A stretch of 64,000 nt of DNA from Lentisphaerae bacterium GWF2_50_93. Its GTDB lineage: Bacteria; Verrucomicrobiota; Lentisphaeria; Victivallales; GWF2-50-93. The stretch is from the NCBI GenBank assembly GCA_001804815.1, contig MHBI01000007.1, forward strand, positions 1 to 64,000. The letters are read 5' to 3'. Under the pieces are notes generated by a model. It did not search any database and was not told where the DNA came from. It saw only the letters and a list, made by a program, of their open reading frames with translations. The position numbers and the translations under genes are program-made. Numbering within the stretch: the stretch's first letter is position 1; every line of letters begins with the position of its first letter. Below are positions 1-64,000 of the stretch, piece by piece.

Positions 1-62
1 CATTGAAATATCATCTGTATAAGAGGTTGCTTTGCATAATATTTCCCTTGGCATAACATCGC

Positions 63-82
63 TTATGTCAAGCTTGACATAA
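63..82. repeat. Perfect 20-bp palindrome
   Basis: The 20 bases from 63 to 82 equal their own reverse complement, centred on AAGCTT. The stop codon of the truncated AlbA_2 gene lies inside it. A direct repeat GCATAAC flanks it at about 51-57 and 88-94. It could be a dimer-protein binding site, a hairpin that ends the message, or the scar of the event that broke the gene. The window edge prevents a choice. Confidence 0.6.
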
Positions 83-967
83 CCTGTGCATAACGGCATT
101 CAGAAGTATCTCACGAATGGCATCCAATGGGACAGGGAAGCGATCCTCCCGGAATATTTGCCCAGTTGGAAAGCGCGCCCCCAGAGGCATTGTCCGCTCG
201 AGGAACGCCATTCCTTCCCTTACCATGGCAAAGGCGTTCATGTTTTCCTGGCGGTTGTCAACGATTTCTCCCGTGATCTCTGTGCCCCGGAATCTGCCCA
301 TTTTAATGAGGCATTGCGTATACTCCGGCAGGAACCTCTTTCCATAAAGAACCAGGGCGGCCTGTGTCAGCATGCCTCCAATCCTGAGTCCCAGACGGTC
401 AAGGATTTCTCCGAGATTTCGGCTTGTGTCCGGTGAAATCCTGTTTTGCTGGATGGACAGTTCGCGAGTCCGGAGAATTTCTTTCCTGTCCAAATCTTTA
501 ATCGCCAATCCCTCGGCAGGCAGATTTTCCCAACGGCGTCTGGCATGGCCGCGCTCGATTAGCATACGCTCATACTTGACCTGAGGCATCCGCCTTGTCG
601 TGCTACCAACTCTCTCGTATGCATGTCCCTCATATATGAAGGGACGCAAATCTTGTCCTCCTTCGACCACAACGGCTATGACATCACGACCTTCCTTGAA
701 CTTGATACGGTTTATGGAAAGATGCGCAGGTGGCTCGAAGCGGTCTGCGGCCTGTGCGATATCACGTAGTGTTTTGTCGGATACCGCCTGTCCTTCTGGA
801 TTTCCGTCCGGTCGAATTCCGAACAGGACTGTTCCACCTTTGCCGTTCAGGAATGCACATAAAGTCTGCATGGCCTCTTTAAGCTCACCGGTGGAACGCT
901 TGAACTCGAGGGATTCGCTCTCACCTTCTTTCATCAAATCATCAAGATTTTGGGAATCACGTCTCAT
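68..967 (-). pseudogene. AlbA_2 (Schlafen-type) ATP-binding protein, C-terminally truncated
   Basis: The N-terminus carries the AlbA_2 signature (ESLEFKRS, then LCAFLNGKGGTVLFGI), a putative DNA-binding domain of transcriptional regulators and RecG-like ATP-binding proteins. These proteins usually continue into a GHKL-type ATPase beginning EILLNAVMHRDY and a winged helix, totalling 400-550 residues. Here the frame reaches EILLNAVMHR, reads four aberrant residues and stops in the 20-bp palindrome, so almost all of the ATPase half is missing. Dropping one T after AGG reopens a frame to the window edge, but it does not continue with the expected DYS-type sequence. The start is taken at ATG 967; a TTG at 991 is the alternative. 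Family assignment is good; whether a shortened protein is made is unknown. Confidence 0.6.
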
Positions 968-1102
968 TATTTTTTTATGAACTTTCTTCAATAGAGTTGT
1001 AATTCTTGAAGTACTCGTGGGACATTTCTACATAAACCTCGAGAATTGGATAAAATATCATTTATCGTCTCAATTTAAACCTGGTCTTCCATTTTTATCA
1101 GG

Positions 1103-1152
1103 ACGGATGGATGGATTTATTCACCCAGGCGAATAAATCCAATCATCCATGG
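1103..1152. repeat. GGATGG-type hairpin repeat in intergenic gap
   Basis: The gap 968-1232 has no gene. It holds a hairpin with a perfect 10-bp stem, GGATTTATTC (1113-1122) and GAATAAATCC (1131-1140), an 8-base loop, and flanking GGATGGATGG and CCAATCATCC arms. The same GGATGA/GGATTG vocabulary recurs near 10.73, 32.33 and 32.48 kb, so it is treated as one member of a dispersed family. Confidence 0.5.
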
Positions 1153-1176
1153 GGCGGCAGTGAAACAAAATCAGGA

Positions 1177-1202
1177 AATGCAAGAACATGCCTTGCGGCA
1201 TT
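1177..1202 (-). terminator. Possible terminator after murJ
   Basis: About 30 bases past the murJ stop, AATGCAAG pairs with CTTGC(gg)CATT around a 7-base loop. The T-rich tail on the minus strand is poor, so this may only be an RNA 3' end stabiliser. Confidence 0.3.
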
Positions 1203-1232
1203 GACTACGAACCGATGCAGAACAATTTGGAA

Positions 1233-2801
1233 TCATTTCCTCAGGCGCAGGAGCTTGAGCCAATCCTTGGCTTCAGGACTTTCGAAGACAACTGAAACTA
1301 CCAGGTAGAGCACTACGAAAACCGAACCGGTGACAGTCAAGGGCACAATATCCCTGGGCAGGAAACTTATCTGGATGGAGACCGTGTAGAGATAAACGAA
1401 ATACGATATGGCCAGGGCGTAAAGTGCAATCGCAGTTGTCCTCAGTGTTGACGGGATGATCTGGCTGAGATGGATATTGCCGAGTTCTTTTCTAAGCAGA
1501 TAGAGGAGGATTGAACAATTAAGGAAAGAGCATATCGTGGTCGAGAGAGCAATGCCACCCTGCTTCAAAGGCCACATGAGGATCAGATTGAGGATGATGT
1601 TTATAACTATGCAGAAGACAGCAACTTTCACCGGCGTCTTCATGTCCTTCCTGGCGTTGAAGCCGGAAACGATTATCTTGATGGCCGAGAAAGCGGGAAT
1701 TCCCAGTGCGTAGAAGAGCATCGCCCAGACGGTTTCCGCAACCTCCCTGTCGCCGAACTTGCCTCCGTAGTAGAACACGTGCACGAGCGGCTTGCTGAAG
1801 ACCAAGGTGAAAACAGCAACTGGAATGCACAGGAAGAAAATGTTTTCCATGGCATGTTTGAAGGATGAAAGCATGCCAGCGATGTCATTCTTCGCGGCGT
1901 ATCTTGAAAGGTCGGTGAGTACGACGGACCCCATGGCAACGGCGAACACTCCTATTGGCAGGTCGATCAGCCTGTCTGAAAAATAAAGTGCTGGCACCGC
2001 GTAGTCGCTTATGTAGCATGCCATGGTCCTGTCGATCACGAAACTTATCTGCAGGAACGAGGCTCCGATTATTCCGGGAAGCGTCAGATGATAGAGTTCC
2101 TTCACGACCGGTTCCGAGAATATACCTGAAAACCTTATCGAAGGGAGCATCCCATCCTTTTCCAGCATCCAGAGCATCATCGCGAGCTGGAGGACTCCCG
2201 ACACCAGGACTGAAACCGAGAGTGCGTACAGCATGTCCATCGGGCTGGAGCTGTAGTAGGGGCAGACAAAAAGCAGGCACAGGATCATTACAAGGTTGAG
2301 CGTTATGGATGCGACTGCCGGAAGGAAATACCGGTTCATGCTGTTCATGACCGAACCGAAAACCCCGATGATGCAGATGAAGAACGAATAAGGCATGAGA
2401 ATGGGAAGGAGCTTGAAGGTCATGAGTACGCGCGCCGGGGCCGAATGCAGGAATGGAATTGCGAGAAGGGAGGCCATGGAGACAATGATGCATATTGCCG
2501 CAAGGATGAGGCCAAGGACTGCGGTGATCACGGTCAGCTTTTTCCTGGCGGACTCCTTGTTTTCCCGCTCGAAGGTATAGGTCATTATAGGAACAAGGGC
2601 CGTACCGAGGGCGCCCTCTCCCAGAAGCCTCCGCAGAAGGTTCGGTATCATGAATCCCATCGCCCAGGCGGTCATGAATTCTCCGCCGCCGATGATCCTG
2701 GAGAGGAGCATTTCACGTGCAAGGCCGAGTATGCGGGATACAATTGTCGCGAGGGAGACTCCGGAGCTGTGTCTGATGAGATTGTGTTTTCGTTCGGTCA
2801 T
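1233..2801 (-). CDS. murJ: Lipid II flippase MurJ
   Basis: MurJ (MviN) is an inner-membrane MOP-superfamily transporter that moves lipid II across the membrane for peptidoglycan synthesis. The 522-residue length is normal. The N-terminus SGVSLATIVSRILGLAREML and the following RRLLGEGALGTALVP are hallmark MurJ sequences, with about 14 hydrophobic helices across the whole length. It lies 27 bases downstream of the second sugar permease gene in the same direction, so it is probably the last gene of the transporter transcript. That pairing has no obvious functional logic beyond both being envelope genes. Identification is secure; co-transcription is inferred from spacing. Confidence 0.93.
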   Translation of the reverse strand: MTERKHNLIRHSSGVSLATIVSRILGLAREMLLSRIIGGGEFMTAWAMGFMIPNLLRRLLGEGALGTALVPIMTYTFERENKESARKKLTVITAVLGLILAAICIIVSMASLLAIPFLHSAPARVLMTFKLLPILMPYSFFICIIGVFGSVMNSMNRYFLPAVASITLNLVMILCLLFVCPYYSSSPMDMLYALSVSVLVSGVLQLAMMLWMLEKDGMLPSIRFSGIFSEPVVKELYHLTLPGIIGASFLQISFVIDRTMACYISDYAVPALYFSDRLIDLPIGVFAVAMGSVVLTDLSRYAAKNDIAGMLSSFKHAMENIFFLCIPVAVFTLVFSKPLVHVFYYGGKFGDREVAETVWAMLFYALGIPAFSAIKIIVSGFNARKDMKTPVKVAVFCIVINIILNLILMWPLKQGGIALSTTICSFLNCSILLYLLRKELGNIHLSQIIPSTLRTTAIALYALAISYFVYLYTVSIQISFLPRDIVPLTVTGSVFVVLYLVVSVVFESPEAKDWLKLLRLRK

Positions 2802-2828
2802 AATTTATAATTCCAGCACCTGCTGGAA

Positions 2829-3665
2829 TTATCCTTTGATTGCGCCGGCGGAGAGGCCTTTGACGAAAAGGCGCATTGTGAACAGGAATATGAGGATCAT
2901 CGGTATGCTGGCGATCGTATATCCGGCCATGAGCTGTCCCCATTCCTTGACGTATGCCGAATCCATCCTGACGAGTCCGACGGCCATCGGGAGCATGCTG
3001 TCATCGCGGATGACGACGAGTGGCAGTATGTAGTCGTTCCACAGGCCGATGAACTGCAGGATTCCGAGTGTCGAGAGGATGCTTCCGGACATCGGGAAGA
3101 CGATATTGTAGACCTGCTGGAGATGGGAGGCTCCGTCAACTTCGGCGGCATCGAAGAGGTCCTGCGGGATGTCCTCGATGAAGTTCCTGAGGATGTAGAT
3201 CTGGACGATCTGTCCTCCGGCGACATTGACAATGATAAGTGCCTGGAAGGTGTTCAGGAGGTTGAAATCCTTCAGGAGGACGAACAGCGGGATCAGGTTC
3301 GCCACGCCGGGCATGAGCATCAGGATCAGGAAGAAATACCAGAAGAAGCGCGAACCTGGCATTCTGAACCTGGCAAAGAAATATGCGGCGTTCAGAGTGA
3401 GGAACATGGTGATGAATATGGTGGTGACACTGATGAAGATGGTATTGAAGATGTATTTATAGACCATCCCCCAGGCGTATGTGTAGTTCTCTAAATGGAA
3501 AGGGAACATGAACGACCACGGATTTCCTACGAACTGCGCATTCGTCTTGCCGCTTGTGGCTATCATGACATAGAAAGGGAAGAGCGACAATGCAAGAATG
3601 AAGAAGATGAATAGATGCTTCATTATCTCACTAAAGACATTCTTAGACTTGTACATGCTTATCAT
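2829..3665 (-). CDS. Carbohydrate ABC transporter permease (MalG-like)
   Basis: This is an inner-membrane permease of the CUT1 sugar importer family. The 278 residues contain six predicted helices and the cytoplasmic EAA loop (FDAAEVDGASHLQQVYNIVFPM) that docks onto the ATPase, and the C-terminus SAGAIKG is typical. It is the MalG/LacG-type partner of the upstream permease, 13 bases away. No ATPase gene is present nearby; CUT1 systems often share an MsmK-type ATPase encoded elsewhere, so that is the likely arrangement here. The substrate cannot be read from sequence, but plant- or host-derived oligosaccharide is plausible given the neighbouring glycoside hydrolases. Confidence 0.9.
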   Translation of the reverse strand: MISMYKSKNVFSEIMKHLFIFFILALSLFPFYVMIATSGKTNAQFVGNPWSFMFPFHLENYTYAWGMVYKYIFNTIFISVTTIFITMFLTLNAAYFFARFRMPGSRFFWYFFLILMLMPGVANLIPLFVLLKDFNLLNTFQALIIVNVAGGQIVQIYILRNFIEDIPQDLFDAAEVDGASHLQQVYNIVFPMSGSILSTLGILQFIGLWNDYILPLVVIRDDSMLPMAVGLVRMDSAYVKEWGQLMAGYTIASIPMILIFLFTMRLFVKGLSAGAIKG

Positions 3666-3678
3666 GTTGTTTCCCTTT

Positions 3679-5133
3679 TTATTTCTCCACGCGGATGAAT
3701 CGGTTGTTGAGTTCCGTCAGGATGAGGATGAGGAAGAAGATGATTAGGCCGATCGCGCAGGCGTAGCCGGCCCTTCCCTCCCTGAAAGCTTCACGGAACA
3801 TATATAATCCGGGTATCATGAGCTTGCCATTGGGGCCGCCATCGATGTCGAACAGGATCAATATATGTGCATAAGCCTGGAGCGTGCCGATGATCATGAG
3901 GACCAGGTTTATCCTGACCTGCGTCATTATGAGCGGCATCTCAATATGCAGGAACTTCTGTATCGCAGTGGCGCCGTCGAGGTCGGCGGCCTCATATACG
4001 CTCGTATCAATGCCCTGGAGGCCTGCAAGGTAAATAAGCACGCCTACCACGCCGACCCAGGGGAACCCCCATATGATGAGCGCGGGGAGGACCAGATGTT
4101 CATTTCCAAGCCAGACAGGCATTACGCCTGTCTTGAAAATTCCGCCCCATCCGAGAATCCCGTCCATGTACACGAGGATGTCCATCACCTTGGTATAGAC
4201 GAGGACCCTGTTGAAGATACCTTCGTTTGGATTGAAGAAGAATTTCCAGATAAGGAGGTATACCATTCCGGGAATGATCATCGGGATCACGAAAAGCACG
4301 CGGTACCAGTAGTTCATCGTCTCGCTCTTGATCCTGTGGACGACGACAGCGGTTAGTATGGAAGGAAGCATCTTGACGATGTTGAAGGCGATCAGGACGG
4401 CGAGGACATAGAAGCCGCCCCACATGATCGTGTCGCCTCCGCTGTATGCGCCCAGGGCCCAGAAGGCAATGGAAAGGGATGCGAATGCATGCATTGTCCT
4501 TGCGCCCTCAATTGTCTTTAGTTTCTTCATCGCCGGGAGGAGCCATATGGCGAGTCCGCCAATGAGCATGATCGCGGAAAAGGCAAATACTGCGGAAAAT
4601 CCGGTGATCCTCAACAGGGCGGCAGCAAGGAAGCCGGCCGTCGAGAGGAGATATATCCATTTGTTCTCGCTCTCCTCGCTCACCAGGAATTGGAATACGA
4701 GGAGCCAGAAGCCCCAGAAGACAAGCGCTATCACCGTCTGGGACATGTTCGTATACAGGTTAGTTAGAGAGAAAGGCGCGGCAAATGCGAATCCTTTCAA
4801 GGCCAGGAGCACGGCGGTCAGGGCGAGGCAGAGGACTCCGGAAATAAATCTCAGGGTATTTGACAGGATATTCTTTTCCTTTGCGAAGATGATCACCATG
4901 TAGAAGAGGATGAAGAGGAGCACCCATGGAGTGACGACGCCAAGCACCTTCTTGAAGTTTTCCATGCCCACGAAATAATTGATGTCCTCGCCATTCCACC
5001 TGTAGAACGAATGGTACATCGCGCTTATTGCAGGATAGTAGGAGAACACGGCGACAAGCAGTACGCTGGGAAGCAGGAACAGGTAAAGATTCCAATAGTG
5101 CCTTACTCTTTTATATCCTATATCCCTTGGCAT
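3679..5133 (-). CDS. Carbohydrate ABC transporter permease (MalF-like) with multi-helix insertion
   Basis: This MalF/UgpA-type permease is 484 residues, against about 290-320 for the usual family. The N-terminus is ordinary (LFLLPSVLLVAVFSYYPAIS, then SFYRWNG and FVGMENFKKVL), and the C-terminal half is ordinary, with FVIPMIIPGMVYLLIW and the EAA loop YEAADLDGATAIQKFLHIEMPLI. Between them, residues of roughly 67-245, lies extra sequence with about five or six more hydrophobic helices joined by short loops. E. coli MalF also has an insertion, but that one is a soluble periplasmic domain. The gene is 2 bases downstream of the binding-protein gene. The role as permease is well supported; the function of the insert is unknown. 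Confidence 0.88.
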   Translation of the reverse strand: MPRDIGYKRVRHYWNLYLFLLPSVLLVAVFSYYPAISAMYHSFYRWNGEDINYFVGMENFKKVLGVVTPWVLLFILFYMVIIFAKEKNILSNTLRFISGVLCLALTAVLLALKGFAFAAPFSLTNLYTNMSQTVIALVFWGFWLLVFQFLVSEESENKWIYLLSTAGFLAAALLRITGFSAVFAFSAIMLIGGLAIWLLPAMKKLKTIEGARTMHAFASLSIAFWALGAYSGGDTIMWGGFYVLAVLIAFNIVKMLPSILTAVVVHRIKSETMNYWYRVLFVIPMIIPGMVYLLIWKFFFNPNEGIFNRVLVYTKVMDILVYMDGILGWGGIFKTGVMPVWLGNEHLVLPALIIWGFPWVGVVGVLIYLAGLQGIDTSVYEAADLDGATAIQKFLHIEMPLIMTQVRINLVLMIIGTLQAYAHILILFDIDGGPNGKLMIPGLYMFREAFREGRAGYACAIGLIIFFLILILTELNNRFIRVEK

Positions 5134-5135
5134 TC

Positions 5136-7265
5136 CTATTTCCCTCCGCTCATATTGGAAAGTCTTTCGTATTCCGAGAAGAAGGCCTTGCTGAAAGTGT
5201 TGTTGTCCTTGTCCTTGAAGCAGGGCTCCATCATGGCCTTTATCCTCATCTCCTCCAATGCGAATCCCACCAGGTTGTCCCAGCTCGCAACGAATTTCAC
5301 AGCAGCTTCGTTCCTCTTCTTCTCCACAAGCTTCTCCTGTTCGGGGGCATTTCCATCCTTGGCATCGACAAAGCTTTCCGGGAACATGTACTGGGCCAGG
5401 TAGAAGCTCCTGAAGACATTCTTGTCCGGAACACTTTCACGGGCCTTCCTTATAAGTTCAATGTAGTCGTTCGCGGCCGCGTTCGGCAATGCACCGCCGA
5501 GGACGTCAAGATATTTCGGATAGTCGTTCTCGCCTGATATGTAGGGCCAGAACGTCTGTTTTTCGAGCATGTCAGTCTTTGAGCCCATGATGAAATTGAG
5601 ATATCCCCAATAGCCTTTGAAGTTGGGCACGAAAGCCTCGAGGAACGGAGTGGGCTTGGCCCCCTTGACCGCCGGTATCCACTGTGCTATTTCATTGAGC
5701 TTCTGGTTGTTTTCAGGTGTCGTGCAGTACTGGAAGAAGTCCACGCACTCGGCCTTGCGCTCGGTGAACTTGGTTATACCGAACTTGAACCCGGTATCGG
5801 AGCTCTCCACGACTCTTCCAACTATATATTTCCCATACGCCGGATCGTCCTTTGCCGGCAGCGGGAAATCAAAAATACCGACGTCGAAGCTCCTCTTGCG
5901 CGTCATGCCCGCATCCGCCGCCGGTGAAACCGGATCCAAATCCGTGACCACTGGAACTGTCCTGCCCTTCTGGTCGGCGCAGTCTTCAACGACTATTCCG
6001 TATGACTCCCACAGGTTCGATCCTTTCACAGGATATAGGACCAGCTTCTTCACGTCGCCTTCCCTGCTTACCTGCAGCTGAACTGTCTTTGCGCCGGAGT
6101 TCGCCGCTTCCATGAGCCGCGCCGACGCCTCGGCGGAATTTGCGACCTGCTTGTCGTCCACCGACACAATCACGTCGCCGAAGGGCTGATCATTTATCTT
6201 CTTTATGTAGGAGCTCGCATCCCAGCTGCCGGACGTTATCATCACGGCGTTGCCCTGGACGAATGAGAAACCTGCATCCATCCTGTCGACGGACATGAAG
6301 CCGGGATTGAAATAGCTTGACAGCTTCCTGGTAAGTTCATTGTAGACCTTGTACTTCTCGTCCTGCAGGGAAAGCCCGCCGGAGAGCATGGCCTGCAGAA
6401 CGTCCTGGTAGTTCGCATATCCGTCGCATCCGAAGTCGATGTCAAGGCATCTGTCGGCGGAAAGCATTCCCGCATATCTGAATCTGAAGATATTCACCTG
6501 GTATCTGGAGGATGCTATCGGGACAACCGTCAGGCTGGATTTCTGCCTGGCCGGGGAGAAGAAACCCCACAGTCCGCTCTTCGATGACTGCTGGCTGTTG
6601 AAGGCCTTGATTTCATCATTCCTGGTCTTCACATATTCCTGGATCTTTTCGCAGTCCTTGAAAAGATCCTCGAGGGTCTCCGGTGGTCCATCCCTCTGGA
6701 GAATCTTCTTCATCAGGGTCTTGTTGTAGAAGATCCTGACGGTGAACTGGCTGAATCCCACGGCATAATAGTCAAGGAGCTCTGGAATATAGCTGTTCTG
6801 AAGCCCGTCGGTGAAGGTGTCCATCCACGGAGTGTCCTTGAACTCATTGTCCTTGTTGTAGGGGTTGGGCTGGCGCAGCTCATCGGTGATCGGCTGGAAA
6901 TATCTTCCGAGATAAAGCTTGACGTCGAAGAACCCGAGTTCAACAAGATCGGGGGCGGTCCTCCCGATGAGCTGGGTGGTGACCCACTGGGCGTAGGCGC
7001 GTTCGGTCACCGGGATCTGTATGATCTTGATATCCGGATGCAATTTCTCATACCCGTTGATCATTTCATCCACGGCATCCTTGATTCCAAGCTCCAACTG
7101 CCAGTGGCATATCCTTATGACTTTCTTCTTGAGGATTAACTCATCCTCCTTTATCTTATAGACATTCCAGAGCGCACCGACATAGCAGACAAGCAATATG
7201 GCGAGTCCGATGTAGTTCACAAAGGACATCCTTGATTCAATTTCGCCTGGTTTGTTGTCAGCCAT
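5136..7265 (-). CDS. Membrane-anchored sugar-binding protein with inserted permuted PDZ-like domain
   Basis: This is an extracellular solute-binding protein of the sugar ABC type (family 1), 709 residues from ATG 7265. That start has AGAGGAAAA just upstream and overlaps the previous stop as TAATG. A single helix (residues about 14-36) anchors it; there is no lipobox. Binding-protein sequence runs from VIRICHW through GNAVMITSGSWD and resumes at FDVGIFDFPLP. Between these, residues about 357-459 (DNA about 5889-6197) read as a PDZ-like domain with its halves swapped: GDVIVSVDDKQV to LVLYP first, then GIVVED to PVSPAADAGM. No such insertion belongs to the usual fold. It may tether the binding protein to a partner such as the upstream TPR protein; that is speculation. 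Confidence 0.88.
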   Translation of the reverse strand: MADNKPGEIESRMSFVNYIGLAILLVCYVGALWNVYKIKEDELILKKKVIRICHWQLELGIKDAVDEMINGYEKLHPDIKIIQIPVTERAYAQWVTTQLIGRTAPDLVELGFFDVKLYLGRYFQPITDELRQPNPYNKDNEFKDTPWMDTFTDGLQNSYIPELLDYYAVGFSQFTVRIFYNKTLMKKILQRDGPPETLEDLFKDCEKIQEYVKTRNDEIKAFNSQQSSKSGLWGFFSPARQKSSLTVVPIASSRYQVNIFRFRYAGMLSADRCLDIDFGCDGYANYQDVLQAMLSGGLSLQDEKYKVYNELTRKLSSYFNPGFMSVDRMDAGFSFVQGNAVMITSGSWDASSYIKKINDQPFGDVIVSVDDKQVANSAEASARLMEAANSGAKTVQLQVSREGDVKKLVLYPVKGSNLWESYGIVVEDCADQKGRTVPVVTDLDPVSPAADAGMTRKRSFDVGIFDFPLPAKDDPAYGKYIVGRVVESSDTGFKFGITKFTERKAECVDFFQYCTTPENNQKLNEIAQWIPAVKGAKPTPFLEAFVPNFKGYWGYLNFIMGSKTDMLEKQTFWPYISGENDYPKYLDVLGGALPNAAANDYIELIRKARESVPDKNVFRSFYLAQYMFPESFVDAKDGNAPEQEKLVEKKRNEAAVKFVASWDNLVGFALEEMRIKAMMEPCFKDKDNNTFSKAFFSEYERLSNMSGGK

Positions 7266-8194
7266 TATCTTTTTTCCTCTTTGGCCTTTGCAGGCTGATT
7301 TCCCGCTGTTCCCGATGCTCCAAGCGTTTTCGCCCTCTCCAAGGAGTAGTAGGATCTGCTGTCGCTTCCGCATTCGTTATAGAACTTCATGTAGTAGTCA
7401 ACCGCCGTCTTATTGTCTGAAAGCCTGGTTTCGGATATTCTTGCGACCTTGAAGTAGGCGGTGGCCTTGTACTGGAAGCTGGTGGGGCCGAACTTGCAGT
7501 AGTCGATGAGGGAGTCGACGCTTTTCTTGAAGTCACCGCGGAAGAAATAAACATTATAGAGGTAGGTTGCCATCACCGGGGCAAGCATTGCATTCCTGTC
7601 CTTTGCAACATCGATCTTCCTTGCATCCTTCCTGAATGGAACCAGATACTTGTCCATGTCGGCGCAATGGGAGGTGACCCTGGCGTCATTGACATCATCG
7701 GACTGCATGATCGCCCTTGAAAGCATGGCGTCCTGCGCAAAGACAGTGCCGGCGCCATCCTGCTGGACCTCGGTCCAGAGCTCCTCTGCCTTCCCCGCCT
7801 TGCCCGTATCCGATTCGCGGACAGATATCCTATACAGGCATTCAGCCTTCATGGATTTCCAGAACTGCAGGTACTTATGATCGGTACCGGCCTCCTTCAG
7901 ACACCTGTCATAAAGTATGACGGCCTTCCCGTAATCGTCGGAAGTGACACTGTTCTTCATGAGGAACTGGAAGCAGAACGCCTGTCCGGTAAGGGCCTGC
8001 AGCATCTCATCCTTGTCCGAAGCCTTTTTTTCGGCCTCCTCGAAATAACTCCGTGCCTTTTTCACCTCCTGGAACCTGTATTCAAGCCAGGCCTTCTTCA
8101 AGAGGACGGAAGCCTTGTCCTCCGCGGCGACAGCAGCGGAAAACGAAAAGGCAGTGAACAGAATCAACACAGCTGTCCTCGAAAGATGAAGCAT
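7265..8194 (-). CDS. Secreted TPR-like protein, first gene of sugar transporter unit
   Basis: The 309-residue product begins with a signal peptide (VLILFTAFSFSAAVAA) and then shows helical TPR-like units, for example ARSYFEEAEKKASDKDEMLQ, AVILYDRCLKEAG and AYFKVARISETRLSDNKTAVDYY. It is predicted to be periplasmic and probably mediates protein-protein contact. GGGGAGAGGG precedes the ATG closely. Its stop overlaps the binding-protein start, a strong sign of translational coupling, so it probably serves the same transporter. No catalytic motif was seen and the exact family is not recognised. A TPR partner for a PDZ-bearing binding protein would make sense but is not shown by the sequence. Confidence 0.75.
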   Translation of the reverse strand: MLHLSRTAVLILFTAFSFSAAVAAEDKASVLLKKAWLEYRFQEVKKARSYFEEAEKKASDKDEMLQALTGQAFCFQFLMKNSVTSDDYGKAVILYDRCLKEAGTDHKYLQFWKSMKAECLYRISVRESDTGKAGKAEELWTEVQQDGAGTVFAQDAMLSRAIMQSDDVNDARVTSHCADMDKYLVPFRKDARKIDVAKDRNAMLAPVMATYLYNVYFFRGDFKKSVDSLIDYCKFGPTSFQYKATAYFKVARISETRLSDNKTAVDYYMKFYNECGSDSRSYYSLERAKTLGASGTAGNQPAKAKEEKR

Positions 8195-8275
8195 CCCTCT
8201 CCCCTTGAATTACAGAAAATGAAAGAGCAAAGTAATACCCGGTCAAATAATTTTCAATATACTTAACCAAGATAA

Positions 8276-9238
8276 TTATTTATTTTCAAAACATTCAGGA
8301 GTCGTCAGCTGCCTGTAGAAGTCCGCGTAGAGATCCTTCCTGTCCGAATTCCGCACTTCTATCGCCACGCGCGGATGCTCGTTCAGGACGCCTGTTATCA
8401 TGTATGGTATGATGTAGCCCCATTCGATTTCCTTGTTGAGATCCACGAAGACATCCTGGATCACCTGCAGGATGGGTTCAAGCTTGTATTTCGGGTCGCG
8501 CAGGCTGGCCACGAGAAGTTCCATGGGGCAGTTTCCGGCGCCGCGCCCTATTCCGTTCACAGTCACATCGCAGAAGGCCGAACCCGAGTTGATCGCCTGG
8601 ATGGAGTTCGCAAAGGCGAGCTGCATGTTGTTATGGGCGTGGAAACCGGTCTTCTTCGTCTTCAGCTCCTTCTTGTATATTGAAACAAGATTGTCAATGT
8701 CATGAGGGTATAATGAACCATTGCTGTCAACCACCGAAACCGCCGTCACGCTTGTCTCATTCTCGATCTTCCTGAGCCCTTCTTCGAGATCGAAAGTGTT
8801 GACGGTCGAAATCGCCATGATGTTTATGAAGGACTCATAGCCCTTCTCGTTGACCAGGTTGGCGAGGGCCACGGCCTTGTTTATGTCCTTCAGGTAAGTG
8901 GCGACCCTTACAAAGCTGAGAGGGGATTCGGATGCAGGCCTGAGATCGTCGGGATCAACCCTGTCTATATCTATCATCACGCCAAGCTTCATCTTTGTCT
9001 TTGTGTCGCCGATGATCTCCCTGACCGCATCGTCCTTTGTGAAGCGCCATGGACCGAATTCCTTTGGAGGGAAGAGCTTTTCGGACGCCCTGTATCCTAT
9101 TTCCATGTAGTCGACGCCGGCGGCGTCGAGGGCGAGGAAGACCTTCCTCACCATTTCATTAGAGAATTTCCATTTGTTGATAAGACCGCCATCCCTTATG
9201 GTGCAGTCAACTACTTTTATGTTTGTATTGTCGAACAT
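8276..9238 (-). CDS. HMG-CoA lyase-like / 4-hydroxy-2-oxovalerate aldolase-family protein
   Basis: This is a DRE-TIM metallolyase superfamily member. VVDCTIRDGG near the N-terminus is the DxTxRDGG metal and catalytic motif, and GFHAHNNMQLAFANS provides the HxHN metal ligands, followed by NGIGRGAGNCPMELL. Length is 320 residues from ATG 9238, chosen because CGGAG lies 8 bases upstream; a longer frame lacks a good ribosome site. Relatives include DmpG-type aldolases, LeuA-like synthases and uncharacterised aldolases in capsule and lipopolysaccharide loci. The substrate is not identifiable. It lies downstream of a terminator, so it is expected to have its own promoter. Confidence 0.8.
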   Translation of the reverse strand: MFDNTNIKVVDCTIRDGGLINKWKFSNEMVRKVFLALDAAGVDYMEIGYRASEKLFPPKEFGPWRFTKDDAVREIIGDTKTKMKLGVMIDIDRVDPDDLRPASESPLSFVRVATYLKDINKAVALANLVNEKGYESFINIMAISTVNTFDLEEGLRKIENETSVTAVSVVDSNGSLYPHDIDNLVSIYKKELKTKKTGFHAHNNMQLAFANSIQAINSGSAFCDVTVNGIGRGAGNCPMELLVASLRDPKYKLEPILQVIQDVFVDLNKEIEWGYIIPYMITGVLNEHPRVAIEVRNSDRKDLYADFYRQLTTPECFENK

Positions 9239-9266
9239 TTTATTACTCCGATATTTTAGTGTATAT

Positions 9267-9294
9267 AAAAAAAGCCCCGCCGTTGAGGCGGGGC
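9267..9294 (-). terminator. Rho-independent terminator
   Basis: A perfect 8-bp GC stem, GCCCCGCC and GGCGGGGC, surrounds a GTTGA loop. On the minus strand it is followed by seven T residues. It lies 26 bases past the stop of the TIGR04073-type gene and ends that transcript before the aldolase-like gene. Confidence 0.9.
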
Positions 9295-9319
9295 GGGAAT
9301 TCAAGGTTTCAACGGCTGA

Positions 9320-9724
9320 TCAGTTCTGCGGGAAGTCCTGATATATGATATTATAGATGTCATGGTCAGGCCCGACTACCCATTCAGGCTCCATAAGCGG
9401 CCCGTAGCCCCAGCCGGTGTCCCTCTTGCTGTCGGTTGCGCCGGGAAGAGGCATCGGGAACGTCACGATCTCGACAACGCCAATGACTTCACGTGCGATG
9501 AAGTAACCAATTCCCTTGAAAAGACCATAGGTGCAGCCAGCAAGACCGCCTTCGTCCTTGTTCACGTCATATACCTTCATGGGGATTTCAAGGGCTCCGA
9601 AACCAACATTGACAACGCCTCTGCCGAGTTTCCTGAAGGGATCACCGGCACTGACATCGAATGTTATGACTGCCATGATGGCGACGACGAATCCTACTAC
9701 AAGGGCTTTCTTTGTAAGTCTCAT
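9320..9724 (-). CDS. Exosortase system-associated protein, TIGR04073-like
   Basis: This small exported protein of 134 residues has an N-terminal signal segment (ALVVGFVVAIMAVITFDVSA) followed by KLGRGVVNVGFGALEIPMKVYD, GCTYGLFKGIGYFIAREVIGVVEIVTFPMP and a C-terminus naming WGYGPLMEPEW. This pattern matches my memory of the TIGR04073 family, common in PVC bacteria that have exosortase/PEP-CTERM sorting. Its function is unknown; a role near the envelope is inferred. A promoter sits at 9792-9819 and a strong terminator follows, so it is monocistronic. No PEP-CTERM tail is visible. Confidence 0.72.
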   Translation of the reverse strand: MRLTKKALVVGFVVAIMAVITFDVSAGDPFRKLGRGVVNVGFGALEIPMKVYDVNKDEGGLAGCTYGLFKGIGYFIAREVIGVVEIVTFPMPLPGATDSKRDTGWGYGPLMEPEWVVGPDHDIYNIIYQDFPQN

Positions 9725-9791
9725 TACCTACCTCTTATCCTTTTAAGTTTTGTTCTTTATAATTATGGAAAAGAAAACATAACAGGTTTAA

Positions 9792-9819
9792 AATATACAA
9801 TAAAAATATACACCGTCAA
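9792..9819 (-). promoter_or_regulatory. Sigma-70 type promoter for TIGR04073-like gene
   Basis: Reading the minus strand, TTGACG (9819-9814) is followed after 16 bases by TATATT (9797-9792). The ATG of the downstream gene lies about 68 bases further on. The surrounding 9725-9887 gap is AT-rich and has no gene. Confidence 0.55.
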
Positions 9820-9887
9820 GATAAAACAACATAAAAATTGTCAATTACTTGAAAACCCGATTTCCTCCTCGGCCGGCATAGCCTGTT

Positions 9888-10700
9888 TCAACATTTGCAT
9901 TTCTCCACCATCCCCGCGAGCTTCCTGGAATCAATATATTCCTGTCTCAGAAAGACACTTTCATCCGCTATTCCGGAATTCCTCATGCCTGTCTCAAGAG
10001 TCAAAGGCCCCTTGTAATTCGAGGATGCGATCACCGCCGCGAGCCTCTTCCAGTCGATAGTTCCGGAGAAAAGCGGCTTGTGCTGATCGTCGAAACCATT
10101 GTTGTCGTGGAGATGCAGCGACAGAAGGCGGTCTGCGAGTTTCGCAAGATGGTCAAGCCCCTTCCCGCCCATGTTGCCGTGGCCTGAGTCGTAGCAGATT
10201 CCAAGGTAGCCAGGACTGTATTCGCGCATGAGCTCCGATATGCCGTTGAACTCATCGAAGAAAACATTTTCGACGGCTATCCTGATCTTCTTCCTCAGGC
10301 AGAACCCCTCAAGTTCATCAAGCGATTTCTTCAGCCGCCCCCATTTCCCGAGATTGTCCGGAATCAGCCTGGGGATGTGCATGACAATCACATTTCCACC
10401 GAGTTCCTCAATCATCTCGACCCTGTTTTTGACTATCCCGACACCAGCCTCGCGTTCGTATTCCGTTTCCGAATACCATCTTTTTTCGACTCCATCGGTT
10501 GCATGGAGATCGAACATCTCCAGTTTAAAATCCTTAAGCCATTTCTTTATCTGCCTTATTTCAGGCTTCGTGTAGATGAAATCCGTGTTCCACTGGTGTA
10601 TCCACTGGATGCCGTCAAATCCGGCGTCGGCTATCTTCTTCAAATCCTGTTCCGCATTCCCCCTGTCCCTGGCGTAATCAGAACACATTGATAGAAGCAT
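9888..10700 (-). CDS. Sugar phosphate isomerase/epimerase (xylose isomerase-like TIM barrel)
   Basis: This AP-endonuclease-2-like TIM barrel protein is 270 residues, the family norm. Metal and substrate residues are in place: AVENVF (Glu), GICYDSGHGN (Asp and His), LLSLHLHDNNG (His-x-His-Asp) and GPLTLETGM (Glu). Enzymes of this fold interconvert sugars or inositol derivatives in the cytoplasm. It sits downstream of the GH42 gene in the same direction, with a repeat-bearing gap of 153 bases, so it may process the sugar released there. Exact substrate is unknown. No signal peptide is seen. Confidence 0.82.
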   Translation of the reverse strand: MLLSMCSDYARDRGNAEQDLKKIADAGFDGIQWIHQWNTDFIYTKPEIRQIKKWLKDFKLEMFDLHATDGVEKRWYSETEYEREAGVGIVKNRVEMIEELGGNVIVMHIPRLIPDNLGKWGRLKKSLDELEGFCLRKKIRIAVENVFFDEFNGISELMREYSPGYLGICYDSGHGNMGGKGLDHLAKLADRLLSLHLHDNNGFDDQHKPLFSGTIDWKRLAAVIASSNYKGPLTLETGMRNSGIADESVFLRQEYIDSRKLAGMVEKCKC

Positions 10701-10720
10701 GAGGCAACTCCTTTTTTAAA

Positions 10721-10850
10721 GTTGGATGACTGGATTGCTGGATAAATGGATGACTGGGTTTGATTTCAAACAGAACGCCAGGAACATATAAAAGCTCAAA
10801 CCATTGAAAAATATTTAGCGTTGTGTATTAGCAACCATCCAGCAATCCTT
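10721..10850. repeat. GGATGA/GGATTG repeat with inverted arm
   Basis: The left part (10722-10765) contains TTGGATGACTGGATTG followed by CTGGAT and a second TGGATGACTGG. GGATTGCTGGAT (10732-10743) has an exact reverse complement at 10837-10848, 93 bases on. The 16-base TTGGATGACTGGATTG also occurs at about 32332. A MITE-like or hairpin element is inferred. The right arm reaches within a few bases of the GH42 stop. Confidence 0.55.
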
Positions 10851-10853
10851 GCG

Positions 10854-12800
10854 TTACTTAATAATCCTGAATCCGTACGGTTCAATCTTGACATGGCCAG
10901 ATTTCCCATATTTGAAAGAGCAGCCTTTCCCGTCCATGTTGATTACGAACCAGAATATGCCGTCCTTGTTTTTTCTTGGAACCGCCAGGTTTCCCTGCGG
11001 GAGATCCAGCTTCTGCGAAATTCGCAGGTCAGCGGCATAGTGTCCAATCATCTTTTTAAGCATGAGCTTCCCCTGGTCGCCTGAAGGCATGGAGCCCAGC
11101 ATCACAATCCTGCCCCTGCCGTATTTGTTCTCGGTGAGAAATGCGAGATCCGCAAGGCGGCTGTCATTTGTCGTGCCAAGCGGTTTCGCAGTCGTAGTCC
11201 TGAAGAAGGAGCTCCAGATCGACAGTGGTGCCGCAAGCCCAAAGGCGGTCCCGGAAATATCATTGTTCGTCGGCGAGAAAGTGAAGACAGTCTTTACGCC
11301 TGCGGCCTTCTCAAGTTCGGGATGCAGCGCTGATTCCGTATAAAGAGCGTGGTCGGCAGTCCTGCATCCGCTCAGGGGGCCGACAATCCAGGTACCGCCG
11401 TCCTTTACAAATGACAAGGCCTTTTCCAGGGACTCATCGGCAATGTGAGGGAGATAGGGTGTAAGAAGAAGCCTGCATCCTTTCAAATCCGCATTTTCAG
11501 GAACGAGATCCCGGTGGAATCCAGTTTCAAGAACGCTCTTGTAGAGTTCCTGCATCTTGTCGATGTAGTCGATTCCCTCCAACGGTTCGGTCAGGAAAAA
11601 CGCCCTGGCAATGTCGGAATAAGTGATCTTAATTTCCGCATTGACATTTTCAGACGACGTGAGAAGCGGCGCAATTTTCTCAAGGGAGCCGCCGGCCTGC
11701 TTCACATCATCAAAACCGATGGTCGGCTCACCCCACGAGGAGATGATTGCGCCGTGGGGCATTTCAGGCCCCGTACGCTGCTGACGCCATAACCAGTAGC
11801 CGAAACCTCCTGCGCCAAGCGCGAATGCAGCAGTCAGTTCGGCGTTGAGGTAGGACTTCTTATGCAGCTTTGGATAGCCGAATATGCAGCCGCTGTGCGA
11901 GGGCCCTGTCTCCATGACCCAGAACTTCCTGCCGTTCTTAAGGTTTCTCCAGATATCATAATCCATCAGCATCTTGCTGTAGTTGTCGCTGTCATAGTAG
12001 GCGTCGAAAGAAGCGAAATCCAGATTCCTGTAATGTTCGGCGTGGTTGAGGTAATGCCTGACATTGCTGTTGTGGGTGATCGGAGCCTTGGAATATTTCC
12101 TGATGATCTCGACCTGCTCGTCCTGGAACTCCGCGATCTTCTCCCGTGAGAAAATCCTGTAGTTTGTCTGAAGGGAAGGATTATGGGCAAATGGGGTCTT
12201 CAAGGGAACCGGCACCTGCGAGAAACTTGAATACTTCTGGCTCCAGAGCGAGGTGCCCCAGAGCTTGTTAAGTTCTTTTATTGATCCATAGCGATTCTTC
12301 AGCCATTGGCGCCACTGCCTGCCGCATTCCTCGCAGCAGCATTCGGAAACGTGGGACTTCATTTCGTTGTCAATCTGCCAGGCAACGAGTCCCGGGAGCT
12401 TTGAAATCTTTTTTGCGATAGCCCCGACAACTATCCGCGACCTTTTCCTGAAGAAAGGATTGTTGTTGCAGAAATGCTGTCTCGCCCCGTGCATCATCCG
12501 TATTCCGTCGGTTCCCATGAAGAGGCGTTCCGGATGATTGTGGGAAAGCCAGACAGGAGGCGTCGCCGAAGGGGTGCAGAACACGGTATCGATTCCGTTA
12601 TCATGGAGCTTGACCATGACTTCTGAAAAGAAATCCAGATTGAATACGCCGGGAGAAGGCTCCATGTCGGCCCATGCGAACTCGCCCATCCTGACGGTGT
12701 TTATTCCAGCATCGCGCATAAGGCGGATGTCGTCACCTATATTTCCAGCAGGCCAGAGCTCGGGATAATAGGCGGCCAGCACTCGCAGGATATCTTTCAT
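10854..12800 (-). CDS. Beta-galactosidase, glycoside hydrolase family 42
   Basis: GH42 enzymes hydrolyse terminal beta-D-galactosides with retention. The 648-residue protein opens with AAYYPELWP and has the acid/base Glu146 in WQIDNE and the nucleophile Glu297 in FWVMETGPSHSG. Cys111, Cys154, Cys156 and Cys159 reproduce the family's zinc cluster. No signal peptide is present, so it is cytoplasmic and needs imported galactosides. It is divergent from the pilin cluster across a 272-base control region holding strong promoters and an operator-like site. Regulation by the same repressor is possible but unproven. Other beta-linked substrates such as arabinosides cannot be excluded. Confidence 0.93.
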   Translation of the reverse strand: MKDILRVLAAYYPELWPAGNIGDDIRLMRDAGINTVRMGEFAWADMEPSPGVFNLDFFSEVMVKLHDNGIDTVFCTPSATPPVWLSHNHPERLFMGTDGIRMMHGARQHFCNNNPFFRKRSRIVVGAIAKKISKLPGLVAWQIDNEMKSHVSECCCEECGRQWRQWLKNRYGSIKELNKLWGTSLWSQKYSSFSQVPVPLKTPFAHNPSLQTNYRIFSREKIAEFQDEQVEIIRKYSKAPITHNSNVRHYLNHAEHYRNLDFASFDAYYDSDNYSKMLMDYDIWRNLKNGRKFWVMETGPSHSGCIFGYPKLHKKSYLNAELTAAFALGAGGFGYWLWRQQRTGPEMPHGAIISSWGEPTIGFDDVKQAGGSLEKIAPLLTSSENVNAEIKITYSDIARAFFLTEPLEGIDYIDKMQELYKSVLETGFHRDLVPENADLKGCRLLLTPYLPHIADESLEKALSFVKDGGTWIVGPLSGCRTADHALYTESALHPELEKAAGVKTVFTFSPTNNDISGTAFGLAAPLSIWSSFFRTTTAKPLGTTNDSRLADLAFLTENKYGRGRIVMLGSMPSGDQGKLMLKKMIGHYAADLRISQKLDLPQGNLAVPRKNKDGIFWFVINMDGKGCSFKYGKSGHVKIEPYGFRIIK

Positions 12801-12902
12801 ATTCTCCGTTACCGTTTGCGTTTCAATTAATGATAAAACGATTAAATTTTAACTCTCCTGACTGTCAAATTCAAATGTAATTCAAGAAAACATCACAATT
12901 CG

Positions 12903-12914
12903 TAACCGTTCACG
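12903..12914. promoter_or_regulatory. Operator-like site, copy 1 (reverse orientation)
   Basis: TAACCGTTCACG is the reverse complement of CGTGAACGGTTA and differs at one base from the two sites at 14035 and 14969. It overlaps an AACCGT/ACGGTT dyad that abuts the -35 box at 12916. It lies between the divergent GH42 gene and the first pilin-like gene. The shape is that of a LacI-family operator half-site pair. Confidence 0.5.
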
Positions 12915-12915
12915 G

Positions 12916-12944
12916 TTGACAAGAAGGGGAATCTATCATATAAT
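12916..12944 (+). promoter_or_regulatory. Consensus sigma-70 promoter P1
   Basis: TTGACA (12916-12921), a 17-base spacer and TATAAT (12939-12944) match the sigma-70 consensus exactly at both boxes. It points to the first pilin-like gene, 129 bases downstream, upstream of a second promoter at 13007. Confidence 0.7.
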
Positions 12945-13006
12945 ATCAAGAGACAAGGAGGACGCAAAGCAGCATATTGCGCTATCAAGATTGCATTTGA
13001 ATTGCA

Positions 13007-13035
13007 TTGACTTGGTTCCGGGAATTTAGTATAAT
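13007..13035 (+). promoter_or_regulatory. Sigma-70 promoter P2 of first pilin-like gene
   Basis: TTGACT (13007-13012) and TATAAT (13030-13035) are 17 bases apart. The first spacer bases (TGGTTCCGGGA) resemble those of the promoter at 14957, but the operator-like bases have diverged. The start codon is 38 bases past the -10 box. Confidence 0.7.
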
Positions 13036-13072
13036 GGCATTAGTTGGCGTTGAATCAACGGAGGCGAAGACA

Positions 13073-13882
13073 ATGAAGAGTTTAAAAAAATTCACCCTTA
13101 TCGAACTGCTGGTCGTAATTGCGATAATCGCAATCCTCGCAGCGATGCTGCTGCCGGCGCTCCAGAAGGCGAAGGACATGGCCCAGCGCTCAGGCTGCCT
13201 CAACAACCTGAAGCAGGTCGGAGTCGCCCTGCACACTTATGGAACCGACTACAACATGAGCCAGCCCGTAAGACTTGCAAGCGATGGATTGAACGGAGGA
13301 GGCGGATATGCCAGAGGCGTCAACAACACGCTTCGCGAATGGCTTTTTGAAGACTATACTGGAAAAGGAGTGAATACAGGAAACATGGCCCATGGGGGCA
13401 TCTGGATCTGCCCTTCCCATATGATTGGCGCGAACAAGACAACCGGAAACTACGACGGAAACTTTGTCCTTGAAGGGACTGCCGGCTCGCGCAAGAACAA
13501 TTCCTACTGGGGCAACTGGGAGCACTACAATACCGGCGGCGGCCGATGGTTCACGCCTTCGCTTACACCAGACGTGGAGCCGCCGTTCAGTTTTATGATC
13601 ACGTATTTCTCGAAACCAGAGCGCACTCCGTTCCAGTTCTGCGGAGAACGCTACTGGTGGCACAGCAGCCACCTCGAATGCCCCAGCGTCTTTGGCGGCT
13701 ATCCCTGGCACAAGCAGAAATGCCGGCCCACTCTCTTCTATGACGGCCATGCACTCGGCCTCGTTTCTGCAAAATACGTAAACGACACATCCAAGGTCGC
13801 CCTGGAAAACTACAGCACTTATTATTTCGGCAGGAACAAGACGGACAATAAAGCATGGGATTATCAACTCGATGAGTATTGA
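13073..13882 (+). CDS. Prepilin-type N-terminal methylation protein 1
   Basis: A short basic leader (MKSLKK) precedes [16 protein letters not shown], the prepilin peptidase cleavage and type IV pilin-like helix, so the protein is processed and inserted or assembled at the inner membrane. The body contains WICPS and a C-terminal histidine before a [11 protein letters not shown] stretch (H-X10-DG), close to the H-X9-DG motif of processing-associated pilin-like families common in PVC bacteria. The product ends YQLDEY, like its neighbours. ATG 13073 is chosen because GGAGG lies 8 bases upstream; length is 269 residues. The exact role is unknown; a link to polysaccharide use is inferred from the surrounding secreted enzymes. 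Confidence 0.88.
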
Positions 13883-14022
13883 CGTCAAGGAACACAAGCA
13901 GAAATTCACTGGAACCAACGCCGACGATCCATCCAATCACGCTACCGGCGGCCTATACAATGACAAATGGCGCCTATTCCGGCGGGAATCCTGAGAATGG
14001 AGAATTATTTCACATTTCGGGC

Positions 14023-14050
14023 TTGACTGGATTTCGTGAGCGGTTACATT
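14023..14050 (+). promoter_or_regulatory. Promoter with operator in spacer, second pilin-like gene
   Basis: TTGACT (14023-14028) and TACATT (14045-14050) are separated by 16 bases. CGTGAGCGGTTA (14035-14046) fills the spacer and overlaps the -10 box. A protein bound there would block polymerase. The arrangement matches base for base the spacing at 14957-14984. The rest of the 13883-14085 gap shows no gene. Confidence 0.62.
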
Positions 14051-14085
14051 AAAGAAAAGAGGATCATGCACTGGAGAGGAATCAG

Positions 14086-14907
14086 ATGATGAAAAAACTC
14101 TTTACATTGATTGAACTCCTGGTCGTAATCGCGATCATCGCGATCCTGTGCGCCCTGCTCCTCCCCGCACTTACCAACGCAAAGGAAATGGCAAGGATGT
14201 CGCTCTGCGGCTCCAACTTGAAACAGGTAGGACTCGCCATGAACACCTATGCAATTGACCATAATGATTCAATGCCATTCTATGCCGCCGGCAGCGATAA
14301 CTTTCAAAAAGGTTCAAGGGGGAGCGGTCTATGCATGCTGCTCGAAGATTATACAGGCCAGAAATATCAGGGCCCTCAGGATGCCGACAAGCTCCGCCGC
14401 GCAACTGGTGGAATATGGCTCTGCCCCTCGTCGTGGGTCAGCGTCACCACGAATTGGAGCGGCTGGATCGGCTCCGAGTATAAATCAGAGCACGGGGATT
14501 CAGGACAATATAATTCCTATGCCGGCCTCCCCCTCCATTATGGTGGCGACGCAATTAACGGAGAGGCCCCCAAGCCCCCGTTTTCTTTCAAAGTCAGAGC
14601 TTTTTCGAAACCCGCCCAAACCCCTTTCCAGTTCGACTCTACACACAGGGTCGACAATACAAAAGGAGAATCAAGCTACAGATACGCTGACTGGACTCAG
14701 GCCGAATCATGGCATGCCAAGGCCCGTCCTCTTGTCTATTTCGACGGTCATCTGTTGAACGTAACCTCATCTAAATACCGGTTCCAGAACTCGTCAGGCT
14801 GGTGCCTTGCAACAGGCAACTACAATAGTTATGAGCTAGGGACTGGATATACATACTCGGGACAGGCACCCCATAACGCATGGGATTTCTGGATCGACGA
14901 ATACTGA
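14086..14907 (+). CDS. Prepilin-type N-terminal methylation protein 2
   Basis: This paralogue has the leader MMKKL before [16 protein letters not shown], the usual prepilin cleavage and helix motif. It has GGIWLCPS in mid-protein and a [13 protein letters not shown] stretch that is an exact H-X9-DG motif, and it ends WDFWIDEY. It is closest to the third copy at 15033, sharing [15 protein letters not shown] and the PFQFDSTHR motif. GAGAGGA precedes the ATG pair; the start at 14086 or 14089 is equally possible. The 273-residue length is typical. The copies probably arose by tandem duplication, since both coding and promoter sequences are related. Confidence 0.88.
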
Positions 14908-14956
14908 CAGCTTTCATAAAACCATTGAAAAACAGCTGGATAATATTGAATGATAT

Positions 14957-14984
14957 TTGACTTGTCTCCGTGAGCGGTTACAAT
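14957..14984 (+). promoter_or_regulatory. Promoter with operator in spacer, third pilin-like gene
   Basis: TTGACT (14957-14962), 16 bases, then TACAAT (14979-14984). CGTGAGCGGTTA (14969-14980) lies in the spacer at the same offset as at 14035. The run TGAGCGGTTACAATT is close to E. coli lacO (TGAGCGGATAACAATT). A LacI-family repressor is inferred; none is encoded in the window. Confidence 0.65.
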
Positions 14985-15032
14985 TAGACGCGTCTGACAT
15001 TATCAAGCATACTTTGAACTAGGAAGACACAA

Positions 15033-15860
15033 ATGAAAAAAACTTTCTTCACGCTGATCGAGCTCCTGGTGGTAATTGCGATCATCGCAATCCTGATAGC
15101 GCTTCTGCTTCCGGCCCTTAACAACGCGAAGGAAGGCGCACGCCAGGTGACCTGCATGTCGAACCTGAAGCAGATCGGGCTTGCGATGAATACATATGCC
15201 GTCGACCATGATCTATCAATGCCGTTCCTCGACATGGGCTGGGATCCCTTCCAGAAAGGATCCAGGGGTGTCGGACTTGAATATGTGATGGCTGGCTATA
15301 CCGGTCAAACCTACAAGGGGCCTCCAGGAGCAAGCTATGACCGCCAGGCGACCGGTGGAATTTTCATATGCCCGTCATCATCATTGAAACTTGGAACTCG
15401 CTGGGATGCGGGATGGCCCGGTTCATATTACGAAGCCGAGCACGGTGATGGCGGACAGTACAACTCCTATTCCGGACTTTTCGAACACTATACCGGTTCG
15501 GCAATATATGGATTCAATTCGGCAAATCCGCCATTCTCCTACAAGGCCACGCATTTCACGAGGCCCAACCAGACGCCTTTCCAATTCGACTCAACGCACA
15601 GGAACGACAACACCCAGGGATTCGGCTCATACAGATATGGAAATCCATACCAGGCGGAATCCTGGCACAGGAAATCACGTCCGGTAGTTTATTTTGACGG
15701 ACACGCATACAGCGTCACATCCCTGAAATACAGGTTTGACATTGTAAACGGAGGCTGCCTTTCAATGGGTCCGTACAACACATGCGAAGTCGCTACCGGC
15801 GCATGCTTTTCCGGACAGGAGGCCCACAAGGCATGGGACTTCTGGGTCGACGAGTATTGA
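15033..15860 (+). CDS. Prepilin-type N-terminal methylation protein 3
   Basis: [21 protein letters not shown] gives a six-residue leader and the prepilin helix. The protein shares long stretches with copy 2, including [39 protein letters not shown] and the H-X9-DG motif [13 protein letters not shown], and ends WDFWVDEY. Length is 275 residues, and AGGAAG precedes the ATG. A hairpin starts at the stop codon. It lies directly before the large secreted protein, and may share its transcript. The likely location is the inner membrane facing the periplasm. Confidence 0.88.
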
Positions 15861-15887
15861 TATTTTCTTCCGGACGGAAGAAAATAT
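15860..15887 (+). promoter_or_regulatory. AT-rich hairpin ATATTTTCTTCC/GGAAGAAAATAT
   Basis: A perfect 12-bp stem with a GGAC loop begins at the last base of the pilin stop codon. There is no T-run after it, so it is not a classical terminator. It is nearly the same as the hairpin at 33646-33678, which suggests a repeated RNA or DNA element. Confidence 0.55.
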
Positions 15888-15934
15888 ACAAAGAGATTCA
15901 ACTTGAAATTCTTAATTAAGGGCACGGGAACAAT

Positions 15935-18271
15935 ATGAACAGCAAATCATTTCTCAACTCAATTCTATTTTCCGCGGCAATGCTGGCATGCAGGGCCTAC
16001 GCGGCCGAACCTGTCGATGCCGGCGCGCCTTTCGGCAAGCAGCTGCTGGTGCAGGAAATTGACTGTTCGAAGGACAATTCGGAAGCAATGTTCACCGAGT
16101 ATCCAAAAGGCGTCAGCAAAGTCGAGACCATACTTGGAACTCCATGCCGCATCCTCCCCAATGCAGAAGGCGGCTCGAAATATTTTGCATACCGTGTCGG
16201 CAAGGGGCTCAATCTCAAGCCTGGCACCGCCTACGTTCTCTCGGTGGAGTTCCCGGATGACAAGCCCCGCAGCATGTTCATATGCAACTGGGGCTGCGAA
16301 ACTGCCAGGGGCATCCACAGCGGAACGACAGTCGGCGACGCCATCAAGGCGCTTTACGTGAACCACAATCCTGAATCCCTCAAATTCCCGCTTTCAGGAA
16401 AAATTCAGACATGGCGCGAACTCTTCTTCCTCCACGACCGTTTTCCTGAAATAAAACGTCCGCGCGGACGCGAGACAAGGCCCTTGCTTCCACAGGACGG
16501 ATTCTGGGTCATCATCGCACAGCTCAAGGCTGAAAACAATCTCGAGTCGGCCGGAGCGGCAGTCTCAAAAATAAGACTCTTCGAAATCACCGATACCGGC
16601 GCCCTCGCCCAGAAAATAAATTATCCTCCCGCCGAACTTCCGCGCAGGTATCTTTTCTTCCGCGAGGAAATGGCGGACGGCGTCATTGCCCAGGGACACA
16701 AGCCTGAAGAAAAACTTCCGGAACTGCGCGGGGTGGCAAATCCGGTGGACTGGTATGAATACAAAGTCAAGCTCATGAAATTCCTCGGAATGAACACGTT
16801 CACCAAGGACCTACTCGAGTTCGGACACAACCAGGGCTGGGATTCCTCCAAGTACGGCGGGGACAAATGGTACAACCAGTCATCGACCCGGACGCTTTGG
16901 ACCGATATAATCCAGATGCTTGCAAAATACCCGGACTTCTACGTATTTCCCTATTATGAATACGCCGGCAGCATAGGCCAGGACAAGAATGTCGCTATCG
17001 GCAATCAGCGCCGCTGCGAAACTCTCAAAGGGGGCAAGGACTACACGCACATAGAATGGTGCCACAAGACCAACGCCGACATCATCGATCCGGATTTCAT
17101 CGAGGACGCGAAAAAACTTCTTGATGTCACCATTGTCGAGAACAAGGACAAGGCGAAGTTCATCGGGGCATGGTTCCGCCCCAGGCCGGAGGCGAATCCG
17201 ATAAGCTTCAACGCCAAGGACATTGAAATCTTCAATTCTGAAACAAAGCAGGATAAGAAAATCACGCGCGAGGATCTCCAGAAGGACAAGGCGCTCCTTG
17301 ACAAATACTATGAATGGTGGTTCAAGAAAAGGCGCGACTTCAATCTCGCACTGTCGGAATATCTGCGCAAGGAAGTCAGTCCCGAAGCTGTCCTGCTCTA
17401 TACAACCGATTCGAGCGAGCCGGGCATCGGACTTCCCGGCTCAATCGTTGCGAAAGGAATGAAGAATCCATGGGAATGGAAGACTGCGGTTGTCAACGAC
17501 GCCCCGGAGAAATGGGAGAAAAATCTCGACGGCAGCAGGGAATTCTTCAAGTTCGTGAAATCAGTGCCGTACGACAAGGTAGTTGCGGAGGACATGTATC
17601 TGCAGGCGCTGCTTGAGAAGCATGGCACATGGGGCAGTTATGAATGGCAGCACGCGAATCCCTGGAACGATCCGCAGAACTACAAGGACAAGCCGGGAAT
17701 CATGCTCAGCTATTCCTTCAACAGGCTCTATACCGTCTCCTCGAAGAAGGCTTTTGACGCATTCAGGACGCCGTCGGGACTCGCGATCATCCGCCATTAC
17801 GGCCTGAATGAAAACGACATGAACGACGGCAAGGATCCAATCCTGGGCTATTTCGTGGCCGATGTCGAGCGCACGGGCCCCTACTGCATGATCGGCGAGG
17901 CGCGCGCCTTCGCAAACGGAGATCCGCGCTTCATCGGGTATCTCGCAGGCAACAGCTTCAACCGGGGATTCCCGGAATATGTGCGCACATTCAACGCGGC
18001 ATTCCTGTCGCTCCCGGCCATGCCAAGCAAGATAATCGATAATGCCTCAGCCGATCCTGAAGTCATTGCCAGGGCGTTTCCAACGGAGAAGTACGGGACG
18101 TATGTCGGCATAGTCAACACGGGTTTGACAGATAAGAACGCCATCGAAGTTTCACTGCCTAAATGCAGCAAGGTTACAGATACGGTTTCCGGCGAGACCA
18201 TTCCTGTAAAGGATGGAAAAATAAAGCTTTCAATGTATCCCGGACAGCTAAGGGCGCTGAATCTCAGGTAG
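15935..18271 (+). CDS. Large secreted glycoside hydrolase-like protein, family not recognised
   Basis: The 778-residue protein starts with a signal peptide (ILFSAAMLACRAYAA). Residues about 30-230 look like a beta-rich N-terminal module. The middle (about 240-640) has the character of an alpha/beta barrel hydrolase, with WYEYKVKLMKFLGMNTFTKD, FYVFPYYEYAG, acidic-aromatic patches such as LLYTTDSSEPG and WGSYEWQHANPW. The end (about 680-778) resembles a small beta-sandwich closing domain. I cannot assign a CAZy family or catalytic pair. Its position between pilin-like genes and before a mutarotase-like and a deacetylase gene supports a periplasmic or surface polysaccharide role. The C-terminus shows no sorting signal. 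Confidence 0.6.
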   Translation: MNSKSFLNSILFSAAMLACRAYAAEPVDAGAPFGKQLLVQEIDCSKDNSEAMFTEYPKGVSKVETILGTPCRILPNAEGGSKYFAYRVGKGLNLKPGTAYVLSVEFPDDKPRSMFICNWGCETARGIHSGTTVGDAIKALYVNHNPESLKFPLSGKIQTWRELFFLHDRFPEIKRPRGRETRPLLPQDGFWVIIAQLKAENNLESAGAAVSKIRLFEITDTGALAQKINYPPAELPRRYLFFREEMADGVIAQGHKPEEKLPELRGVANPVDWYEYKVKLMKFLGMNTFTKDLLEFGHNQGWDSSKYGGDKWYNQSSTRTLWTDIIQMLAKYPDFYVFPYYEYAGSIGQDKNVAIGNQRRCETLKGGKDYTHIEWCHKTNADIIDPDFIEDAKKLLDVTIVENKDKAKFIGAWFRPRPEANPISFNAKDIEIFNSETKQDKKITREDLQKDKALLDKYYEWWFKKRRDFNLALSEYLRKEVSPEAVLLYTTDSSEPGIGLPGSIVAKGMKNPWEWKTAVVNDAPEKWEKNLDGSREFFKFVKSVPYDKVVAEDMYLQALLEKHGTWGSYEWQHANPWNDPQNYKDKPGIMLSYSFNRLYTVSSKKAFDAFRTPSGLAIIRHYGLNENDMNDGKDPILGYFVADVERTGPYCMIGEARAFANGDPRFIGYLAGNSFNRGFPEYVRTFNAAFLSLPAMPSKIIDNASADPEVIARAFPTEKYGTYVGIVNTGLTDKNAIEVSLPKCSKVTDTVSGETIPVKDGKIKLSMYPGQLRALNLR

Positions 18272-18358
18272 GGACTATTTTTTTCCTTTGGAATATGATA
18301 TAATTGAAAAAGCAACATAGCAACGTACTTGAAAAACAGGTAAATGGAAGTTTAAGAT

Positions 18359-19192
18359 ATGAATGAGAAATTGAAATTCACGCTGATCGAGCTTCTGGTC
18401 GTAATTGCGATTATCGCAATACTTGCCGCCCTGCTCCTGCCTGCCTTGAAAAATGCAAGGGATTCGGCAAAGCGCATCTCCTGCGTGGCAAACCTCAAGC
18501 AGATTGGGCTTTCCCAGCTTAACTATGCTGGCGACAACGTTGATCGCCTGCCATATTCCTACACGTCGGGCGGCGCCTGGGACAGGGGACGAGGCATCAA
18601 CCTGGAGCGGCTCCTGGCAGACTATGTCGGATTCAAATATCCGTCATCTGATGCTTTTCAGGCAATAGGAGGTATTTTTATTTGTCCCTCGTCAAACATG
18701 AGCCTTTACAAGAACGGCAGCGGGAAATGGCGCTACCTGCATGGAACCAATACGGCATATGACGGCCTGAATTCATATACAGGTTCGAGGATCTACCAAT
18801 GCACCAACGGCAATTCAAACGCCAATCCCCTGCACGACCCTACGCTCGTAGCCTTGACGGGTCCGTTTTCGACATTCTATTACAGGAATCCCGCAAGCAA
18901 GCCAATCCACATATGTTCACGCGGCAGATCTCAGTCTCCAGAAGATTACCTCCCTTTCGGAAGCACCCACTCGGCTATAGATGACTGGAATGGCCCTGCT
19001 TCAAGCTGGCATACTCCCAACGGTCCCCGTCCTACTGTCTTCCTGGATGGACACGCCACTATACTAGTGATGAAAAAATACCGGATGAACGTATGGAGCA
19101 ATCTCGATACTGACCCTGGCAGCAACTCTTATTGGTGGGAACAAGGCCCGAATGGTCTTAAACCTTATGAAAACAGCATAGAAGAGTATTGA
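18359..19192 (+). CDS. Prepilin-type N-terminal methylation protein 4
   Basis: [22 protein letters not shown] gives the prepilin leader and helix. The body is more diverged than copies 1-3 but keeps [18 protein letters not shown] and GSTHS. The motif before DG is longer (WH, 11 residues, DGHA), and the protein ends NSIEEY. Length is 277 residues. A TATAAT at 18299-18304 lies in the 87-base gap upstream, but no matching -35 box or CGTGAGCGGTTA site is seen, so its control differs from copies 1-3. Start follows a weak AAGTTTAAG. Confidence 0.87.
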
Positions 19193-19227
19193 TAAATTAC
19201 TCCCGGCTGATGCCGGAAGGAATTTAT
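19192..19227 (+). promoter_or_regulatory. Two-part hairpin between pilin 4 and mutarotase-like gene
   Basis: Outer arms ATAAATT (19192-19198) and AATTTAT (19221-19227) enclose an inner CCGGC/GCCGG stem with a TGAT loop. AAGGAA lies in the right arm 19 bases before the next ATG. It may attenuate or stabilise the message; it lacks a T-run. Confidence 0.45.
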
Positions 19228-19240
19228 AAAATGAGAGAAC

Positions 19241-20254
19241 ATGCGGAAAAACATCAAATTCATATGCTGCGCAATCTTTTTCTATTCAATACTGCTCTCT
19301 GCACAGGCGGCACCGGACAGGGCATCGGCCTCATCCGCCAAGCTCGCTGACGGCAAGGAAACTCCATGCGTGATCCTTTCGAACGAATCGCTCACCGTGA
19401 AATTCCTTCCTGAAATAGGCGGCAAGATAATTTCCATAAAGGACTCTTCAGGAAACGAATACCTCGACCGCGGAACCAAAGCCTACAGCGGACGCTTCAC
19501 GGAAATGACCTACAACGACACCGAGTTCGACGGCATCGACGAAGTCTTCCCTACCATGACAGAGTGCAAGATGCCAGCCGGGGAATTCAAGGGTGCAAAA
19601 CTCCATCCGCACGGCGACCTCTACAGGAAAAAATGGACGCATTCATTGGACAATGGAACCCTATCCATGGAGACGTCCGGCTTCGAACTGCCTTATATCT
19701 TCAAGCGTACTGCAAAACTCGACAAGTCATCGCTTGTCCTTGACTACACCGTTACAAACAATTCCAAGGAGCCCCTGCCCTACATCTACACATTCCATCC
19801 AATCTTCAGCGCCAGGACAGGGTCAAGGCTCGAACTTCCTGCTGAAATGAACGTGAAGGTCTCCTATTCGATGAAAGGCTGGCTTGGAAAAGGCGGAGAA
19901 AGCAGGAAACTCGGTGAAATCAAGAATGAAGACGGCACGCCTTTCCTTGAAAAGATGTTCACGAGCAGCAGCGGAAGATACTGGAAGTTCTTCACGGAGA
20001 AACTTACAAAGGGCGAAGTGATTCTCTCACACGAGGGCTCATCAAAGCTTGTCATGGCCTGGCCTGCCGACATGTTCCCTTACCTTGCGGTCTGGTGCAG
20101 CGAGGGCAACGTCGGCGGACAAAACCATATTGCGCCAGAACCTTCGGTGTCCATGGAGGAATCACTGGAAAAGGCATATGCCGCAGGCGAGGCGCGCAGC
20201 ATCCCGGCAAAAGGAACAGAAAAGTGGCAGATAAGGATTTCGATAATGAAGTAA
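19241..20254 (+). CDS. Secreted aldose 1-epimerase (mutarotase)-like protein
   Basis: The 337-residue protein has a signal peptide (FYSILLSAQAAPD). The body shows the galactose mutarotase-like fold: FLPEIGGKIISIKDSSGNEYL near the start, HPHGDLYRKKW, IYTFHPIFSA and HIAPEPSVSM, where the histidines and the glutamate in APEP occupy positions used for sugar binding and catalysis in mutarotases. Related secreted proteins of unknown substrate are common in Lentisphaerota. It may act on sugars released by the preceding large protein. Catalytic activity is not certain because the family includes many non-enzymatic members. Confidence 0.7.
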   Translation: MRKNIKFICCAIFFYSILLSAQAAPDRASASSAKLADGKETPCVILSNESLTVKFLPEIGGKIISIKDSSGNEYLDRGTKAYSGRFTEMTYNDTEFDGIDEVFPTMTECKMPAGEFKGAKLHPHGDLYRKKWTHSLDNGTLSMETSGFELPYIFKRTAKLDKSSLVLDYTVTNNSKEPLPYIYTFHPIFSARTGSRLELPAEMNVKVSYSMKGWLGKGGESRKLGEIKNEDGTPFLEKMFTSSSGRYWKFFTEKLTKGEVILSHEGSSKLVMAWPADMFPYLAVWCSEGNVGGQNHIAPEPSVSMEESLEKAYAAGEARSIPAKGTEKWQIRISIMK

Positions 20255-20263
20255 GATGGAACG

Positions 20264-20322
20264 CCACCAACCTGGTGGTATCACGAGCAGAAAAGTAAAA
20301 GACTGCCGGCAAGGGTGCCGGC
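20264..20322. repeat. Two small hairpins between mutarotase-like and deacetylase genes
   Basis: CCACCA/TGGTGG (20264-20278, loop ACC) and GCCGGCA/TGCCGGC (20305-20322, loop AGGG) lie in the gap after the stop codon. Neither is followed by a T-run. They may be RNA stability elements or minor palindromic repeats. Confidence 0.4.
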
Positions 20323-20364
20323 GGTCCGAAAATACAAATTCCTATAAGATTAAAAGGAGTATAT

Positions 20365-21783
20365 ATGATTAAGATATTAACCGGTATTTTCGCACTGTCT
20401 CTTGCGACGTTCGCAATTTCCGCACAGGAAATAAAATGGGAATATCCTTTGAAAGGGGACGCCAAGGCGGTCAAGGCGTCCGTGTCGCCGTTCCTGTACG
20501 GGAAGACCTGGGGATACAGCATCGAACTCGATGACGGAGGAATTCTTGCAAAGAACGTCGCACAGCCGCTCTTTGCCGAATACAAGTTCACCGACGCTCC
20601 TCCGGGAGTCAAACGAGGGAAGGAAACGCCTTTCGTCGGAACTGCCGCCGTCATGGTCTGCAACATGTCAGGCGGAAACAGCACCATTCTTTCATGGGAC
20701 GACGTGAAAGACCTTCTGGCGAAGGGATGGGACATTTCAAACCACAGCTTCTGGCACACTGGAATCCACTGGGACAAGACCAAGCTGCTCTCTCCGGACC
20801 AGTTCAAGCGTGAGCTCTTCTGGAGCCAGGCGGTATTCGCACATTACGCCTACGCTGACAAGAAGGCGCCGCTGACTTTCGTATATCCGTCCGGCGACTA
20901 CAACTACAAGCCTTTCCTCAAGGAGTTCAACCTGCGCGCCGGTTCACGTGTCAGCGGCAGCAGCGCTGCCTCAATATTCGACCCGAAATTCGACCCTCTC
21001 GAACTCTGCAGGAGCAACCTTGACGGACTCGGCGGCGACAAGAACAAGGATCCCATGGGCGACTTCCCGAAGGATATCAAGGATGGAACGCTCCATGTAG
21101 ATTTCTCCCATGGAATCGACGAGAAGAAGGATTCCGTCAACTACAAGGCCTGGCAGGAAAGGCTGAAGACGATCTCAGACAAGTATGGCGCAAAGGGGCT
21201 CGACAATGTCTGGTGCGCCCCGACATCGGATCTGGTCAGCTATGCACTTGCCGCGAAATCCGCAAAAGTGGATGTATCCGCCGGAAAAATCACAGTTGTC
21301 CTTCCCGCCGGCACCATTGAGTCCAGGCTCACAATCCGCCTCGAAGGCATCCCTGAAAGCGTGAAGCTTGATGTTCCAAAGGACGGCCTGATCTACCGTC
21401 AGGGCGACAAAGTCTGGCTGACTACCCCTGCCCTCGGCAAGCCCAATGAAGCACCAAAGCCAAAGGTTAAAATCGGCTATGAAGGAAACTTCGCACCGGA
21501 AATAAAATTCGACAAGCCGATGAAGGTCGCAGCTGTCAGACTCCAGCAGTCGGGCGGTTTCGCCAAGGGCTACGTTCCCAGGGTTGTCTTCCTGCTCAAG
21601 GATGGAACCAGGAAGGAATTCAACGTCGAAAAAGTCCACAAGTGGACAGGATTCGGCCCGAGATGGGGAGGCTGGTGCCTCTATCCTCTTCTTCCTGAGG
21701 AAGACGCCGTCCTCGCAGACGGAGTCGAGATTGCCCCGGATCCGGCCTTCAAGAAAGTCGAAGTCTGGATTCTGGACGAGTAG
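20365..21783 (+). CDS. Secreted polysaccharide deacetylase-like protein
   Basis: A signal peptide (MIKILTGIFALSLATFAISA) is followed by a NodB-like domain. Recognisable motifs are IELDDGG (motif 1, usually TFDDG), SNHSFWH (motif 2, the H-S-x-x-H metal site), FVYPSGDYNY (motif 3) and VDFSHGID (motif 5). Such enzymes remove N- or O-acetyl groups from polysaccharides in the periplasm or outside. Residues beyond about 290 form an extra beta-rich domain (ITVVLPAGTIESRLTIRLEG onward) that could bind carbohydrate. Total 472 residues. An AAAGGAG lies 5-6 bases upstream of the ATG. The substrate is unknown; it closes the sugar-related plus-strand cluster. Confidence 0.8.
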   Translation: MIKILTGIFALSLATFAISAQEIKWEYPLKGDAKAVKASVSPFLYGKTWGYSIELDDGGILAKNVAQPLFAEYKFTDAPPGVKRGKETPFVGTAAVMVCNMSGGNSTILSWDDVKDLLAKGWDISNHSFWHTGIHWDKTKLLSPDQFKRELFWSQAVFAHYAYADKKAPLTFVYPSGDYNYKPFLKEFNLRAGSRVSGSSAASIFDPKFDPLELCRSNLDGLGGDKNKDPMGDFPKDIKDGTLHVDFSHGIDEKKDSVNYKAWQERLKTISDKYGAKGLDNVWCAPTSDLVSYALAAKSAKVDVSAGKITVVLPAGTIESRLTIRLEGIPESVKLDVPKDGLIYRQGDKVWLTTPALGKPNEAPKPKVKIGYEGNFAPEIKFDKPMKVAAVRLQQSGGFAKGYVPRVVFLLKDGTRKEFNVEKVHKWTGFGPRWGGWCLYPLLPEEDAVLADGVEIAPDPAFKKVEVWILDE

Positions 21784-21805
21784 TTAGACGTTGCTCGAAA
21801 AGGAG

Positions 21806-21874
21806 GTAGCACAGACATTCCTGTCTGTGACGGAAAATGAAATTTCAAACCACAGACAAGAATGTCTGTGCTAC
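21806..21874. repeat. REPIN-like doublet, family A (GTAG ... CTAC)
   Basis: GTAG followed by a CACAGAC/GTCTGTG hairpin (21806-21829) is mirrored by the same sequence ending CTAC (21851-21874). The 24-base arms are complementary with one mismatch. GTAG plus an imperfect palindrome is the hallmark of REP sequences mobilised by RAYT (TnpA-REP) transposases, and two inverted copies make a REPIN. It lies 23 bases after the deacetylase stop. The rest of the gap to 22089 shows nothing definite. Confidence 0.72.
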
Positions 21875-22089
21875 TTTTTAGACAAACTAAAGTTTGAACT
21901 CCAACATTTGTCGGTGTGCTGAGGTTGGAGTCCAAGTCCCGACATCCTTGCTGGAGCCGGGATCGTAGACTTCAGCTTGTTTATTCATGATGGCAGAAGT
22001 GCTCAACTTTGCAAGTCCGGTTGAAGTGGGCCCAATCCAATTGTAGATTACCACCTGCAGGAAATACAATTCAGCTGGGAGATGACATC

Positions 22090-22983
22090 ATGAGGACATC
22101 TGCTTCCATCAGGGAGCCCGCCGTGGCGGGCCAGTTCTACGAATCGGATCCCAAGGCCCTGAGGTCCGGGATCGAGGAAATGTTCGCATCCGCCGGGTCA
22201 CCGCAGAGGAAACCAGGCCGAATTGTCCAGGCCGTAATAGTTCCGCATGCCGGATACGTCTATTCAGGCAGGACAGCCGCCCGGACCATCAGGACCGCGG
22301 AAGGGACAGCCTACAGGAAAGCCGTGGTGATCTCGCCGTCGCACACGTTCCCGTTCGAGGGCATAGTCGCATCCTCCTTCAAATCCTACAGGACTCCGCT
22401 GGGAACGATGGACATAGATACTGAAACCGTGGAACGTCTTGTCAAAAGCAAGAACAACTACATATCGGAGATGACCGAGGCGCATATTCCGGAACATTCA
22501 CTGGAAGTGGAGCTTCCGTTCCTGCAGGTGATGTTTCCTGACATCAAGCTGATCCCATTCGTATGCGGCCATATCGAACCTGATTCCGCCGCGGAAATAG
22601 CCGAATCGCTTTCAGGTCTGCTCGTTCCTGGGAACCTATGGGTCATAAGCTCCGACTTCACCCACTTCGGACGATCCTTCGGATACAAACCCTTCTCCGA
22701 TGACATACCTGCGAAATTGAAGGAACTTGACATGGGTGCGGTCGACAGGATCGTCAATCTTGATTTCAACGGATTCTCCGGTTATGTGGAGAAGACAAAG
22801 GCGACCATCTGCGGCGCAAACCCAATAAGGATACTATTGAAGACTCTTGAACTGCTATCCGGAAAGGGCACTGTATTCGAGCCTGAGCTTGTCGAATATA
22901 CCACCAGCGGAGAACTGACAGGTGATTATTCGCACTGCGTGAGCTACGCGGGAATTTCCATCCATAGAAAAACAGGGACGTGA
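22090..22983 (+). CDS. amrB: AmmeMemoRadiSam system protein B (Memo-like)
   Basis: The 297-residue protein matches the MEMO1 family: REPAVAGQFYESDP at the start, VPHAGYVYSG, ISPSHTFPF, IPEHSLEVELPFLQ, SSDFTHFG and ICGANPI, which carry the conserved histidines that line a metal-site pocket related to dioxygenases. ATG 22090 is preferred because GGGAG lies 7 bases upstream. The AmmeMemoRadiSam set normally also has an AMMECR1 protein and a radical SAM protein, but neither is adjacent. It overlaps the histidine kinase start by one base, implying translational coupling. Its biochemical role is unresolved. Confidence 0.9.
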   Translation: MRTSASIREPAVAGQFYESDPKALRSGIEEMFASAGSPQRKPGRIVQAVIVPHAGYVYSGRTAARTIRTAEGTAYRKAVVISPSHTFPFEGIVASSFKSYRTPLGTMDIDTETVERLVKSKNNYISEMTEAHIPEHSLEVELPFLQVMFPDIKLIPFVCGHIEPDSAAEIAESLSGLLVPGNLWVISSDFTHFGRSFGYKPFSDDIPAKLKELDMGAVDRIVNLDFNGFSGYVEKTKATICGANPIRILLKTLELLSGKGTVFEPELVEYTTSGELTGDYSHCVSYAGISIHRKTGT

Positions 22984-25730
22984 TGAACAAAAGAGAATTC
23001 CTTTCCGCAATCATACCCGCCATGATGGCATGCATCACGGCTTCCGCACAGGAATCCGCCGCCATGGATTTTGAAACATCCTTTTATTCCAGCCGGGATT
23101 TCCTCTGGCTGTGCACGTCCTTCATCCTGCTGATGTTCTCGATAATCCTGCTGTATGTGATGCATGTGATGAACAGGAACAGGAAGCTCCTGATGGACAG
23201 CGAGGAAAGATACCGGGTGCTCGCGGATAATTCCAATGACATACTTGTCAGGCTGTCATCGTTCAACAACGTGACATATGTATCTCCGGCATGCGAAAGG
23301 CTGCTGGGATGTCACGACTATGAACTGAAGGGGGACAAGTTCCACAGCCGCATCCATCCCGACGACTTAAAGACATTTGAAGGCATATTCTCCCAGCCTG
23401 AACAGACGGGACAACAGGTCCCATTCAGGTTCCTCCTGAAGGACGGGTCGTTCATGTGGATCGAATCTGTCAACCGGCTGATCAAGTCGGCAAATGATGA
23501 CAAGGGCGTGGAGATACTGTCAAGCTGGCGCGACATATCCGAAAGGAAGAAGGGCGAGGAGGAACTGCGCCAATACAGGCTTCATCTGGAGAAGATGGTC
23601 AACGACAGGACTGAGAAACTCAATGCTGTAAATGAGAATTTGACCAGGGAAATCAAGGAGAGGGAGGACATAGAGAAGATCCTCAAACGGCAGAACGTCA
23701 TCCTTGAAGCCACTGGAAACTGCTCTGAAAGCCTCCTCAAGCACGCAGATTTCGAGGTGGCCATGAACGAGGCGCTCGGGGAGGTTGGAGGCGCAGCCGA
23801 GCTCAGCGCCGTATTGATATCCGAGAACAATCTTCCGGACCAGTCGGGCGAGATCACGACAAATCTGAAATATGAATGGTCCATTGAGAATGTTCCAAAG
23901 CTTATCGGCGGGGCCGCCATCCAGGATTTCTCCTTTGCAAAAGCTGGATTCGGCAGGTGGACTGAAATCCTTGAGAATGGAGGAATCATCCACGGAAACA
24001 CCAGGGATTTTCCTGAAACTGAAAAGGTTCTGTTCGATGCCGTCAACATCAAATCGCTCCTGGTGATCCCGATAAAATGCGCGGACAAGTGGTGGGGGCA
24101 GATAACCTTTGTCGAAAACCGTTATGAGAGGACCTGGAAGGAGCCTGAGATAAAAGTCTTCAGGAGCGCCGCCAACATCATCGGCGCCGCCATAGAAAGA
24201 CAGCAGATGGAGGCTGAATTCAACATGCTCGTCCTCGGGGTCGAGCACAGTCCTGCAAGCATCGTGATCACCGACATGAACGGCGAAATTGAATACGTGA
24301 ACCCGAAATTCACCAAGCTCACCGGCTATGCACTCAAGGAGGTCATAGGAAGGAACATGAGCATCCAGAAGTCCGGCATGCTTGGCCCGGACTACTACAA
24401 GCAGATGTGGACCACGCTCCTGGCCGGAAAAGAATGGAAGGGCGAATTCCAGAACAAGAAGAAAAACGGCGACCTCTACTGGGAGCATGTTTCAATATCG
24501 CCGATAATGAACAAGGGCCAGATAACCCACTTCATCGGGTTCAAAGAGGACATAACCGAGCGGAAGGAGTATGAAAGATGGCTGAAGGAGGCCAAGGAGG
24601 GCGCCGAATCGGCCAACAAGGCGAAAAGCGAATTCCTCGCCAACATGTCGCACGAGATAAGGACGCCGATGAACAGCATCCTCGGAATGGCCGAACTTCT
24701 CCAGTCCTCTTCGAAAATACTGCCAGAACATGCGGAATACGCCACTGCGATCTGCAATTCATCGCGCATGCTGCTCTCCCTTATAAACGACATCCTGGAC
24801 ATGGCCAAGATCGAAGCCGGCAGGATCGACATACAGAAGGAACCGCTCGATCTTCTGGAGACCATCGAGGACGTCATCCATATCAACCATGTCGCCGCCG
24901 CGGAGAAAGGGCTGCGCCTGATTGTCAGCTTCGAGCAGGGAACCCCGCGGTATGTAATCGGAGATGCCATACGGATAAGACAGGTCCTTATAAACCTGAC
25001 AGTGAATGCCGTCAAGTTCACGCGGAAGGGATATGTCCTCATAAAGGCCACGTGTCTCGAGACAAAAGGCGATATTGCAACCATAAGGATAGACGTTATC
25101 GACACTGGCAACGGAATACCTGAGGAATCACAGAAGTTCATCTTTGAGAAATTCACACAGCTTGACGCATCCATGACCCGCCGCTATGGCGGAGCAGGGC
25201 TAGGTCTTCCTATCTGCAAACGCCTCATGGAGCTCATGGGCGGCGAGATTGGGCTTTCAAGTTTTTCAGGGAAAGGCTCTGACTTCTACTGCATCTTCAA
25301 TCTGCCGCTGATGCCTTCAGTCCCCGGACAGGACGTCATACTCGATTCAGACTCCACCGTTCCTCCCAGGATAATCGTGGCGGACGACAACCATATCGGC
25401 CGTGAGGCGATGTGCAGCCAAATCACGGCCCTGGGAATAGAATGCGACAATTCCGAGGATTTCAAAACCGCCATGGACGCCGTCGCAAAGGCCGTGGATG
25501 AGAAAAAGCCTTACACGCTCCTGCTGATCGACAAGGATATTCCGGGTTTTGACATAGAAACCCTGAGAGGCATGCCTGCTCCGCAGGAGACGATCGTAAT
25601 GACTGCAGAGCCGCAGATTCCAGATAATATCAGGGGCATGAAGAATATCATGTTCATGAGACGTCCACTGAAGCTGTCATGGCTTCCTGATCTTATAAAT
25701 GAAGCCCTTCTGAAAAGCCGCGGGGGCTGA
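22983..25730 (+). CDS. Hybrid sensor histidine kinase (PAS-GAF-PAS-HisKA-HATPase-REC)
   Basis: The order is: N-terminal signal-like segment, one helix (about 41-62), PAS (70-190), coiled coil (190-240), GAF-like (245-410), PAS (415-530), HisKA with His557 in NMSHEIRTPMN, HATPase with NLTVNAVKF, DTGNGIPEE and GGAGLGL, and a C-terminal receiver. In the receiver the acceptor Asp (about 850, LLIDKDIPG) is present, but the usual Lys-Pro near its end is Arg-Pro (FMRRPLK). ATG 22983 overlaps the upstream stop. No response regulator gene is adjacent, so the partner is elsewhere. The signal sensed is unknown; soluble PAS/GAF domains suggest an internal or redox ligand. Confidence 0.9.
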   Translation: MNKREFLSAIIPAMMACITASAQESAAMDFETSFYSSRDFLWLCTSFILLMFSIILLYVMHVMNRNRKLLMDSEERYRVLADNSNDILVRLSSFNNVTYVSPACERLLGCHDYELKGDKFHSRIHPDDLKTFEGIFSQPEQTGQQVPFRFLLKDGSFMWIESVNRLIKSANDDKGVEILSSWRDISERKKGEEELRQYRLHLEKMVNDRTEKLNAVNENLTREIKEREDIEKILKRQNVILEATGNCSESLLKHADFEVAMNEALGEVGGAAELSAVLISENNLPDQSGEITTNLKYEWSIENVPKLIGGAAIQDFSFAKAGFGRWTEILENGGIIHGNTRDFPETEKVLFDAVNIKSLLVIPIKCADKWWGQITFVENRYERTWKEPEIKVFRSAANIIGAAIERQQMEAEFNMLVLGVEHSPASIVITDMNGEIEYVNPKFTKLTGYALKEVIGRNMSIQKSGMLGPDYYKQMWTTLLAGKEWKGEFQNKKKNGDLYWEHVSISPIMNKGQITHFIGFKEDITERKEYERWLKEAKEGAESANKAKSEFLANMSHEIRTPMNSILGMAELLQSSSKILPEHAEYATAICNSSRMLLSLINDILDMAKIEAGRIDIQKEPLDLLETIEDVIHINHVAAAEKGLRLIVSFEQGTPRYVIGDAIRIRQVLINLTVNAVKFTRKGYVLIKATCLETKGDIATIRIDVIDTGNGIPEESQKFIFEKFTQLDASMTRRYGGAGLGLPICKRLMELMGGEIGLSSFSGKGSDFYCIFNLPLMPSVPGQDVILDSDSTVPPRIIVADDNHIGREAMCSQITALGIECDNSEDFKTAMDAVAKAVDEKKPYTLLLIDKDIPGFDIETLRGMPAPQETIVMTAEPQIPDNIRGMKNIMFMRRPLKLSWLPDLINEALLKSRGG

Positions 25731-26153
25731 TCACCATTCGTACAGGATGTAGAGCCTCTTGAAGGTGAATTCCGTAATAAGAAGGACCCATCCGAGCGGT
25801 CCGTAGAGAGTCGTCACATGCTTGAATTTCACTTCAGGCTTCTCCTCAAGTTCCAACTGGAGGAATTCGACATCCTGCTGGGCCCTGTCCAAGGCACTTT
25901 TCGCCTTGTCGGCCTCTTCCATGGTCTTTGCACTCCTCATGATCTCCATGTACTTGTCCCTGGCGAGAATGGCCAGTTCCAGACGTCTCTTATTGTCCTT
26001 GTATCCGGTATCCAGGTTTCCTGAATCCTTCATTTCAGCAGGGGCGATTCCCGGCACGTCGGGTGCGTCCTTGGCAGGCTTTCCGGGTGGTGGCGTTGAA
26101 GAGCAGGAACAGAATAAAACCATCATGACAACTGCAAATAGCATATTTTTCAT
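25731..26153 (-). CDS. Putative lipoprotein with C-terminal hydrophobic segment
   Basis: The 140-residue product begins MKNMLFAVVMMVLFCSCSS, a signal peptide with a plausible lipobox ending at Cys17. A Pro-rich linker is followed by a helical stretch rich in Ala, Lys and Glu (DKAKSALDRAQQDVEFLQLELEEK), probably a coiled coil, and a hydrophobic tail (YGPLGWVLLITEFTFKRLYIL). Function is not recognised. Its stop codon abuts that of the histidine kinase within TGATCA, so the two convergent genes have no spacer at all. Confidence 0.7.
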   Translation of the reverse strand: MKNMLFAVVMMVLFCSCSSTPPPGKPAKDAPDVPGIAPAEMKDSGNLDTGYKDNKRRLELAILARDKYMEIMRSAKTMEEADKAKSALDRAQQDVEFLQLELEEKPEVKFKHVTTLYGPLGWVLLITEFTFKRLYILYEW

Positions 26154-26214
26154 GGGAACTACCTTGTTTGTTTAATTGCATAATTTAATATGCGTGACGC
26201 AAATAGTCAACAGG

Positions 26215-27054
26215 TCAAGCGTTGGAGGCTCCATCGGGATTCCATCCGGCAGGATCAAGTCTGTAGAATTTTACAAGTTCATCATATAGTTCGACGTGCG
26301 CCTGCCTCATTTCCGTGGGCTTCAGGAAAAAACCCTCTGTCACGACCGCAAAGAACTCGGCAGGGTCCTGAGCCCCGTAATCATCAATGACATCTTCAAC
26401 GCCGTTGACCGCCCCATCCCTGAGCCCGTCGTATTCCTTTCCAAAAACATCGGCCCATTTCCCGTAGTTGGCTCCTTCGCCAAGCTCCGGGAGGCCGTTC
26501 AGGAATCCGTCCTCGGCATCAATCTGATGTGCGAACTCATGCAATACCAGGCTATGCCCGCAGTACTGGTCGGCGAGTTCATCGGAGATCTGCTTCCAGG
26601 AAAGCACCACGGTCCCCTGCTCCCATGATTCGCCGAGGTTCACGGCCTTCCCTTTGATTGTCTGACCGGCCATTTCATAATTATCATTCACCCAGTAGGC
26701 GTCAGGATAGATCAGCAAAGATGTCAGACGCGGAAAATAATCCGTTTCCCTGTTGAGCAGCAGTACACATGCCTGTGCGGCGATCTTCAATTTTATCTCA
26801 TCGGTGATGCGCTGCCCCCTGCATCCTTCAAAAGTCTTTTCCGACAGAAATACATTGATATGCCCGCAGAGCTCTTTTCTGTACTCCTGCGGAATCCTCC
26901 TGCAGAGCGGGATTTCGTCCAGCATCCTGAGCCTGTCCGGCTCCAGAGGCCTGTTAAAAAGAGTACTGCGCCTGTGATTCCTTCTTCTCCTAATGAAATA
27001 AATAAGGATTGCAGGCAGGGTGAACAGCAGCAATAATAGTAGTATTTTATCCAA
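26215..27054 (-). CDS. mtfA: MtfA-family zinc metallopeptidase (M90)
   Basis: MtfA is a zinc aminopeptidase that in E. coli binds the repressor Mlc and so affects glucose uptake. The 279-residue protein shows HEFAHQID (HExxH zinc site), DYGAQDPAEFFAVVTEGFF with the third-ligand region, and RETDYFPRLTSLLIYPDAYW, all family hallmarks. An N-terminal helix followed by RRRRNHRR anchors it to the inner membrane with the domain in the cytoplasm. The only start in frame is TTG 27054, overlapping the previous stop by 8 bases. The link to a kinase and two bPH2 proteins suggests membrane stress or sugar signalling; that is inference. Confidence 0.88.
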   Translation of the reverse strand: MDKILLLLLLFTLPAILIYFIRRRRNHRRSTLFNRPLEPDRLRMLDEIPLCRRIPQEYRKELCGHINVFLSEKTFEGCRGQRITDEIKLKIAAQACVLLLNRETDYFPRLTSLLIYPDAYWVNDNYEMAGQTIKGKAVNLGESWEQGTVVLSWKQISDELADQYCGHSLVLHEFAHQIDAEDGFLNGLPELGEGANYGKWADVFGKEYDGLRDGAVNGVEDVIDDYGAQDPAEFFAVVTEGFFLKPTEMRQAHVELYDELVKFYRLDPAGWNPDGASNA

Positions 27055-27853
27055 GGTTGATCCGCTTTACTGCAGTTTCCTTGAGCAGGTGCGCTTCAGT
27101 ATAAATCCCCTTGAGCACATCAAGGATCTCCAGCGGCGCCTGCTCAATTTTGCTGTCTGCAGCTGCGGCGCCGACAGAGCCAGCAGGAACTGAGTGGGCA
27201 TGTTCGTCAGTGTCACCAAGCCCGCTGTCCCTGCGCTTTTTAAGTCTTGAGAGCATGGTGTCCCTTACCTCGTCGTAGTTGTCAATCCCCCTGAATATGC
27301 CGACGTGCATCGAGAACAACTGGCTCTGGGCGTTGTGATCGGGCTGGGCGACAGCGCCACCTCCGGCGGTCTCGACCTTGAGGTCGGCAATCCCGAAGAA
27401 CCGCTGGATGGGCCCCTGGGATATGGATATGTTCTGGATATTGGCGAAAGTCAAGGTCATTTCCCTGACAAAGACGACGCCCTCCCTGATCCTGAGGCTT
27501 CTGTCCGTTATCTTGTACCATCTCATCTCATAGTCCAGCCTGAGCATGATGAATGATATTACGAGATGCACTAATCCGACCACGCATATTCCGGCAAGGG
27601 ATATGAGCGCGAAAGCAACAAGGTTGAATGACAGCGGCTGCGTCTTCAGCGCCGTAGCGAAATATATGCCGGCGCCAAGGGCCAGGACGAAAGCCGACAG
27701 GATTTTCTGTAGTATCCATACATAAAGCCGGTACTTGAAGAAATTAGGGGAAGCCCTGAAAACCTTGAGGCTTCCAACCTCACCCATGGGATCAAGGGGT
27801 TCCGACGGAACCCTCAGCACCCTCAGGACAATATTTTTTACAAACTGGTACAT
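27047..27853 (-). CDS. PH domain-containing membrane protein (bPH2), paralogue 2
   Basis: The 268-residue protein has two helices (about 45-65 and 75-105) followed by a bPH2 (DUF304/YdbS-type) domain: YKITDRSLRIREGVVFVREMTLTFANIQNISISQGPIQRFFGIADLKVETAGG. A C-terminal tail of about 80 residues is hydrophilic and probably unstructured. Such proteins are membrane-associated and of unknown function, usually in pairs. It starts 4 bases after the first bPH2 gene, so the two probably form one complex. Confidence 0.85.
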   Translation of the reverse strand: MYQFVKNIVLRVLRVPSEPLDPMGEVGSLKVFRASPNFFKYRLYVWILQKILSAFVLALGAGIYFATALKTQPLSFNLVAFALISLAGICVVGLVHLVISFIMLRLDYEMRWYKITDRSLRIREGVVFVREMTLTFANIQNISISQGPIQRFFGIADLKVETAGGGAVAQPDHNAQSQLFSMHVGIFRGIDNYDEVRDTMLSRLKKRRDSGLGDTDEHAHSVPAGSVGAAAADSKIEQAPLEILDVLKGIYTEAHLLKETAVKRINLG

Positions 27854-27857
27854 ACCC

Positions 27858-28394
27858 TCATTTCCCTGACGCCCTGTCCAGGGCCTCTCTTGCGGCTTTC
27901 AGTTCATCGCGAATTTCAACCAGTACTTTCAGCGCATCTCCGCCCATCTCCCGTCCGGCATCGGCCTGCGCAACAGGATGCGCCCTGGCAGCAGGCGAGA
28001 GGTCCTTGTATCCACGCATCTTCGCGTACAGGAAATCCCTCAGCTTCTCATATTCAACTATGCCCTCTATCGTCATTTCGGGTTCTGCACTGCCGGACGC
28101 GGTCTGCACTTTGACATCGGCAAGGCTCAGCCATCTCTGGACGAGCCCGGAGGTGAGATGTATGTCCTGTATCCTTGCATACGTCAAGTTGACTTCCTTC
28201 CTGAAGATAAAACCCCATTTCATGCTGATACCCTCGGCGTCGAAGCGGTATTTCAAGGTGTAGTACCTGAACAGCAGGACTGGCAGTGTAATGAAAATAA
28301 AAGGCCCTGAGAGTATGCTCCTTACCACATAGAGCTTCAGCAGCATCGGAGAAGGCCTTTCAATCCTATAGATATCCGTCTCGATCGTTGTCAT
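27858..28394 (-). CDS. PH domain-containing membrane protein (bPH2), paralogue 1
   Basis: This shorter bPH2 protein (178 residues) has one hydrophobic stretch (about 25-45) and the domain YRFDAEGISMKWGFIFRKEVNLTYARIQDIHLTSGLVQRWLSLADVKVQTASGSAEPEM, matching its neighbour motif by motif (ARIQDIH against ANIQNIS; VQRWLSLADVKV against IQRFFGIADLKV). A helical tail ends in ASGK. The gene follows the kinase gene by 84 bases. Function is unknown. Confidence 0.85.
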   Translation of the reverse strand: MTTIETDIYRIERPSPMLLKLYVVRSILSGPFIFITLPVLLFRYYTLKYRFDAEGISMKWGFIFRKEVNLTYARIQDIHLTSGLVQRWLSLADVKVQTASGSAEPEMTIEGIVEYEKLRDFLYAKMRGYKDLSPAARAHPVAQADAGREMGGDALKVLVEIRDELKAAREALDRASGK

Positions 28395-28478
28395 GTATGT
28401 CCCCGTTTAGTTCATGAAATTCAAAAAACTTGAACCATTTTAAATTTCATTGTTTTCAAATTAGCGTCATAAGCCGCC

Positions 28479-30074
28479 TCAATCCATCCCGTCTTCCTTG
28501 ACTTTCTTCTTCCTGTTCAGATATTCAATGGCCTTCTTGATTTCAAAGTCGAAATCCTTGGCGTAGGGCCCGTTGTTCAAATAATTCTCCCATGTCAGGA
28601 TCGCCTTGTCGAGCTCATCATTCTTCTCGAACTCATATGACTGTTTCTTGAGCTCCTCTAGGGCCACCCTCTTCTGATCCTGGAGTTTCTTGTTCTTTAT
28701 CTTCTGGGCTTTCTCGAGAATCTTGTCCATCTCCGCCCTGGCCTCCGCAGAATACTCAGGCACGCCCAGTTTCTGGACGTTTTCAAACATTACAAGCGCC
28801 TTCCTGAAATTAGCTGGTTCAGGATTTGCCTCGATGAATTTCACGGCCGCGTCGAAGAGATTCTTCGCCCGGTCATTCCTGGCATCGAGCATGCCTTTCT
28901 TGACGATAAGTCCGAAACCGGAAAGGCAGACAACGAACAGCATGCCATAGACCGCAACTTTAAGCAGTTTTTTGTTCAACACAGGAAACCCCGTCTTTGT
29001 TTTCTTTTTTGCAGGACGCACATCTTCGGACACGGATGCCTGCCTTTCGATCCTGCCGGCGCTGGCCGACGAAGATTCCCTGTCATTCTCGCCAAGCACA
29101 TCCATCAGGTCTTTTATCTCCGCGATGCAGTCGTCCCATTTCTCAAACCTGTCCTCCTTCCTTTTCGCCATCATTATGGCGATAAGCTCGGTGGTCCTCT
29201 GCGATACGGACGGCCTCAGCCTCCGGGGGTCTGGAACCGGTTCGTCAAGATGTCTTGCAAGAACCTCCATGGCGTTGTCGCCCGGATAGGGAGGAGAACC
29301 GGCAAGCATATGATAGAGGCTGGCGCCCAGCGAATACATGTCGGCCCTGAAATCCATGTCCTTCAGCGCCTTCGCCTGTTCGGGGCTCACGTATTGCGGC
29401 GAGCCCACCATCATTCCCGCCATCGTCAGTTCGACATCCTCCCCGGACACCTTCTTGGAAATGCCGAGATCCATCAGCTTGACTTCATTTTCACTTGTAA
29501 GCATTATGTTGGCGGGTTTTATGTCCCTGTGCAGGATTCCGTGCTTCTCCCAGGCGTATTTAAGGGCGTAGGCGATCTCGCAGGTGATCCTCAGCGCCTC
29601 ATGTTCCGTGAACTTGTGGCCTTCATCCAGCATCCTCTTGATGTCCTTGCCGTCGACGAATGTCATGGCGAAATAATATACGTTTTCCGCCTTGCCCGCC
29701 TCGATGGCGCTTACGACATTGGGGTGCTCGATCTGGGCGAGAATGCGGACTTCGCGGTAGAATCTTTCAAGATAGGCCTGGTCCCTGATCAGATCCTCGT
29801 GCAGTATCTTCAGGGCGACGGGACGGTTGTTCATGGAGCGCTGTCCAGCCAGGTATACCTCGCCCATGCCTCCAATTCCAATCCTCTCCTTGACGAGGTA
29901 GTCCCCTACAACCGAACCTTTTGCAAGAACCGGAGAAGGCGCCATCATCTCAGTCTGGCAGAGAGGGCACCTTATCATGGTCTCATCAAGGGAGTCATCC
30001 CAGTCAAATTCCTTCTTGCAGGAAGGGCATATGTATGTGTTTTTCAGATACCAATTCCTTTGTCCGGGGTGCAA
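28479..30074 (-). CDS. Membrane Ser/Thr protein kinase with N-terminal zinc ribbon
   Basis: Residues about 13-45 form a zinc ribbon (CPSC ... CPLC). A full PknB-like kinase domain follows: GIGGMGEVY loop, VALKILHED (catalytic Lys), HRDIKPANIM and DLGISKK (DLG in place of DFG), and SPQYVSPEQAKAL. A helix at about 375-395 is followed by a charged helical C-terminal region, likely periplasmic and TPR-like. It would phosphorylate proteins in the cytoplasm in response to an envelope cue. No ATG fits: TTG 30074 is the in-frame start and has no ribosome site, while CTG about 27 bases later follows AAAGGA at 8 bases. The start is therefore uncertain. Confidence 0.88.
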   Translation of the reverse strand: MHPGQRNWYLKNTYICPSCKKEFDWDDSLDETMIRCPLCQTEMMAPSPVLAKGSVVGDYLVKERIGIGGMGEVYLAGQRSMNNRPVALKILHEDLIRDQAYLERFYREVRILAQIEHPNVVSAIEAGKAENVYYFAMTFVDGKDIKRMLDEGHKFTEHEALRITCEIAYALKYAWEKHGILHRDIKPANIMLTSENEVKLMDLGISKKVSGEDVELTMAGMMVGSPQYVSPEQAKALKDMDFRADMYSLGASLYHMLAGSPPYPGDNAMEVLARHLDEPVPDPRRLRPSVSQRTTELIAIMMAKRKEDRFEKWDDCIAEIKDLMDVLGENDRESSSASAGRIERQASVSEDVRPAKKKTKTGFPVLNKKLLKVAVYGMLFVVCLSGFGLIVKKGMLDARNDRAKNLFDAAVKFIEANPEPANFRKALVMFENVQKLGVPEYSAEARAEMDKILEKAQKIKNKKLQDQKRVALEELKKQSYEFEKNDELDKAILTWENYLNNGPYAKDFDFEIKKAIEYLNRKKKVKEDGMD

Positions 30075-30148
30075 TATACAGGTTTTTTGTAAAATATTGC
30101 CTAATATACCATTATCAAATAATGGAACCCCGAAAAATCACCATAACT

Positions 30149-30176
30149 TTGACTTTACCGCTTCCTGGGTTATTAT
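30149..30176 (+). promoter_or_regulatory. Promoter for small lipoprotein gene
   Basis: TTGACT (30149-30154) and TATTAT (30171-30176) are 16 bases apart, 36 bases upstream of the lipoprotein ATG. The 30075-30212 gap also must hold the divergent kinase promoter, which I could not place. Confidence 0.5.
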
Positions 30177-30212
30177 TCCAAGAGTCATCAAAAACAAAAA
30201 ATCCAGAGGTAT

Positions 30213-30524
30213 ATGATGAAAAAACTTATTATCGCCTGCCTTACAATCTCGCTCCTTGCAACGCTTATATCCGCCTGCGGATCCAAAGAGGAGCCTGCCG
30301 TAAACTCCGCGCCTTATGAAGCGGCCATCAAGGAGTACTGCAAGAACAGAAGCATGGACATGAAAGTCGCCAGCTTCGAAAAGATCGATGTCAAGGACAA
30401 TGATGCCACGGCAGTCTGCAAGATGGAGTCAGCCGAAGTCCCCGGCCCGAAAGTCACCTGGCAGTTCACCTTCAAGAAGGAAAACGACAAATGGAAGGCT
30501 GTTTCACAGGAAACTAAAAAATAG
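30213..30524 (+). CDS. Small putative lipoprotein, DUF4878-like
   Basis: The 103-residue protein has a lipoprotein signal (LLATLISACGS, lipid-anchored Cys about 22). The mature part, with YEAAIKEYCKNRSMDMKVASFEKIDVKDNDATAVCKM and WQFTFKKENDKWKAVSQE, has the feel of the NTF2-like lumazine-binding or DUF4878 fold, in which a strand carrying DxWKV closes a small barrel. AGAGG precedes the ATG pair. Function is unknown. It converges with the GT39 gene with a 5-base gap. Confidence 0.72.
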   Translation: MMKKLIIACLTISLLATLISACGSKEEPAVNSAPYEAAIKEYCKNRSMDMKVASFEKIDVKDNDATAVCKMESAEVPGPKVTWQFTFKKENDKWKAVSQETKK

Positions 30525-30529
30525 GGGGG

Positions 30530-32200
30530 TCACTTCCCGGGATCCAGCTCTATCAGACGATAGTCTGCCCTGCCCATTTTGAAAGCAAATATCTCCCGGG
30601 GATTCCTGGCCTTGAAGGCTTGAATCTCCAAAAGCTCCTCCAGCACCTTCGAGCTGGACAGAAGATATCTCACGTCGGCTTCCAGCTGTGAAGGCCTGAC
30701 CAGGAATTCAACGCGGGGTTTGACATAGAATAGGAACGGCTCGCATTCCGTGTTATACGCATATAGGACATTACCTGAAATCCTGTCGCCCAGCTCCTTT
30801 CCTATCTCCCTGGTGTTCTTTCCGAATTGCTTCTCCACGGCAGGCAGTACGAACGAAGCATTGAAGATCATCACCGTGGCGACAGCCAGGCCGCTCACAA
30901 GAACAAGCTTTTCATATCCCCGGACAAACTGCCTGTCCCTCAGGATTGAAAAAGCAAGCAGCGACGTCGCCAGTGCGGCAAAGAAAATACCGGCCTTGGC
31001 GTCACTTGAAGCAAAAGAGGAGAAAACCTTTTCAAGTCCCGGTGCGATTGTTCCCGATGCTGAGCCGCCGATGAATATCACAGCTGCGGAGAGAATTGAC
31101 AAGATCGCCGCCGCCGGAAGAATTGCCAGAAGGATGCGCCTCCAGATTTTTTCAACTGCCGCGGGAATGGCGGGCTGGGCGGAAATAATCCACCCAAGGA
31201 GCGTGAAAGCCAGGCAGAACAGGGGAAATGAATATCTCGCCTTCGTGCCGGGCATGATGTTGATCGCCAGAAACGACAGCAGCAATGCCAGCCTGCACGC
31301 CTTGAATATCCTGGCATGCCGTTCCTCAAGATTTCCGACCCAGCCGGGAAACCACAGGAACGGTATGAGTACCAGCCAGGGAAGATATCCCGCGACCGCC
31401 CCTATGACGCGCCTGGTCCACAGGAAAAGACTGGTCTTCTCCGAAGTGAACCTGACGGCGATTTCATTGAACCAGGTAGTCGTCATATGCTCCGACTGCG
31501 TCTTCGGCGCATTGACAAGGAACGCCCAGGAAAAGAAAATCAGGCACATTATGGCAATGCCTGCGAAATGTTCATACCGCAGAAGCTCACGGGTCCGCTT
31601 CTCCGAAATCGCTACGCTCAGGACTACCGCATAGAAGAAAAGCATGATCAACGGTCCTTTCAGAAGAAGACCGAAACCGATTATCAATGCAGTTATGAGC
31701 CAGAGGCGGAGCCTCGAAAAATCCGATGCCGTCCAGAGGTTCAGCCAGCAGATCGTGGCTATTCCGGTAACACAGGCATATATGCAGTCAACCTCAATCT
31801 GGCGGCCATTTTCCATAGAAGAATATGCCGTCATGAAAAGTATCGCGCCCATGAACCTACCCTTCAGCGGAAGAAGCTGCGAGGACATCAGGACGAGAGT
31901 GGAGACGAATGCAAGCATGAAAAGCGCGGAAGGAAGCCTCGCGGTGAATGTCGAACGCTCCCCGCAGGCGACGAATGAACCGGCAATAAGCCAGTTTATC
32001 ATCGGAGGTTTCTTGAAATACTCAACCCCTGCCAGGCTTGGAGTCCTCCAGTTGCCCGTATCGATCATCCCGACGGCAGGCATTATCCTGCGACCTTCGT
32101 TGAAATCTATATCGCGAGTCCCAAGTCCGGGAAGATAGATCCCGGCCCACAGGATCAATACGATTATCCAGGCGTTCAACTTGTTTAACTTGAAGTCCAT
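30530..32200 (-). CDS. GT39/ArnT-like membrane glycosyltransferase
   Basis: This is a polytopic GT-C transferase of the PMT/ArnT group (556 residues, about 11-12 helices). The catalytic acidic motif is present in RDIDFNEGRRIMPAVGM, and YFKKPPMINWL is typical of the PMT_2 group. It uses a polyprenyl-phosphate-linked sugar as donor on the periplasmic side. It is related to but distinct from the ArnT in the arn operon. It may glycosylate lipid A, another glycan or a protein. Its upstream region carries one copy of a 25-base repeat that touches the start codon. Confidence 0.82.
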   Translation of the reverse strand: MDFKLNKLNAWIIVLILWAGIYLPGLGTRDIDFNEGRRIMPAVGMIDTGNWRTPSLAGVEYFKKPPMINWLIAGSFVACGERSTFTARLPSALFMLAFVSTLVLMSSQLLPLKGRFMGAILFMTAYSSMENGRQIEVDCIYACVTGIATICWLNLWTASDFSRLRLWLITALIIGFGLLLKGPLIMLFFYAVVLSVAISEKRTRELLRYEHFAGIAIMCLIFFSWAFLVNAPKTQSEHMTTTWFNEIAVRFTSEKTSLFLWTRRVIGAVAGYLPWLVLIPFLWFPGWVGNLEERHARIFKACRLALLLSFLAINIMPGTKARYSFPLFCLAFTLLGWIISAQPAIPAAVEKIWRRILLAILPAAAILSILSAAVIFIGGSASGTIAPGLEKVFSSFASSDAKAGIFFAALATSLLAFSILRDRQFVRGYEKLVLVSGLAVATVMIFNASFVLPAVEKQFGKNTREIGKELGDRISGNVLYAYNTECEPFLFYVKPRVEFLVRPSQLEADVRYLLSSSKVLEELLEIQAFKARNPREIFAFKMGRADYRLIELDPGK

Positions 32201-32224
32201 TCACTGCCGTCCCATGGATGATTG
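32200..32224. repeat. 25-base direct repeat, copy 1
   Basis: The 25 bases from 32200 recur exactly at 32311-32335, 111 bases away. Copy 1 covers the first base of the GT39 start codon and its leader. A local duplication of the leader by a repeat element is likely. Confidence 0.8.
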
Positions 32225-32310
32225 TATTATTGCGGTAATAGCTTCCAAACTCTAAAGTGTCCAAGTGTTAATTACAAATTCCAAGACACCTGGCAACTCT
32301 GCCATACTGT

Positions 32311-32335
32311 TTCACTGCCGTCCCATGGATGATTG
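32311..32335. repeat. 25-base direct repeat, copy 2
   Basis: Exact second copy of the segment at 32200-32224. It runs straight into the left arm of the GGATGA-type element. Confidence 0.8.
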
Positions 32336-32508
32336 GATGACTGGATTGATGGATGGTTGGGTATCAAAGACATAAGACCAAAAACATCCTAGATAAATTA
32401 TCCGAAATGCCTTTCTAATAATTCTCGTGTATCTCCATGACTTCTGTGTTATCTTGAACTCAAACCCAATCATCCATTCATCCAACAATCCATCCATCCG
32501 TCATCCTG
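32327..32508. repeat. MITE-like element with GGATGA/GGATTG arms
   Basis: The left arm (about 32327-32362) is built of GGATGATTGGATGACTGG and GGATTGATGGATGG units. The right arm (about 32464-32508) is its approximate reverse complement, CCAATCATCCATTCATCC and on. The 100-base middle is AT-rich and has no gene. The arms share 16 bases with the repeat at 10722. The 344-base gap between oxidoreductase and GT39 genes is accounted for by these repeats. Confidence 0.6.
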
Positions 32509-32544
32509 TGGGATGACTCTGATACTGTTTTTAACACTGCCAGC

Positions 32545-33624
32545 TCAGGCGGGTTTCTGGCCGAGCAGGGATTTTACAACGGTGCATCCGGGATGGACCT
32601 TGTGCCCGCCCAGCGCGGCTGACTCATATAGCGCCGTGAGGATCTCGATGTTCTTCCTGCCCTCCGGTGCTTCGACAAGCGCTGGCTTGCTGTTCACTAT
32701 CGCATCAATCACATTCGCAATATATGGGGAATGTCCATGGCCGTACACATTCGGGACTTCCTGCGATGATTCGCTCAGCATGTGCATGTCGCCCGGCTGT
32801 TCGTCCTGGAACTTCCAGTATAGAATCTTGTTGACCGCATGTCCGCCGATGATGACCGTACCCTTTTCACCGAGAAGGCTGAGGGAGCCTTCAAGATCTT
32901 CCGGACGCGATGCAACAGTGGCCTCGTACGCCCCGAGCGCGCCTGACTTGAACTTGAACGTCGCCAGCGAGGTGTCTTCAACCTCTATGTCGAGAAGACG
33001 CGTCGCCGAAATACACTGCATCGACTCGATAGGCCCCATGAACCACTGGAGAAGATCCAGATGGTGGCTCGCCTGCTGCGACATCACGCCGCCGTCCAGC
33101 TCCCAGGTGCCATGCCAGTCGTCCTGCTCATAATATGACTGGACGCGCTTCCATCTGACGCGGACCGTGCCCATGACCATTTTTCCGAAGCGTCCTGAAT
33201 CAAGAGCCTGTCTCGCCGAGACGACGGCAGGATTGAAGCGGTTCTGCTTGACAACGAAGAGACGGCACCTGCCATCCGCGCATGCCTTCATCATCGCATC
33301 GCAGTCTGAAACGCGAAGGGCCATGGGCTTTTCGACGATTATGTGCTTGCCGTAGCGGGCGACGTCAATGACGTGTCTTGCGTGATAGCCTGTAGGAGTT
33401 GCAATGTCGACGACATCGATCTCCTGGTGCTTCTTCATCATGTCATGATAATCAAGATAATATGGAACTTTGAATTCCTCCGACTTGGCCTTCGCCTTTT
33501 TCCCGTCGACATCGCATATCGCAGCCAGTTCACCATCTATTTTCCCGGATGTGAGGGCTTTCAAGTGGTTGTTTGAAACGCGTCCGCATCCTATGACCGC
33601 AAATTTCAGTTTCTTCTTATTCAT
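32545..33624 (-). CDS. Gfo/Idh/MocA family NAD(P)-dependent oxidoreductase
   Basis: The N-terminal Rossmann fold shows KFAVIGCGRVSNNHLKAL and the dinucleotide region ending EKPMAL, the family hallmark with the catalytic-area Lys. A second domain contains GTWELDGGVMSQQASHHLDLLQWFMGP, which includes the His-Asp area. Length from ATG 33624 is 359 residues; longer starts lack the ribosome-site context. These enzymes oxidise or reduce sugars and nucleotide sugars, often in O-antigen or inositol pathways. Its place next to the arn and glycosyltransferase genes suggests a nucleotide-sugar step; the substrate is unknown. Confidence 0.88.
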   Translation of the reverse strand: MNKKKLKFAVIGCGRVSNNHLKALTSGKIDGELAAICDVDGKKAKAKSEEFKVPYYLDYHDMMKKHQEIDVVDIATPTGYHARHVIDVARYGKHIIVEKPMALRVSDCDAMMKACADGRCRLFVVKQNRFNPAVVSARQALDSGRFGKMVMGTVRVRWKRVQSYYEQDDWHGTWELDGGVMSQQASHHLDLLQWFMGPIESMQCISATRLLDIEVEDTSLATFKFKSGALGAYEATVASRPEDLEGSLSLLGEKGTVIIGGHAVNKILYWKFQDEQPGDMHMLSESSQEVPNVYGHGHSPYIANVIDAIVNSKPALVEAPEGRKNIEILTALYESAALGGHKVHPGCTVVKSLLGQKPA

Positions 33625-33645
33625 ATTACAGGCATTCCCATATTT

Positions 33646-33678
33646 ATATTTTCTTTTCCGGACAGGAAAAGAAAATAT
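33646..33678. promoter_or_regulatory. Perfect 14-bp hairpin in leader of oxidoreductase gene
   Basis: The arms 33646-33659 and 33665-33678 pair perfectly around a GGACA loop. The core closely resembles the hairpin at 15860-15887. It lies between the TVP38 stop and the oxidoreductase start on the minus strand. No T-run follows. Confidence 0.6.
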
Positions 33679-33683
33679 TTGTT

Positions 33684-34469
33684 TTATAAATTTATGCAAT
33701 CAGAATTGGCTTTTTTGTTCCGTGAATAAAGTTTTGCGATCAGCCAGACGACGACGAGTGCAAGCAGTGCAAGCATTATATAGATCATGCTCTGCCAGAG
33801 CGTCCCCTGCTTCGCACCCTTTCCGATAAGCGTGAATGGTATCGCCTCCGGGAAAAGCCCTATCAGGGTCCCGATGAGGAAATCCCGGTGCCTGATGGGA
33901 GAAAGGCCGAGTATCAGATTTATGACCATTCCATGGATTGGCATCTGCCTCGCAAGAATCACAGCTGGAATTCCGCCATGTTCCAGGATCTTCGTAAGCT
34001 TGTTGAGCCCATGGCTGTGCCGGAGCACGAAGTTCCGCCCTCCCCATCTTACAAAAAGGAATATCATGTAATAGGCCATCAACGTGCCGATGACGCAGTA
34101 GGTCAGGCCCCAGACAAATCCGAACGCCATTCCGCCCACCGGACACAGGAGGAGACGGGGTACGCCTGCACAGACGAGCACGCAGACCCCCAGAATGAAG
34201 ATCACCGGCGCCAGCATGCCGGTCTGCTTTATCCTGTCGCAGATCTCAGGAGCCTTGTCGATGTATTGCTTGAGCGGGGAATTATAGGCGATGAATATGA
34301 CGACCACGAATCCGAGCAGGAAAAGCAGGTCTTTCCTTATTGCGAGAACCGAACTTGAGGCGGGCTTTTCTATCAGATGCTGGAAATCGGTCTCGGAACC
34401 GCTGTCACCGTCCTGATTCCCGTTTCCATTCAAGTTATTTTGAGGAGTATTCGTCTCCAACTCTGTCAC
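33684..34469 (-). CDS. TVP38/TMEM64 (VTT/DedA-like) membrane protein
   Basis: The 261-residue protein has a hydrophilic N-terminus (about 45 residues) and a VTT/SNARE-associated domain with GVPRLLLCPVGGMAFGFVWGL, ARQMPIHGMVINLILGLSPIRHRDFLIGTLIGLFPEAIPFTLIGKG and a C-terminal helix. VTT/DedA proteins are now linked to polyprenyl-phosphate recycling or lipid scrambling. It starts with GTG 34469, inside the end of the upstream GT2 gene (35-base overlap). Its place at the end of the arn operon, which lacks arnE/arnF, makes a lipid-flipping role attractive; this is inference. Confidence 0.85.
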   Translation of the reverse strand: MTELETNTPQNNLNGNGNQDGDSGSETDFQHLIEKPASSSVLAIRKDLLFLLGFVVVIFIAYNSPLKQYIDKAPEICDRIKQTGMLAPVIFILGVCVLVCAGVPRLLLCPVGGMAFGFVWGLTYCVIGTLMAYYMIFLFVRWGGRNFVLRHSHGLNKLTKILEHGGIPAVILARQMPIHGMVINLILGLSPIRHRDFLIGTLIGLFPEAIPFTLIGKGAKQGTLWQSMIYIMLALLALVVVWLIAKLYSRNKKANSDCINL

Positions 34470-35169
34470 CTATTAGGGCTCTTTTTTTCATCCAGCGCAT
34501 CGCGAAACAGTCCATGATGCCGCGCCACATCCTGTTGCCGATCCCGTACTTTGATTTTCCGCGCGTGCGCGGCCTGTCATTCACCAAAAGCTCAACCACC
34601 CTGTATCCCTGCATGCGGAGCAGTGTCGGGAGGAACCTGTGCATTCCGTTGAAGACCGGTATCTGCCACAGGGATTTCCTGCGTATGGCGCGGTATGTGC
34701 ATCCTGCATCCACTATCCTGTCGCCAGTTATCGAATTGCGGAAGGCGTTGGCCGTCCGCGAAGATATCCTCTTGACAATGGTATCGCGTCTTCTCCTGCG
34801 AACTCCGCAGACGCAGTCGATGTCGTCCTGGAGCGCCTCAAGCAGATTCGGAATGTCAGCGGGATCGTTCTGCTGGTCCGCATCCATCGTGATGATTATC
34901 TCACCGTTCGCGTTGGCGAATCCGGTGGCCTCCCCGGCGCTCTCGCCGGAATTCACCGTGTGCGGGATGATCCTTATGCATGGCCTGGACTCCTTCAGCT
35001 TCTTCAAGACCCCGAAACTTCCATCCGTACTTCTATCGTCAATGAATATGACCTCGTACTTCCTTCCGGTTTTCTCCAAAACCGGCTCAAGCTCCTTCAT
35101 CAGAGGCTCAAGATTGTCCTCCTCGTTGAAGACCGGGATGACCACGGAAATATAAACATCAGATTTCAT
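34435..35169 (-). CDS. Glycosyltransferase family 2 (polyprenyl-phosphate sugar synthase-like), paralogue 2
   Basis: SVVIPVFNEEDNLEPL and IITMDADQQNDPADIPNLL give the GT-A fold and the DxD-type metal site. RGKSKYGIGNRMWRGIMDCF closes the catalytic domain; no C-terminal helices follow, unlike ArnC. Length is 244 residues from ATG 35169, with GGAG 10 bases upstream. It would transfer a sugar from a nucleotide donor to a polyprenyl phosphate at the membrane. It is strongly similar to the gene at 35570, with the LAB_N gene between them. Donor sugar unknown. Confidence 0.88.
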   Translation of the reverse strand: MKSDVYISVVIPVFNEEDNLEPLMKELEPVLEKTGRKYEVIFIDDRSTDGSFGVLKKLKESRPCIRIIPHTVNSGESAGEATGFANANGEIIITMDADQQNDPADIPNLLEALQDDIDCVCGVRRRRRDTIVKRISSRTANAFRNSITGDRIVDAGCTYRAIRRKSLWQIPVFNGMHRFLPTLLRMQGYRVVELLVNDRPRTRGKSKYGIGNRMWRGIMDCFAMRWMKKRALIGDRVGDEYSSK

Positions 35170-35270
35170 CGGAATCAAACTCCTGTATTTTACTGCAAGC
35201 GCCAAATATAAAACATAAGTCCGAAATGGCAAAGGGACAAAGGCCAATTACTCCTCATGCAGGCCATGCT

Positions 35271-35555
35271 TCAGGGCGCAGCCTGCTCTACGATTTTCAT
35301 CCTTTTCTTCTTGATCACGAAATAGATGTTCCTTCCATAGATCAGGAAGCCGAAAGCCTGTCCGATTATGAAGACAGGATCCTTGATATGTATCGCATAG
35401 ATCAGAAGCAGCCCTCCGCCTGTAATGCTCAGATACCAGAAAAGAGAAGGGATTATGCTTTCCTTCGCCTTTTCGCTGGCAATCCACTGGACGATGAACC
35501 TTGCTGAAAAAAGAGCCTGCGCGGTAAAGCCAAGTATCAACCAGAATGTATTCAT
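35271..35555 (-). CDS. Lipid A biosynthesis N-terminal (LAB_N) domain protein
   Basis: The 94-residue protein is a stand-alone LAB_N domain with three helices: FTAQALFSARFIVQWIASEKAKES is the typical start, and SLFWYLSITGGGLLLIYAI and DPVFIIGQAFGFLIYGRNIYF follow. The family occurs beside glycosyltransferases and at the start of some LpxB proteins; its activity is unknown, although its size and topology resemble SMR-type half-transporters. AAGGAG precedes the ATG. Sandwiched between two GT2 genes in the arn operon, it could take part in moving or presenting a lipid-linked sugar. Confidence 0.85.
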   Translation of the reverse strand: MNTFWLILGFTAQALFSARFIVQWIASEKAKESIIPSLFWYLSITGGGLLLIYAIHIKDPVFIIGQAFGFLIYGRNIYFVIKKKRMKIVEQAAP

Positions 35556-35569
35556 TATAAGAAATCTCC

Positions 35570-36304
35570 TTAATTTTTACCGGAACGTTCCTTCGGATAT
35601 ACCATCCTCCGCTTCATCCAGCAGACCGCGAACGTATCCGCAATTCCCACCCACAGCCTGTTCCATATGCCGTATTTTGATGTCCCTTTCACACGCGGAC
35701 GGTGGTTCACCGGCATTTCAATTATCCTGTCATAGCCGGCAATCCTGACAAGAGTCGGTATGAAGCGGTGCATTCCCTTGAATACCGGAATGTCCTGTAC
35801 GCAAACTCCCCTGAACGCGCGGAGCGAGCAGCCCACATCCCTGACATTCTCACCGGTGAGAATATTCCTGAATCCATTGGCGATCCTGGATGCCAGCTTC
35901 CTGACGATGCTGTTCTGTCTCTTGCTGCGCCTGCCGTTCACCATGTCGGCATTCTCTTCAACAAGCTTCCTGACCAGTCCGGGAATGCCGGCCGGATCAT
36001 TCTGTCCATCTCCGTCGAGGGTGACAAATACCTCCCCAGAGGCCTTCCTGAAGCCGAACGCCATTGATGCCGACTGCCCGAAGTTTCTTTCAAGCGTGAA
36101 TATCCTGTGTCTCGGATCGGAGGAACTTATCTGGCCCAGCTTTTGATTTGTACCGTCGGTCGAGCCGTCGTCAACCCAGATGCATTCCCATTTCCATCCG
36201 CAGGAGTTCATGATCCCGGAGACTTCATCGGCCAGCTCACGGACACTCTCCTCCTCATTAAATACAGGAATTATTATGCTGATCAGTTTTACATCATTGC
36301 TCAT
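35570..36304 (-). CDS. Glycosyltransferase family 2 (polyprenyl-phosphate sugar synthase-like), paralogue 1
   Basis: SIIIPVFNEEESVRELADEV and FVTLDGDGQNDPAGIPGLV are the GT-A and metal-binding motifs (DGD). GTSKYGIWNRLWVGIADTFAVCWMKRRMV ends the catalytic domain; the protein is 244 residues and has no C-terminal helices. It is a near copy in layout of the gene at 34435. It lies 172 bases downstream of arnD, with no gene between. It probably makes a polyprenyl-linked sugar for an envelope glycan. Confidence 0.88.
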   Translation of the reverse strand: MSNDVKLISIIIPVFNEEESVRELADEVSGIMNSCGWKWECIWVDDGSTDGTNQKLGQISSSDPRHRIFTLERNFGQSASMAFGFRKASGEVFVTLDGDGQNDPAGIPGLVRKLVEENADMVNGRRSKRQNSIVRKLASRIANGFRNILTGENVRDVGCSLRAFRGVCVQDIPVFKGMHRFIPTLVRIAGYDRIIEMPVNHRPRVKGTSKYGIWNRLWVGIADTFAVCWMKRRMVYPKERSGKN

Positions 36305-36475
36305 TGCACGCCTAAACCATGTTGTTTTTCAAAAACGGCCTTACTCTACCCGTCGTTTGCTTCAAATCAAAATGCAATAGGGACTTTAATCCTATTTCAC
36401 AATGCCGTCCACCTCTGGAAATTCACATGCGGGAGTCAATTGCTGGGCGTCCATATCCTGCCGGATTTTCCAGGC

Positions 36476-37357
36476 TCAGCGCTGGCAGGCGGTCCAGCCT
36501 TCTCTTCCCGGCATATTGCATGGACGTATTTCGGCGCCCGGGATTTCACCGATATCCTCAAGAAGCTTTGATAGCGGAACAAATCCAATCCCTGATTTCC
36601 GGGCCTTGTCAAGGAAATCGCTGAACATGCCCAGGCATGCAATCCCCTCGGCTTCCGCGTGTATCGTGAGGACGTTCAAGCTGTCAGGCTTCACGAGGGA
36701 GATGATGTGATCGTTGTAGTTGTCGCCCGTGATGCCGTTGCGTCCTATGAGCTCATCATAAGTGGGAAGCGTGGTCGGGATCTGGGGCTGCAGGATTTTC
36801 CTGCCGTCGACAACCGGATGGAAAATAGAGGAGCCCCGGCAGTCGCTGTTGTATATGAACGGCAATCGGCTCTTTTCAATCAACGCCCTGTCATTGCACT
36901 TCCAGCCTGGTACGGCGGAGCAGCGCGGTGTTTCACCTGTTATATCGGACAGGATGCCCATTCCGCGCCTGAAGGAGTCCTGCATTGATTCGGAGCTCAT
37001 CGAATCAATTTCCGCCTGCCACTGGTGATGGTCCCATGCATGAAGCCCTATCTCATGTCCATCGTCATAGGCGGCTTTTATCACATGGCGCAGCTTGTCG
37101 GCTATGATAGGCCCCTGCCAGAAAGTACCCATGAAAATGATGTCCCATCCGTAGAGGCTGGCGGCCTTCGAGCGCAGCATTTTCAGGAGGAACTGCGGTT
37201 TCAAGAGCCTCCAGAGATGCCTGCCCATGTTGTCGGGACCTGCGGAAAAGAAGAACGTCGCCTTTATCCCACGCGATTTCAAGAGGCTGCAGAGGGCGGG
37301 AACTCCAAGCCTTGTACCCCTGAAGGTGTCGACGTCAATTCTCAGCCCGACTGTCAT
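36476..37357 (-). CDS. arnD: ArnD-like deformylase (polysaccharide deacetylase family)
   Basis: ArnD removes the formyl group from undecaprenyl-phosphate-L-Ara4FN. GLRIDVDTFRGTRLGVPALCSLL is the specific ArnD start with the catalytic Asp-Val-Asp, followed by ATFFFSAGPDNMGRHLWRLLKP, EIGLHAWDHHQWQ with metal histidines, and LTIHAEAEG near the end. Length 293 residues matches. It lies 15 bases downstream of arnA. The protein acts at the membrane; no signal peptide is seen. Confidence 0.93.
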   Translation of the reverse strand: MTVGLRIDVDTFRGTRLGVPALCSLLKSRGIKATFFFSAGPDNMGRHLWRLLKPQFLLKMLRSKAASLYGWDIIFMGTFWQGPIIADKLRHVIKAAYDDGHEIGLHAWDHHQWQAEIDSMSSESMQDSFRRGMGILSDITGETPRCSAVPGWKCNDRALIEKSRLPFIYNSDCRGSSIFHPVVDGRKILQPQIPTTLPTYDELIGRNGITGDNYNDHIISLVKPDSLNVLTIHAEAEGIACLGMFSDFLDKARKSGIGFVPLSKLLEDIGEIPGAEIRPCNMPGREGWTACQR

Positions 37358-37372
37358 TTGGATGGACCCTGC

Positions 37373-39352
37373 CTACTTTTTCAAACTTTCCTTCAGGAAG
37401 AAGTCGAGGGTTTCATCTACCGACCTGTCAAGCGGTATGCGGGGTTTCCACTTTACATATTTTGCGGCATTCGCAATTTTTGGTTTCCTGAACTGTACGT
37501 CCTGATAGCCCTGTCCATAGTATGAAAGGCTTTCGACCTCCTTGAATCCTGCGAATGGAGGGAACTTGCCGCGCATGGGGTGCTTCTCAAATTTGTCCAC
37601 AAGTATTCTCGCCAGTTCGGCGATGCTGGCCTCGTTGACCGGATTTCCGATATTGATGATCTTCCCGTTGCACAGGTCATCCTTGTCCTCGATGATCCTG
37701 AAAAGGCATTCTATCCCGTCCGCAAGGTCAGTGAAGCATCTTTTCTGGTTTCCTCCGTCGATGAGCAGGATGGGCGTGCCTTCGACCAGGTTCAGTATCA
37801 GCTGTGTTATCGCCCTGGAACTCCCTATCCTGGCCGAATCGAGCGTGTCGAGCCTCGGACCGACCCAGTTGAACGGCCTGAACAGCGTGAACTTCAGGCC
37901 CTCTTTCTGTCCATATGCCCATATCACCCTGTCCAGGAGCTGCTTGCAGCAGGAGTAGATCCATCTCTGCATCCTTATCGGACCGAGTATGAGCTTCGAG
38001 TTGTCCTCGTCGAACTCCTCTTCATCGCACATGCCGTAGACCTCCGAGGTCGACGGGAATATGATTCTCTTGCCGTACTTGACGCAGTAGCGGACAATCC
38101 TGAGGTTCTCCTCGAAGTCGAGTTCGAAGACCCTGATCGGATTCCGTGTGTATTCAATTGGAGTGGCAATTGCGACAAGCGGGACGATGACATCGCATTT
38201 CCTGACATGGTACTCGATCCATTCGCGCTGTATCGCTATGTCCCCCTCATTGAAGTTGAAATTGGGTTTCCCTATGAGGTGCTGCAGATAGTTTGAACGC
38301 AGATCCATGCTGTGGACTTCATATCTGCCGTCCTTGAGGAGTTTTTCGCTCAGTGCGCTTCCAATGAACCCGTTGGCCCCGAGGATGAGGACGCTTTTTT
38401 TCTTTTCGCTGTAGGATATGCAGGATGCATCCTTCCTGAAGCTCATGCCTTTCACAAGCTTGCAATCCAGGGAAAGCTGTTCGCCGCCCATGTAGAGGCC
38501 GCCTTCCGGTTCGCCGAAATCAACCTTGACCGCTCCTTTTCCGCATGCGATCACAAGAGGGGACGAGGAGATCACCTGCCCGGGCTTGGAATTCCTGCTG
38601 TTGCCGGGAATATCGGTCACTTCCCAGAAAATATATTTTTTTCCGCCTGTGAAAGTGAAGGCTCCGGGGAAAGGCCTGGTGACAGCCCTGACCAGATTCC
38701 TTATCTGCGTTGAAGTCATGCTCCAGTCAATTTGTCCATCTTTAGGCTTGCGTCCTCCGAAATACGACGCCTTTGACTTATCCTGCGGGATGCTCCTGGC
38801 TTTTCCGGCCTTGAGTTTCGGAAGGGCTTTTTCCAGCAACTTGGCCGCCGCCGCATCCGCCTTGAGGTGGAGTGACAATGCGGTGTCTTTTAAAGATATT
38901 GGAATCTTCATCTGGGCCACGATGCCGCCGTCGTCCGGCTTCGCGGTCATATAGTGGAGGGAGACGCCTGTTTCCTTTTCCCCGTTCACAAGCACCCAGT
39001 TTATCGGGCAGCGGCCCCTGTATGCCGGCAGGTACGAGCCATGGAGGTTGAGACAGCCTTTCGGGGGTATGTCAAGGATTGCGGGCTTGAGCATGTCCCT
39101 GTAGTAGAATGAAAAAATGATATCAGGCTTCAAGTCCTGTATCATCTTCACCCATACGGTGCTGTTTACGTCGGCCGGAGCATATACGGGGATTTTGTAT
39201 TTTGAAGCCGTCTCCGCGGCGGATCTGAACCAGACCTTCTCTCCGGGGGAGTCGCTGTGGGTGAACACTGCGGCGACGTCGAATCCATTCTTGACCAGGG
39301 ATTCGATGCCGGTGCAGCCGATATTGCTATATGCGAAAACTACCGCTCTCAT
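37373..39352 (-). CDS. arnA: Bifunctional ArnA: UDP-Ara4N formyltransferase / UDP-glucuronate decarboxylase
   Basis: The 659-residue length matches E. coli ArnA (660). The N-terminal formyltransferase has [19 protein letters not shown] (Asn-x-His catalytic pair) and DDGGIVAQ. The C-terminal domain (from about 315) has the Rossmann start [24 protein letters not shown] with the catalytic Ser-Glu-Tyr, and a Glu/Arg-rich NAD pocket. It oxidatively decarboxylates UDP-glucuronate and formylates UDP-Ara4N, the two sides of the aminotransferase step by ArnB. The two activities lie in one chain, as in enterobacteria. Both active sites look intact. Confidence 0.94.
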
Positions 39353-39386
39353 GTATGTCGTGCTCCTTGCAGTTTAATCAGAAAGT

Positions 39387-40340
39387 TCAATTGCCGGGTT
39401 TCCTGCCGAATCTTTCCTTGATGAAGTATCTTGGACGCGCCCTTACATCGTGGTATATGCGGCCGAGATATTCGCCAAGCAGCCCCATTCCGATGAACTG
39501 GGCCCCTATGAAAACAAACAGTATCGCAAAAAGGGTGAAGACTCCCTCGACAGCCCAGTGGGCCCCATGGATGATTCTCATGACCATGAGGAAAATTCCG
39601 AATGTGATTCCGCAGAAGGATATCATGCCTCCGAAAATGGTCAGGAGGCGCAGCGGAAAAGTCGTCATGCTGGTCAGGAGATCAAACTGAAGGTTCACGA
39701 GCTTCCAGAGATTGTATTTTGATTCGCCCGACAGTCTCCTGGAATGCGAAACCTCCACCTCGGTCGGACTGGCGGCGAAAATGTTCGCCAGCACGGGTAT
39801 GAAAGTGCTTCTTTCATTGCACTGGAGGATGGCCTCGACTATATGCCTCCTGTAGGCCCTGAGCATGCAGCCGTAGTCGTGCATTATCACGCCGGTGACC
39901 TTGCGCACCGACAGGTTTATTATCAGTGAGGCGATTTTCCTGAACATGCTGTCGTTCCGCGGCACCCTTACGCTTCCGACGACATCATGGCCCTCCCTGA
40001 TCTTTGCAACGAGCTTGGGTATTTCCTCGGGAGGGTTCTGGAGGTCGGCGTCGAGCGTCACAATGATTTCACCGGCCGCCTCGGCGAAACCGGCCAGTAC
40101 TGCGGAGTGCTGTCCATAGTTCCTGTTGAGGATCGCGATCCTTATCTTATCCGGATTCTGCTCGGAGGCCTTTTTCAGGATGCCCGGGGACTTGTCCCTG
40201 CTGCCGTCGTCCACGAAGATGATTTCGAACTTCCCTCCCATGCCTGAGCATGCGGAGAGGCATCTCTGGATGAGTTCCTCCAGGTTCGACTCCTCGTTGA
40301 ATACGGGAATCACTACCGAGACCATGTCGTTTTCATTCAT
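39387..40340 (-). CDS. arnC: ArnC: undecaprenyl-phosphate Ara4FN transferase
   Basis: ArnC moves Ara4FN from UDP to undecaprenyl phosphate. The GT-A domain has VVIPVFNEESNLEELIQRC and LDADLQNPPEEIPKLV; two C-terminal helices (about 235-260 and 270-295) and a basic tail fit the family and separate it from the two soluble GT2 paralogues in the operon. Length 317 residues. It is 34 bases downstream of arnT. Identification follows from the context as well as sequence. Confidence 0.92.
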   Translation of the reverse strand: MNENDMVSVVIPVFNEESNLEELIQRCLSACSGMGGKFEIIFVDDGSRDKSPGILKKASEQNPDKIRIAILNRNYGQHSAVLAGFAEAAGEIIVTLDADLQNPPEEIPKLVAKIREGHDVVGSVRVPRNDSMFRKIASLIINLSVRKVTGVIMHDYGCMLRAYRRHIVEAILQCNERSTFIPVLANIFAASPTEVEVSHSRRLSGESKYNLWKLVNLQFDLLTSMTTFPLRLLTIFGGMISFCGITFGIFLMVMRIIHGAHWAVEGVFTLFAILFVFIGAQFIGMGLLGEYLGRIYHDVRARPRYFIKERFGRKPGN

Positions 40341-40371
40341 GTTGAAGGCGCCTTATGCATAATTTGAAGCG

Positions 40372-42042
40372 TTAATCTAATCCTGCCCCGTCTATTTTCC
40401 AGGCGGTTATGTTGTTTCTGCCCTGCCCCTTGAACAAGCCCTTTTCAACGATGACGGGGGAATCCTTTGTCTTGCCAGGGAGGACTTCCACGAGGGCGTC
40501 AGCATATTTATTGAAGGATACTATCAGCTTGGCTCCTTTGTTTTCAGCGATGAACTTCTGTGCGGCCTCGGGGGACTCAAGTATTTTGAAGGGCTCTTTC
40601 CTGTCGATATAGAAAAGCATGTTGACAGGGACCTTGACGAAGAACGCTGTGTTTTCAGCCGGGATCCTGGCGATTTCAGCCTTGAGGGCCATCGATGTGC
40701 TTTTGTTTGTGGAGAACGAGGAGAGCGCCGGATATTGGAAGCAGAAGAATGCTCCCATAAGCACAAGCACTGAAAGTATCAACGGGGCCATCTCCGAACT
40801 TGAACCTGTGATTTCAGCCTGCAGCTCGCGGAAGTAGCCCTTTTTGAAAAAAACTGCGATAACCAGCAGTCCGGCCATGGGACCAGCGATGTACAGGCTT
40901 AAGGGCAGTTTGACTCCAGTCTTGTTTTCCACGATCATGCAGGCCAGGGGACATGCAATATCGGCGATTCCAGCCAGTATTACAACCCATTTCGATACGC
41001 CGCAGAATACGTTCTTCCATTTGAAGAATTCTCCATGGAGCATGACGGCGGTCATGATTGCGCAGAACGGAAGTATCGGCATGATATAGTAGACCCTCCT
41101 GGAGCCGGAAGCCGTGAAGAACAGGAATATCAGCAGGGTCGTGAACAGAAGCCAGACCGTGTTCTTGTCCATCTTCCTGAATCCCTGGAAGGCGCTTATG
41201 ACAGCACCTATGAAAATGATGGACCACGGGATGAGGAGCTCGGGCAGATAATAGAAGTACACGAAGAAGGGCTCCTTGTGGTCGAACGGATTGACGAACC
41301 TCTGGATGTTCTCCCTGAAAACAAGGTACAGTCCGTCGGAAGAGTAGTCGGCCTTGGTCATTGAAGCATATATGAACGGGAAAAGGTATACTCCAAAGCC
41401 AATGATCATTGAAGCGGCATGCGACACGCTGATATGCTTTTTCCATGACCTGAAGACGACGATATCTGCAAAAAGGGCGATAAGCGGTATGGCGACTGCG
41501 GCAAGTCCTTTGGCATGGGCGCCTGTGAAGCATATGAGATAGAATATAAGATAAGTGAGGAAGCCAAGCTTCTCCTTCCTGATCTGATACCACGCGACTG
41601 CCATGATTATGGCGGTGACATTTGCCATGTCTGCGGCCGCGGTCCTGCCCCAGAAAATAAAACCGTATGAGGTCAGCAATATCCATATTGCGGTTGCCGC
41701 CGTCTTGCCGGGCCACATCCTGCGGGCCATCATGAAAGTGGCCCAGAGCGCTATCAATCCGGCGACGGCGCTTGGAATACGTGTCGACAGCTCATCCAGG
41801 GATCCGGTGACCAATGCTGTAAGCGCAATGAACCAGTAGCTCAGGAGCGGTTTGTCGAAATACGGTTCGCCGTTGATCGATGGATGGAAGTAGTCCCCTG
41901 AAATGAACATCACCCTGGTTATCTCTGCCCACCTGTCTTCGGATCCCCACAGCTCCCTGGAACCCAGAGACCAGAACAGCAGGAAGAGGGCTGCAGCCGA
42001 GAAGAAAATCACAAAAATATTCTTTCTTATGTAAGGCATCAT
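40372..42042 (-). CDS. arnT: ArnT-like 4-amino-4-deoxy-L-arabinose lipid A transferase
   Basis: This GT83/PMT-type integral membrane protein (556 residues, about 12-13 helices) would transfer L-Ara4N from undecaprenyl phosphate to lipid A phosphates in the periplasm, reducing negative charge and giving resistance to cationic peptides such as polymyxin. SLGSRELWGSEDRWAEITRVM holds the catalytic acidic residue and Arg, and NGEPYFDKPLLSYW is typical. The C-terminal periplasmic domain is shorter and more diverged than in E. coli, so transfer to another acceptor is possible. Its ATG overlaps the arnB stop (ATGA-type). Confidence 0.88.
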   Translation of the reverse strand: MMPYIRKNIFVIFFSAAALFLLFWSLGSRELWGSEDRWAEITRVMFISGDYFHPSINGEPYFDKPLLSYWFIALTALVTGSLDELSTRIPSAVAGLIALWATFMMARRMWPGKTAATAIWILLTSYGFIFWGRTAAADMANVTAIIMAVAWYQIRKEKLGFLTYLIFYLICFTGAHAKGLAAVAIPLIALFADIVVFRSWKKHISVSHAASMIIGFGVYLFPFIYASMTKADYSSDGLYLVFRENIQRFVNPFDHKEPFFVYFYYLPELLIPWSIIFIGAVISAFQGFRKMDKNTVWLLFTTLLIFLFFTASGSRRVYYIMPILPFCAIMTAVMLHGEFFKWKNVFCGVSKWVVILAGIADIACPLACMIVENKTGVKLPLSLYIAGPMAGLLVIAVFFKKGYFRELQAEITGSSSEMAPLILSVLVLMGAFFCFQYPALSSFSTNKSTSMALKAEIARIPAENTAFFVKVPVNMLFYIDRKEPFKILESPEAAQKFIAENKGAKLIVSFNKYADALVEVLPGKTKDSPVIVEKGLFKGQGRNNITAWKIDGAGLD

Positions 42043-43211
42043 ATGACAGATCCCGTTTTAGCTTTTCCAAGAATTTCCTTGATTGCTCCGATGACGTCGC
42101 GGACATCTTCCTCCGTCATGTCAGGAAACAGGGGCAGGGATAATATTCGTTCTGAATTCCATTCGGTTTCAGGAAGCATGCCCTTCCATCCGCCCATGTT
42201 GTCCAGATAATACTTCTGGAGATGCGAGGCCCTGAAATGCAGCCCGGTTCCGATATTCCTCTTCTTCAGCTCGTTCATGAACTCGTCGCGGGAAATTCCT
42301 GATTTTTCGATGTCAAGCCTCACTATGAACAGGTGCCAGGAGTGTGTGAATCCATAGTCCGGATCCGACAGCGGGATGATTTCCCCGATGTCCGACAATT
42401 CCTTCCTGTATAAGGATGCAAGACTTCTCCTTCTATTGTTGAACTCCTCGATTCTTGCCAGCTGCCTGATTCCCAGGACTGCGGAAATGTCCGTCATGTT
42501 GTATTTGAATCCTGGTTCCAGCACCTGGGCCTGCGGAGCCCTTCCGAAAGTCTTTCTGTCGTAGGAGTCAACACCGAGTCCATGGAATTTCAGCTGGCGG
42601 ATCCGCGTAAGGAGTTCCTGGTCGTTCGAACAGAACATCCCGCCTTCACCTGTGGTGATGTTCTTGATCGGATGGAAAGAGAAGATTGACGTGCCGCGAC
42701 GTCCGATAATCTCGTCCTTATATGCCGTGCCCACCGCGTGTGCTGCGTCTTCGACTATCTTGAAGCCGTGTTTCCGGGATATCTCATAAAGAGGATCAAG
42801 ATCGGCTGGCGCCCCGGCGAAATGAACAGGTATTGCAAGCTTTGTCCGGCCAGTCACGCATTTTTCAAGAGATGCAGGTGTGATCATGAGGGTGTTGCGG
42901 TCTATGTCTGCAAAAACTGGTTTTGCACCCGCCAGCACGATAAGATTCACAGTGGAAACCCAGGTCATCGAAGGGGTGATCACTTCGTCGCCGGGTCCGA
43001 TCCCGAGCGCCTTCAGCAGCAGATGCATTCCGGCGGTTGCGGAAGTCAGCGCTACAGACCCATGACATCCCACATATTTCGTGAAGTTGTTTTCAAATTC
43101 GGCATTTTTAGGGCCTGTCGTGATCCACCCTGAGCGCAGCACGTCGCCCACGGCCTTTATATCATCTTCGGAGATGCTTGGTTTTGAGAAGGGCAGAAAG
43201 TCTTTTCGCAT
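42039..43211 (-). CDS. arnB: ArnB: UDP-Ara4O aminotransferase
   Basis: ArnB is a PLP enzyme that aminates the 4-keto-pentose made by ArnA. FSKPSISEDDIKAVGDVLRSGWITTGPKNAEFE, GSVALTSATAGMHLLLKALGIGPGDEVITPSMTWVST and the PLP Lys in FSFHPIKNITTGEGGM are diagnostic for the DegT/ArnB group. Length 390 residues is standard. It is the first gene of the arn operon, with a 170-base upstream gap; no convincing sigma-70 boxes or ribosome site were found there. Other 4-keto sugar aminotransferases are similar, but arnA next door makes ArnB the best call. Confidence 0.92.
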   Translation of the reverse strand: MRKDFLPFSKPSISEDDIKAVGDVLRSGWITTGPKNAEFENNFTKYVGCHGSVALTSATAGMHLLLKALGIGPGDEVITPSMTWVSTVNLIVLAGAKPVFADIDRNTLMITPASLEKCVTGRTKLAIPVHFAGAPADLDPLYEISRKHGFKIVEDAAHAVGTAYKDEIIGRRGTSIFSFHPIKNITTGEGGMFCSNDQELLTRIRQLKFHGLGVDSYDRKTFGRAPQAQVLEPGFKYNMTDISAVLGIRQLARIEEFNNRRRSLASLYRKELSDIGEIIPLSDPDYGFTHSWHLFIVRLDIEKSGISRDEFMNELKKRNIGTGLHFRASHLQKYYLDNMGGWKGMLPETEWNSERILSLPLFPDMTEEDVRDVIGAIKEILGKAKTGSVI

Positions 43212-43381
43212 GATATTTCAATGTCTTTTGCATATTATTTTAAGTTATATCCTATCCGCAACAATAAACAGATGCGGTACAATCAAGTCCAATATAGATG
43301 CCTGCCGTATGAAAATCAAGCTGTCTGGAACTGGAATCAAACATGCGGTGATCTTGTCGCGGCCTTGTCCCCCTGCTCGCC

Positions 43382-44329
43382 TCACTCCTTCACGCTCTTG
43401 AAGAATTTACTGATCCGTTTCCCTTCCGCGACCAGCTTCTTCAGCATCTTGTCATAATCCTGCTTTCCGCCAACGGACTCCTTTGCAAGCGCCGCATGGA
43501 TTTCCTGGATTTTCTTGAACGAACCCTGGATATCGGCGAGCACGGCATCCGCCTCCTTCTGCTTCCTCGGCAGAACGGCAAGCTTCTCAATCTCCGCCTT
43601 CTTGGATACCGGATCAAGCTTTCCCCTGTTGTCGCCGACAAACCTGTCCTGGAGCATCATAAGCTCGTCATACTGGTTCCATTGCTGCGCCCTGAGTCCG
43701 CCGGGATTCTTGTGGAGGCCATCAGGAGGATTCCCGAAATCCTGGATGAACAGCCTGCAGATCTCGCCGATATTGCCGTTCATGCTGATGATGCTCTCCT
43801 TGACCGTCTTATCCTTCTTGTACTCGATGATCCATCTTCCTATGGCGTTCACGGCAGTTGTGAAAATCCGGACATGCGAAGATTCAATCGGAGAATTCCT
43901 GAAGAAGCTGCTCTTGAGAAGTCCATCATTCAGTTCCTGCAGGGAAGAACCCAGCTTCTTTGTTTCCGCATCGAACTCCTCGAGCTCCTTTCCACCTGCA
44001 ATCTCAGAAATCTTTTCAGCGTAAAGAGCAAGACCATCCAATACCTGCTTCCTGACTTTCAATGCCTGGCTGTCAAAGAACTGCGTCATCGAATCCGGCT
44101 TGAACCCCTTGCCGTCGAAATCCGCAACAGCCTTCATCAACTCGACTTCCTGATGCACCTTCTCGATCACGGCATATGCCGCAGTATTGTTTTCCGCAGC
44201 CGTCGATATCGCGGAGGAAAATTCGGCAAGAGCTGATTGCGGAATAGGCTGCGGGACAACCGCGCAGGAGGAGAGGACAAACGCCAGCATAAGCATCAGG
44301 CATGAATCAAATATTATTTTATTTTTCAT
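43382..44329 (-). CDS. Putative lipoprotein, helical, unknown
   Basis: The 315-residue product has a lipoprotein signal (LAFVLSSCAVV, Cys about 22). The mature protein is almost entirely helical with heptad-like charge patterning (EKVHQEVELMKAVADF, AETKKLGSSLQELNDGLLK, KIQEIHAALAKES), so it may be an extended bundle or coiled coil on the outer or inner membrane. I do not recognise the family. It overlaps the preceding membrane-protein gene by 11 bases, indicating co-expression. It is 170 bases from arnB and does not appear to belong to that operon. Confidence 0.72.
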   Translation of the reverse strand: MKNKIIFDSCLMLMLAFVLSSCAVVPQPIPQSALAEFSSAISTAAENNTAAYAVIEKVHQEVELMKAVADFDGKGFKPDSMTQFFDSQALKVRKQVLDGLALYAEKISEIAGGKELEEFDAETKKLGSSLQELNDGLLKSSFFRNSPIESSHVRIFTTAVNAIGRWIIEYKKDKTVKESIISMNGNIGEICRLFIQDFGNPPDGLHKNPGGLRAQQWNQYDELMMLQDRFVGDNRGKLDPVSKKAEIEKLAVLPRKQKEADAVLADIQGSFKKIQEIHAALAKESVGGKQDYDKMLKKLVAEGKRISKFFKSVKE

Positions 44330-44969
44330 AAACTTTCATCCTGTATATTCCAGTTGAAACCGCATATGCCATTACCAAAATGCATGAAACACTTATAAGA
44401 CCATCAAGATTTCCATCCCTGCCATTCAAGTTAAAAATTGTCATCAGGTTGTTTCCAAGAAATACCAAAAAAGCAAGAATACCAATCAACAAAGAAATTC
44501 TCGCCATGATATACAGGCAATACCTCTTCCTTTTCATTACTCCTAGCCACTCTAATAATATAATGAGAACTGCAACAGGGGTTGATGCAACTGCAATTAA
44601 AAGCACATTATGTGATTCTGACGCAAAGAATGAACGGATAATTATACAAGCACAAATAAAAATCCCAAGCAGACAAAATGTGATATTCAATCCGAATATC
44701 GAATAGCTTATTCTTTCCCTGCCTCTTATCGGCTGAAAAGCCACAAGCAGAAAAACAAGGATGAAAGCAATCAATGAAAATATCATCCCCGCTATTAAAG
44801 GAACTGAAATATTGTTTTCAAGACCACCTTTGCCTGAACCTATCTGCTCCAAGGTAAACAAGGCAAAGACCGGAACAGAGATAACAAGCCCCCACGCAAC
44901 TCCTCTTTTCAAATTAGGATATTCAGGTATATCAACAATGACTTCGGGAATTTTTATTTCTTCAGCCAT
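44319..44969 (-). CDS. Integral membrane protein of unknown function, AT-rich
   Basis: The 216-residue protein has a hydrophilic start (MAEEIKIPEVIVDIPEYPNL) and six clear helices with short loops. No family motif is recognised. Its DNA is clearly richer in A and T than surrounding genes, with many AAA, ATT and TTT codons, suggesting recent acquisition or weak selection. It overlaps the following lipoprotein gene by 11 bases. Confidence 0.68.
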   Translation of the reverse strand: MAEEIKIPEVIVDIPEYPNLKRGVAWGLVISVPVFALFTLEQIGSGKGGLENNISVPLIAGMIFSLIAFILVFLLVAFQPIRGRERISYSIFGLNITFCLLGIFICACIIIRSFFASESHNVLLIAVASTPVAVLIILLEWLGVMKRKRYCLYIMARISLLIGILAFLVFLGNNLMTIFNLNGRDGNLDGLISVSCILVMAYAVSTGIYRMKVYEK

Positions 44970-45040
44970 TACCCCCCGCCAGTTTTATCGAAGATTGGCC
45001 TAACACAGTCAGCACTTATCACACGATTGACTGCCTACAC

Positions 45041-45135
45041 GTAGGAGTTCACAACTTCAGTTGTGCGCATTTCTTTCGCAATAGGGTAACTTATTCAAGA
45101 AAAGTCAAGACACAACTAAAGTTGTGAACTCCTAC
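45041..45135. repeat. REPIN-like doublet, family B (GTAG ... CTAC)
   Basis: GTAGGAGTT plus a CACAACT/AGTTGTG hairpin (45041-45065) is mirrored at 45111-45135, ending CTAC. The 25-base arms are complementary with one mismatch, separated by 45 bases. Layout equals that of the 21.8-kb doublet but the hairpin sequence differs. The remainder of the 44970-45256 gap has a small CGCCG/CGGCG palindrome at about 45193-45210. Confidence 0.75.
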
Positions 45136-45236
45136 AATCCTGCTTTCCAACCCTCCGTCATATTTTTCCCATGCTCTGTGACTTTGCTTCTCCGCCGTAG
45201 CTTCCCGGCGAAGGAGGATGCCTTCTCATCCCGCTT

Positions 45237-45260
45237 CTCGGGCAGGAATGCCCGAGTTAC
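45237..45260 (-). repeat. REP-like hairpin at serS stop, family C
   Basis: On the minus strand GTAA is followed by CTCGGGCA/TGCCCGAG around TTCC. The TAA of serS is part of GTAA. The same hairpin with GTAG occurs at 62833-62856, again fused to a stop codon. Confidence 0.6.
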
Positions 45261-46504
45261 TTCGGCGCTTCAATCCTGTCGAATCCCGTGAACGGCCTCA
45301 GGACTTCTGGAACTATGACCGAACCGTCTTCCTGCTGGAAGTTCTCGAGGATCGCGATCGCCACCCTGTCGGTGACAGCCGTCGCGCTGATCGTGTGCAC
45401 AAATCCCTTTGTCCCGTCGTCCTTCTTGTATTTGATGTTCAGACGGCGCGCCTGGAAATCTGTCAGGTTGGTATTGGAAGTCACTTCCCTGTAGCCGCCG
45501 AATCCCGGGAACCACGCCTCAGTGTCGTATTTCCTGTATCCCGGCGCACCCATGTCGCCAAGGCATACATCGACAACGCGGTATGGTATTCCAAGCTTCT
45601 GGAGGAGGAATTCCTCGTTCACGAGGCATTCCTGATGATACTTCTCGGATTCTTCAGGAAGGCAGAAGATGATCTGTTCGACCTTGTGGAACTGGTGTAC
45701 GCGGAAAATGCCTTTCGTAGCCTTTCCATAGCTTCCGGCCTCCGTCCTGAAACAAGGGCTGAAGGCAGTATATCTCAGGGGAAGCGTCGAAGCATTCAAT
45801 GTCTCGTCCGTGTGGAAGGCGACAAGAGTCTGCTCCGAAGTTCCGATCAGAGCAAGATCCTCTTTTTCTATCTTGAACGTCTGGTCGGCGAAGAAAGGGA
45901 GATATCCTGTTCCGAAAAGAGTCCTTTCCTTGGCGCAGCATGGTGTAATGAACGAGGTGAAACCTTTCTTGATAAGCTCCATCTGAGTCCAGAAGAACAT
46001 GGCGTTGCAGAGCTGCGCCCCCTTCCCTTTCCAATAGTAGAAACCTGATTTTGCTACTTTCACACCGCGCGGCGCATCGATCACTCCGAGGAGATCCCCG
46101 AGTTCCTGATGGTCCTTCGGCTTGAAGGAGAATTTGCGGACTTCCCCTACCTGCCTTATCTCCTTGTTCTCAGTGTCGTCTTTCCCGGCTGGAGTCTCAG
46201 GTGAGATTATATTCGGAAGCCATCCCATCATTGCGTCGAGCTGCTTCTGCATCTCGACGAGCTTAGGTTCGAGAAGTGCAAGCTCCTCCTTTATCTTCTT
46301 TACCTGGTCCCTGGCTTCAGGCTTGTCCTTGCATTCCTTGCTGAGCCTGTTCCTGTCGGACCTCATGGTCTCCGTCTTGACTGTCAGCTCCCGCATTTCC
46401 TTGTCAAGCGCGACAATCGCGTCGACATCGACCTTGGCGCCGCGGACTTCGCAGTTCTTCTTAATGAACTCCGGATTATCCCTCAGCAACTTGATATCTA
46501 TCAT
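45257..46504 (-). CDS. serS: Seryl-tRNA synthetase
   Basis: SerRS charges tRNA-Ser in the cytoplasm. The 415-residue protein begins MIDIKLLRDNPEFIKKNCEVRG, has the antiparallel coiled-coil arm (about 25-105), motif 2 in FRTEAGSYGKATKGIFRVHQFHKVE and motif 3 near EVTSNTNLTDFQARR, plus GTKGFVHTISATAVTDRVAIAILENFQ at the C-terminus. AGGAG precedes the ATG. Length and motifs are ordinary. A REP-like hairpin overlaps the stop. Confidence 0.96.
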   Translation of the reverse strand: MIDIKLLRDNPEFIKKNCEVRGAKVDVDAIVALDKEMRELTVKTETMRSDRNRLSKECKDKPEARDQVKKIKEELALLEPKLVEMQKQLDAMMGWLPNIISPETPAGKDDTENKEIRQVGEVRKFSFKPKDHQELGDLLGVIDAPRGVKVAKSGFYYWKGKGAQLCNAMFFWTQMELIKKGFTSFITPCCAKERTLFGTGYLPFFADQTFKIEKEDLALIGTSEQTLVAFHTDETLNASTLPLRYTAFSPCFRTEAGSYGKATKGIFRVHQFHKVEQIIFCLPEESEKYHQECLVNEEFLLQKLGIPYRVVDVCLGDMGAPGYRKYDTEAWFPGFGGYREVTSNTNLTDFQARRLNIKYKKDDGTKGFVHTISATAVTDRVAIAILENFQQEDGSVIVPEVLRPFTGFDRIEAPK

Positions 46505-46522
46505 AAATTCTCCTTGATTTTA

Positions 46523-46956
46523 ACCACGAAACACACGAACTACACGAAAATATTATATAACTATTCTTTCATATTCCAATTTAGGATAATGTCCGAAATT
46601 AACAAGTAATCCAAGTCTCAAATTAGTTGCGCGCAAGTAATTGAAAAGCTGGGCTTGATGTTCCTTGGTTAAATCTGTTACAGCTTTCAATTCTACGACT
46701 ATACTATCGTAACAAATGAAATCAGGCCTGTACGTCTGTTTAAGCAAACGTTCCTTGTAAAACAGTTTGAGTTCAGACTGTTCAACGAAAGGTATCTGCT
46801 GATCCTGAAGCTCCATCTTTAAGCATTCTTGATAAACGGATTCTAGAAACCCACATCCCATTTCCTTGTATACTTCAAAACAGGCACCAGTAATTTTATA
46901 CGATTCTTCTTTAAAAACAATCCCCATAGTTTCGTGTATTTCGAGTGTTTCGTGGT
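46523..46956. mobile_element. GxxExxY unit bounded by 27-bp inverted repeats
   Basis: The left end 46523-46549 and right end 46930-46956 are inverted repeats of 27 bases with two mismatches, built on ACCACGAAAC and ACACGAA. They enclose exactly one gene, at 46553-46927. The same kind of CACGAA end is, to my knowledge, often seen around GxxExxY genes. The unit separates serS from rpiB-glyA. No transposase is encoded, so movement would need help or use of the encoded nuclease-like protein. Target duplications were not evident. Confidence 0.65.
46553..46927 (-). CDS. GxxExxY family protein (PD-(D/E)XK nuclease-like)
   Basis: The 124-residue protein carries the naming motif GCGFLESVY, followed by YRPDFICYDSIVVELKAV, whose PDF...ELK is the PD-(D/E)XK nuclease signature, and a Gln in EHQAQLFNYL, typical of the fold. 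Function in cells is unproven. The gene lies within inverted repeats and codes in the direction of its neighbours. Because its ATG is 3 bases inside the right repeat, leader and repeat are shared. Confidence 0.88.
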   Translation of the reverse strand: MGIVFKEESYKITGACFEVYKEMGCGFLESVYQECLKMELQDQQIPFVEQSELKLFYKERLLKQTYRPDFICYDSIVVELKAVTDLTKEHQAQLFNYLRATNLRLGLLVNFGHYPKLEYERIVI

Positions 46957-46973
46957 AAATATTTTATATTGGT

Positions 46974-48695
46974 TCAGAACTGCGGTAGCGGGAAGTTCCT
47001 CGTGAACTCCTTGACCTCTGCGGCGATCTGCCTGAGTCCAGCCTCATCGTTCTTGCAGTCGACTGCCCTTTCTATCCATCCGGCGATCTTCGTCATCTCA
47101 GCTTCTTTCATTCCGCGCGTTGTAACGGCCGGCGTGCCGACCCTGATACCACTGGCGATGAAAGGCTTCTCGGGATCGAACGGGATCATGTTCTTGTTCA
47201 CTGTGATCGCAGCCTTGTCGAGGGCGAGCGCGATTTCCTTGCCTGTTGACTTCTTCGGACGCAGATCGACGAGCATCAGATGGTTGTCAGTTCCACCGGA
47301 GACGATCCTGAATCCACATTTCACTAGTTCGGCTGCAAGATGCGAGGCGTTCTTCACGATCTGCTTCTGGTAAACCTTGAATTCCGGCTGGAGCGCCTCA
47401 TGGAAGCATATCGCCTTCGCGGCGATCGTGTGCATCATAGGTCCGCCCTGGAGTCCGGGAAACAGCTTTGAATTGATGTCCTTTGCATACTGTTCCTTGC
47501 AGAGGATCAATCCCGATCTCGGACCGCGCAGGGTCTTATGCGTAGTCGAAGTGACGACATCGGCATAAGGAACCGGATTCGGATGGATACCGGCCGCGAC
47601 AAGACCTGCGACATGCGCCATGTCGACAAAGACCTTCGCGCCGACCTTGTCGGCTATCTCGCGGAACCTCTTGAAATCAAGCGTCCTCGGATACGCGCTT
47701 GCACCGACGACGATTACCTTCGGACTGTTCTCAAGCGCAAGCTTTTCGATTTCATCGTAGTTGAGCACTTCAGTCTGCTTGTCAACTCCGTACGGAACGA
47801 TCTTGTAGAGCATTCCGCTGAAGTTCATCGGATGTCCGTGGGTGAGATGCCCGCCATGCGCGAGATCCATTGCAAGAACGGTGTCGCCCGGCTTGATGAG
47901 TGCGAAATACGCAGCCATGTTGGCCTGGCTTCCGGAGTGCGCCTGCACGTTCGCGGCTTCCGCTCCGAAGAGCTGGCACGCGCGCTTTATCGCGAGGCTT
48001 TCGACTTCATCGACGACTTCACAGCCGTTGTAGTAGCGTTTTCCAGGATATCCTTCGGCATACTTGTTCGTAAGGACCGTTCCCTGTGCGGCGCGAATTG
48101 CGCAGCTTGCGAAATTTTCCGATGCAATGAGCTCGAGCCCGCCATCCTGGCGCTCGGCCTCCTTGTCGAGCATGTGGGCGATTTCAGGATCGGCATCGCG
48201 CACTGCGGCGATATCGTCATAGGTCTTCCTCTCGATCTTCTCAAGCCTTCTGAGGTGGCGGTCATCCTTGCTGAACGGAGTTGAAAGCCACGTCTTGACC
48301 AGTTTTTCAGCTGTTTCAAACGAGATTATGTCGGCAGGAATCACAATGACATTCGAGCAGTTGTGGTCGCGGCTTGATTTTGCAACCTTCTCATCGGTGA
48401 CTACGGCTGCTCTGACATCGTGGAAACGATTTGCCACTATTCCCATGCCAACACCTGAACGGCATATTAAAATTCCGCAGTCTGCTTCGTTTTTCACTAT
48501 GGAAAACCCGAGTTCTGCGCCGAAGTCGGAATAGTCATCGGAAGGGTCCAGGTTGAAAGGCCCCTTGTCAAGCACCTTGTGCCCCATGGAGGAAAGCTTG
48601 GCCATCAGCTTGTTCTTGAATTCAAATCCGCCGTGATCCCCGGCAATGGCGATTGTGAGTTCCTTCTTGGCGGACCAGTCAGTTATCTTCATCAT
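46974..48695 (-). CDS. rpiB-glyA: Fused ribose-5-phosphate isomerase B / serine hydroxymethyltransferase
   Basis: The 573-residue chain joins two enzymes. Residues about 13-150 match RpiB/Lac[18 protein letters not shown] and [18 protein letters not shown] with the catalytic Cys. Residues about 160-573 are a complete [42 protein letters not shown], the PLP Lys in [14 protein letters not shown], and [18 protein letters not shown] makes glycine and 5,10-methylene-THF from serine; RpiB interconverts ribose- and ribulose-5-phosphate. Both feed purine synthesis. No frame change or stop lies at the junction. Both active sites look intact, so it is a genuine fusion and not an artefact. Confidence 0.93.
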
Positions 48696-48787
48696 TTTAC
48701 ATTCCTTATGTTTATAATTATCAGCTTACTGTCATTCAAATATGCCGCCATCCTGCGGAGGCTTTAATCAATGTCAATCTTCATTTT

Positions 48788-48943
48788 CCCCACGCTCCGC
48801 ATGGGGCTGCAATATTCCGCCCTCTGCGAGGGCTCGAATCATCCATTCCTTTTAATAGCCTCCGCAGGAGGCAACATATTATAGCCCATGGCGCCAGCCA
48901 TGGGTAATATATTTTCAAAACGATCAAGCCCCCGCAGGGCGGC
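48788..48943. repeat. Cluster of five short GC hairpins
   Basis: Five hairpins lie in 156 bases: CCCCA/TGGGG (48788-48806), GCCCTC/GAGGGC (48819-48833), GCCTCC/GGAGGC (48858-48872), CCCATGGC/GCCATGGG (48885-48904) and an imperfect CCCC/GGG with GCA loop (48928-48943). Most have TGC, GCA or similar loops. They fill the gap between rpiB-glyA and the phosphatase gene. None has a clean T-tract, so they are not simple terminators. Confidence 0.65.
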
Positions 48944-48954
48944 GACATAAAAAC

Positions 48955-49422
48955 TCATTTTATCGTCCCGTCTATCTTTCCGACCACTTCCAGAAACAAG
49001 TTGTCCAATGCCACCTTCATTTCACTGAAGCAGTCTTCATAAATCTTCTCCGACCCCCCGAAAGGGTCTGAAATGTTGCCTTCCTTTTGCGCAAATTCAA
49101 GCAGGTTCCTGGTTTTTTTAAGCGCCGCAGGCATCATCGATCCTATATGATGACGGTGCGAATCGGTCATAGTTACAATCAGGTCCGCATCGTTTATCAT
49201 GTCATGCGTCAGCATCGAACTCCTGTGGCATGAAAGATCGATGCCATACTCCCTCATCACTGAAACCGTCTGTGAAGATGCCGCATCGCCGCCGCCGGCA
49301 AAAGTTCCGGCAGAAGCTACGGTCATATCCCTGCGTCCTGATTTCTCGCAGAGGCTTCTGAAATACGCCTCGGCCATCGGGCTCCTGCATGTATTCCCTG
49401 TACAGACGAATAAAATCTTCAT
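48955..49422 (-). CDS. Low molecular weight protein-tyrosine phosphatase
   Basis: FVCTGNTCRSPMAEAYF provides the C-x5-R-S phosphate loop, and SDPFGGSEKIYEDC supplies the general-acid Asp. The 155-residue length from ATG 49422 is typical; AAAGGG lies 5 bases before it. In bacteria such enzymes act with tyrosine kinases controlling polysaccharide export, or belong to the related arsenate reductase group. The gene follows the sigma-54 activator gene by 35 bases, so the two may be expressed together. Confidence 0.9.
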   Translation of the reverse strand: MKILFVCTGNTCRSPMAEAYFRSLCEKSGRRDMTVASAGTFAGGGDAASSQTVSVMREYGIDLSCHRSSMLTHDMINDADLIVTMTDSHRHHIGSMMPAALKKTRNLLEFAQKEGNISDPFGGSEKIYEDCFSEMKVALDNLFLEVVGKIDGTIK

Positions 49423-49457
49423 GTATACCCTTTTATAAATCTGCGGAATCCGCAAAT

Positions 49458-50981
49458 TTATTTCTGTATCTCGATATTCAACTTCTCGATCTTGTAGTGC
49501 ATAATGCGCTGCGTGGTCTTGAGAGTCCGCGCCGCTGCGGCAACGTTCCAGCGGTTGTTCTTCAATGCGTCGACAATCAATTCCTTTTCAAAGGATGCGA
49601 CCATCGTATCAAAGGATGCGCCCTCCTCGGGAACTATCGACGTGCCGCTCTCCTGCGCGGTCTGCAGGGACGGGGGAAGGTCGTAGGCGTTGACAACGTC
49701 GTTTGTCGTCACAAGGACCGCCCTTTCAATCGAGTTCTCCAGCTCCCTCACGTTTCCCGGCCAGTGATACGCCACCATCATGTTGATGGCCGGCGTCGAG
49801 ATCCTGCGCACGTTCTTGTTGTACATCTTGTTGTACTTGTCGAGGAAATGGTCGGCAAGTAGAATGATGTCCGACCTCCTCTCCTTGAGCGCCGGAAGAA
49901 TTATCGGAAAGACATTAAGCCTGTAGTAGAGATCCTCGCGGAACTTGCTTTCCTGTATCGCCTCCTCGAGATTGCGGCTGGTGGCGGCGATGATCCTCAC
50001 GTTGGATTCAACGAGCTCGTGCCCGCCCACCCGTTCAAAGACGCGCTCCTGGAGGACGCGCAGGAGTTTCACCTGCACGGGCTGGCTGATGTCGCCGATC
50101 TCGTCAAGGAAAAGCGTTCCGCCGTTCGCGATCTCAAAGCGCCCCTTGCGCTGCTGCAACGCCCCGGTGAAAGATCCCTTTTCATGGCCGAAAAGTTCGC
50201 TCTCGATCAGGTTTTCAGGAAGCGCCGCGCAGTTCACGGCAATGAACGGTCCGCCCTTCCTGGGACTCGCATAATGGATCGCCCTGGCGACAAGTTCCTT
50301 GCCGGTTCCGGATTCGCCGCGTATCAGGACGGTCGCCTGGCTGTCCGCCACCTGCGCGATCATCGCATATACCGCCTTCATGCTGCTGCAGTTTCCGATG
50401 ATGTTGCTGGGATGGAACTGCACTCCGAGTTCCTGGCGCAGCCTTTCATTCTCATTGCGCAGCACGTCCTTCTCCTCTATCTCATGCTTGAAGGTGGCGA
50501 CTGCGTCGGCAAGTATGTTCGAAAGTATCTTCAGCAGGCCGAGCGCCTTCTGGAGCTTCTCGTCGGATGCCGTCGGATGATCGATCCCCAGGGTGCCTAT
50601 GACTTCACCGCCGTGCTTGATCGGCACACAGATATAGGCGGTCTTTGCGGCGCGCTTCGCCTTTGTCTTCCCTAGAAAGGAAGGCTCCTTGGATATGTCG
50701 GGGATTATTATCGGCTTTCCAGTGGCGGCGACTTTTCCATTGACGCCTTCTCCCAGCTTGTATTGTCCGCGTTTCTTCTCATCTTCGGTAAGACCGCTGG
50801 AGGCCTCTATGACAAGTATGTTTCCACGGCGCAGCGTGAAGGCTCCATGCTCGAAGCCCATCTCATGCTGGAGAATGTCCAGCACTTCCCTGAGCAGGGA
50901 CGAAACATTCCTCTGATGCACGAGCGCATGGCTTATCTTGTCGAGGATATTGAGTTCGAGGTTATCATTGTGTTCGTTCAT
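49458..50981 (-). CDS. Sigma-54-dependent transcriptional activator (GAF-AAA-Fis, NifA-like)
   Basis: An N-terminal GAF domain (about 8-165) precedes an AAA+ domain with Walker A GESGTGKE (222-229), the sigma-54 contact loop as GSFTGA (269-274, usually GAFTGA), Walker B FLDEIGD (291-297) and WPGNVREL (407-414). A Fis-type helix-turn-helix closes it (NNRWNVAAAARTLKTTQRIMHYKIEKLNI). It activates transcription from -24/-12 promoters in response to a small molecule sensed by GAF. The RIMHYKIEKLNI ending is typical of NifA relatives, but no nif gene is in view. Targets are unknown. Confidence 0.93.
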   Translation of the reverse strand: MNEHNDNLELNILDKISHALVHQRNVSSLLREVLDILQHEMGFEHGAFTLRRGNILVIEASSGLTEDEKKRGQYKLGEGVNGKVAATGKPIIIPDISKEPSFLGKTKAKRAAKTAYICVPIKHGGEVIGTLGIDHPTASDEKLQKALGLLKILSNILADAVATFKHEIEEKDVLRNENERLRQELGVQFHPSNIIGNCSSMKAVYAMIAQVADSQATVLIRGESGTGKELVARAIHYASPRKGGPFIAVNCAALPENLIESELFGHEKGSFTGALQQRKGRFEIANGGTLFLDEIGDISQPVQVKLLRVLQERVFERVGGHELVESNVRIIAATSRNLEEAIQESKFREDLYYRLNVFPIILPALKERRSDIILLADHFLDKYNKMYNKNVRRISTPAINMMVAYHWPGNVRELENSIERAVLVTTNDVVNAYDLPPSLQTAQESGTSIVPEEGASFDTMVASFEKELIVDALKNNRWNVAAAARTLKTTQRIMHYKIEKLNIEIQK

Positions 50982-51098
50982 TTTACATCCTTGATGAAAG
51001 TGACAATTTTGTCTGGCCTAGTCCCTTAGTTTCAAAAATGTAAAATAACATGGCAAGAAGTTTTTCATAATGGATAATAAATTTTCCGGCCGGATAAT

Positions 51099-51623
51099 TT
51101 ATAAGCTGTTCAGGCCGGTCATGATTTCATTGACCAGCGGGTCAAGCATGTTTCTTTCCTGGATGGTGAATTCGGTATAGTAGAAGTCTATGGATTTCTT
51201 GAGGCGCTTCCTGCCTTCATCGGTGTTCATGTCCACCTTGATCTTCTCGCGCTGTTCGGGATTGAGCTTTGAAAACCCCTCCCTCACCTTGACGACCATC
51301 TCCTCGACCTTGGCCTGTTTTTCGGGCTCGGACATGTTCCTGATCTTCTCACGCGCATCGGTAAGGCGCTGGCGCATGATCTCGGTGATGAGGCGCTCTC
51401 GCGTTTCCGGCTTGAGCTTGTCCATCAGCTTGCGGAACTCCTTGCGGGTCTCCTCGTCCTCCTTGCCAGGTTCGCCCGCAAGGATGATGTTCTTGACCCT
51501 GTTGTATTCCTGCTCCTCCGGATCCGGTTTAATCACGCCGTATATCACAAGCCCTGCAAGCAGGAGCGACACCCCCACAAGCAGAGCCATCCTGCGCATC
51601 TTCACTTTAGCCAAGCTGTTCAT
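51099..51623 (-). CDS. Membrane-anchored helical protein of unknown function
   Basis: From ATG 51623 (AAAGGAT upstream) the product is 174 residues: a short basic start, one helix (ALLVGVSLLLAGLVIYGVI) and then a highly charged, wholly helical domain with repeated RERLITEIMRQRLTDAREKI, MSEPEKQAKVEEMVVKVREG and LNPEQREKIKVDM units. The repeats look like tandem helical hairpins of about 35 residues. It is probably periplasmic and anchored in the inner membrane. No family is recognised. Confidence 0.68.
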   Translation of the reverse strand: MNSLAKVKMRRMALLVGVSLLLAGLVIYGVIKPDPEEQEYNRVKNIILAGEPGKEDEETRKEFRKLMDKLKPETRERLITEIMRQRLTDAREKIRNMSEPEKQAKVEEMVVKVREGFSKLNPEQREKIKVDMNTDEGRKRLKKSIDFYYTEFTIQERNMLDPLVNEIMTGLNSL

Positions 51624-51758
51624 GAAATATCCTTTGTTTACGTATAATATACTCTTTGGGCAGGAAAGGTTACAAGAGAAAGAGTAAATATCCTGACTCC
51701 GCTCCGCTTTGCGGCGATTTTTCTTGAATACCAAAATACAACGGTATATTATTGGATC

Positions 51759-52640
51759 ATGGATAGAAAAATTGAAAAATCTTTGGCATCGAGAGCGGTA
51801 GAGCTAGGAAAAAGCGGCAAGGCGGAAGCCGTACCAGAACTTCTCTATCTGGCAAAGTCCTCTTCCTATGATGTAAGACGATTAGCAGTCTCTGCGCTTG
51901 GCAAGCTTGCCGGAATTGCGAATTCCGCAGATGTCGTACCTTTCATTTCCCATATCCTGCGAGATCCGCATCCGCAGGTGCGACAGTATGCCATCAAGGC
52001 ATTATCGTCCTATGGGGCCGGCTCCAAGGCCGTCCTCCATGACCTTCGCGATATATCTGTAAATCCATCCGAGAAGGAATACAATCGTACCGACGCCATC
52101 AAAGCTGTAAGTATAATCTCCGAGGCGCAGCGAATCAGAGAGCAGCAAGCGGCTCACAAATGCCAGAAATGCGGACTTCCCATCATCTCCGACGAATACG
52201 CCAGGAGCATGAAGGCCTTCCAGCGCATCTACTGCGACAAATGCTTCGACGAAGTCTTCCTGAAACGCCGCAACTTCGACACCGAAGTGGAACTGAACAA
52301 GACCATAACCGCCAAGGACGGAACACTCGTGCAATCCGATGGAGAAAGGCAAATCGCCGACTTCCTCAATTCTTCCGCAATAAAATTCCGTTACGATGAA
52401 CGTATCAGAATTATTGATGGCCTTGCCATCAGGCCCGACTTCTACCTGCCAGAATTCGACGTCTACATCGAATACTGGGGCATGGACACAGCCGACTACA
52501 AGATAGGCATGCTCAAAAAACAGAAACTCTACCAGCAGGAAGGCAAAAAACTAGTCTCCCTGCACTTCAGCGAGAAAGCACGCCTCGCCGAAATCCTCAG
52601 GGGCAAACTCAGCAAGTATATGGTTGCAGCTAAAACTTGA
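51759..52640 (+). CDS. HEAT-repeat / zinc-ribbon / PD-(D/E)XK nuclease-like protein
   Basis: The 293-residue protein is built of three parts. Residues about 1-130 are HEAT-like helical repeats (AVPELLYLAKSSSYDVRRLAVSALGKLAG, HPQVRQYAIKALSSYG). Residues about 136-175 hold a four-Cys ribbon (CQKCG ... CDKC). Residues about 190-293 resemble the nuclease fold seen with UvrD/HelIV-type helicases: SDGERQIADFL, then RPDFYLPEFDVYIEYWG, with the metal-site Asp and Glu but Tyr where Lys is usual. It is 82 bases upstream of uvrA on the same strand, which suggests a DNA-repair role, though uvrA seems to have its own leader. Confidence 0.72.
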   Translation: MDRKIEKSLASRAVELGKSGKAEAVPELLYLAKSSSYDVRRLAVSALGKLAGIANSADVVPFISHILRDPHPQVRQYAIKALSSYGAGSKAVLHDLRDISVNPSEKEYNRTDAIKAVSIISEAQRIREQQAAHKCQKCGLPIISDEYARSMKAFQRIYCDKCFDEVFLKRRNFDTEVELNKTITAKDGTLVQSDGERQIADFLNSSAIKFRYDERIRIIDGLAIRPDFYLPEFDVYIEYWGMDTADYKIGMLKKQKLYQQEGKKLVSLHFSEKARLAEILRGKLSKYMVAAKT

Positions 52641-52684
52641 TCCCCTCATTTTCACTCCAACAGTAGTTTTTCAGGATTATTTGT

Positions 52685-52724
52685 ATATATTTTCCGACAG
52701 ATTTTAATCTGGCGGAAAATATAT
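52685..52724 (+). promoter_or_regulatory. Long hairpin sequestering the uvrA ribosome site and start codon
   Basis: ATATATTTTCCG (52685-52696) pairs with CGGAAAATATAT (52713-52724), and CAGATT (52698-52703) with AATCTG (52706-52711), giving 18 bp with one A/G mismatch and a two-base TT tip. The ribosome site GGCGG and the first two bases of the ATG at 52723 are in the paired arm. Translation would need the hairpin to open, so it could act as an RNA thermometer, protein site or attenuator. Confidence 0.7.
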
Positions 52725-55578
52725 GTTCAAGGACATCATCATCAAGGGTGCGCGGCAGCACAACCTCAAGGGGATAAACGTCACCATCCCCAGGCACAAG
52801 CTCGTCGTCATCACCGGACTCAGCGGATCCGGAAAATCCTCCCTGGCCTTCGACACGCTCTACGCAGAAGGACAGCGCCGGTATGTCGAGAGCCTGTCAT
52901 CTTATGCCCGACAGTTCCTGGACCAGATGCAGAAACCCGACGTCGAGCACATCGAAGGCCTTTCCCCGGCCATCGCAATCGAGCAGCGCACCGCCGGAAG
53001 CAATCCGCGATCAACAGTAGCGACAACAACTGAAATCTATGACTATCTCCGCCTGCTCTATGCCCACATCGGCAAGCCTCACTGCCCGAAGTGCGGTGTC
53101 GCAATCAAAGGACAGAGCGCCGAGGCCATCTGCGAGAAAATAATCACGCTTCCGCCAAACAGGAAAATGATGCTCCTCGCACCATATGTCATCGGAAGAA
53201 AAGGCGAGCAGAAGGACATTCTCGACAAGCTCAAGCGCGACGGATTCGTCAGGGCGCGCATCGACGGTGAAATCTATGAGCTCGACGGAAAACTTCCAAA
53301 GCTCGAGAAAAACATCCGCCACAGCATCGAGGCCGTCGTCGACCGCCTGGTCACCGGCAAAACCGAGTCATCCCGCCTAAACGACTCCATCGAACTCGCG
53401 CTCCGCTGCGGCGAAGGCGTCATCACAGTCCTCCTGGAAAATCCCGAAGACAAAAAAGGCAAATGGACGGAGGAGCAGATCAGCGAACAGCTCGCATGCG
53501 TCAAATGCGGAATCAGCTTCGGTCAGCTCGCGCCACGCAACTTCTCATTCAACAGCCCGTACGGGGCATGTCCGACCTGCAACGGCCTCGGCACCCAGCT
53601 CATCTTCGATCCGGAAATGGTGATCCCCGATCCGGGCAGGACAATCAAGCAGGGGGCCATCCCTCCCTGGCGCAGAGGCCCGCGCCGCCTCATGATCTAC
53701 TATAAACACCTCCTCAGATGCATCGCTGAACATTTCGGGATTGAGGACATGGTGACAATGCCGTTCAAGGATATTCCGAAGAATGTCAGGGATGTCCTCC
53801 TCAACGGCAGCGGAGACGATATAATAAAGTTCGACTACTGGCGTTCAGGAAAAATGCACAAGCTCGCAAAGCCGTTTGAAGGGATCCTCAAGAATCTCCA
53901 GCGCCGCTACCTTGAGACGGAAAGCGAGGATGTAAGGGAGCGCCTCAAGAAATACATGGCCCGCAGATGCTGTCCGGAATGCAAAGGCAACCGACTGCGC
54001 CCCGAAAGCCTCGCGGTAAAAGTCGGAGATATCGGCATACACAAGTATAACGAACTCACAGTCGCAGACGCCGACAGCTTCTTCGAGAAACTCAAGCTCA
54101 ACGATGAGGAGAAGACCATCGCGCACGAGGTCATCCGCGAAATCCGCAGCCGTCTGAGCTTCCTTAAGGATGTCGGACTTTCATACCTGAACCTCAACCG
54201 CGAAAGTGGAACTCTATCGGGAGGAGAAGCCCAGCGCATACGTCTTGCCACACAGATCGGCAGCGGACTTACGGGAGTCCTGTACATTCTCGACGAACCC
54301 AGCATCGGACTCCACCAGAAGGACAATGTCAAGCTTCTCAACACTCTAGAAAAACTGCGCGACACCGGAAACACCGTCATCGTGGTCGAACACGATCTCG
54401 ACACCATCCGCAGGGCTGATTATGTACTCGATCTCGGCCCTGGCGCAGGAAGACACGGTGGTGAACTCGTCGCAGCAGGAACTCCGAAGGAAGTCGAAAA
54501 GACGAAAGCTTCCATCACTGGCAAATATCTTTCCGGCGAAAGGACAGTCCCCCTGCCCTCCAAGAGAATCAAGGGAGACGGCAAGTGCCTTTCCATCGAA
54601 GGCGCGGAACACAACAACCTGAAAAAGATAAACGTCAAAATCCCGCTTGGTACTTTCTGCTGCATCACCGGTGTCTCAGGTTCAGGCAAAAGCAGTCTCA
54701 TCGACGACACACTGCGTGTCGCCCTCGACCGGCATTTCAAGATCGGCACCGGCATCCCTGGAAAGCACAAGAAGATAAGCGGGCTGGACAACATCCACAA
54801 GGTGATCGTGATCGACCAAAGCCCCATCGGCCGCACTCCGCGTTCGAATCCGGCGACATACACTGATGCATTCGGGATTATCCGCGACCTCTACGCAAAA
54901 CTTCCCGAATCAAAGATGCGCGGCTACAAGTCCGGCAGATTCAGCTTCAATGTAAAAGGCGGACGCTGCGAGGAATGCCATGGCGACGGCATGAAGAAGA
55001 TCGAAATGCAGTTCCTGCCGGAAGTCTACGTGACATGCTCCGCATGCAGGGGCAGACGTTTCAACCGCGAGACGCTCAGCGTCCTGTTCAAGGGCAGGAG
55101 CATCGCCGACGTACTTGAGATGACAGTAACAGACGCGGCTGATTTTTTCTCCGCAATCCCTAAACTCCACCGCAAGCTTAAGACTCTTGATGAAGTCGGC
55201 CTCGGCTACATCCATCTCGGACAGCCTGCGACAACTCTCTCAGGCGGCGAGGCGCAGCGCGTAAAGCTTTCCGCGGAACTCGCAAGAATTCCCCGCGGCC
55301 ACACCCTCTACATCCTAGATGAACCAACCACCGGACTTCATATTGCCGATGTCGAAAAACTTCTTGAAGTGTTGATGCGGCTCCGCGACCAGGGCAATAC
55401 CGTGCTAGTCGTCGAACACAACCTTGAACTCATCAAGACCGCAGACTACATAATCGATCTCGGACCGGAAGGCGGAGACAAAGGCGGACAGCTTGTCGCC
55501 GAAGGAACTCCCGAGCAGGTCGCAAAAAATCCGAAGTCCTTCACAGGACAGTTCCTGTCGGAAATACTGAAGAAGTAG
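52723..55578 (+). CDS. uvrA: Excinuclease ABC subunit A
   Basis: UvrA detects DNA damage in nucleotide excision repair and loads UvrB. The 951-residue chain is full length, with two ABC modules: Walker [10 protein letters not shown] (N-terminal) and GVSGSGKSS (C-terminal), two LSGGEAQR signatures, and zinc modules CPKC, CPTC-type and CEEC...[24 protein letters not shown] is a canonical start. Both nucleotide sites look intact. Its leader is the long hairpin described separately. Octamer repeats follow its TAG. Confidence 0.97.
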
Positions 55579-55580
55579 GA

Positions 55581-55626
55581 CGAACCGGCATATCGGCGTG
55601 CAGGAGTATCGGAGATCCAGCGAGGA
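55581..55626. repeat. Degenerate CGGNGNNN octamer repeats after uvrA
   Basis: Directly after the stop come units CGGCATAT, CGGCGTGC, AGGAGTAT, CGGAGATC and CAGCGAGG, an eight-base period. The segment aligns with 62860-62896, which also follows an AAGAAGTAG gene end. Confidence 0.5.
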
Positions 55627-55649
55627 TTAATCAACTCATAATTCATGGT

Positions 55650-56926
55650 TCATTCATCTTCACCAATTGGAATTCTCTTATAGTCCTTTGCCGATATCTT
55701 GTATTTCCCTTTCTCCTTGTCTATTGCCGTAATCCTGTACGTACCGGATACTTTACCTGCGGTCGGATTGGCATTGCAATCATCCTTGTTCCAAATGCTG
55801 AAAGAAAAGAATAATCCATCTTTGCTGAAATCATTCCATGTCCCTTTCCAGACACCCTCTCCTGGATTCAATTGGGAAGCATAACCATCCTTCGCATCAA
55901 CGAATTCCACATCCTGCAATTCCCCTGTTGGAAGGACACGGAAAACATGCTCGACATTGAAGTGACCAGTCCCATAGTAACTCTCTGACAAATGGATGAA
56001 ATGTTCTTTATTTTCCGAACCTTCCGGAACCATCCAGAAAAAACGGGCTTCTCGAAACATCCAAGCTCGCAATAAAATCCGCGCAGCATTTTGTAATCAT
56101 GTCCAACCTTCAAGTATATCGCTGCATCGTACGGCGGAGCAAACGGGCGTCTTCCAGCATGGACAGCAACAAATATCTGGTGAGTATTCCATGTTGTTTC
56201 AGTAATACCCCATTTCAGTTCCATTTTTCCTGCTCCTAGAAAAGGAGGCGGTATATTGGAGACTATCTCCTGCTTCGTGTAAAACTCCTTTTTATCAAGA
56301 GTTCGTTCCTGAAACCATGAACTCACAGCATATATTCCACCTGCAAACAGTAAAGACGAGGGCACGAGAATCCATAATACTGACTTCAGCTTCATCCCTT
56401 GAAACCCCTTACGGAATTTCTTCCATAAGAACATAAAGCCAAGCCCAACCCCGAAATAGAACATCGTGTTAACCGCAAAACCCAGCCAAATTGGAAGAAA
56501 CGGAATTCTCCTAAACGATTCGACGTTCATCCATATCGGGAATGAGTTCGTCAGGAATCCGCGGCGCGCTATCTCAAACACATGCAGATTCCCTTCACTC
56601 GGTGATTTGTTTCCCATCTTATCCGGCGTCTCATCAACGGCAGCCTGCATCGAAAGCATAGGAAAACCACTTCTGTAAAAGGCTAATTTGCTTCCCCCAA
56701 AAGATTCCGTCTCCCAAACACCTACCCCCCACTTAGTATACCACCAAGCCTTGATGCCGTTTGGACCAATGCTTTCACCGAGATCCGGATCTTCTTCAGG
56801 TTCCGTATATGGCGACCATAACATGCAACCCCAAGCTGCTAGCACATTGACTATCATGCTTATCACAAGAAGCAGAATGATACTGCCTGACGCGGAGCTG
56901 AAAACAATGGGAATTTTAATGTTCAT
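55650..56926 (-). pseudogene. Membrane protein of unknown function, frameshifted
   Basis: From ATG 56926 the chain has a first helix (SASGSIILLLVISMIVNVLAAWG), further helices near FLPIWLGFAVNTMFYFGVGLGFMFLW and VLWILVPSSLLFAGGIYAVSS, then a soluble part. At the run of six A (56038-56043; T on the coding strand) the frame changes: CFEKPV should continue FFWMVPEGSENKEHF, which lies in the next frame and ends at 55650. One extra T restores a single 425-residue protein. This is a real break, a sequencing error in a homopolymer, or slippage. Family not recognised; no clear ribosome site before the ATG. Confidence 0.7.
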
Positions 56927-57123
56927 GATTTGAGGAAGATAGCTCCGACATGGAGATGAGTCAAAGAATCTTTTACGAGTCATGCGCCAATGGCGAAACC
57001 GGAAGCTTACCGAGACCATCGGGTCACTCCTGCGATGGACTTCACTTTCCTTGGCGCCAACCATGTAATTCTTGTTTTTACCAGCGTCAGCAATTAGACG
57101 GAGTACAATTATTTAAAATTCAC

Positions 57124-57152
57124 TTGACTTCTAACTCCTTGCTGATTAAACT
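57124..57152 (+). promoter_or_regulatory. Likely promoter of mazEF
   Basis: TTGACT (57124-57129), 17 bases, then TAAACT (57147-57152), 38 bases before the antitoxin ATG. The rest of the 56927-57123 gap holds no gene I can support. Confidence 0.45.
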
Positions 57153-57189
57153 ATTGTCGAAGTATAACCAAGGCAATACCACGATATCG

Positions 57190-57426
57190 ATGAAAACAGC
57201 AATTTCCATTCCAAACGATGTGTTCAAGACAGCAGATGCCTTTGCCCGGCACAATAAGCTCTCCAGAAGCGCACTGTTTACCAGAGCCGTAACCGAGTTC
57301 TTGTCACTTCACCGTCAGGACAATGTGACAGAACAGCTCAACAAGGTCTACGGCAAACAGGAATCTGCGCTGGATCCTGTCATGCAAGGGCTACAGGCCT
57401 CATCAGTCTCCAAGGAGAAATGGTAA
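57190..57426 (+). CDS. mazE: MazE-like ribbon-helix-helix antitoxin
   Basis: The 78-residue protein MKTAISIPNDVFKTADAF followed by NKLSRSALFTRAVTEFL is a ribbon-helix-helix DNA-binding domain; the C-terminal tail would wrap the toxin. It binds and neutralises the following MazF and represses its own promoter. Its TAA overlaps the toxin ATG by one base. The start at 57190 is set by the domain's first strand. A longer frame upstream lacks support. Confidence 0.85.
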   Translation: MKTAISIPNDVFKTADAFARHNKLSRSALFTRAVTEFLSLHRQDNVTEQLNKVYGKQESALDPVMQGLQASSVSKEKW

Positions 57427-57764
57427 TGCAGCGCGGTGAGATCTGGTGGGCATCCTTACCGGAACCTGAAGGCTCCGGTCCGGGATATAGGCGTCCCGTA
57501 CTGATTATTCGAGCCAATGAGTTTAACCGGAGCAAGATTCACACGGTCATCGTTGCAGTGATCACTTCCAATCTGGCTCTTGCATTGGCTCCCGGCAACG
57601 TCCATCTCAGTTCTCGTTCATCCGGATTACCCAAAGAGTCTGTCGTGAACATCTCACAGTTGGTTACGATTGACAAGGGTTTTCTAACGGAAAGAATAAG
57701 ATCAATAGATCCGCATAAGATGAAAGAAGTAGAATCTGGCATTCGAACCGTCTTGGCTATATGA
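57426..57764 (+). CDS. mazF: MazF/PemK-family mRNA interferase toxin
   Basis: MQRGEIWWASLPEPEGSGPGYRRPVLIIRANEFNRS is the hallmark start with the catalytic Arg, and VIVAVITSN and NISQLVTIDKGFL are the other conserved strands. The product of 112 residues cleaves RNA when free of antitoxin. ATG 57426 is preferred over 57420 because AAGGAG is then 8-9 bases upstream. Organisation (antitoxin first, one-base overlap) is normal. Confidence 0.92.
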   Translation: MQRGEIWWASLPEPEGSGPGYRRPVLIIRANEFNRSKIHTVIVAVITSNLALALAPGNVHLSSRSSGLPKESVVNISQLVTIDKGFLTERIRSIDPHKMKEVESGIRTVLAI

Positions 57765-57849
57765 GCATCTGGCCAACCTGCTATGATTTTTTTCGTGTAA
57801 TTCGTTGCTTGTGCATTAATCGCTTCATGCCAGCCCCATTGATCGTCTT

Positions 57850-58254
57850 TTAAGACCATACTACCTTGACAGCATCATATTTCCTGAAGACATCATCGGC
57901 GGTCAGGACTTTCATCCTCTTCAGGATGGCCGTGGCGATTATGATCCTGTCGCATGGATCCTTGTGGATCACGGGCAGCTTTCCGGATAAGGCTGCAATT
58001 TCCCCTGTAACCGGCAGCTCAGTTATCCCATGCAGTTTTATGGCTTCCGAATACCATTTGAATGGCTCCATCGGCAATATTATTCTCTTCTTTGCGGCCA
58101 GCAAGGATATTTCCAATGCTGAAATCGCGGATATATGCAGGCTGTCCGGATTCCCGGCAATTGAACTTTTTGCAGAACTGCCCAGAGAGTCCAGATCCTC
58201 GACTAGCCATATCAGGGCACATGTATCCAGTAGAAGCATCGGAGGAACCTTCAT
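57850..58254 (-). CDS. vapC: VapC-like PIN-domain toxin
   Basis: MLLLDTCALIWL gives the first acidic residue of the PIN ribonuclease site; SALEISLLA gives Glu, and HKDPCDRIIIATAI gives the second Asp pair, with VLTADDVF as the last. Length 134 residues is usual. It probably cuts tRNA or rRNA. The ATG overlaps the Phd stop as ATGA. It converges on mazF with an 85-base gap, making two back-to-back toxin modules. Confidence 0.92.
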   Translation of the reverse strand: MKVPPMLLLDTCALIWLVEDLDSLGSSAKSSIAGNPDSLHISAISALEISLLAAKKRIILPMEPFKWYSEAIKLHGITELPVTGEIAALSGKLPVIHKDPCDRIIIATAILKRMKVLTADDVFRKYDAVKVVWS

Positions 58255-58499
58255 TTCATATGTTCAGGGAGATCGTTTTCATCAATTGCCGGCCTGGTAA
58301 GATCACATTTTATTTTGACCCCCATGAGCTTAGGATGCCTCTTGAACGGATTGTTCCTGGCATTGCCCCTTCCAGGAAACACGAGTTCCGCCATGGCTTT
58401 TCCCTTCCTGCAGATTCTCACTATTTCCTTCTTCTCATTTACAATGTGAAGAAGTTCGGATAGCCTTGTCTTGGCTTCGTATGTGTTTACTGTAATCAT
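58251..58499 (-). CDS. Phd/YefM-family antitoxin
   Basis: MITVNTYEAKTRLSELLHIVNEKKEIVRICRKGKAMAELV matches Phd/YefM antitoxins that bind DNA at the N-terminus and the PIN toxin through the C-terminal tail. Start ATG 58499 is preferred because GGGAGG lies 4 bases before it; a longer start at 58511 would place that ribosome site inside the gene. Length 82 residues. It pairs with the overlapping VapC. Confidence 0.9.
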   Translation of the reverse strand: MITVNTYEAKTRLSELLHIVNEKKEIVRICRKGKAMAELVFPGRGNARNNPFKRHPKLMGVKIKCDLTRPAIDENDLPEHMK

Positions 58500-58622
58500 A
58501 TGGCCTCCCAAAACTTAAGTTGGTCAAGTTGGTCTACTGACGGGAATATATTGCAGTTCTTCCAGAATTCAAGTGGAAAATGACTTTGCGTTATTTGTAA
58601 AATTCAGCCGTCCGGCGGAATT

Positions 58623-59771
58623 TTACTGCATCATGTACTTCTTGACGATGTCCTCTATCTTCGGATCGGCTTCCACGGCCTTCTTGGCGTATTTGACAGC
58701 GTCCTCATATTCCTCGTACCAGTCGCAGAGCATTCCAATGCGGAGGAAATCTTCAGCGGCTTCACGTCTCAGCTGTTCCTTCGAAATATTCGGGGCTGCA
58801 CTTATCTTGAGCCTCATGGTGGCGAAATATTCGAGGATGCTGGCGGATTCATTGACGGGAAGAGCATCCCATCCAAGTCTTTTATATTTCTTGCCGCCGG
58901 TCTTGACCGCTATGAAGTTGGGGTTGACCATGATTCCGGTGGCCCTGCCGCCATTCTTGAGGGTTATCGGCCTGGGATACGTGTTCCTCTCCATGAGCCT
59001 GGACATGTAGTCCTTGATTCCGCTGACCTGCTTGAAGCGTTTCTCCTCAAGCTCCCTCTTGTCCTCGGGAATGGTGGCGGCATAAGAGTTGAAGAGTGCC
59101 TGCGTGAAGACATAATTCTCCGGGCGCGGCCTCTTTTCCGCGAATTCGCGGCGCTCCTTGATCCAGTCGGCCTTGAGATCGCTTAAGCTGAGCTTCCTTA
59201 TCTCCTCCTGGTTCCTGGCCTTTGCATCCTCTAGTGATGCAGCTTGAACTTTGGCTACATCCTCATCGGAGGCGGTACCATCCGGAGCCTTGAAATCGGC
59301 TACATCGTCTCCTTCATCATCCTTATCAGCCTTTGCCACATCCTTCGCGGCATCTGCTGGCTTTCCGGCCTTGCCATCGGCAGTCTTCCCAGACGGTGCT
59401 CCCGGCGGTACTGACGCATCAGGTTTCTGGAAGTTGGATATCTCATCCTTGATTGCGTAGACCTGGTTCTTATTGAAGGACGGCATCTTCCTCATGCTGT
59501 CAAGCTTCGAGAGATAGGATTTTGCGATGAATTCGAGCTGTTGCTGGTAGCTGGTCTTGAGCCTGTTCAGCTCCTTGGTCTTTTCCTCAGGCGTAGGAAG
59601 TTTATCAATGCCCTCGAACTTCTGCTTGCAAGTCTGAGCCGCAGTTTTGAGTTGCGACTGGTATGAATCCCTGGCGCGTATCAGCTCCTTAGGTTCGTCA
59701 CCCTCCGCAAATACCGTTGAAATCAGTAATCCTGAAAGAATAAATAATATAATCTGCCTATACATCTTCAT
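58623..59771 (-). CDS. Secreted coiled-coil protein with low-complexity linker
   Basis: The 382-residue protein has a signal peptide (IILFILSGLLISTVFA), a coiled coil (about 28-115), an Ala/Lys/Asp/Gly-rich linker (about 118-180), and a C-terminal globular part with TLKNGGRATGIMVNPNFIAVKTGGKKYKRLGWDALP, then a TPR-like end (CDWYEEYEDAVKYAKKAVEADPKI). The strands around GRATG resemble the small SHD1-like or LSM-like domains of PVC exported proteins; this is a guess. Function unknown. GGGA fits the second ATG (59765) slightly better than the first. Confidence 0.7.
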   Translation of the reverse strand: MKMYRQIILFILSGLLISTVFAEGDEPKELIRARDSYQSQLKTAAQTCKQKFEGIDKLPTPEEKTKELNRLKTSYQQQLEFIAKSYLSKLDSMRKMPSFNKNQVYAIKDEISNFQKPDASVPPGAPSGKTADGKAGKPADAAKDVAKADKDDEGDDVADFKAPDGTASDEDVAKVQAASLEDAKARNQEEIRKLSLSDLKADWIKERREFAEKRPRPENYVFTQALFNSYAATIPEDKRELEEKRFKQVSGIKDYMSRLMERNTYPRPITLKNGGRATGIMVNPNFIAVKTGGKKYKRLGWDALPVNESASILEYFATMRLKISAAPNISKEQLRREAAEDFLRIGMLCDWYEEYEDAVKYAKKAVEADPKIEDIVKKYMMQ

Positions 59772-59849
59772 TTTCCCATATTTATTAGTTTTGGCAGATT
59801 ATATCATGAACCAGATTAAATATCTACTGTCTTACATTGAAATAATTTT

Positions 59850-60848
59850 TTATTTCGTGATTTTCTTTTCCACAGCGGCCTTCTCACCCATGGCTTTTTC
59901 CAAACCACCATCCGTCAGCCATTTCTTCGCTTCGATTTTATCCTTGAGGTAGCCATCCAAGAATTGAGTCGCTGACTGCATGATCAACGCCTGAAAAACT
60001 TTATCGCCTGCGGCCCGTTCTCCCATCTTCTGTCCCCTTCCCGAGAAAATCATGTGGTCGCCGTCTTTGAAGGTAATAAGGTATTGATCGCCCTTGTCAA
60101 TACTATCAAAGGGAATCCTCCGGTCTGCCGCCTTGGTGTCGGCTACCGGACTGTCATCAAGGGTGCCGGTCATGTGCATGCAGGGAACCTTGTAGCCGGA
60201 ATAGGAATTATTCTGCTTCTCCTTTTCTTTTGCCGGAGCACTCATGGCAATGCATGCCTTTATGCGAGGGTCAGAAAGATTCATACTGGCACCAAGTGGA
60301 CCCACAAGTTTCCTGCCGGAACTTGCAAGCGCCGTATATGCTCCAAATGAATGTCCCGCCACTCCGACCTTGTCCAGATCGCACTTGCCCTTCAACTCCG
60401 ACTTGTCATCCTTGCTGAGTTTGTCCATCTGGTCGATTGCAAAGGTCACGTCCTTCGGACGGTTGAGGACGCTTTCCAGATCCATTGTCGCCTTCTTCAT
60501 CTCCTGCATGGGGTTCGCCTTGCCGCGCCAGACACCGTCATCGCTGCCCTTGTGCTGTATATGTACCGACACATAGCCATTCTTCGCCCAGTGTGTGCCG
60601 ATGTACTCGTAGCCGTCGCAGGTGCCGCCAAGCCCGTGCGAGAAAATTATCACTGGATATTTGCCCGCCACGGCGGGAAAATATATCTTGACCGGCACAT
60701 CCCGGTCTCTTGCATCATCATGCCAGACAGTCTTGAAAGTTTTTATATCATATGAATTCTGCGAATTTATATAACCCGGCACCGGGGACTCAGCCGGAAG
60801 CATACCCGCTGATAGAAGGATAAATATTATTAGAAGAAATATCTTCAT
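59850..60848 (-). CDS. Secreted alpha/beta hydrolase (PAF-acetylhydrolase/dienelactone hydrolase-like)
   Basis: A signal peptide (FLLIIFILLSAGMLPAES) precedes an alpha/beta hydrolase fold: PVIIFSHGLGG (oxyanion hole), the nucleophile elbow GHSFGAYTA, and FKDGDHMIFSGRG with the catalytic His. Length 332 residues. The pattern fits platelet-activating-factor acetylhydrolase or chlorophyllase-like esterases; in the periplasm it could de-esterify plant polysaccharide or lipid. Its ribosome site is buried in a hairpin that also contains the end of the Bax-inhibitor gene. The two are therefore likely linked. Confidence 0.85.
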   Translation of the reverse strand: MKIFLLIIFILLSAGMLPAESPVPGYINSQNSYDIKTFKTVWHDDARDRDVPVKIYFPAVAGKYPVIIFSHGLGGTCDGYEYIGTHWAKNGYVSVHIQHKGSDDGVWRGKANPMQEMKKATMDLESVLNRPKDVTFAIDQMDKLSKDDKSELKGKCDLDKVGVAGHSFGAYTALASSGRKLVGPLGASMNLSDPRIKACIAMSAPAKEKEKQNNSYSGYKVPCMHMTGTLDDSPVADTKAADRRIPFDSIDKGDQYLITFKDGDHMIFSGRGQKMGERAAGDKVFQALIMQSATQFLDGYLKDKIEAKKWLTDGGLEKAMGEKAAVEKKITK

Positions 60849-60850
60849 TT

Positions 60851-60873
60851 ATAAATTCCGTTTCGGAATTTAT
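60851..60873 (-). promoter_or_regulatory. Hairpin over gene junction and ribosome site
   Basis: ATAAATTCCG and CGGAATTTAT form a perfect 10-bp stem with a three-base loop. It includes the stop of the Bax-inhibitor gene and the GGAA ribosome site of the hydrolase gene, which starts two bases beyond it. It could tie translation of the second gene to that of the first. Confidence 0.6.
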
Positions 60874-61580
60874 TTCCTGTCTCCCAGGAGGTTCAGGAGC
60901 ATGAGGAAAAGGTTTATGAAATCCAGATAGAGGGCGAGTGCGCCCATGATCGCTCCTTTGCGGCCTGCTTCGGAAGCCTCATCGACCGTTGCACCGAGCG
61001 CCTTGATCTTCTGTGTGTCATAAGCGGTGAGTCCTACGAATACCAGGACACCGACACAGGAAATTATCAGGTTCATCATAGTGCTTGCCAGGAAGATATT
61101 CACGACCATTGCGATAATAAGGCCAATGAGGGCCATGAAGCAGAGGTTGCCGATGGATGTGAGATCGCGCTTCGTGAAATAACCATATGCGCTCATTGCC
61201 CCGAAGGTTCCAGCGGTAATGAAGAACGTGGATGTGATGGATGTGGCGGTATATGCCAGGAATACTATTGAAAGGGTCAGACCGTTCAACGCGGAATATG
61301 CGACGAACATCGCGGTAGCAGTAGCTGCCGACATCCTGTTTATGAATGCTGAAAGGATGAACACAAGTCCAAGTTCGGCGATGATGATACCCCAGAACAT
61401 GGGCTTGGTAAGGATTATGAGCTTCACCAGCTTGGGATTGAACGCGATATACATCGCGACAAGCGCGGTGACAATCAGCGCAAACGTCATCCATGCATAG
61501 ACCTTCGCGATGAATGTGTTGACCTCAATGCTGCTGCTGCTCCTCGCTGATACGGCATCATAGGCTTCGGGGTTGTACAT
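60870..61580 (-). CDS. Bax inhibitor-1/YccA family membrane protein
   Basis: The 236-residue protein has seven helices: VYAWMTFALIVTALVAMYIAF at the start and YDTQKIKALG (the conserved region linked to pH-sensitive calcium leak) before the final helices LYLDFINLFLMLLNLLG. This UPF0005/BI-1 family includes E. coli YccA, which binds and modulates FtsH. ATG 61580 has GGAGGAAA 7 bases before it. The same leader has a 9-bp hairpin. Function in this organism is not known. Confidence 0.9.
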   Translation of the reverse strand: MYNPEAYDAVSARSSSSIEVNTFIAKVYAWMTFALIVTALVAMYIAFNPKLVKLIILTKPMFWGIIIAELGLVFILSAFINRMSAATATAMFVAYSALNGLTLSIVFLAYTATSITSTFFITAGTFGAMSAYGYFTKRDLTSIGNLCFMALIGLIIAMVVNIFLASTMMNLIISCVGVLVFVGLTAYDTQKIKALGATVDEASEAGRKGAIMGALALYLDFINLFLMLLNLLGDRK

Positions 61581-61581
61581 A

Positions 61582-61623
61582 TATATTTCCTCCACAGTTG
61601 ATTTTAAGTTGGCGGGAAATATA
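61582..61623 (-). promoter_or_regulatory. Hairpin in leader of Bax-inhibitor gene
   Basis: TATATTTCC (61582-61590) pairs with GGAAATATA (61615-61623) around a 24-base loop. On the minus strand the near arm carries part of the GGAGGAAA ribosome site. Loop sequence ACAG..GATTTTAA..TGGCGG resembles that of the uvrA hairpin, pointing to one element family. Confidence 0.5.
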
Positions 61624-61678
61624 GTATGTCCCATCAATCTTTCAACATCAGTTCATCGCGAATCATGGAGGAAATATC

Positions 61679-62836
61679 ATTAACTCTCATATATCAGATA
61701 CCTTAGACAAATATGCCGCCAGCCTGAAGAAACTCGCACTGGACATCCATTGCAATCCGGAACTCGGCATGCAGGAACTCAAAGCCTGCAAATGGCAGGT
61801 CGATCTTCTGACGAAGATGGGCTTTGACGTACAAATGCCATACGCCCAGCTCGAAACTGCGTATTTCGCAAAATCTGGAAAAGGCAAGCCGACATTCTGC
61901 TTCCTTGCCGAATACGACGCCCTGCCCGAAATGGGGCACGCATGCGGACACAATCTCATCTGCTCCGCCGCCATCGGCGCAGGCAAGGCCCTCGCCGACA
62001 CTCTTCAGAAAGAGAAAATTCCGGGCACTGTCATCGTCATGGGAACTCCGGCCGAGGAAGGAAAAGGCGGAAAGGTGTATCTTGTCAGGAGAAAGGCGTT
62101 CACCAACATTGATGCCGCAATCATGGCGCATCCGTCGTCACGCACTCGCATCTGGCGCGGATTCCTTTCAATCATTCGCTTCGACGTCTCATTCAAAGGC
62201 AGGGCCTCCCACGCGGCGACCGCACCTGAAAAAGGCAGGAACGCGCTTGATGCCGTGATGCTTTTCTTCCAGGGGATAAACGCCTGGCGCCAGCATCTTC
62301 CGGAAAGCAGCCGGATCCACGGAATTGTAAAATCAGGCGGCGCCGCTCCAAACATAATTCCGGACCACGCATCCTGCAGCTTCTATCTCAGGTCGGAAAA
62401 CCAGACGATCCTTGAGGAGATGGAAAAAAGGTTCAGGGACATTGCACAGGGTGCCGCCCTCATGACCGGAACCACCTGCGAAATCAAGGACGGCGAAGAA
62501 GGCTATAAGTCCGGCAAGGTGAACAAGCCGCTCAACGATGAATACTTCAGCGCCGCAAAGGAACTCGGCATGGAGCCTGGCGCTTCCGAAAAAAGCGGAA
62601 GGGCTTCAAGCGACTTTGGCGATGTCTCTCAGGTCGTCCCCGGCACCCATGTCTATTTTGGAATCTCCCCGAAGGAGAACATCCCCCTCCATTCTGCGAA
62701 ATTCGCAGATGCCGCCAAAAGCCAGTACGCGCTTGGAGCCATGCTCGACGCCTCAAAAGCACTCGCCCAGATAGGCTACCGCTTCTTCACCGATGCAAAA
62801 TTCCGCCAGGAAGTAAAGGATGATTTCAAGAAGTAG
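61679..62836 (+). CDS. M20-family amidohydrolase/peptidase, apparent AUU start
   Basis: Metal-site motifs are LAEYDALPEMGHACGHN, GTPAEEGKGGK and AHPSS, with the dimer domain SFKGRASHAATAPEKGRNALDAV; this fits M20D relatives (AbgB or ACY1L2-like) that cut N-acyl or p-aminobenzoyl-glutamate amides. The first in-frame ATG is 61769, yet the conserved start (DTLDKYAASLKKLALDIHCNPELG) lies upstream in the same frame without any ATG, GTG or TTG. An ATT at 61679 has GGAGGAAA at the proper distance and gives 385 residues. I annotate from there. A sequencing error is the alternative. Confidence 0.85.
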   Translation: MNSHISDTLDKYAASLKKLALDIHCNPELGMQELKACKWQVDLLTKMGFDVQMPYAQLETAYFAKSGKGKPTFCFLAEYDALPEMGHACGHNLICSAAIGAGKALADTLQKEKIPGTVIVMGTPAEEGKGGKVYLVRRKAFTNIDAAIMAHPSSRTRIWRGFLSIIRFDVSFKGRASHAATAPEKGRNALDAVMLFFQGINAWRQHLPESSRIHGIVKSGGAAPNIIPDHASCSFYLRSENQTILEEMEKRFRDIAQGAALMTGTTCEIKDGEEGYKSGKVNKPLNDEYFSAAKELGMEPGASEKSGRASSDFGDVSQVVPGTHVYFGISPKENIPLHSAKFADAAKSQYALGAMLDASKALAQIGYRFFTDAKFRQEVKDDFKK

Positions 62837-62856
62837 CCCGGGCATTCGTGCCCGAG
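62833..62856 (+). repeat. REP-like hairpin fused to M20 stop codon, family C
   Basis: GTAG, which contains the TAG stop, is followed by CGGGCA/TGCCCG around a TTCG tetraloop. The same unit is at 45237-45260. The TTCG loop makes a very stable RNA hairpin at the message end. Confidence 0.6.
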
Positions 62857-62859
62857 ATT

Positions 62860-62896
62860 CGAACCGGAGCATCGGCGAACCGGAGAAACGGCGATG
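62860..62896. repeat. Octamer repeats after M20 gene
   Basis: CGGAGCAT, CGGCGAAC, CGGAGAAA and CGGCGATG follow in an eight-base period. The start CGAACCGG is identical to that after uvrA at 55581. Confidence 0.55.
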
Positions 62897-63044
62897 TGGG
62901 AAAAAGAAGCTCGAAATTTGAAATTGTCAACAGCAGCTTATTTGACAGCTTTTTATTTACTCAAAAGACGCAATACCGTTATATAGTGCAAAGTTATCAA
63001 TCTGGAATCCCCGGCCCATGAAATATCGTCTTTTAACCCCCGAG

Positions 63045-63080
63045 CTGACAACTGACGACTGACGACTTCCCACCGACGAC
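63045..63080. repeat. ACTGACG short tandem repeat
   Basis: CTGACA, ACTGACG and ACTGACG then CCGACGAC run in a seven-base period, followed by a T-run. The 62897-63178 gap otherwise contains only weak promoter-like bases (TTGAAA 63114, TATACA 63135). Confidence 0.45.
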
Positions 63081-63178
63081 TTTTTTTAGTCTCTTCTTTT
63101 ATTCGATTCAGAATTGAAAGTTTTAATATTGCCTTATACATTTCGAGACTCTAAAAACCATTTATGGAGAATTTGATT

Positions 63179-63658
63179 ATGACGGTCTCTGAAATTGTTG
63201 AGAAGCGCGGAAACAACAGGGAGAACCTGCTGCAGATCCTGCATGACATCCAGGACTCATCCGGAGATAACTCCATCCACCGTGAAGCCATCGGCGAACT
63301 TGCAAAGATAATGGATATCACCACCGCCGATATCACAGGCACCCTTTCCTTCTATACGATGTTCAGCATGGAGCCTCGCGGCCGCCATCTCATCCGCCTC
63401 TGCGACAGTCCGCCATGCTACATAATGGGTTCCGAGAACATACTCGATGCACTCCAGAAGAAACTTGGAATCAAAATCGGAGAGACAACCCCTGACAAGG
63501 CCTTCACGCTTGAAGCATCAAGCTGCCTCGGCACCTGCGGGGTTGCTCCGGCAATGATGATTGACGACGAAGTCTACGGCAACCTGACAGCCGACAAGGT
63601 CTCAAAAATAATCGACTCCATCGCAAAAGACGGCGTCAAGAAACCGGAGGGCATATAA
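63179..63658 (+). CDS. NuoE/HndA-like [2Fe-2S] subunit
   Basis: This thioredoxin-like ferredoxin subunit (159 residues) binds a [2Fe-2S] cluster with Cys in CDSPPC and CLGTC. It belongs to the 24-kDa NuoE family used in complex I, NAD-linked hydrogenases (HndA, HydC) and formate dehydrogenases. ATG 63179 is chosen because GGAGA lies 8-9 bases upstream; an earlier ATG at 63164 has none. The next gene starts two bases after the stop and carries a NuoF-like N-terminus. Anaerobic bacteria often use this pair in electron-bifurcating hydrogenases; the context is cut off, so I cannot choose. Confidence 0.9.
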   Translation: MTVSEIVEKRGNNRENLLQILHDIQDSSGDNSIHREAIGELAKIMDITTADITGTLSFYTMFSMEPRGRHLIRLCDSPPCYIMGSENILDALQKKLGIKIGETTPDKAFTLEASSCLGTCGVAPAMMIDDEVYGNLTADKVSKIIDSIAKDGVKKPEGI

Positions 63659-63659
63659 G

Positions 63660-64000
63660 ATGTCAAAAACAAGAACATACGTGCTTGTCCCGATCGACAC
63701 CAATACCGTCACCGCCGGCGCACGCGAAGTCAAGAACGCAATTTCAGCTGAACTCGGCAGGCGCGGACTCAGCGAAGAAATCTCGGTCGTCGAAACCGCC
63801 GCATTCGGTCCGACAAATGCCGGAGTGCTCGTGGCCGTCCAGCCCGACGACGTCGTCTACGCGAACATAACTGTTGCGAATGTCGCAGAGATCGTGGAAG
63901 AGCATTTAGTAAAAGGCCGCCAGTGCAAGAAATTCCTGCTTGCAGGCGAGAAGCCAGTCATACCTTCGGCAGGCGCCGCCGGTGAAACAGATTCCAGACA
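63660..64000 (+). CDS. NuoF/HndC-like subunit, N-terminal part only
   Basis: The visible 113 residues start MSKTRTYVLVPIDTNT and contain VKNAISAELGRRGLSEEISVVETAAFG, VLVAVQPDDVVYANITVANVAEIVEEHLVKG, a thioredoxin-like ferredoxin domain as found at the front of HndC/HydB-type NuoF proteins. The canonical first Cys pair is absent from what is visible. The FMN/NADH part must lie beyond the window. GGAGGG is about 10 bases before ATG 63660. The start is two bases after the NuoE stop. Confidence 0.8.
   Translation, partial: MSKTRTYVLVPIDTNTVTAGAREVKNAISAELGRRGLSEEISVVETAAFGPTNAGVLVAVQPDDVVYANITVANVAEIVEEHLVKGRQCKKFLLAGEKPVIPSAGAAGETDSR

What the first reader, a model, noticed from the sequence alone, without database searches (positions are those of the whole stretch)
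5889..6197. Circularly permuted PDZ-like domain inserted in a sugar ABC binding protein
Seen: between two normal binding-protein blocks (GSWD and FDVGIFDFPLP) lie about 100 residues where GDVIVSVDDKQV...LVLYP comes before GIVVED...VPVVTDLDPVSPAADAGM. In ordinary HtrA-type PDZ domains the order is the reverse. Established: PDZ domains bind C-terminal peptides; sugar-binding proteins do not normally carry one. Inference: a permuted PDZ inserted by its natural loop, perhaps docking the binding protein to the upstream TPR protein or an outer-membrane partner.
Basis: partly seen in the sequence, partly recalled or inferred. Interest (0 to 1): 0.78.

Follow-up and report, generated by a model that had tools for sequence, protein, structure and literature searches.

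The report
Rearranged PDZ domain inside sugar-binding protein
A bacterial sugar-import protein carries, spliced into one of its loops, what looks like a complete peptide-binding-type (PDZ) module whose first and second halves are in swapped order; the same insert is kept in eight related genomes, which makes it a clean natural example of a domain that was both rearranged and transplanted.

Summary
Residues 362-459 (window 5889-6182, minus strand) of a 709-residue, membrane-anchored carbohydrate-type solute-binding protein (SBP) are an inserted domain. Orthologues from the same four-gene cassette in other families of the phylum lack it: SGSWDAxSYLKKIxDQP-EESR-FEVGIFD. Eight genomes of one order carry it, as one clade (96/95). 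It is under purifying selection (dN/dS about 0.13).

Pfam's PDZ_2 model matches mainly the first half in natural order. Rotating the insert to start at ..YGI gives one continuous PDZ match. All eight inserts gain 13-20 bits at the same cut point; twelve ordinary PDZs of the same genome gain under 1 bit; shuffles never exceed 5.8 bits. So it is a circularly permuted PDZ, cut between alphaA and betaD. In native order it aligns end to end with the junction between neighbouring PDZs in tandem arrays of site-2 (RseP) and HtrA proteases, which suggests one register-shifted repeat of such an array.

Structure prediction was too weak to prove the fold. Docking to the TPR neighbour is not supported: insert-less cassettes keep the TPR gene. 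The ligand is unknown.

The parts
5136..7265 (-). Solute-binding protein, 709 aa, N-terminal membrane anchor, SBP_bac_8/SBP_bac_1 fold
   Evidence: Pfam PF13416 7.6e-14 and PF01547 2.1e-11
5889..6182 (-). Inserted circularly permuted PDZ-like domain, residues 362-459
   Evidence: absent from orthologues L040-L042 and paralogue L003; rotation test
6030..6179 (-). C-terminal half of a normal PDZ placed first: betaD (GDVIVSV), betaE, alphaB (SAEASARLMEAA), betaF, betaA (KKLVLYP), residues 363-412
   Evidence: Pfam PDZ_2 profile positions 33-76; secondary structure of the low-confidence models
5973..6029 (-). Linker VKGSNLWES joining the old termini, then the carboxylate-loop-like YGI and betaB, residues 413-431
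   Evidence: rotation optimum lies at or just before YGI in all eight; G423 and D428 invariant
5904..5960 (-). betaC (VPVVTDL) and alphaA (SPAADAGM), the N-terminal half of a normal PDZ placed last, residues 436-454
   Evidence: S447 P448 A449 A452 G453 invariant in eight inserts
6183..6233 (-). Host block before the insert, SGSWDASSYIKKINDQP, residues 345-361
   Evidence: conserved in insert-less orthologues
5856..5888 (-). Host block after the insert, FDVGIFDFPLP, residues 460-470
   Evidence: conserved in insert-less orthologues
7158..7223 (-). N-terminal membrane anchor, residues 15-36, apparently uncleaved
   Evidence: sequence; conserved in homologues
6522..6626 (-). Variable extension (residues 214-248) seen in insert-bearing sequences and short in insert-less relatives; possibly co-gained
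   Evidence: about 35-50 residues against 19 between the same anchors
7265..8194 (-). Secreted TPR protein, first gene of the cassette; its stop overlaps the SBP start
   Evidence: Pfam TPR_14 6e-5; conserved position in all cassettes
3679..5133 (-). MalF/UgpA-type permease, 484 aa with a long N-terminal membrane region
   Evidence: Pfam PF00528 3.2e-10
2829..3665 (-). MalG/UgpE-type permease, 278 aa
   Evidence: Pfam PF00528 1.1e-14

Best explanation
A complete PDZ-like domain, circularly permuted so that its termini lie between alphaA and betaD, was inserted once into the loop between the GSWD helix and the FDVGIFDFP strand of a membrane-anchored, periplasmic carbohydrate-type binding protein, in the ancestor of this binding protein's lineage in one order of Lentisphaerota-like bacteria. 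Its element order (betaD-betaE-alphaB-betaF-betaA-linker-betaB-betaC-alphaA) is what results from taking one repeat, in a shifted register, out of a tandem PDZ array such as those of RseP or HtrA proteases. The most likely role is an add-on docking module: the PDZ groove binds an exposed peptide or beta-strand of another periplasmic protein and holds it near the importer, without replacing the sugar-binding or permease-docking parts. Shown by sequence: insertion, permuted order, single clade, selection. Inferred: folding as one domain (about 0.92), tandem-array origin (about 0.6), partner docking (about 0.45). The confidence given is for the structural and evolutionary part taken together.
For: Precise empty site in orthologues of the same cassette and in paralogues of the same genome. 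Rotation restores one continuous PDZ match in all tested inserts. The insert-bearing proteins form one clade, 96/95, with one change of state on the tree. dN/dS is about 0.13 in the insert. Both low-confidence AlphaFold2 runs give helices and strands in the permuted PDZ order. In native order the insert profile aligns end to end across neighbouring PDZs of A. aeolicus RseP, DegP and GRASP structures and of RseP/HtrA proteins of the phylum. G423 of the carboxylate-binding-loop-like Y/F/A-G-I/L/F is invariant.
Against: No confident structure model: only two sequences could be used for prediction, and Foldseek gave no match at E <= 0.001. The insert evolves faster than the host lobes (mean pairwise identity 0.39 against 0.57-0.65), which could mean a loosely constrained decoration. 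No cassette protein has a conserved PDZ-type C-terminus specific to insert-bearing genomes. The donor, S2P or HtrA, is not resolved.
Confidence: 0.72

Rival explanations
1. The insert is a permuted PDZ fold but only a structural decoration or spacer of the SBP; it binds no peptide.
For: Lower conservation than the host; no candidate ligand in the cassette; the clade also has another variable extension.
Against: Purifying selection and an invariant GLGF-loop-like glycine and PDZ framework in eight genomes. These also fit mere fold maintenance, so the test is weak.
Confidence: 0.3
2. The PDZ acts inside the molecule: it clamps the co-occurring variable extension (214-248) or another SBP segment and tunes opening and closing of the binding protein.
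For: The extension is about 35-50 residues in the insert-bearing sequences measured and 19 in insert-less relatives; the insert follows the helix that begins with the GSWD tryptophan.
Against: The extension is poorly conserved (0.27 pairwise identity) and internal, whereas PDZ domains prefer C-termini; no structural contact could be tested.
Confidence: 0.15
3. Two half-PDZs, not one domain: the halves pair with halves of a second SBP copy, giving a domain-swapped dimer.
For: The same sequence order would arise by excision from a tandem array, and swapping is topologically possible.
Against: The insert has one full set of PDZ elements joined by a linker of about ten residues, so closing on itself is simplest; binding proteins of this class are usually monomeric (general knowledge).
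Confidence: 0.08
4. The region is not an insert but an ordinary, diverged binding-protein lobe.
For: None found.
Against: Empty-site orthologues and paralogues keep both flanks without it; Pfam finds PDZ there.
Confidence: 0.01

Closest known systems
RseP / site-2 protease PDZ tandem (A. aeolicus aq_1964, PDB 3wkl; E. coli RseP, Inaba et al. 2008, cited in PMC10202637 and PMC4597795)
   Same: Best PDB match of the insert profile (1.2e-12); native order aligns end to end from one PDZ into the next; RseP PDZs are themselves described as circularly permutated.
   Different: From my knowledge of the RseP sequence its PDZs begin at betaC; the insert begins at betaD, two elements further. Host is a solute-binding protein, not a protease.
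HtrA/DegP tandem PDZ domains
   Same: Also matched end to end across PDZ1-PDZ2.
   Different: HtrA PDZ domains start at betaB and lie C-terminal of a protease; here one domain lies inside a loop in swapped order.
Natural PDZ permutants listed by CIRPIN (PMC12667903): standard, 2z9i type, 2hga type and a fourth cluster from the AlphaFold database
   Same: Natural circular permutation of the PDZ fold.
   Different: The standard and 2z9i types are cut elsewhere; 2hga starts at betaC as I recall it. The termini of the fourth form are given only in a figure, so identity with the present form cannot be excluded.
Carbohydrate solute-binding proteins SBP_bac_8/SBP_bac_1 working with MalF/MalG-type permeases
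   Same: Fold match, GSWD block and downstream strand, permease pair in the operon.
   Different: Internal PDZ, apparently uncleaved N-terminal anchor, EF-hand-like loop, large size.

Membership tests
PDZ domain | Sequence match to PDZ profiles over most of the domain | tested here: met
   After rotation PDZ_2 1.1e-9 for the window insert and up to 5e-12 for orthologues, above the Pfam cut-off. In native order only part of the profile is matched, or two stretches in reverse order.
PDZ domain | Usual element order betaB-betaC-alphaA-betaD-betaE-alphaB-betaF with betaA first (standard) or last (bacterial) | tested here: not met
   Halves are swapped in all eight; hence a circular permutant, not a standard member.
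PDZ domain | Three-dimensional PDZ fold | tested here: inconclusive
   AlphaFold2 pLDDT 53 and 33, Foldseek without significant match; secondary structure order fits.
PDZ domain | Carboxylate-binding loop (x-phi-G-phi) at the start of betaB | tested here: met
   Y/A/F-G-I/L/F in all eight, G423 invariant.
PDZ domain | Binding of C-terminal or internal peptides | not testable with these tools
   needs binding assays
Solute-binding protein of a carbohydrate ABC importer | SBP_bac profile match and operon with a MalF/MalG-type permease pair | tested here: met
Solute-binding protein of a carbohydrate ABC importer | Sugar binding | not testable with these tools
   family-based inference only
Site-2 (RseP-type) PDZ | Domain starts at betaC with betaB last | tested here: not met
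   insert starts at betaD with alphaA last; it matches the inter-domain register of the array instead

The most novel reading that the evidence does not exclude
A previously undescribed natural circular permutant of PDZ (termini in the alphaA-betaD loop), produced by register-shifted excision of one repeat from a tandem PDZ array of a periplasmic protease, and recruited as an internal docking module of an ABC importer binding protein.
Probability: 0.35. Interest if true: 0.65.

Novelty: new variant of a known kind. Interest (0 to 1): 0.5.

Why it matters
Circular permutation and domain insertion are usually inferred from structures; here both can be traced in one lineage, with empty-site orthologues, eight filled sites and a plausible donor type. 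It supports a simple route to permuted domains: cutting one repeat out of a tandem array in a shifted register. If the PDZ binds partners, it would add a protein-docking function to a sugar-binding protein, a combination for which the full-text searches I could run found no report.

Tried and rejected
AlphaFold2 on the insert and on the whole protein: low confidence, because only the window and one search for related loci sequence were available for the alignment. I did not send genome-search loci to the predictor because they are not on its list of allowed sources. Foldseek against PDB with the poor insert model gave nothing significant; short RseP PDZ matches appear at E 4-10 and carry no weight. 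Docking to the TPR protein through its C-terminus: rejected as the reason for the insert, since insert-less cassettes keep the TPR gene and its C-termini vary. Docking to permease C-termini: they are nearly the same with and without the insert. Assigning the donor to S2P: the four hits in the order outside the SBP are all S2P, but of three phylum-wide hits opened, two are HtrA and one S2P, so it stays open. Literature searches combining PDZ with solute-binding proteins or insertion found nothing relevant. The genome-contig scan returned only one close relative.

Full report
WHAT IS THERE. The gene at window 5136-7265 (minus) encodes a 709-residue protein with an N-terminal membrane anchor and a carbohydrate-type solute-binding fold (Pfam SBP_bac_8 7.6e-14, SBP_bac_1 2.1e-11). 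It is the second gene of a cassette: secreted TPR protein (7265-8194), binding protein, MalF/UgpA-type permease (3679-5133), MalG/UgpE-type permease (2829-3665). No ATPase is in the cassette. The nearest named relative found is Lentisphaerae bacterium GWF2_49_21 (85% identity over the whole protein).

INSERTION. Residues 362-459 (5889-6182) are absent from the closest insert-less orthologues. In L040 and L042 (596 and 601 aa frames, same cassette, another family of the phylum) and in L041 the sequence runs SGSWDAxSYLKKIxDQP-EESR-FEVGIFD or close to it. The window protein has SGSWDASSYIKKINDQP, the insert, then FDVGIFDFPLP. A paralogue in the same genome (L003) likewise lacks it: GTWDALSLQEQAKGNFTVGIMDFPMP. 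Eight genomes carry the insert: window, L006, L007, L008, L009, L037, L038, L039. On a tree built from the host part only, they form one clade (96/95) and need one change of state; the sister group is L040-L042. Within 137 genomes of the order and 388 sampled in the phylum, strong full-length matches to the insert (E <= 1e-34) occur only in these eight.

PDZ IDENTITY AND PERMUTATION. In natural order Pfam PDZ_2 matches residues 363-408 against profile positions 33-76, the second half of the domain. Rotated to begin at LWESYGI, the insert matches positions 12-76 in one piece at 1.1e-9; the three orthologues tested in rotated form give 1.9e-8, 2.9e-11 and 5.2e-12. An independent HMM built from 12 other PDZ domains of the same genome was used for a full rotation scan: every one of the eight inserts peaks with its start at or a few residues before the YGI-type motif, gaining 13 to 20 bits; genuine PDZs gain less than 1 bit by any rotation; 197 shuffled inserts reach 5.8 bits at most over the rotations sampled. 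The order is betaD, betaE, alphaB, betaF, betaA, linker, betaB, betaC, alphaA. The strands and helices of both AlphaFold2 runs follow that order, although those models are of low confidence and Foldseek found nothing significant. The fold is therefore supported by sequence, not proven by structure.

WHERE IT CAME FROM. A profile of the eight inserts in native order aligns from end to end to the stretch from the middle of one PDZ to the middle of the next in tandem PDZ proteins: the A. aeolicus RseP homologue 3wkl, DegP-like proteases, GRASP, RseP proteins of the same order and RseP or HtrA proteins elsewhere in the phylum. Cutting one repeat from such an array in a shifted register gives exactly this permutant, with the old inter-domain link becoming the internal linker. 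This is an inference; duplication of an inserted PDZ followed by loss of the outer halves would look the same. The donor family is unresolved.

CONSTRAINT AND FUNCTION. Between window and L006 the insert has dN/dS 0.13 (dS 1.66, near saturation, so approximate) against 0.06 for the host. Mean pairwise identity is 0.39 in the insert and 0.57-0.65 in neighbouring host regions. Invariant positions are the PDZ framework (GD, L397, R401, P412, G423, D428, V439, SPA, A452 and G453). The glycine of the carboxylate-loop-like motif is kept in all. This fits a working accessory domain. I think peptide or protein docking in the periplasm is the likeliest role, at about 0.45, but no partner is identified: permease C-termini are nearly the same in insert-less cassettes, and the TPR protein is present there too, with variable C-termini. 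Rivals (passive decoration, intramolecular clamp, domain-swapped dimer) are not excluded.

COMPARISON AND NOVELTY. Natural PDZ permutants are known: the algal D1 protease form (PMC3503759), RseP (Inaba 2008, cited in PMC10202637 and PMC4597795), and four forms in all according to a 2025 preprint (PMC12667903). That preprint shows the termini of the fourth form only in a figure, so I cannot say whether the present cut is a further form. I found no report of a PDZ inside a solute-binding protein in the searches run; most subscription papers are not covered. Verdict: new variant of a known kind.

Noticed in passing
window 6408-6443 (residues 275-286) and L003: The SBP family has an EF-hand-like loop: canonical DLNRDGVVGNDE in the insert-less paralogue L003, degenerate DIDFGCDGYANY in the window protein.
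   Followed up: partly
window 6522-6626: A variable extension of roughly 16-31 residues between C..I..Y and PIAS occurs in the insert-bearing sequences measured and is absent from insert-less relatives.
   Followed up: partly
window 7158-7223: The binding protein is held by an N-terminal membrane anchor rather than a lipoprotein or cleaved signal; conserved in all homologues aligned.
   Followed up: no
window 3679-5133: The MalF-type permease has a long extra N-terminal membrane region; BPD_transp_1 begins only at residue 261; length 480-495 aa is conserved in all cassettes.
   Followed up: no
window 8276-9304: A DRE-TIM (HMGL-like) aldolase-type gene lies just upstream of the cassette in the window, L083 and L077; possible metabolic link.
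   Followed up: no
window 13007-19192: Several nearby genes share the [24 protein letters not shown] pilin-like (type II secretion) N-terminus, as a clustered family.
   Followed up: no
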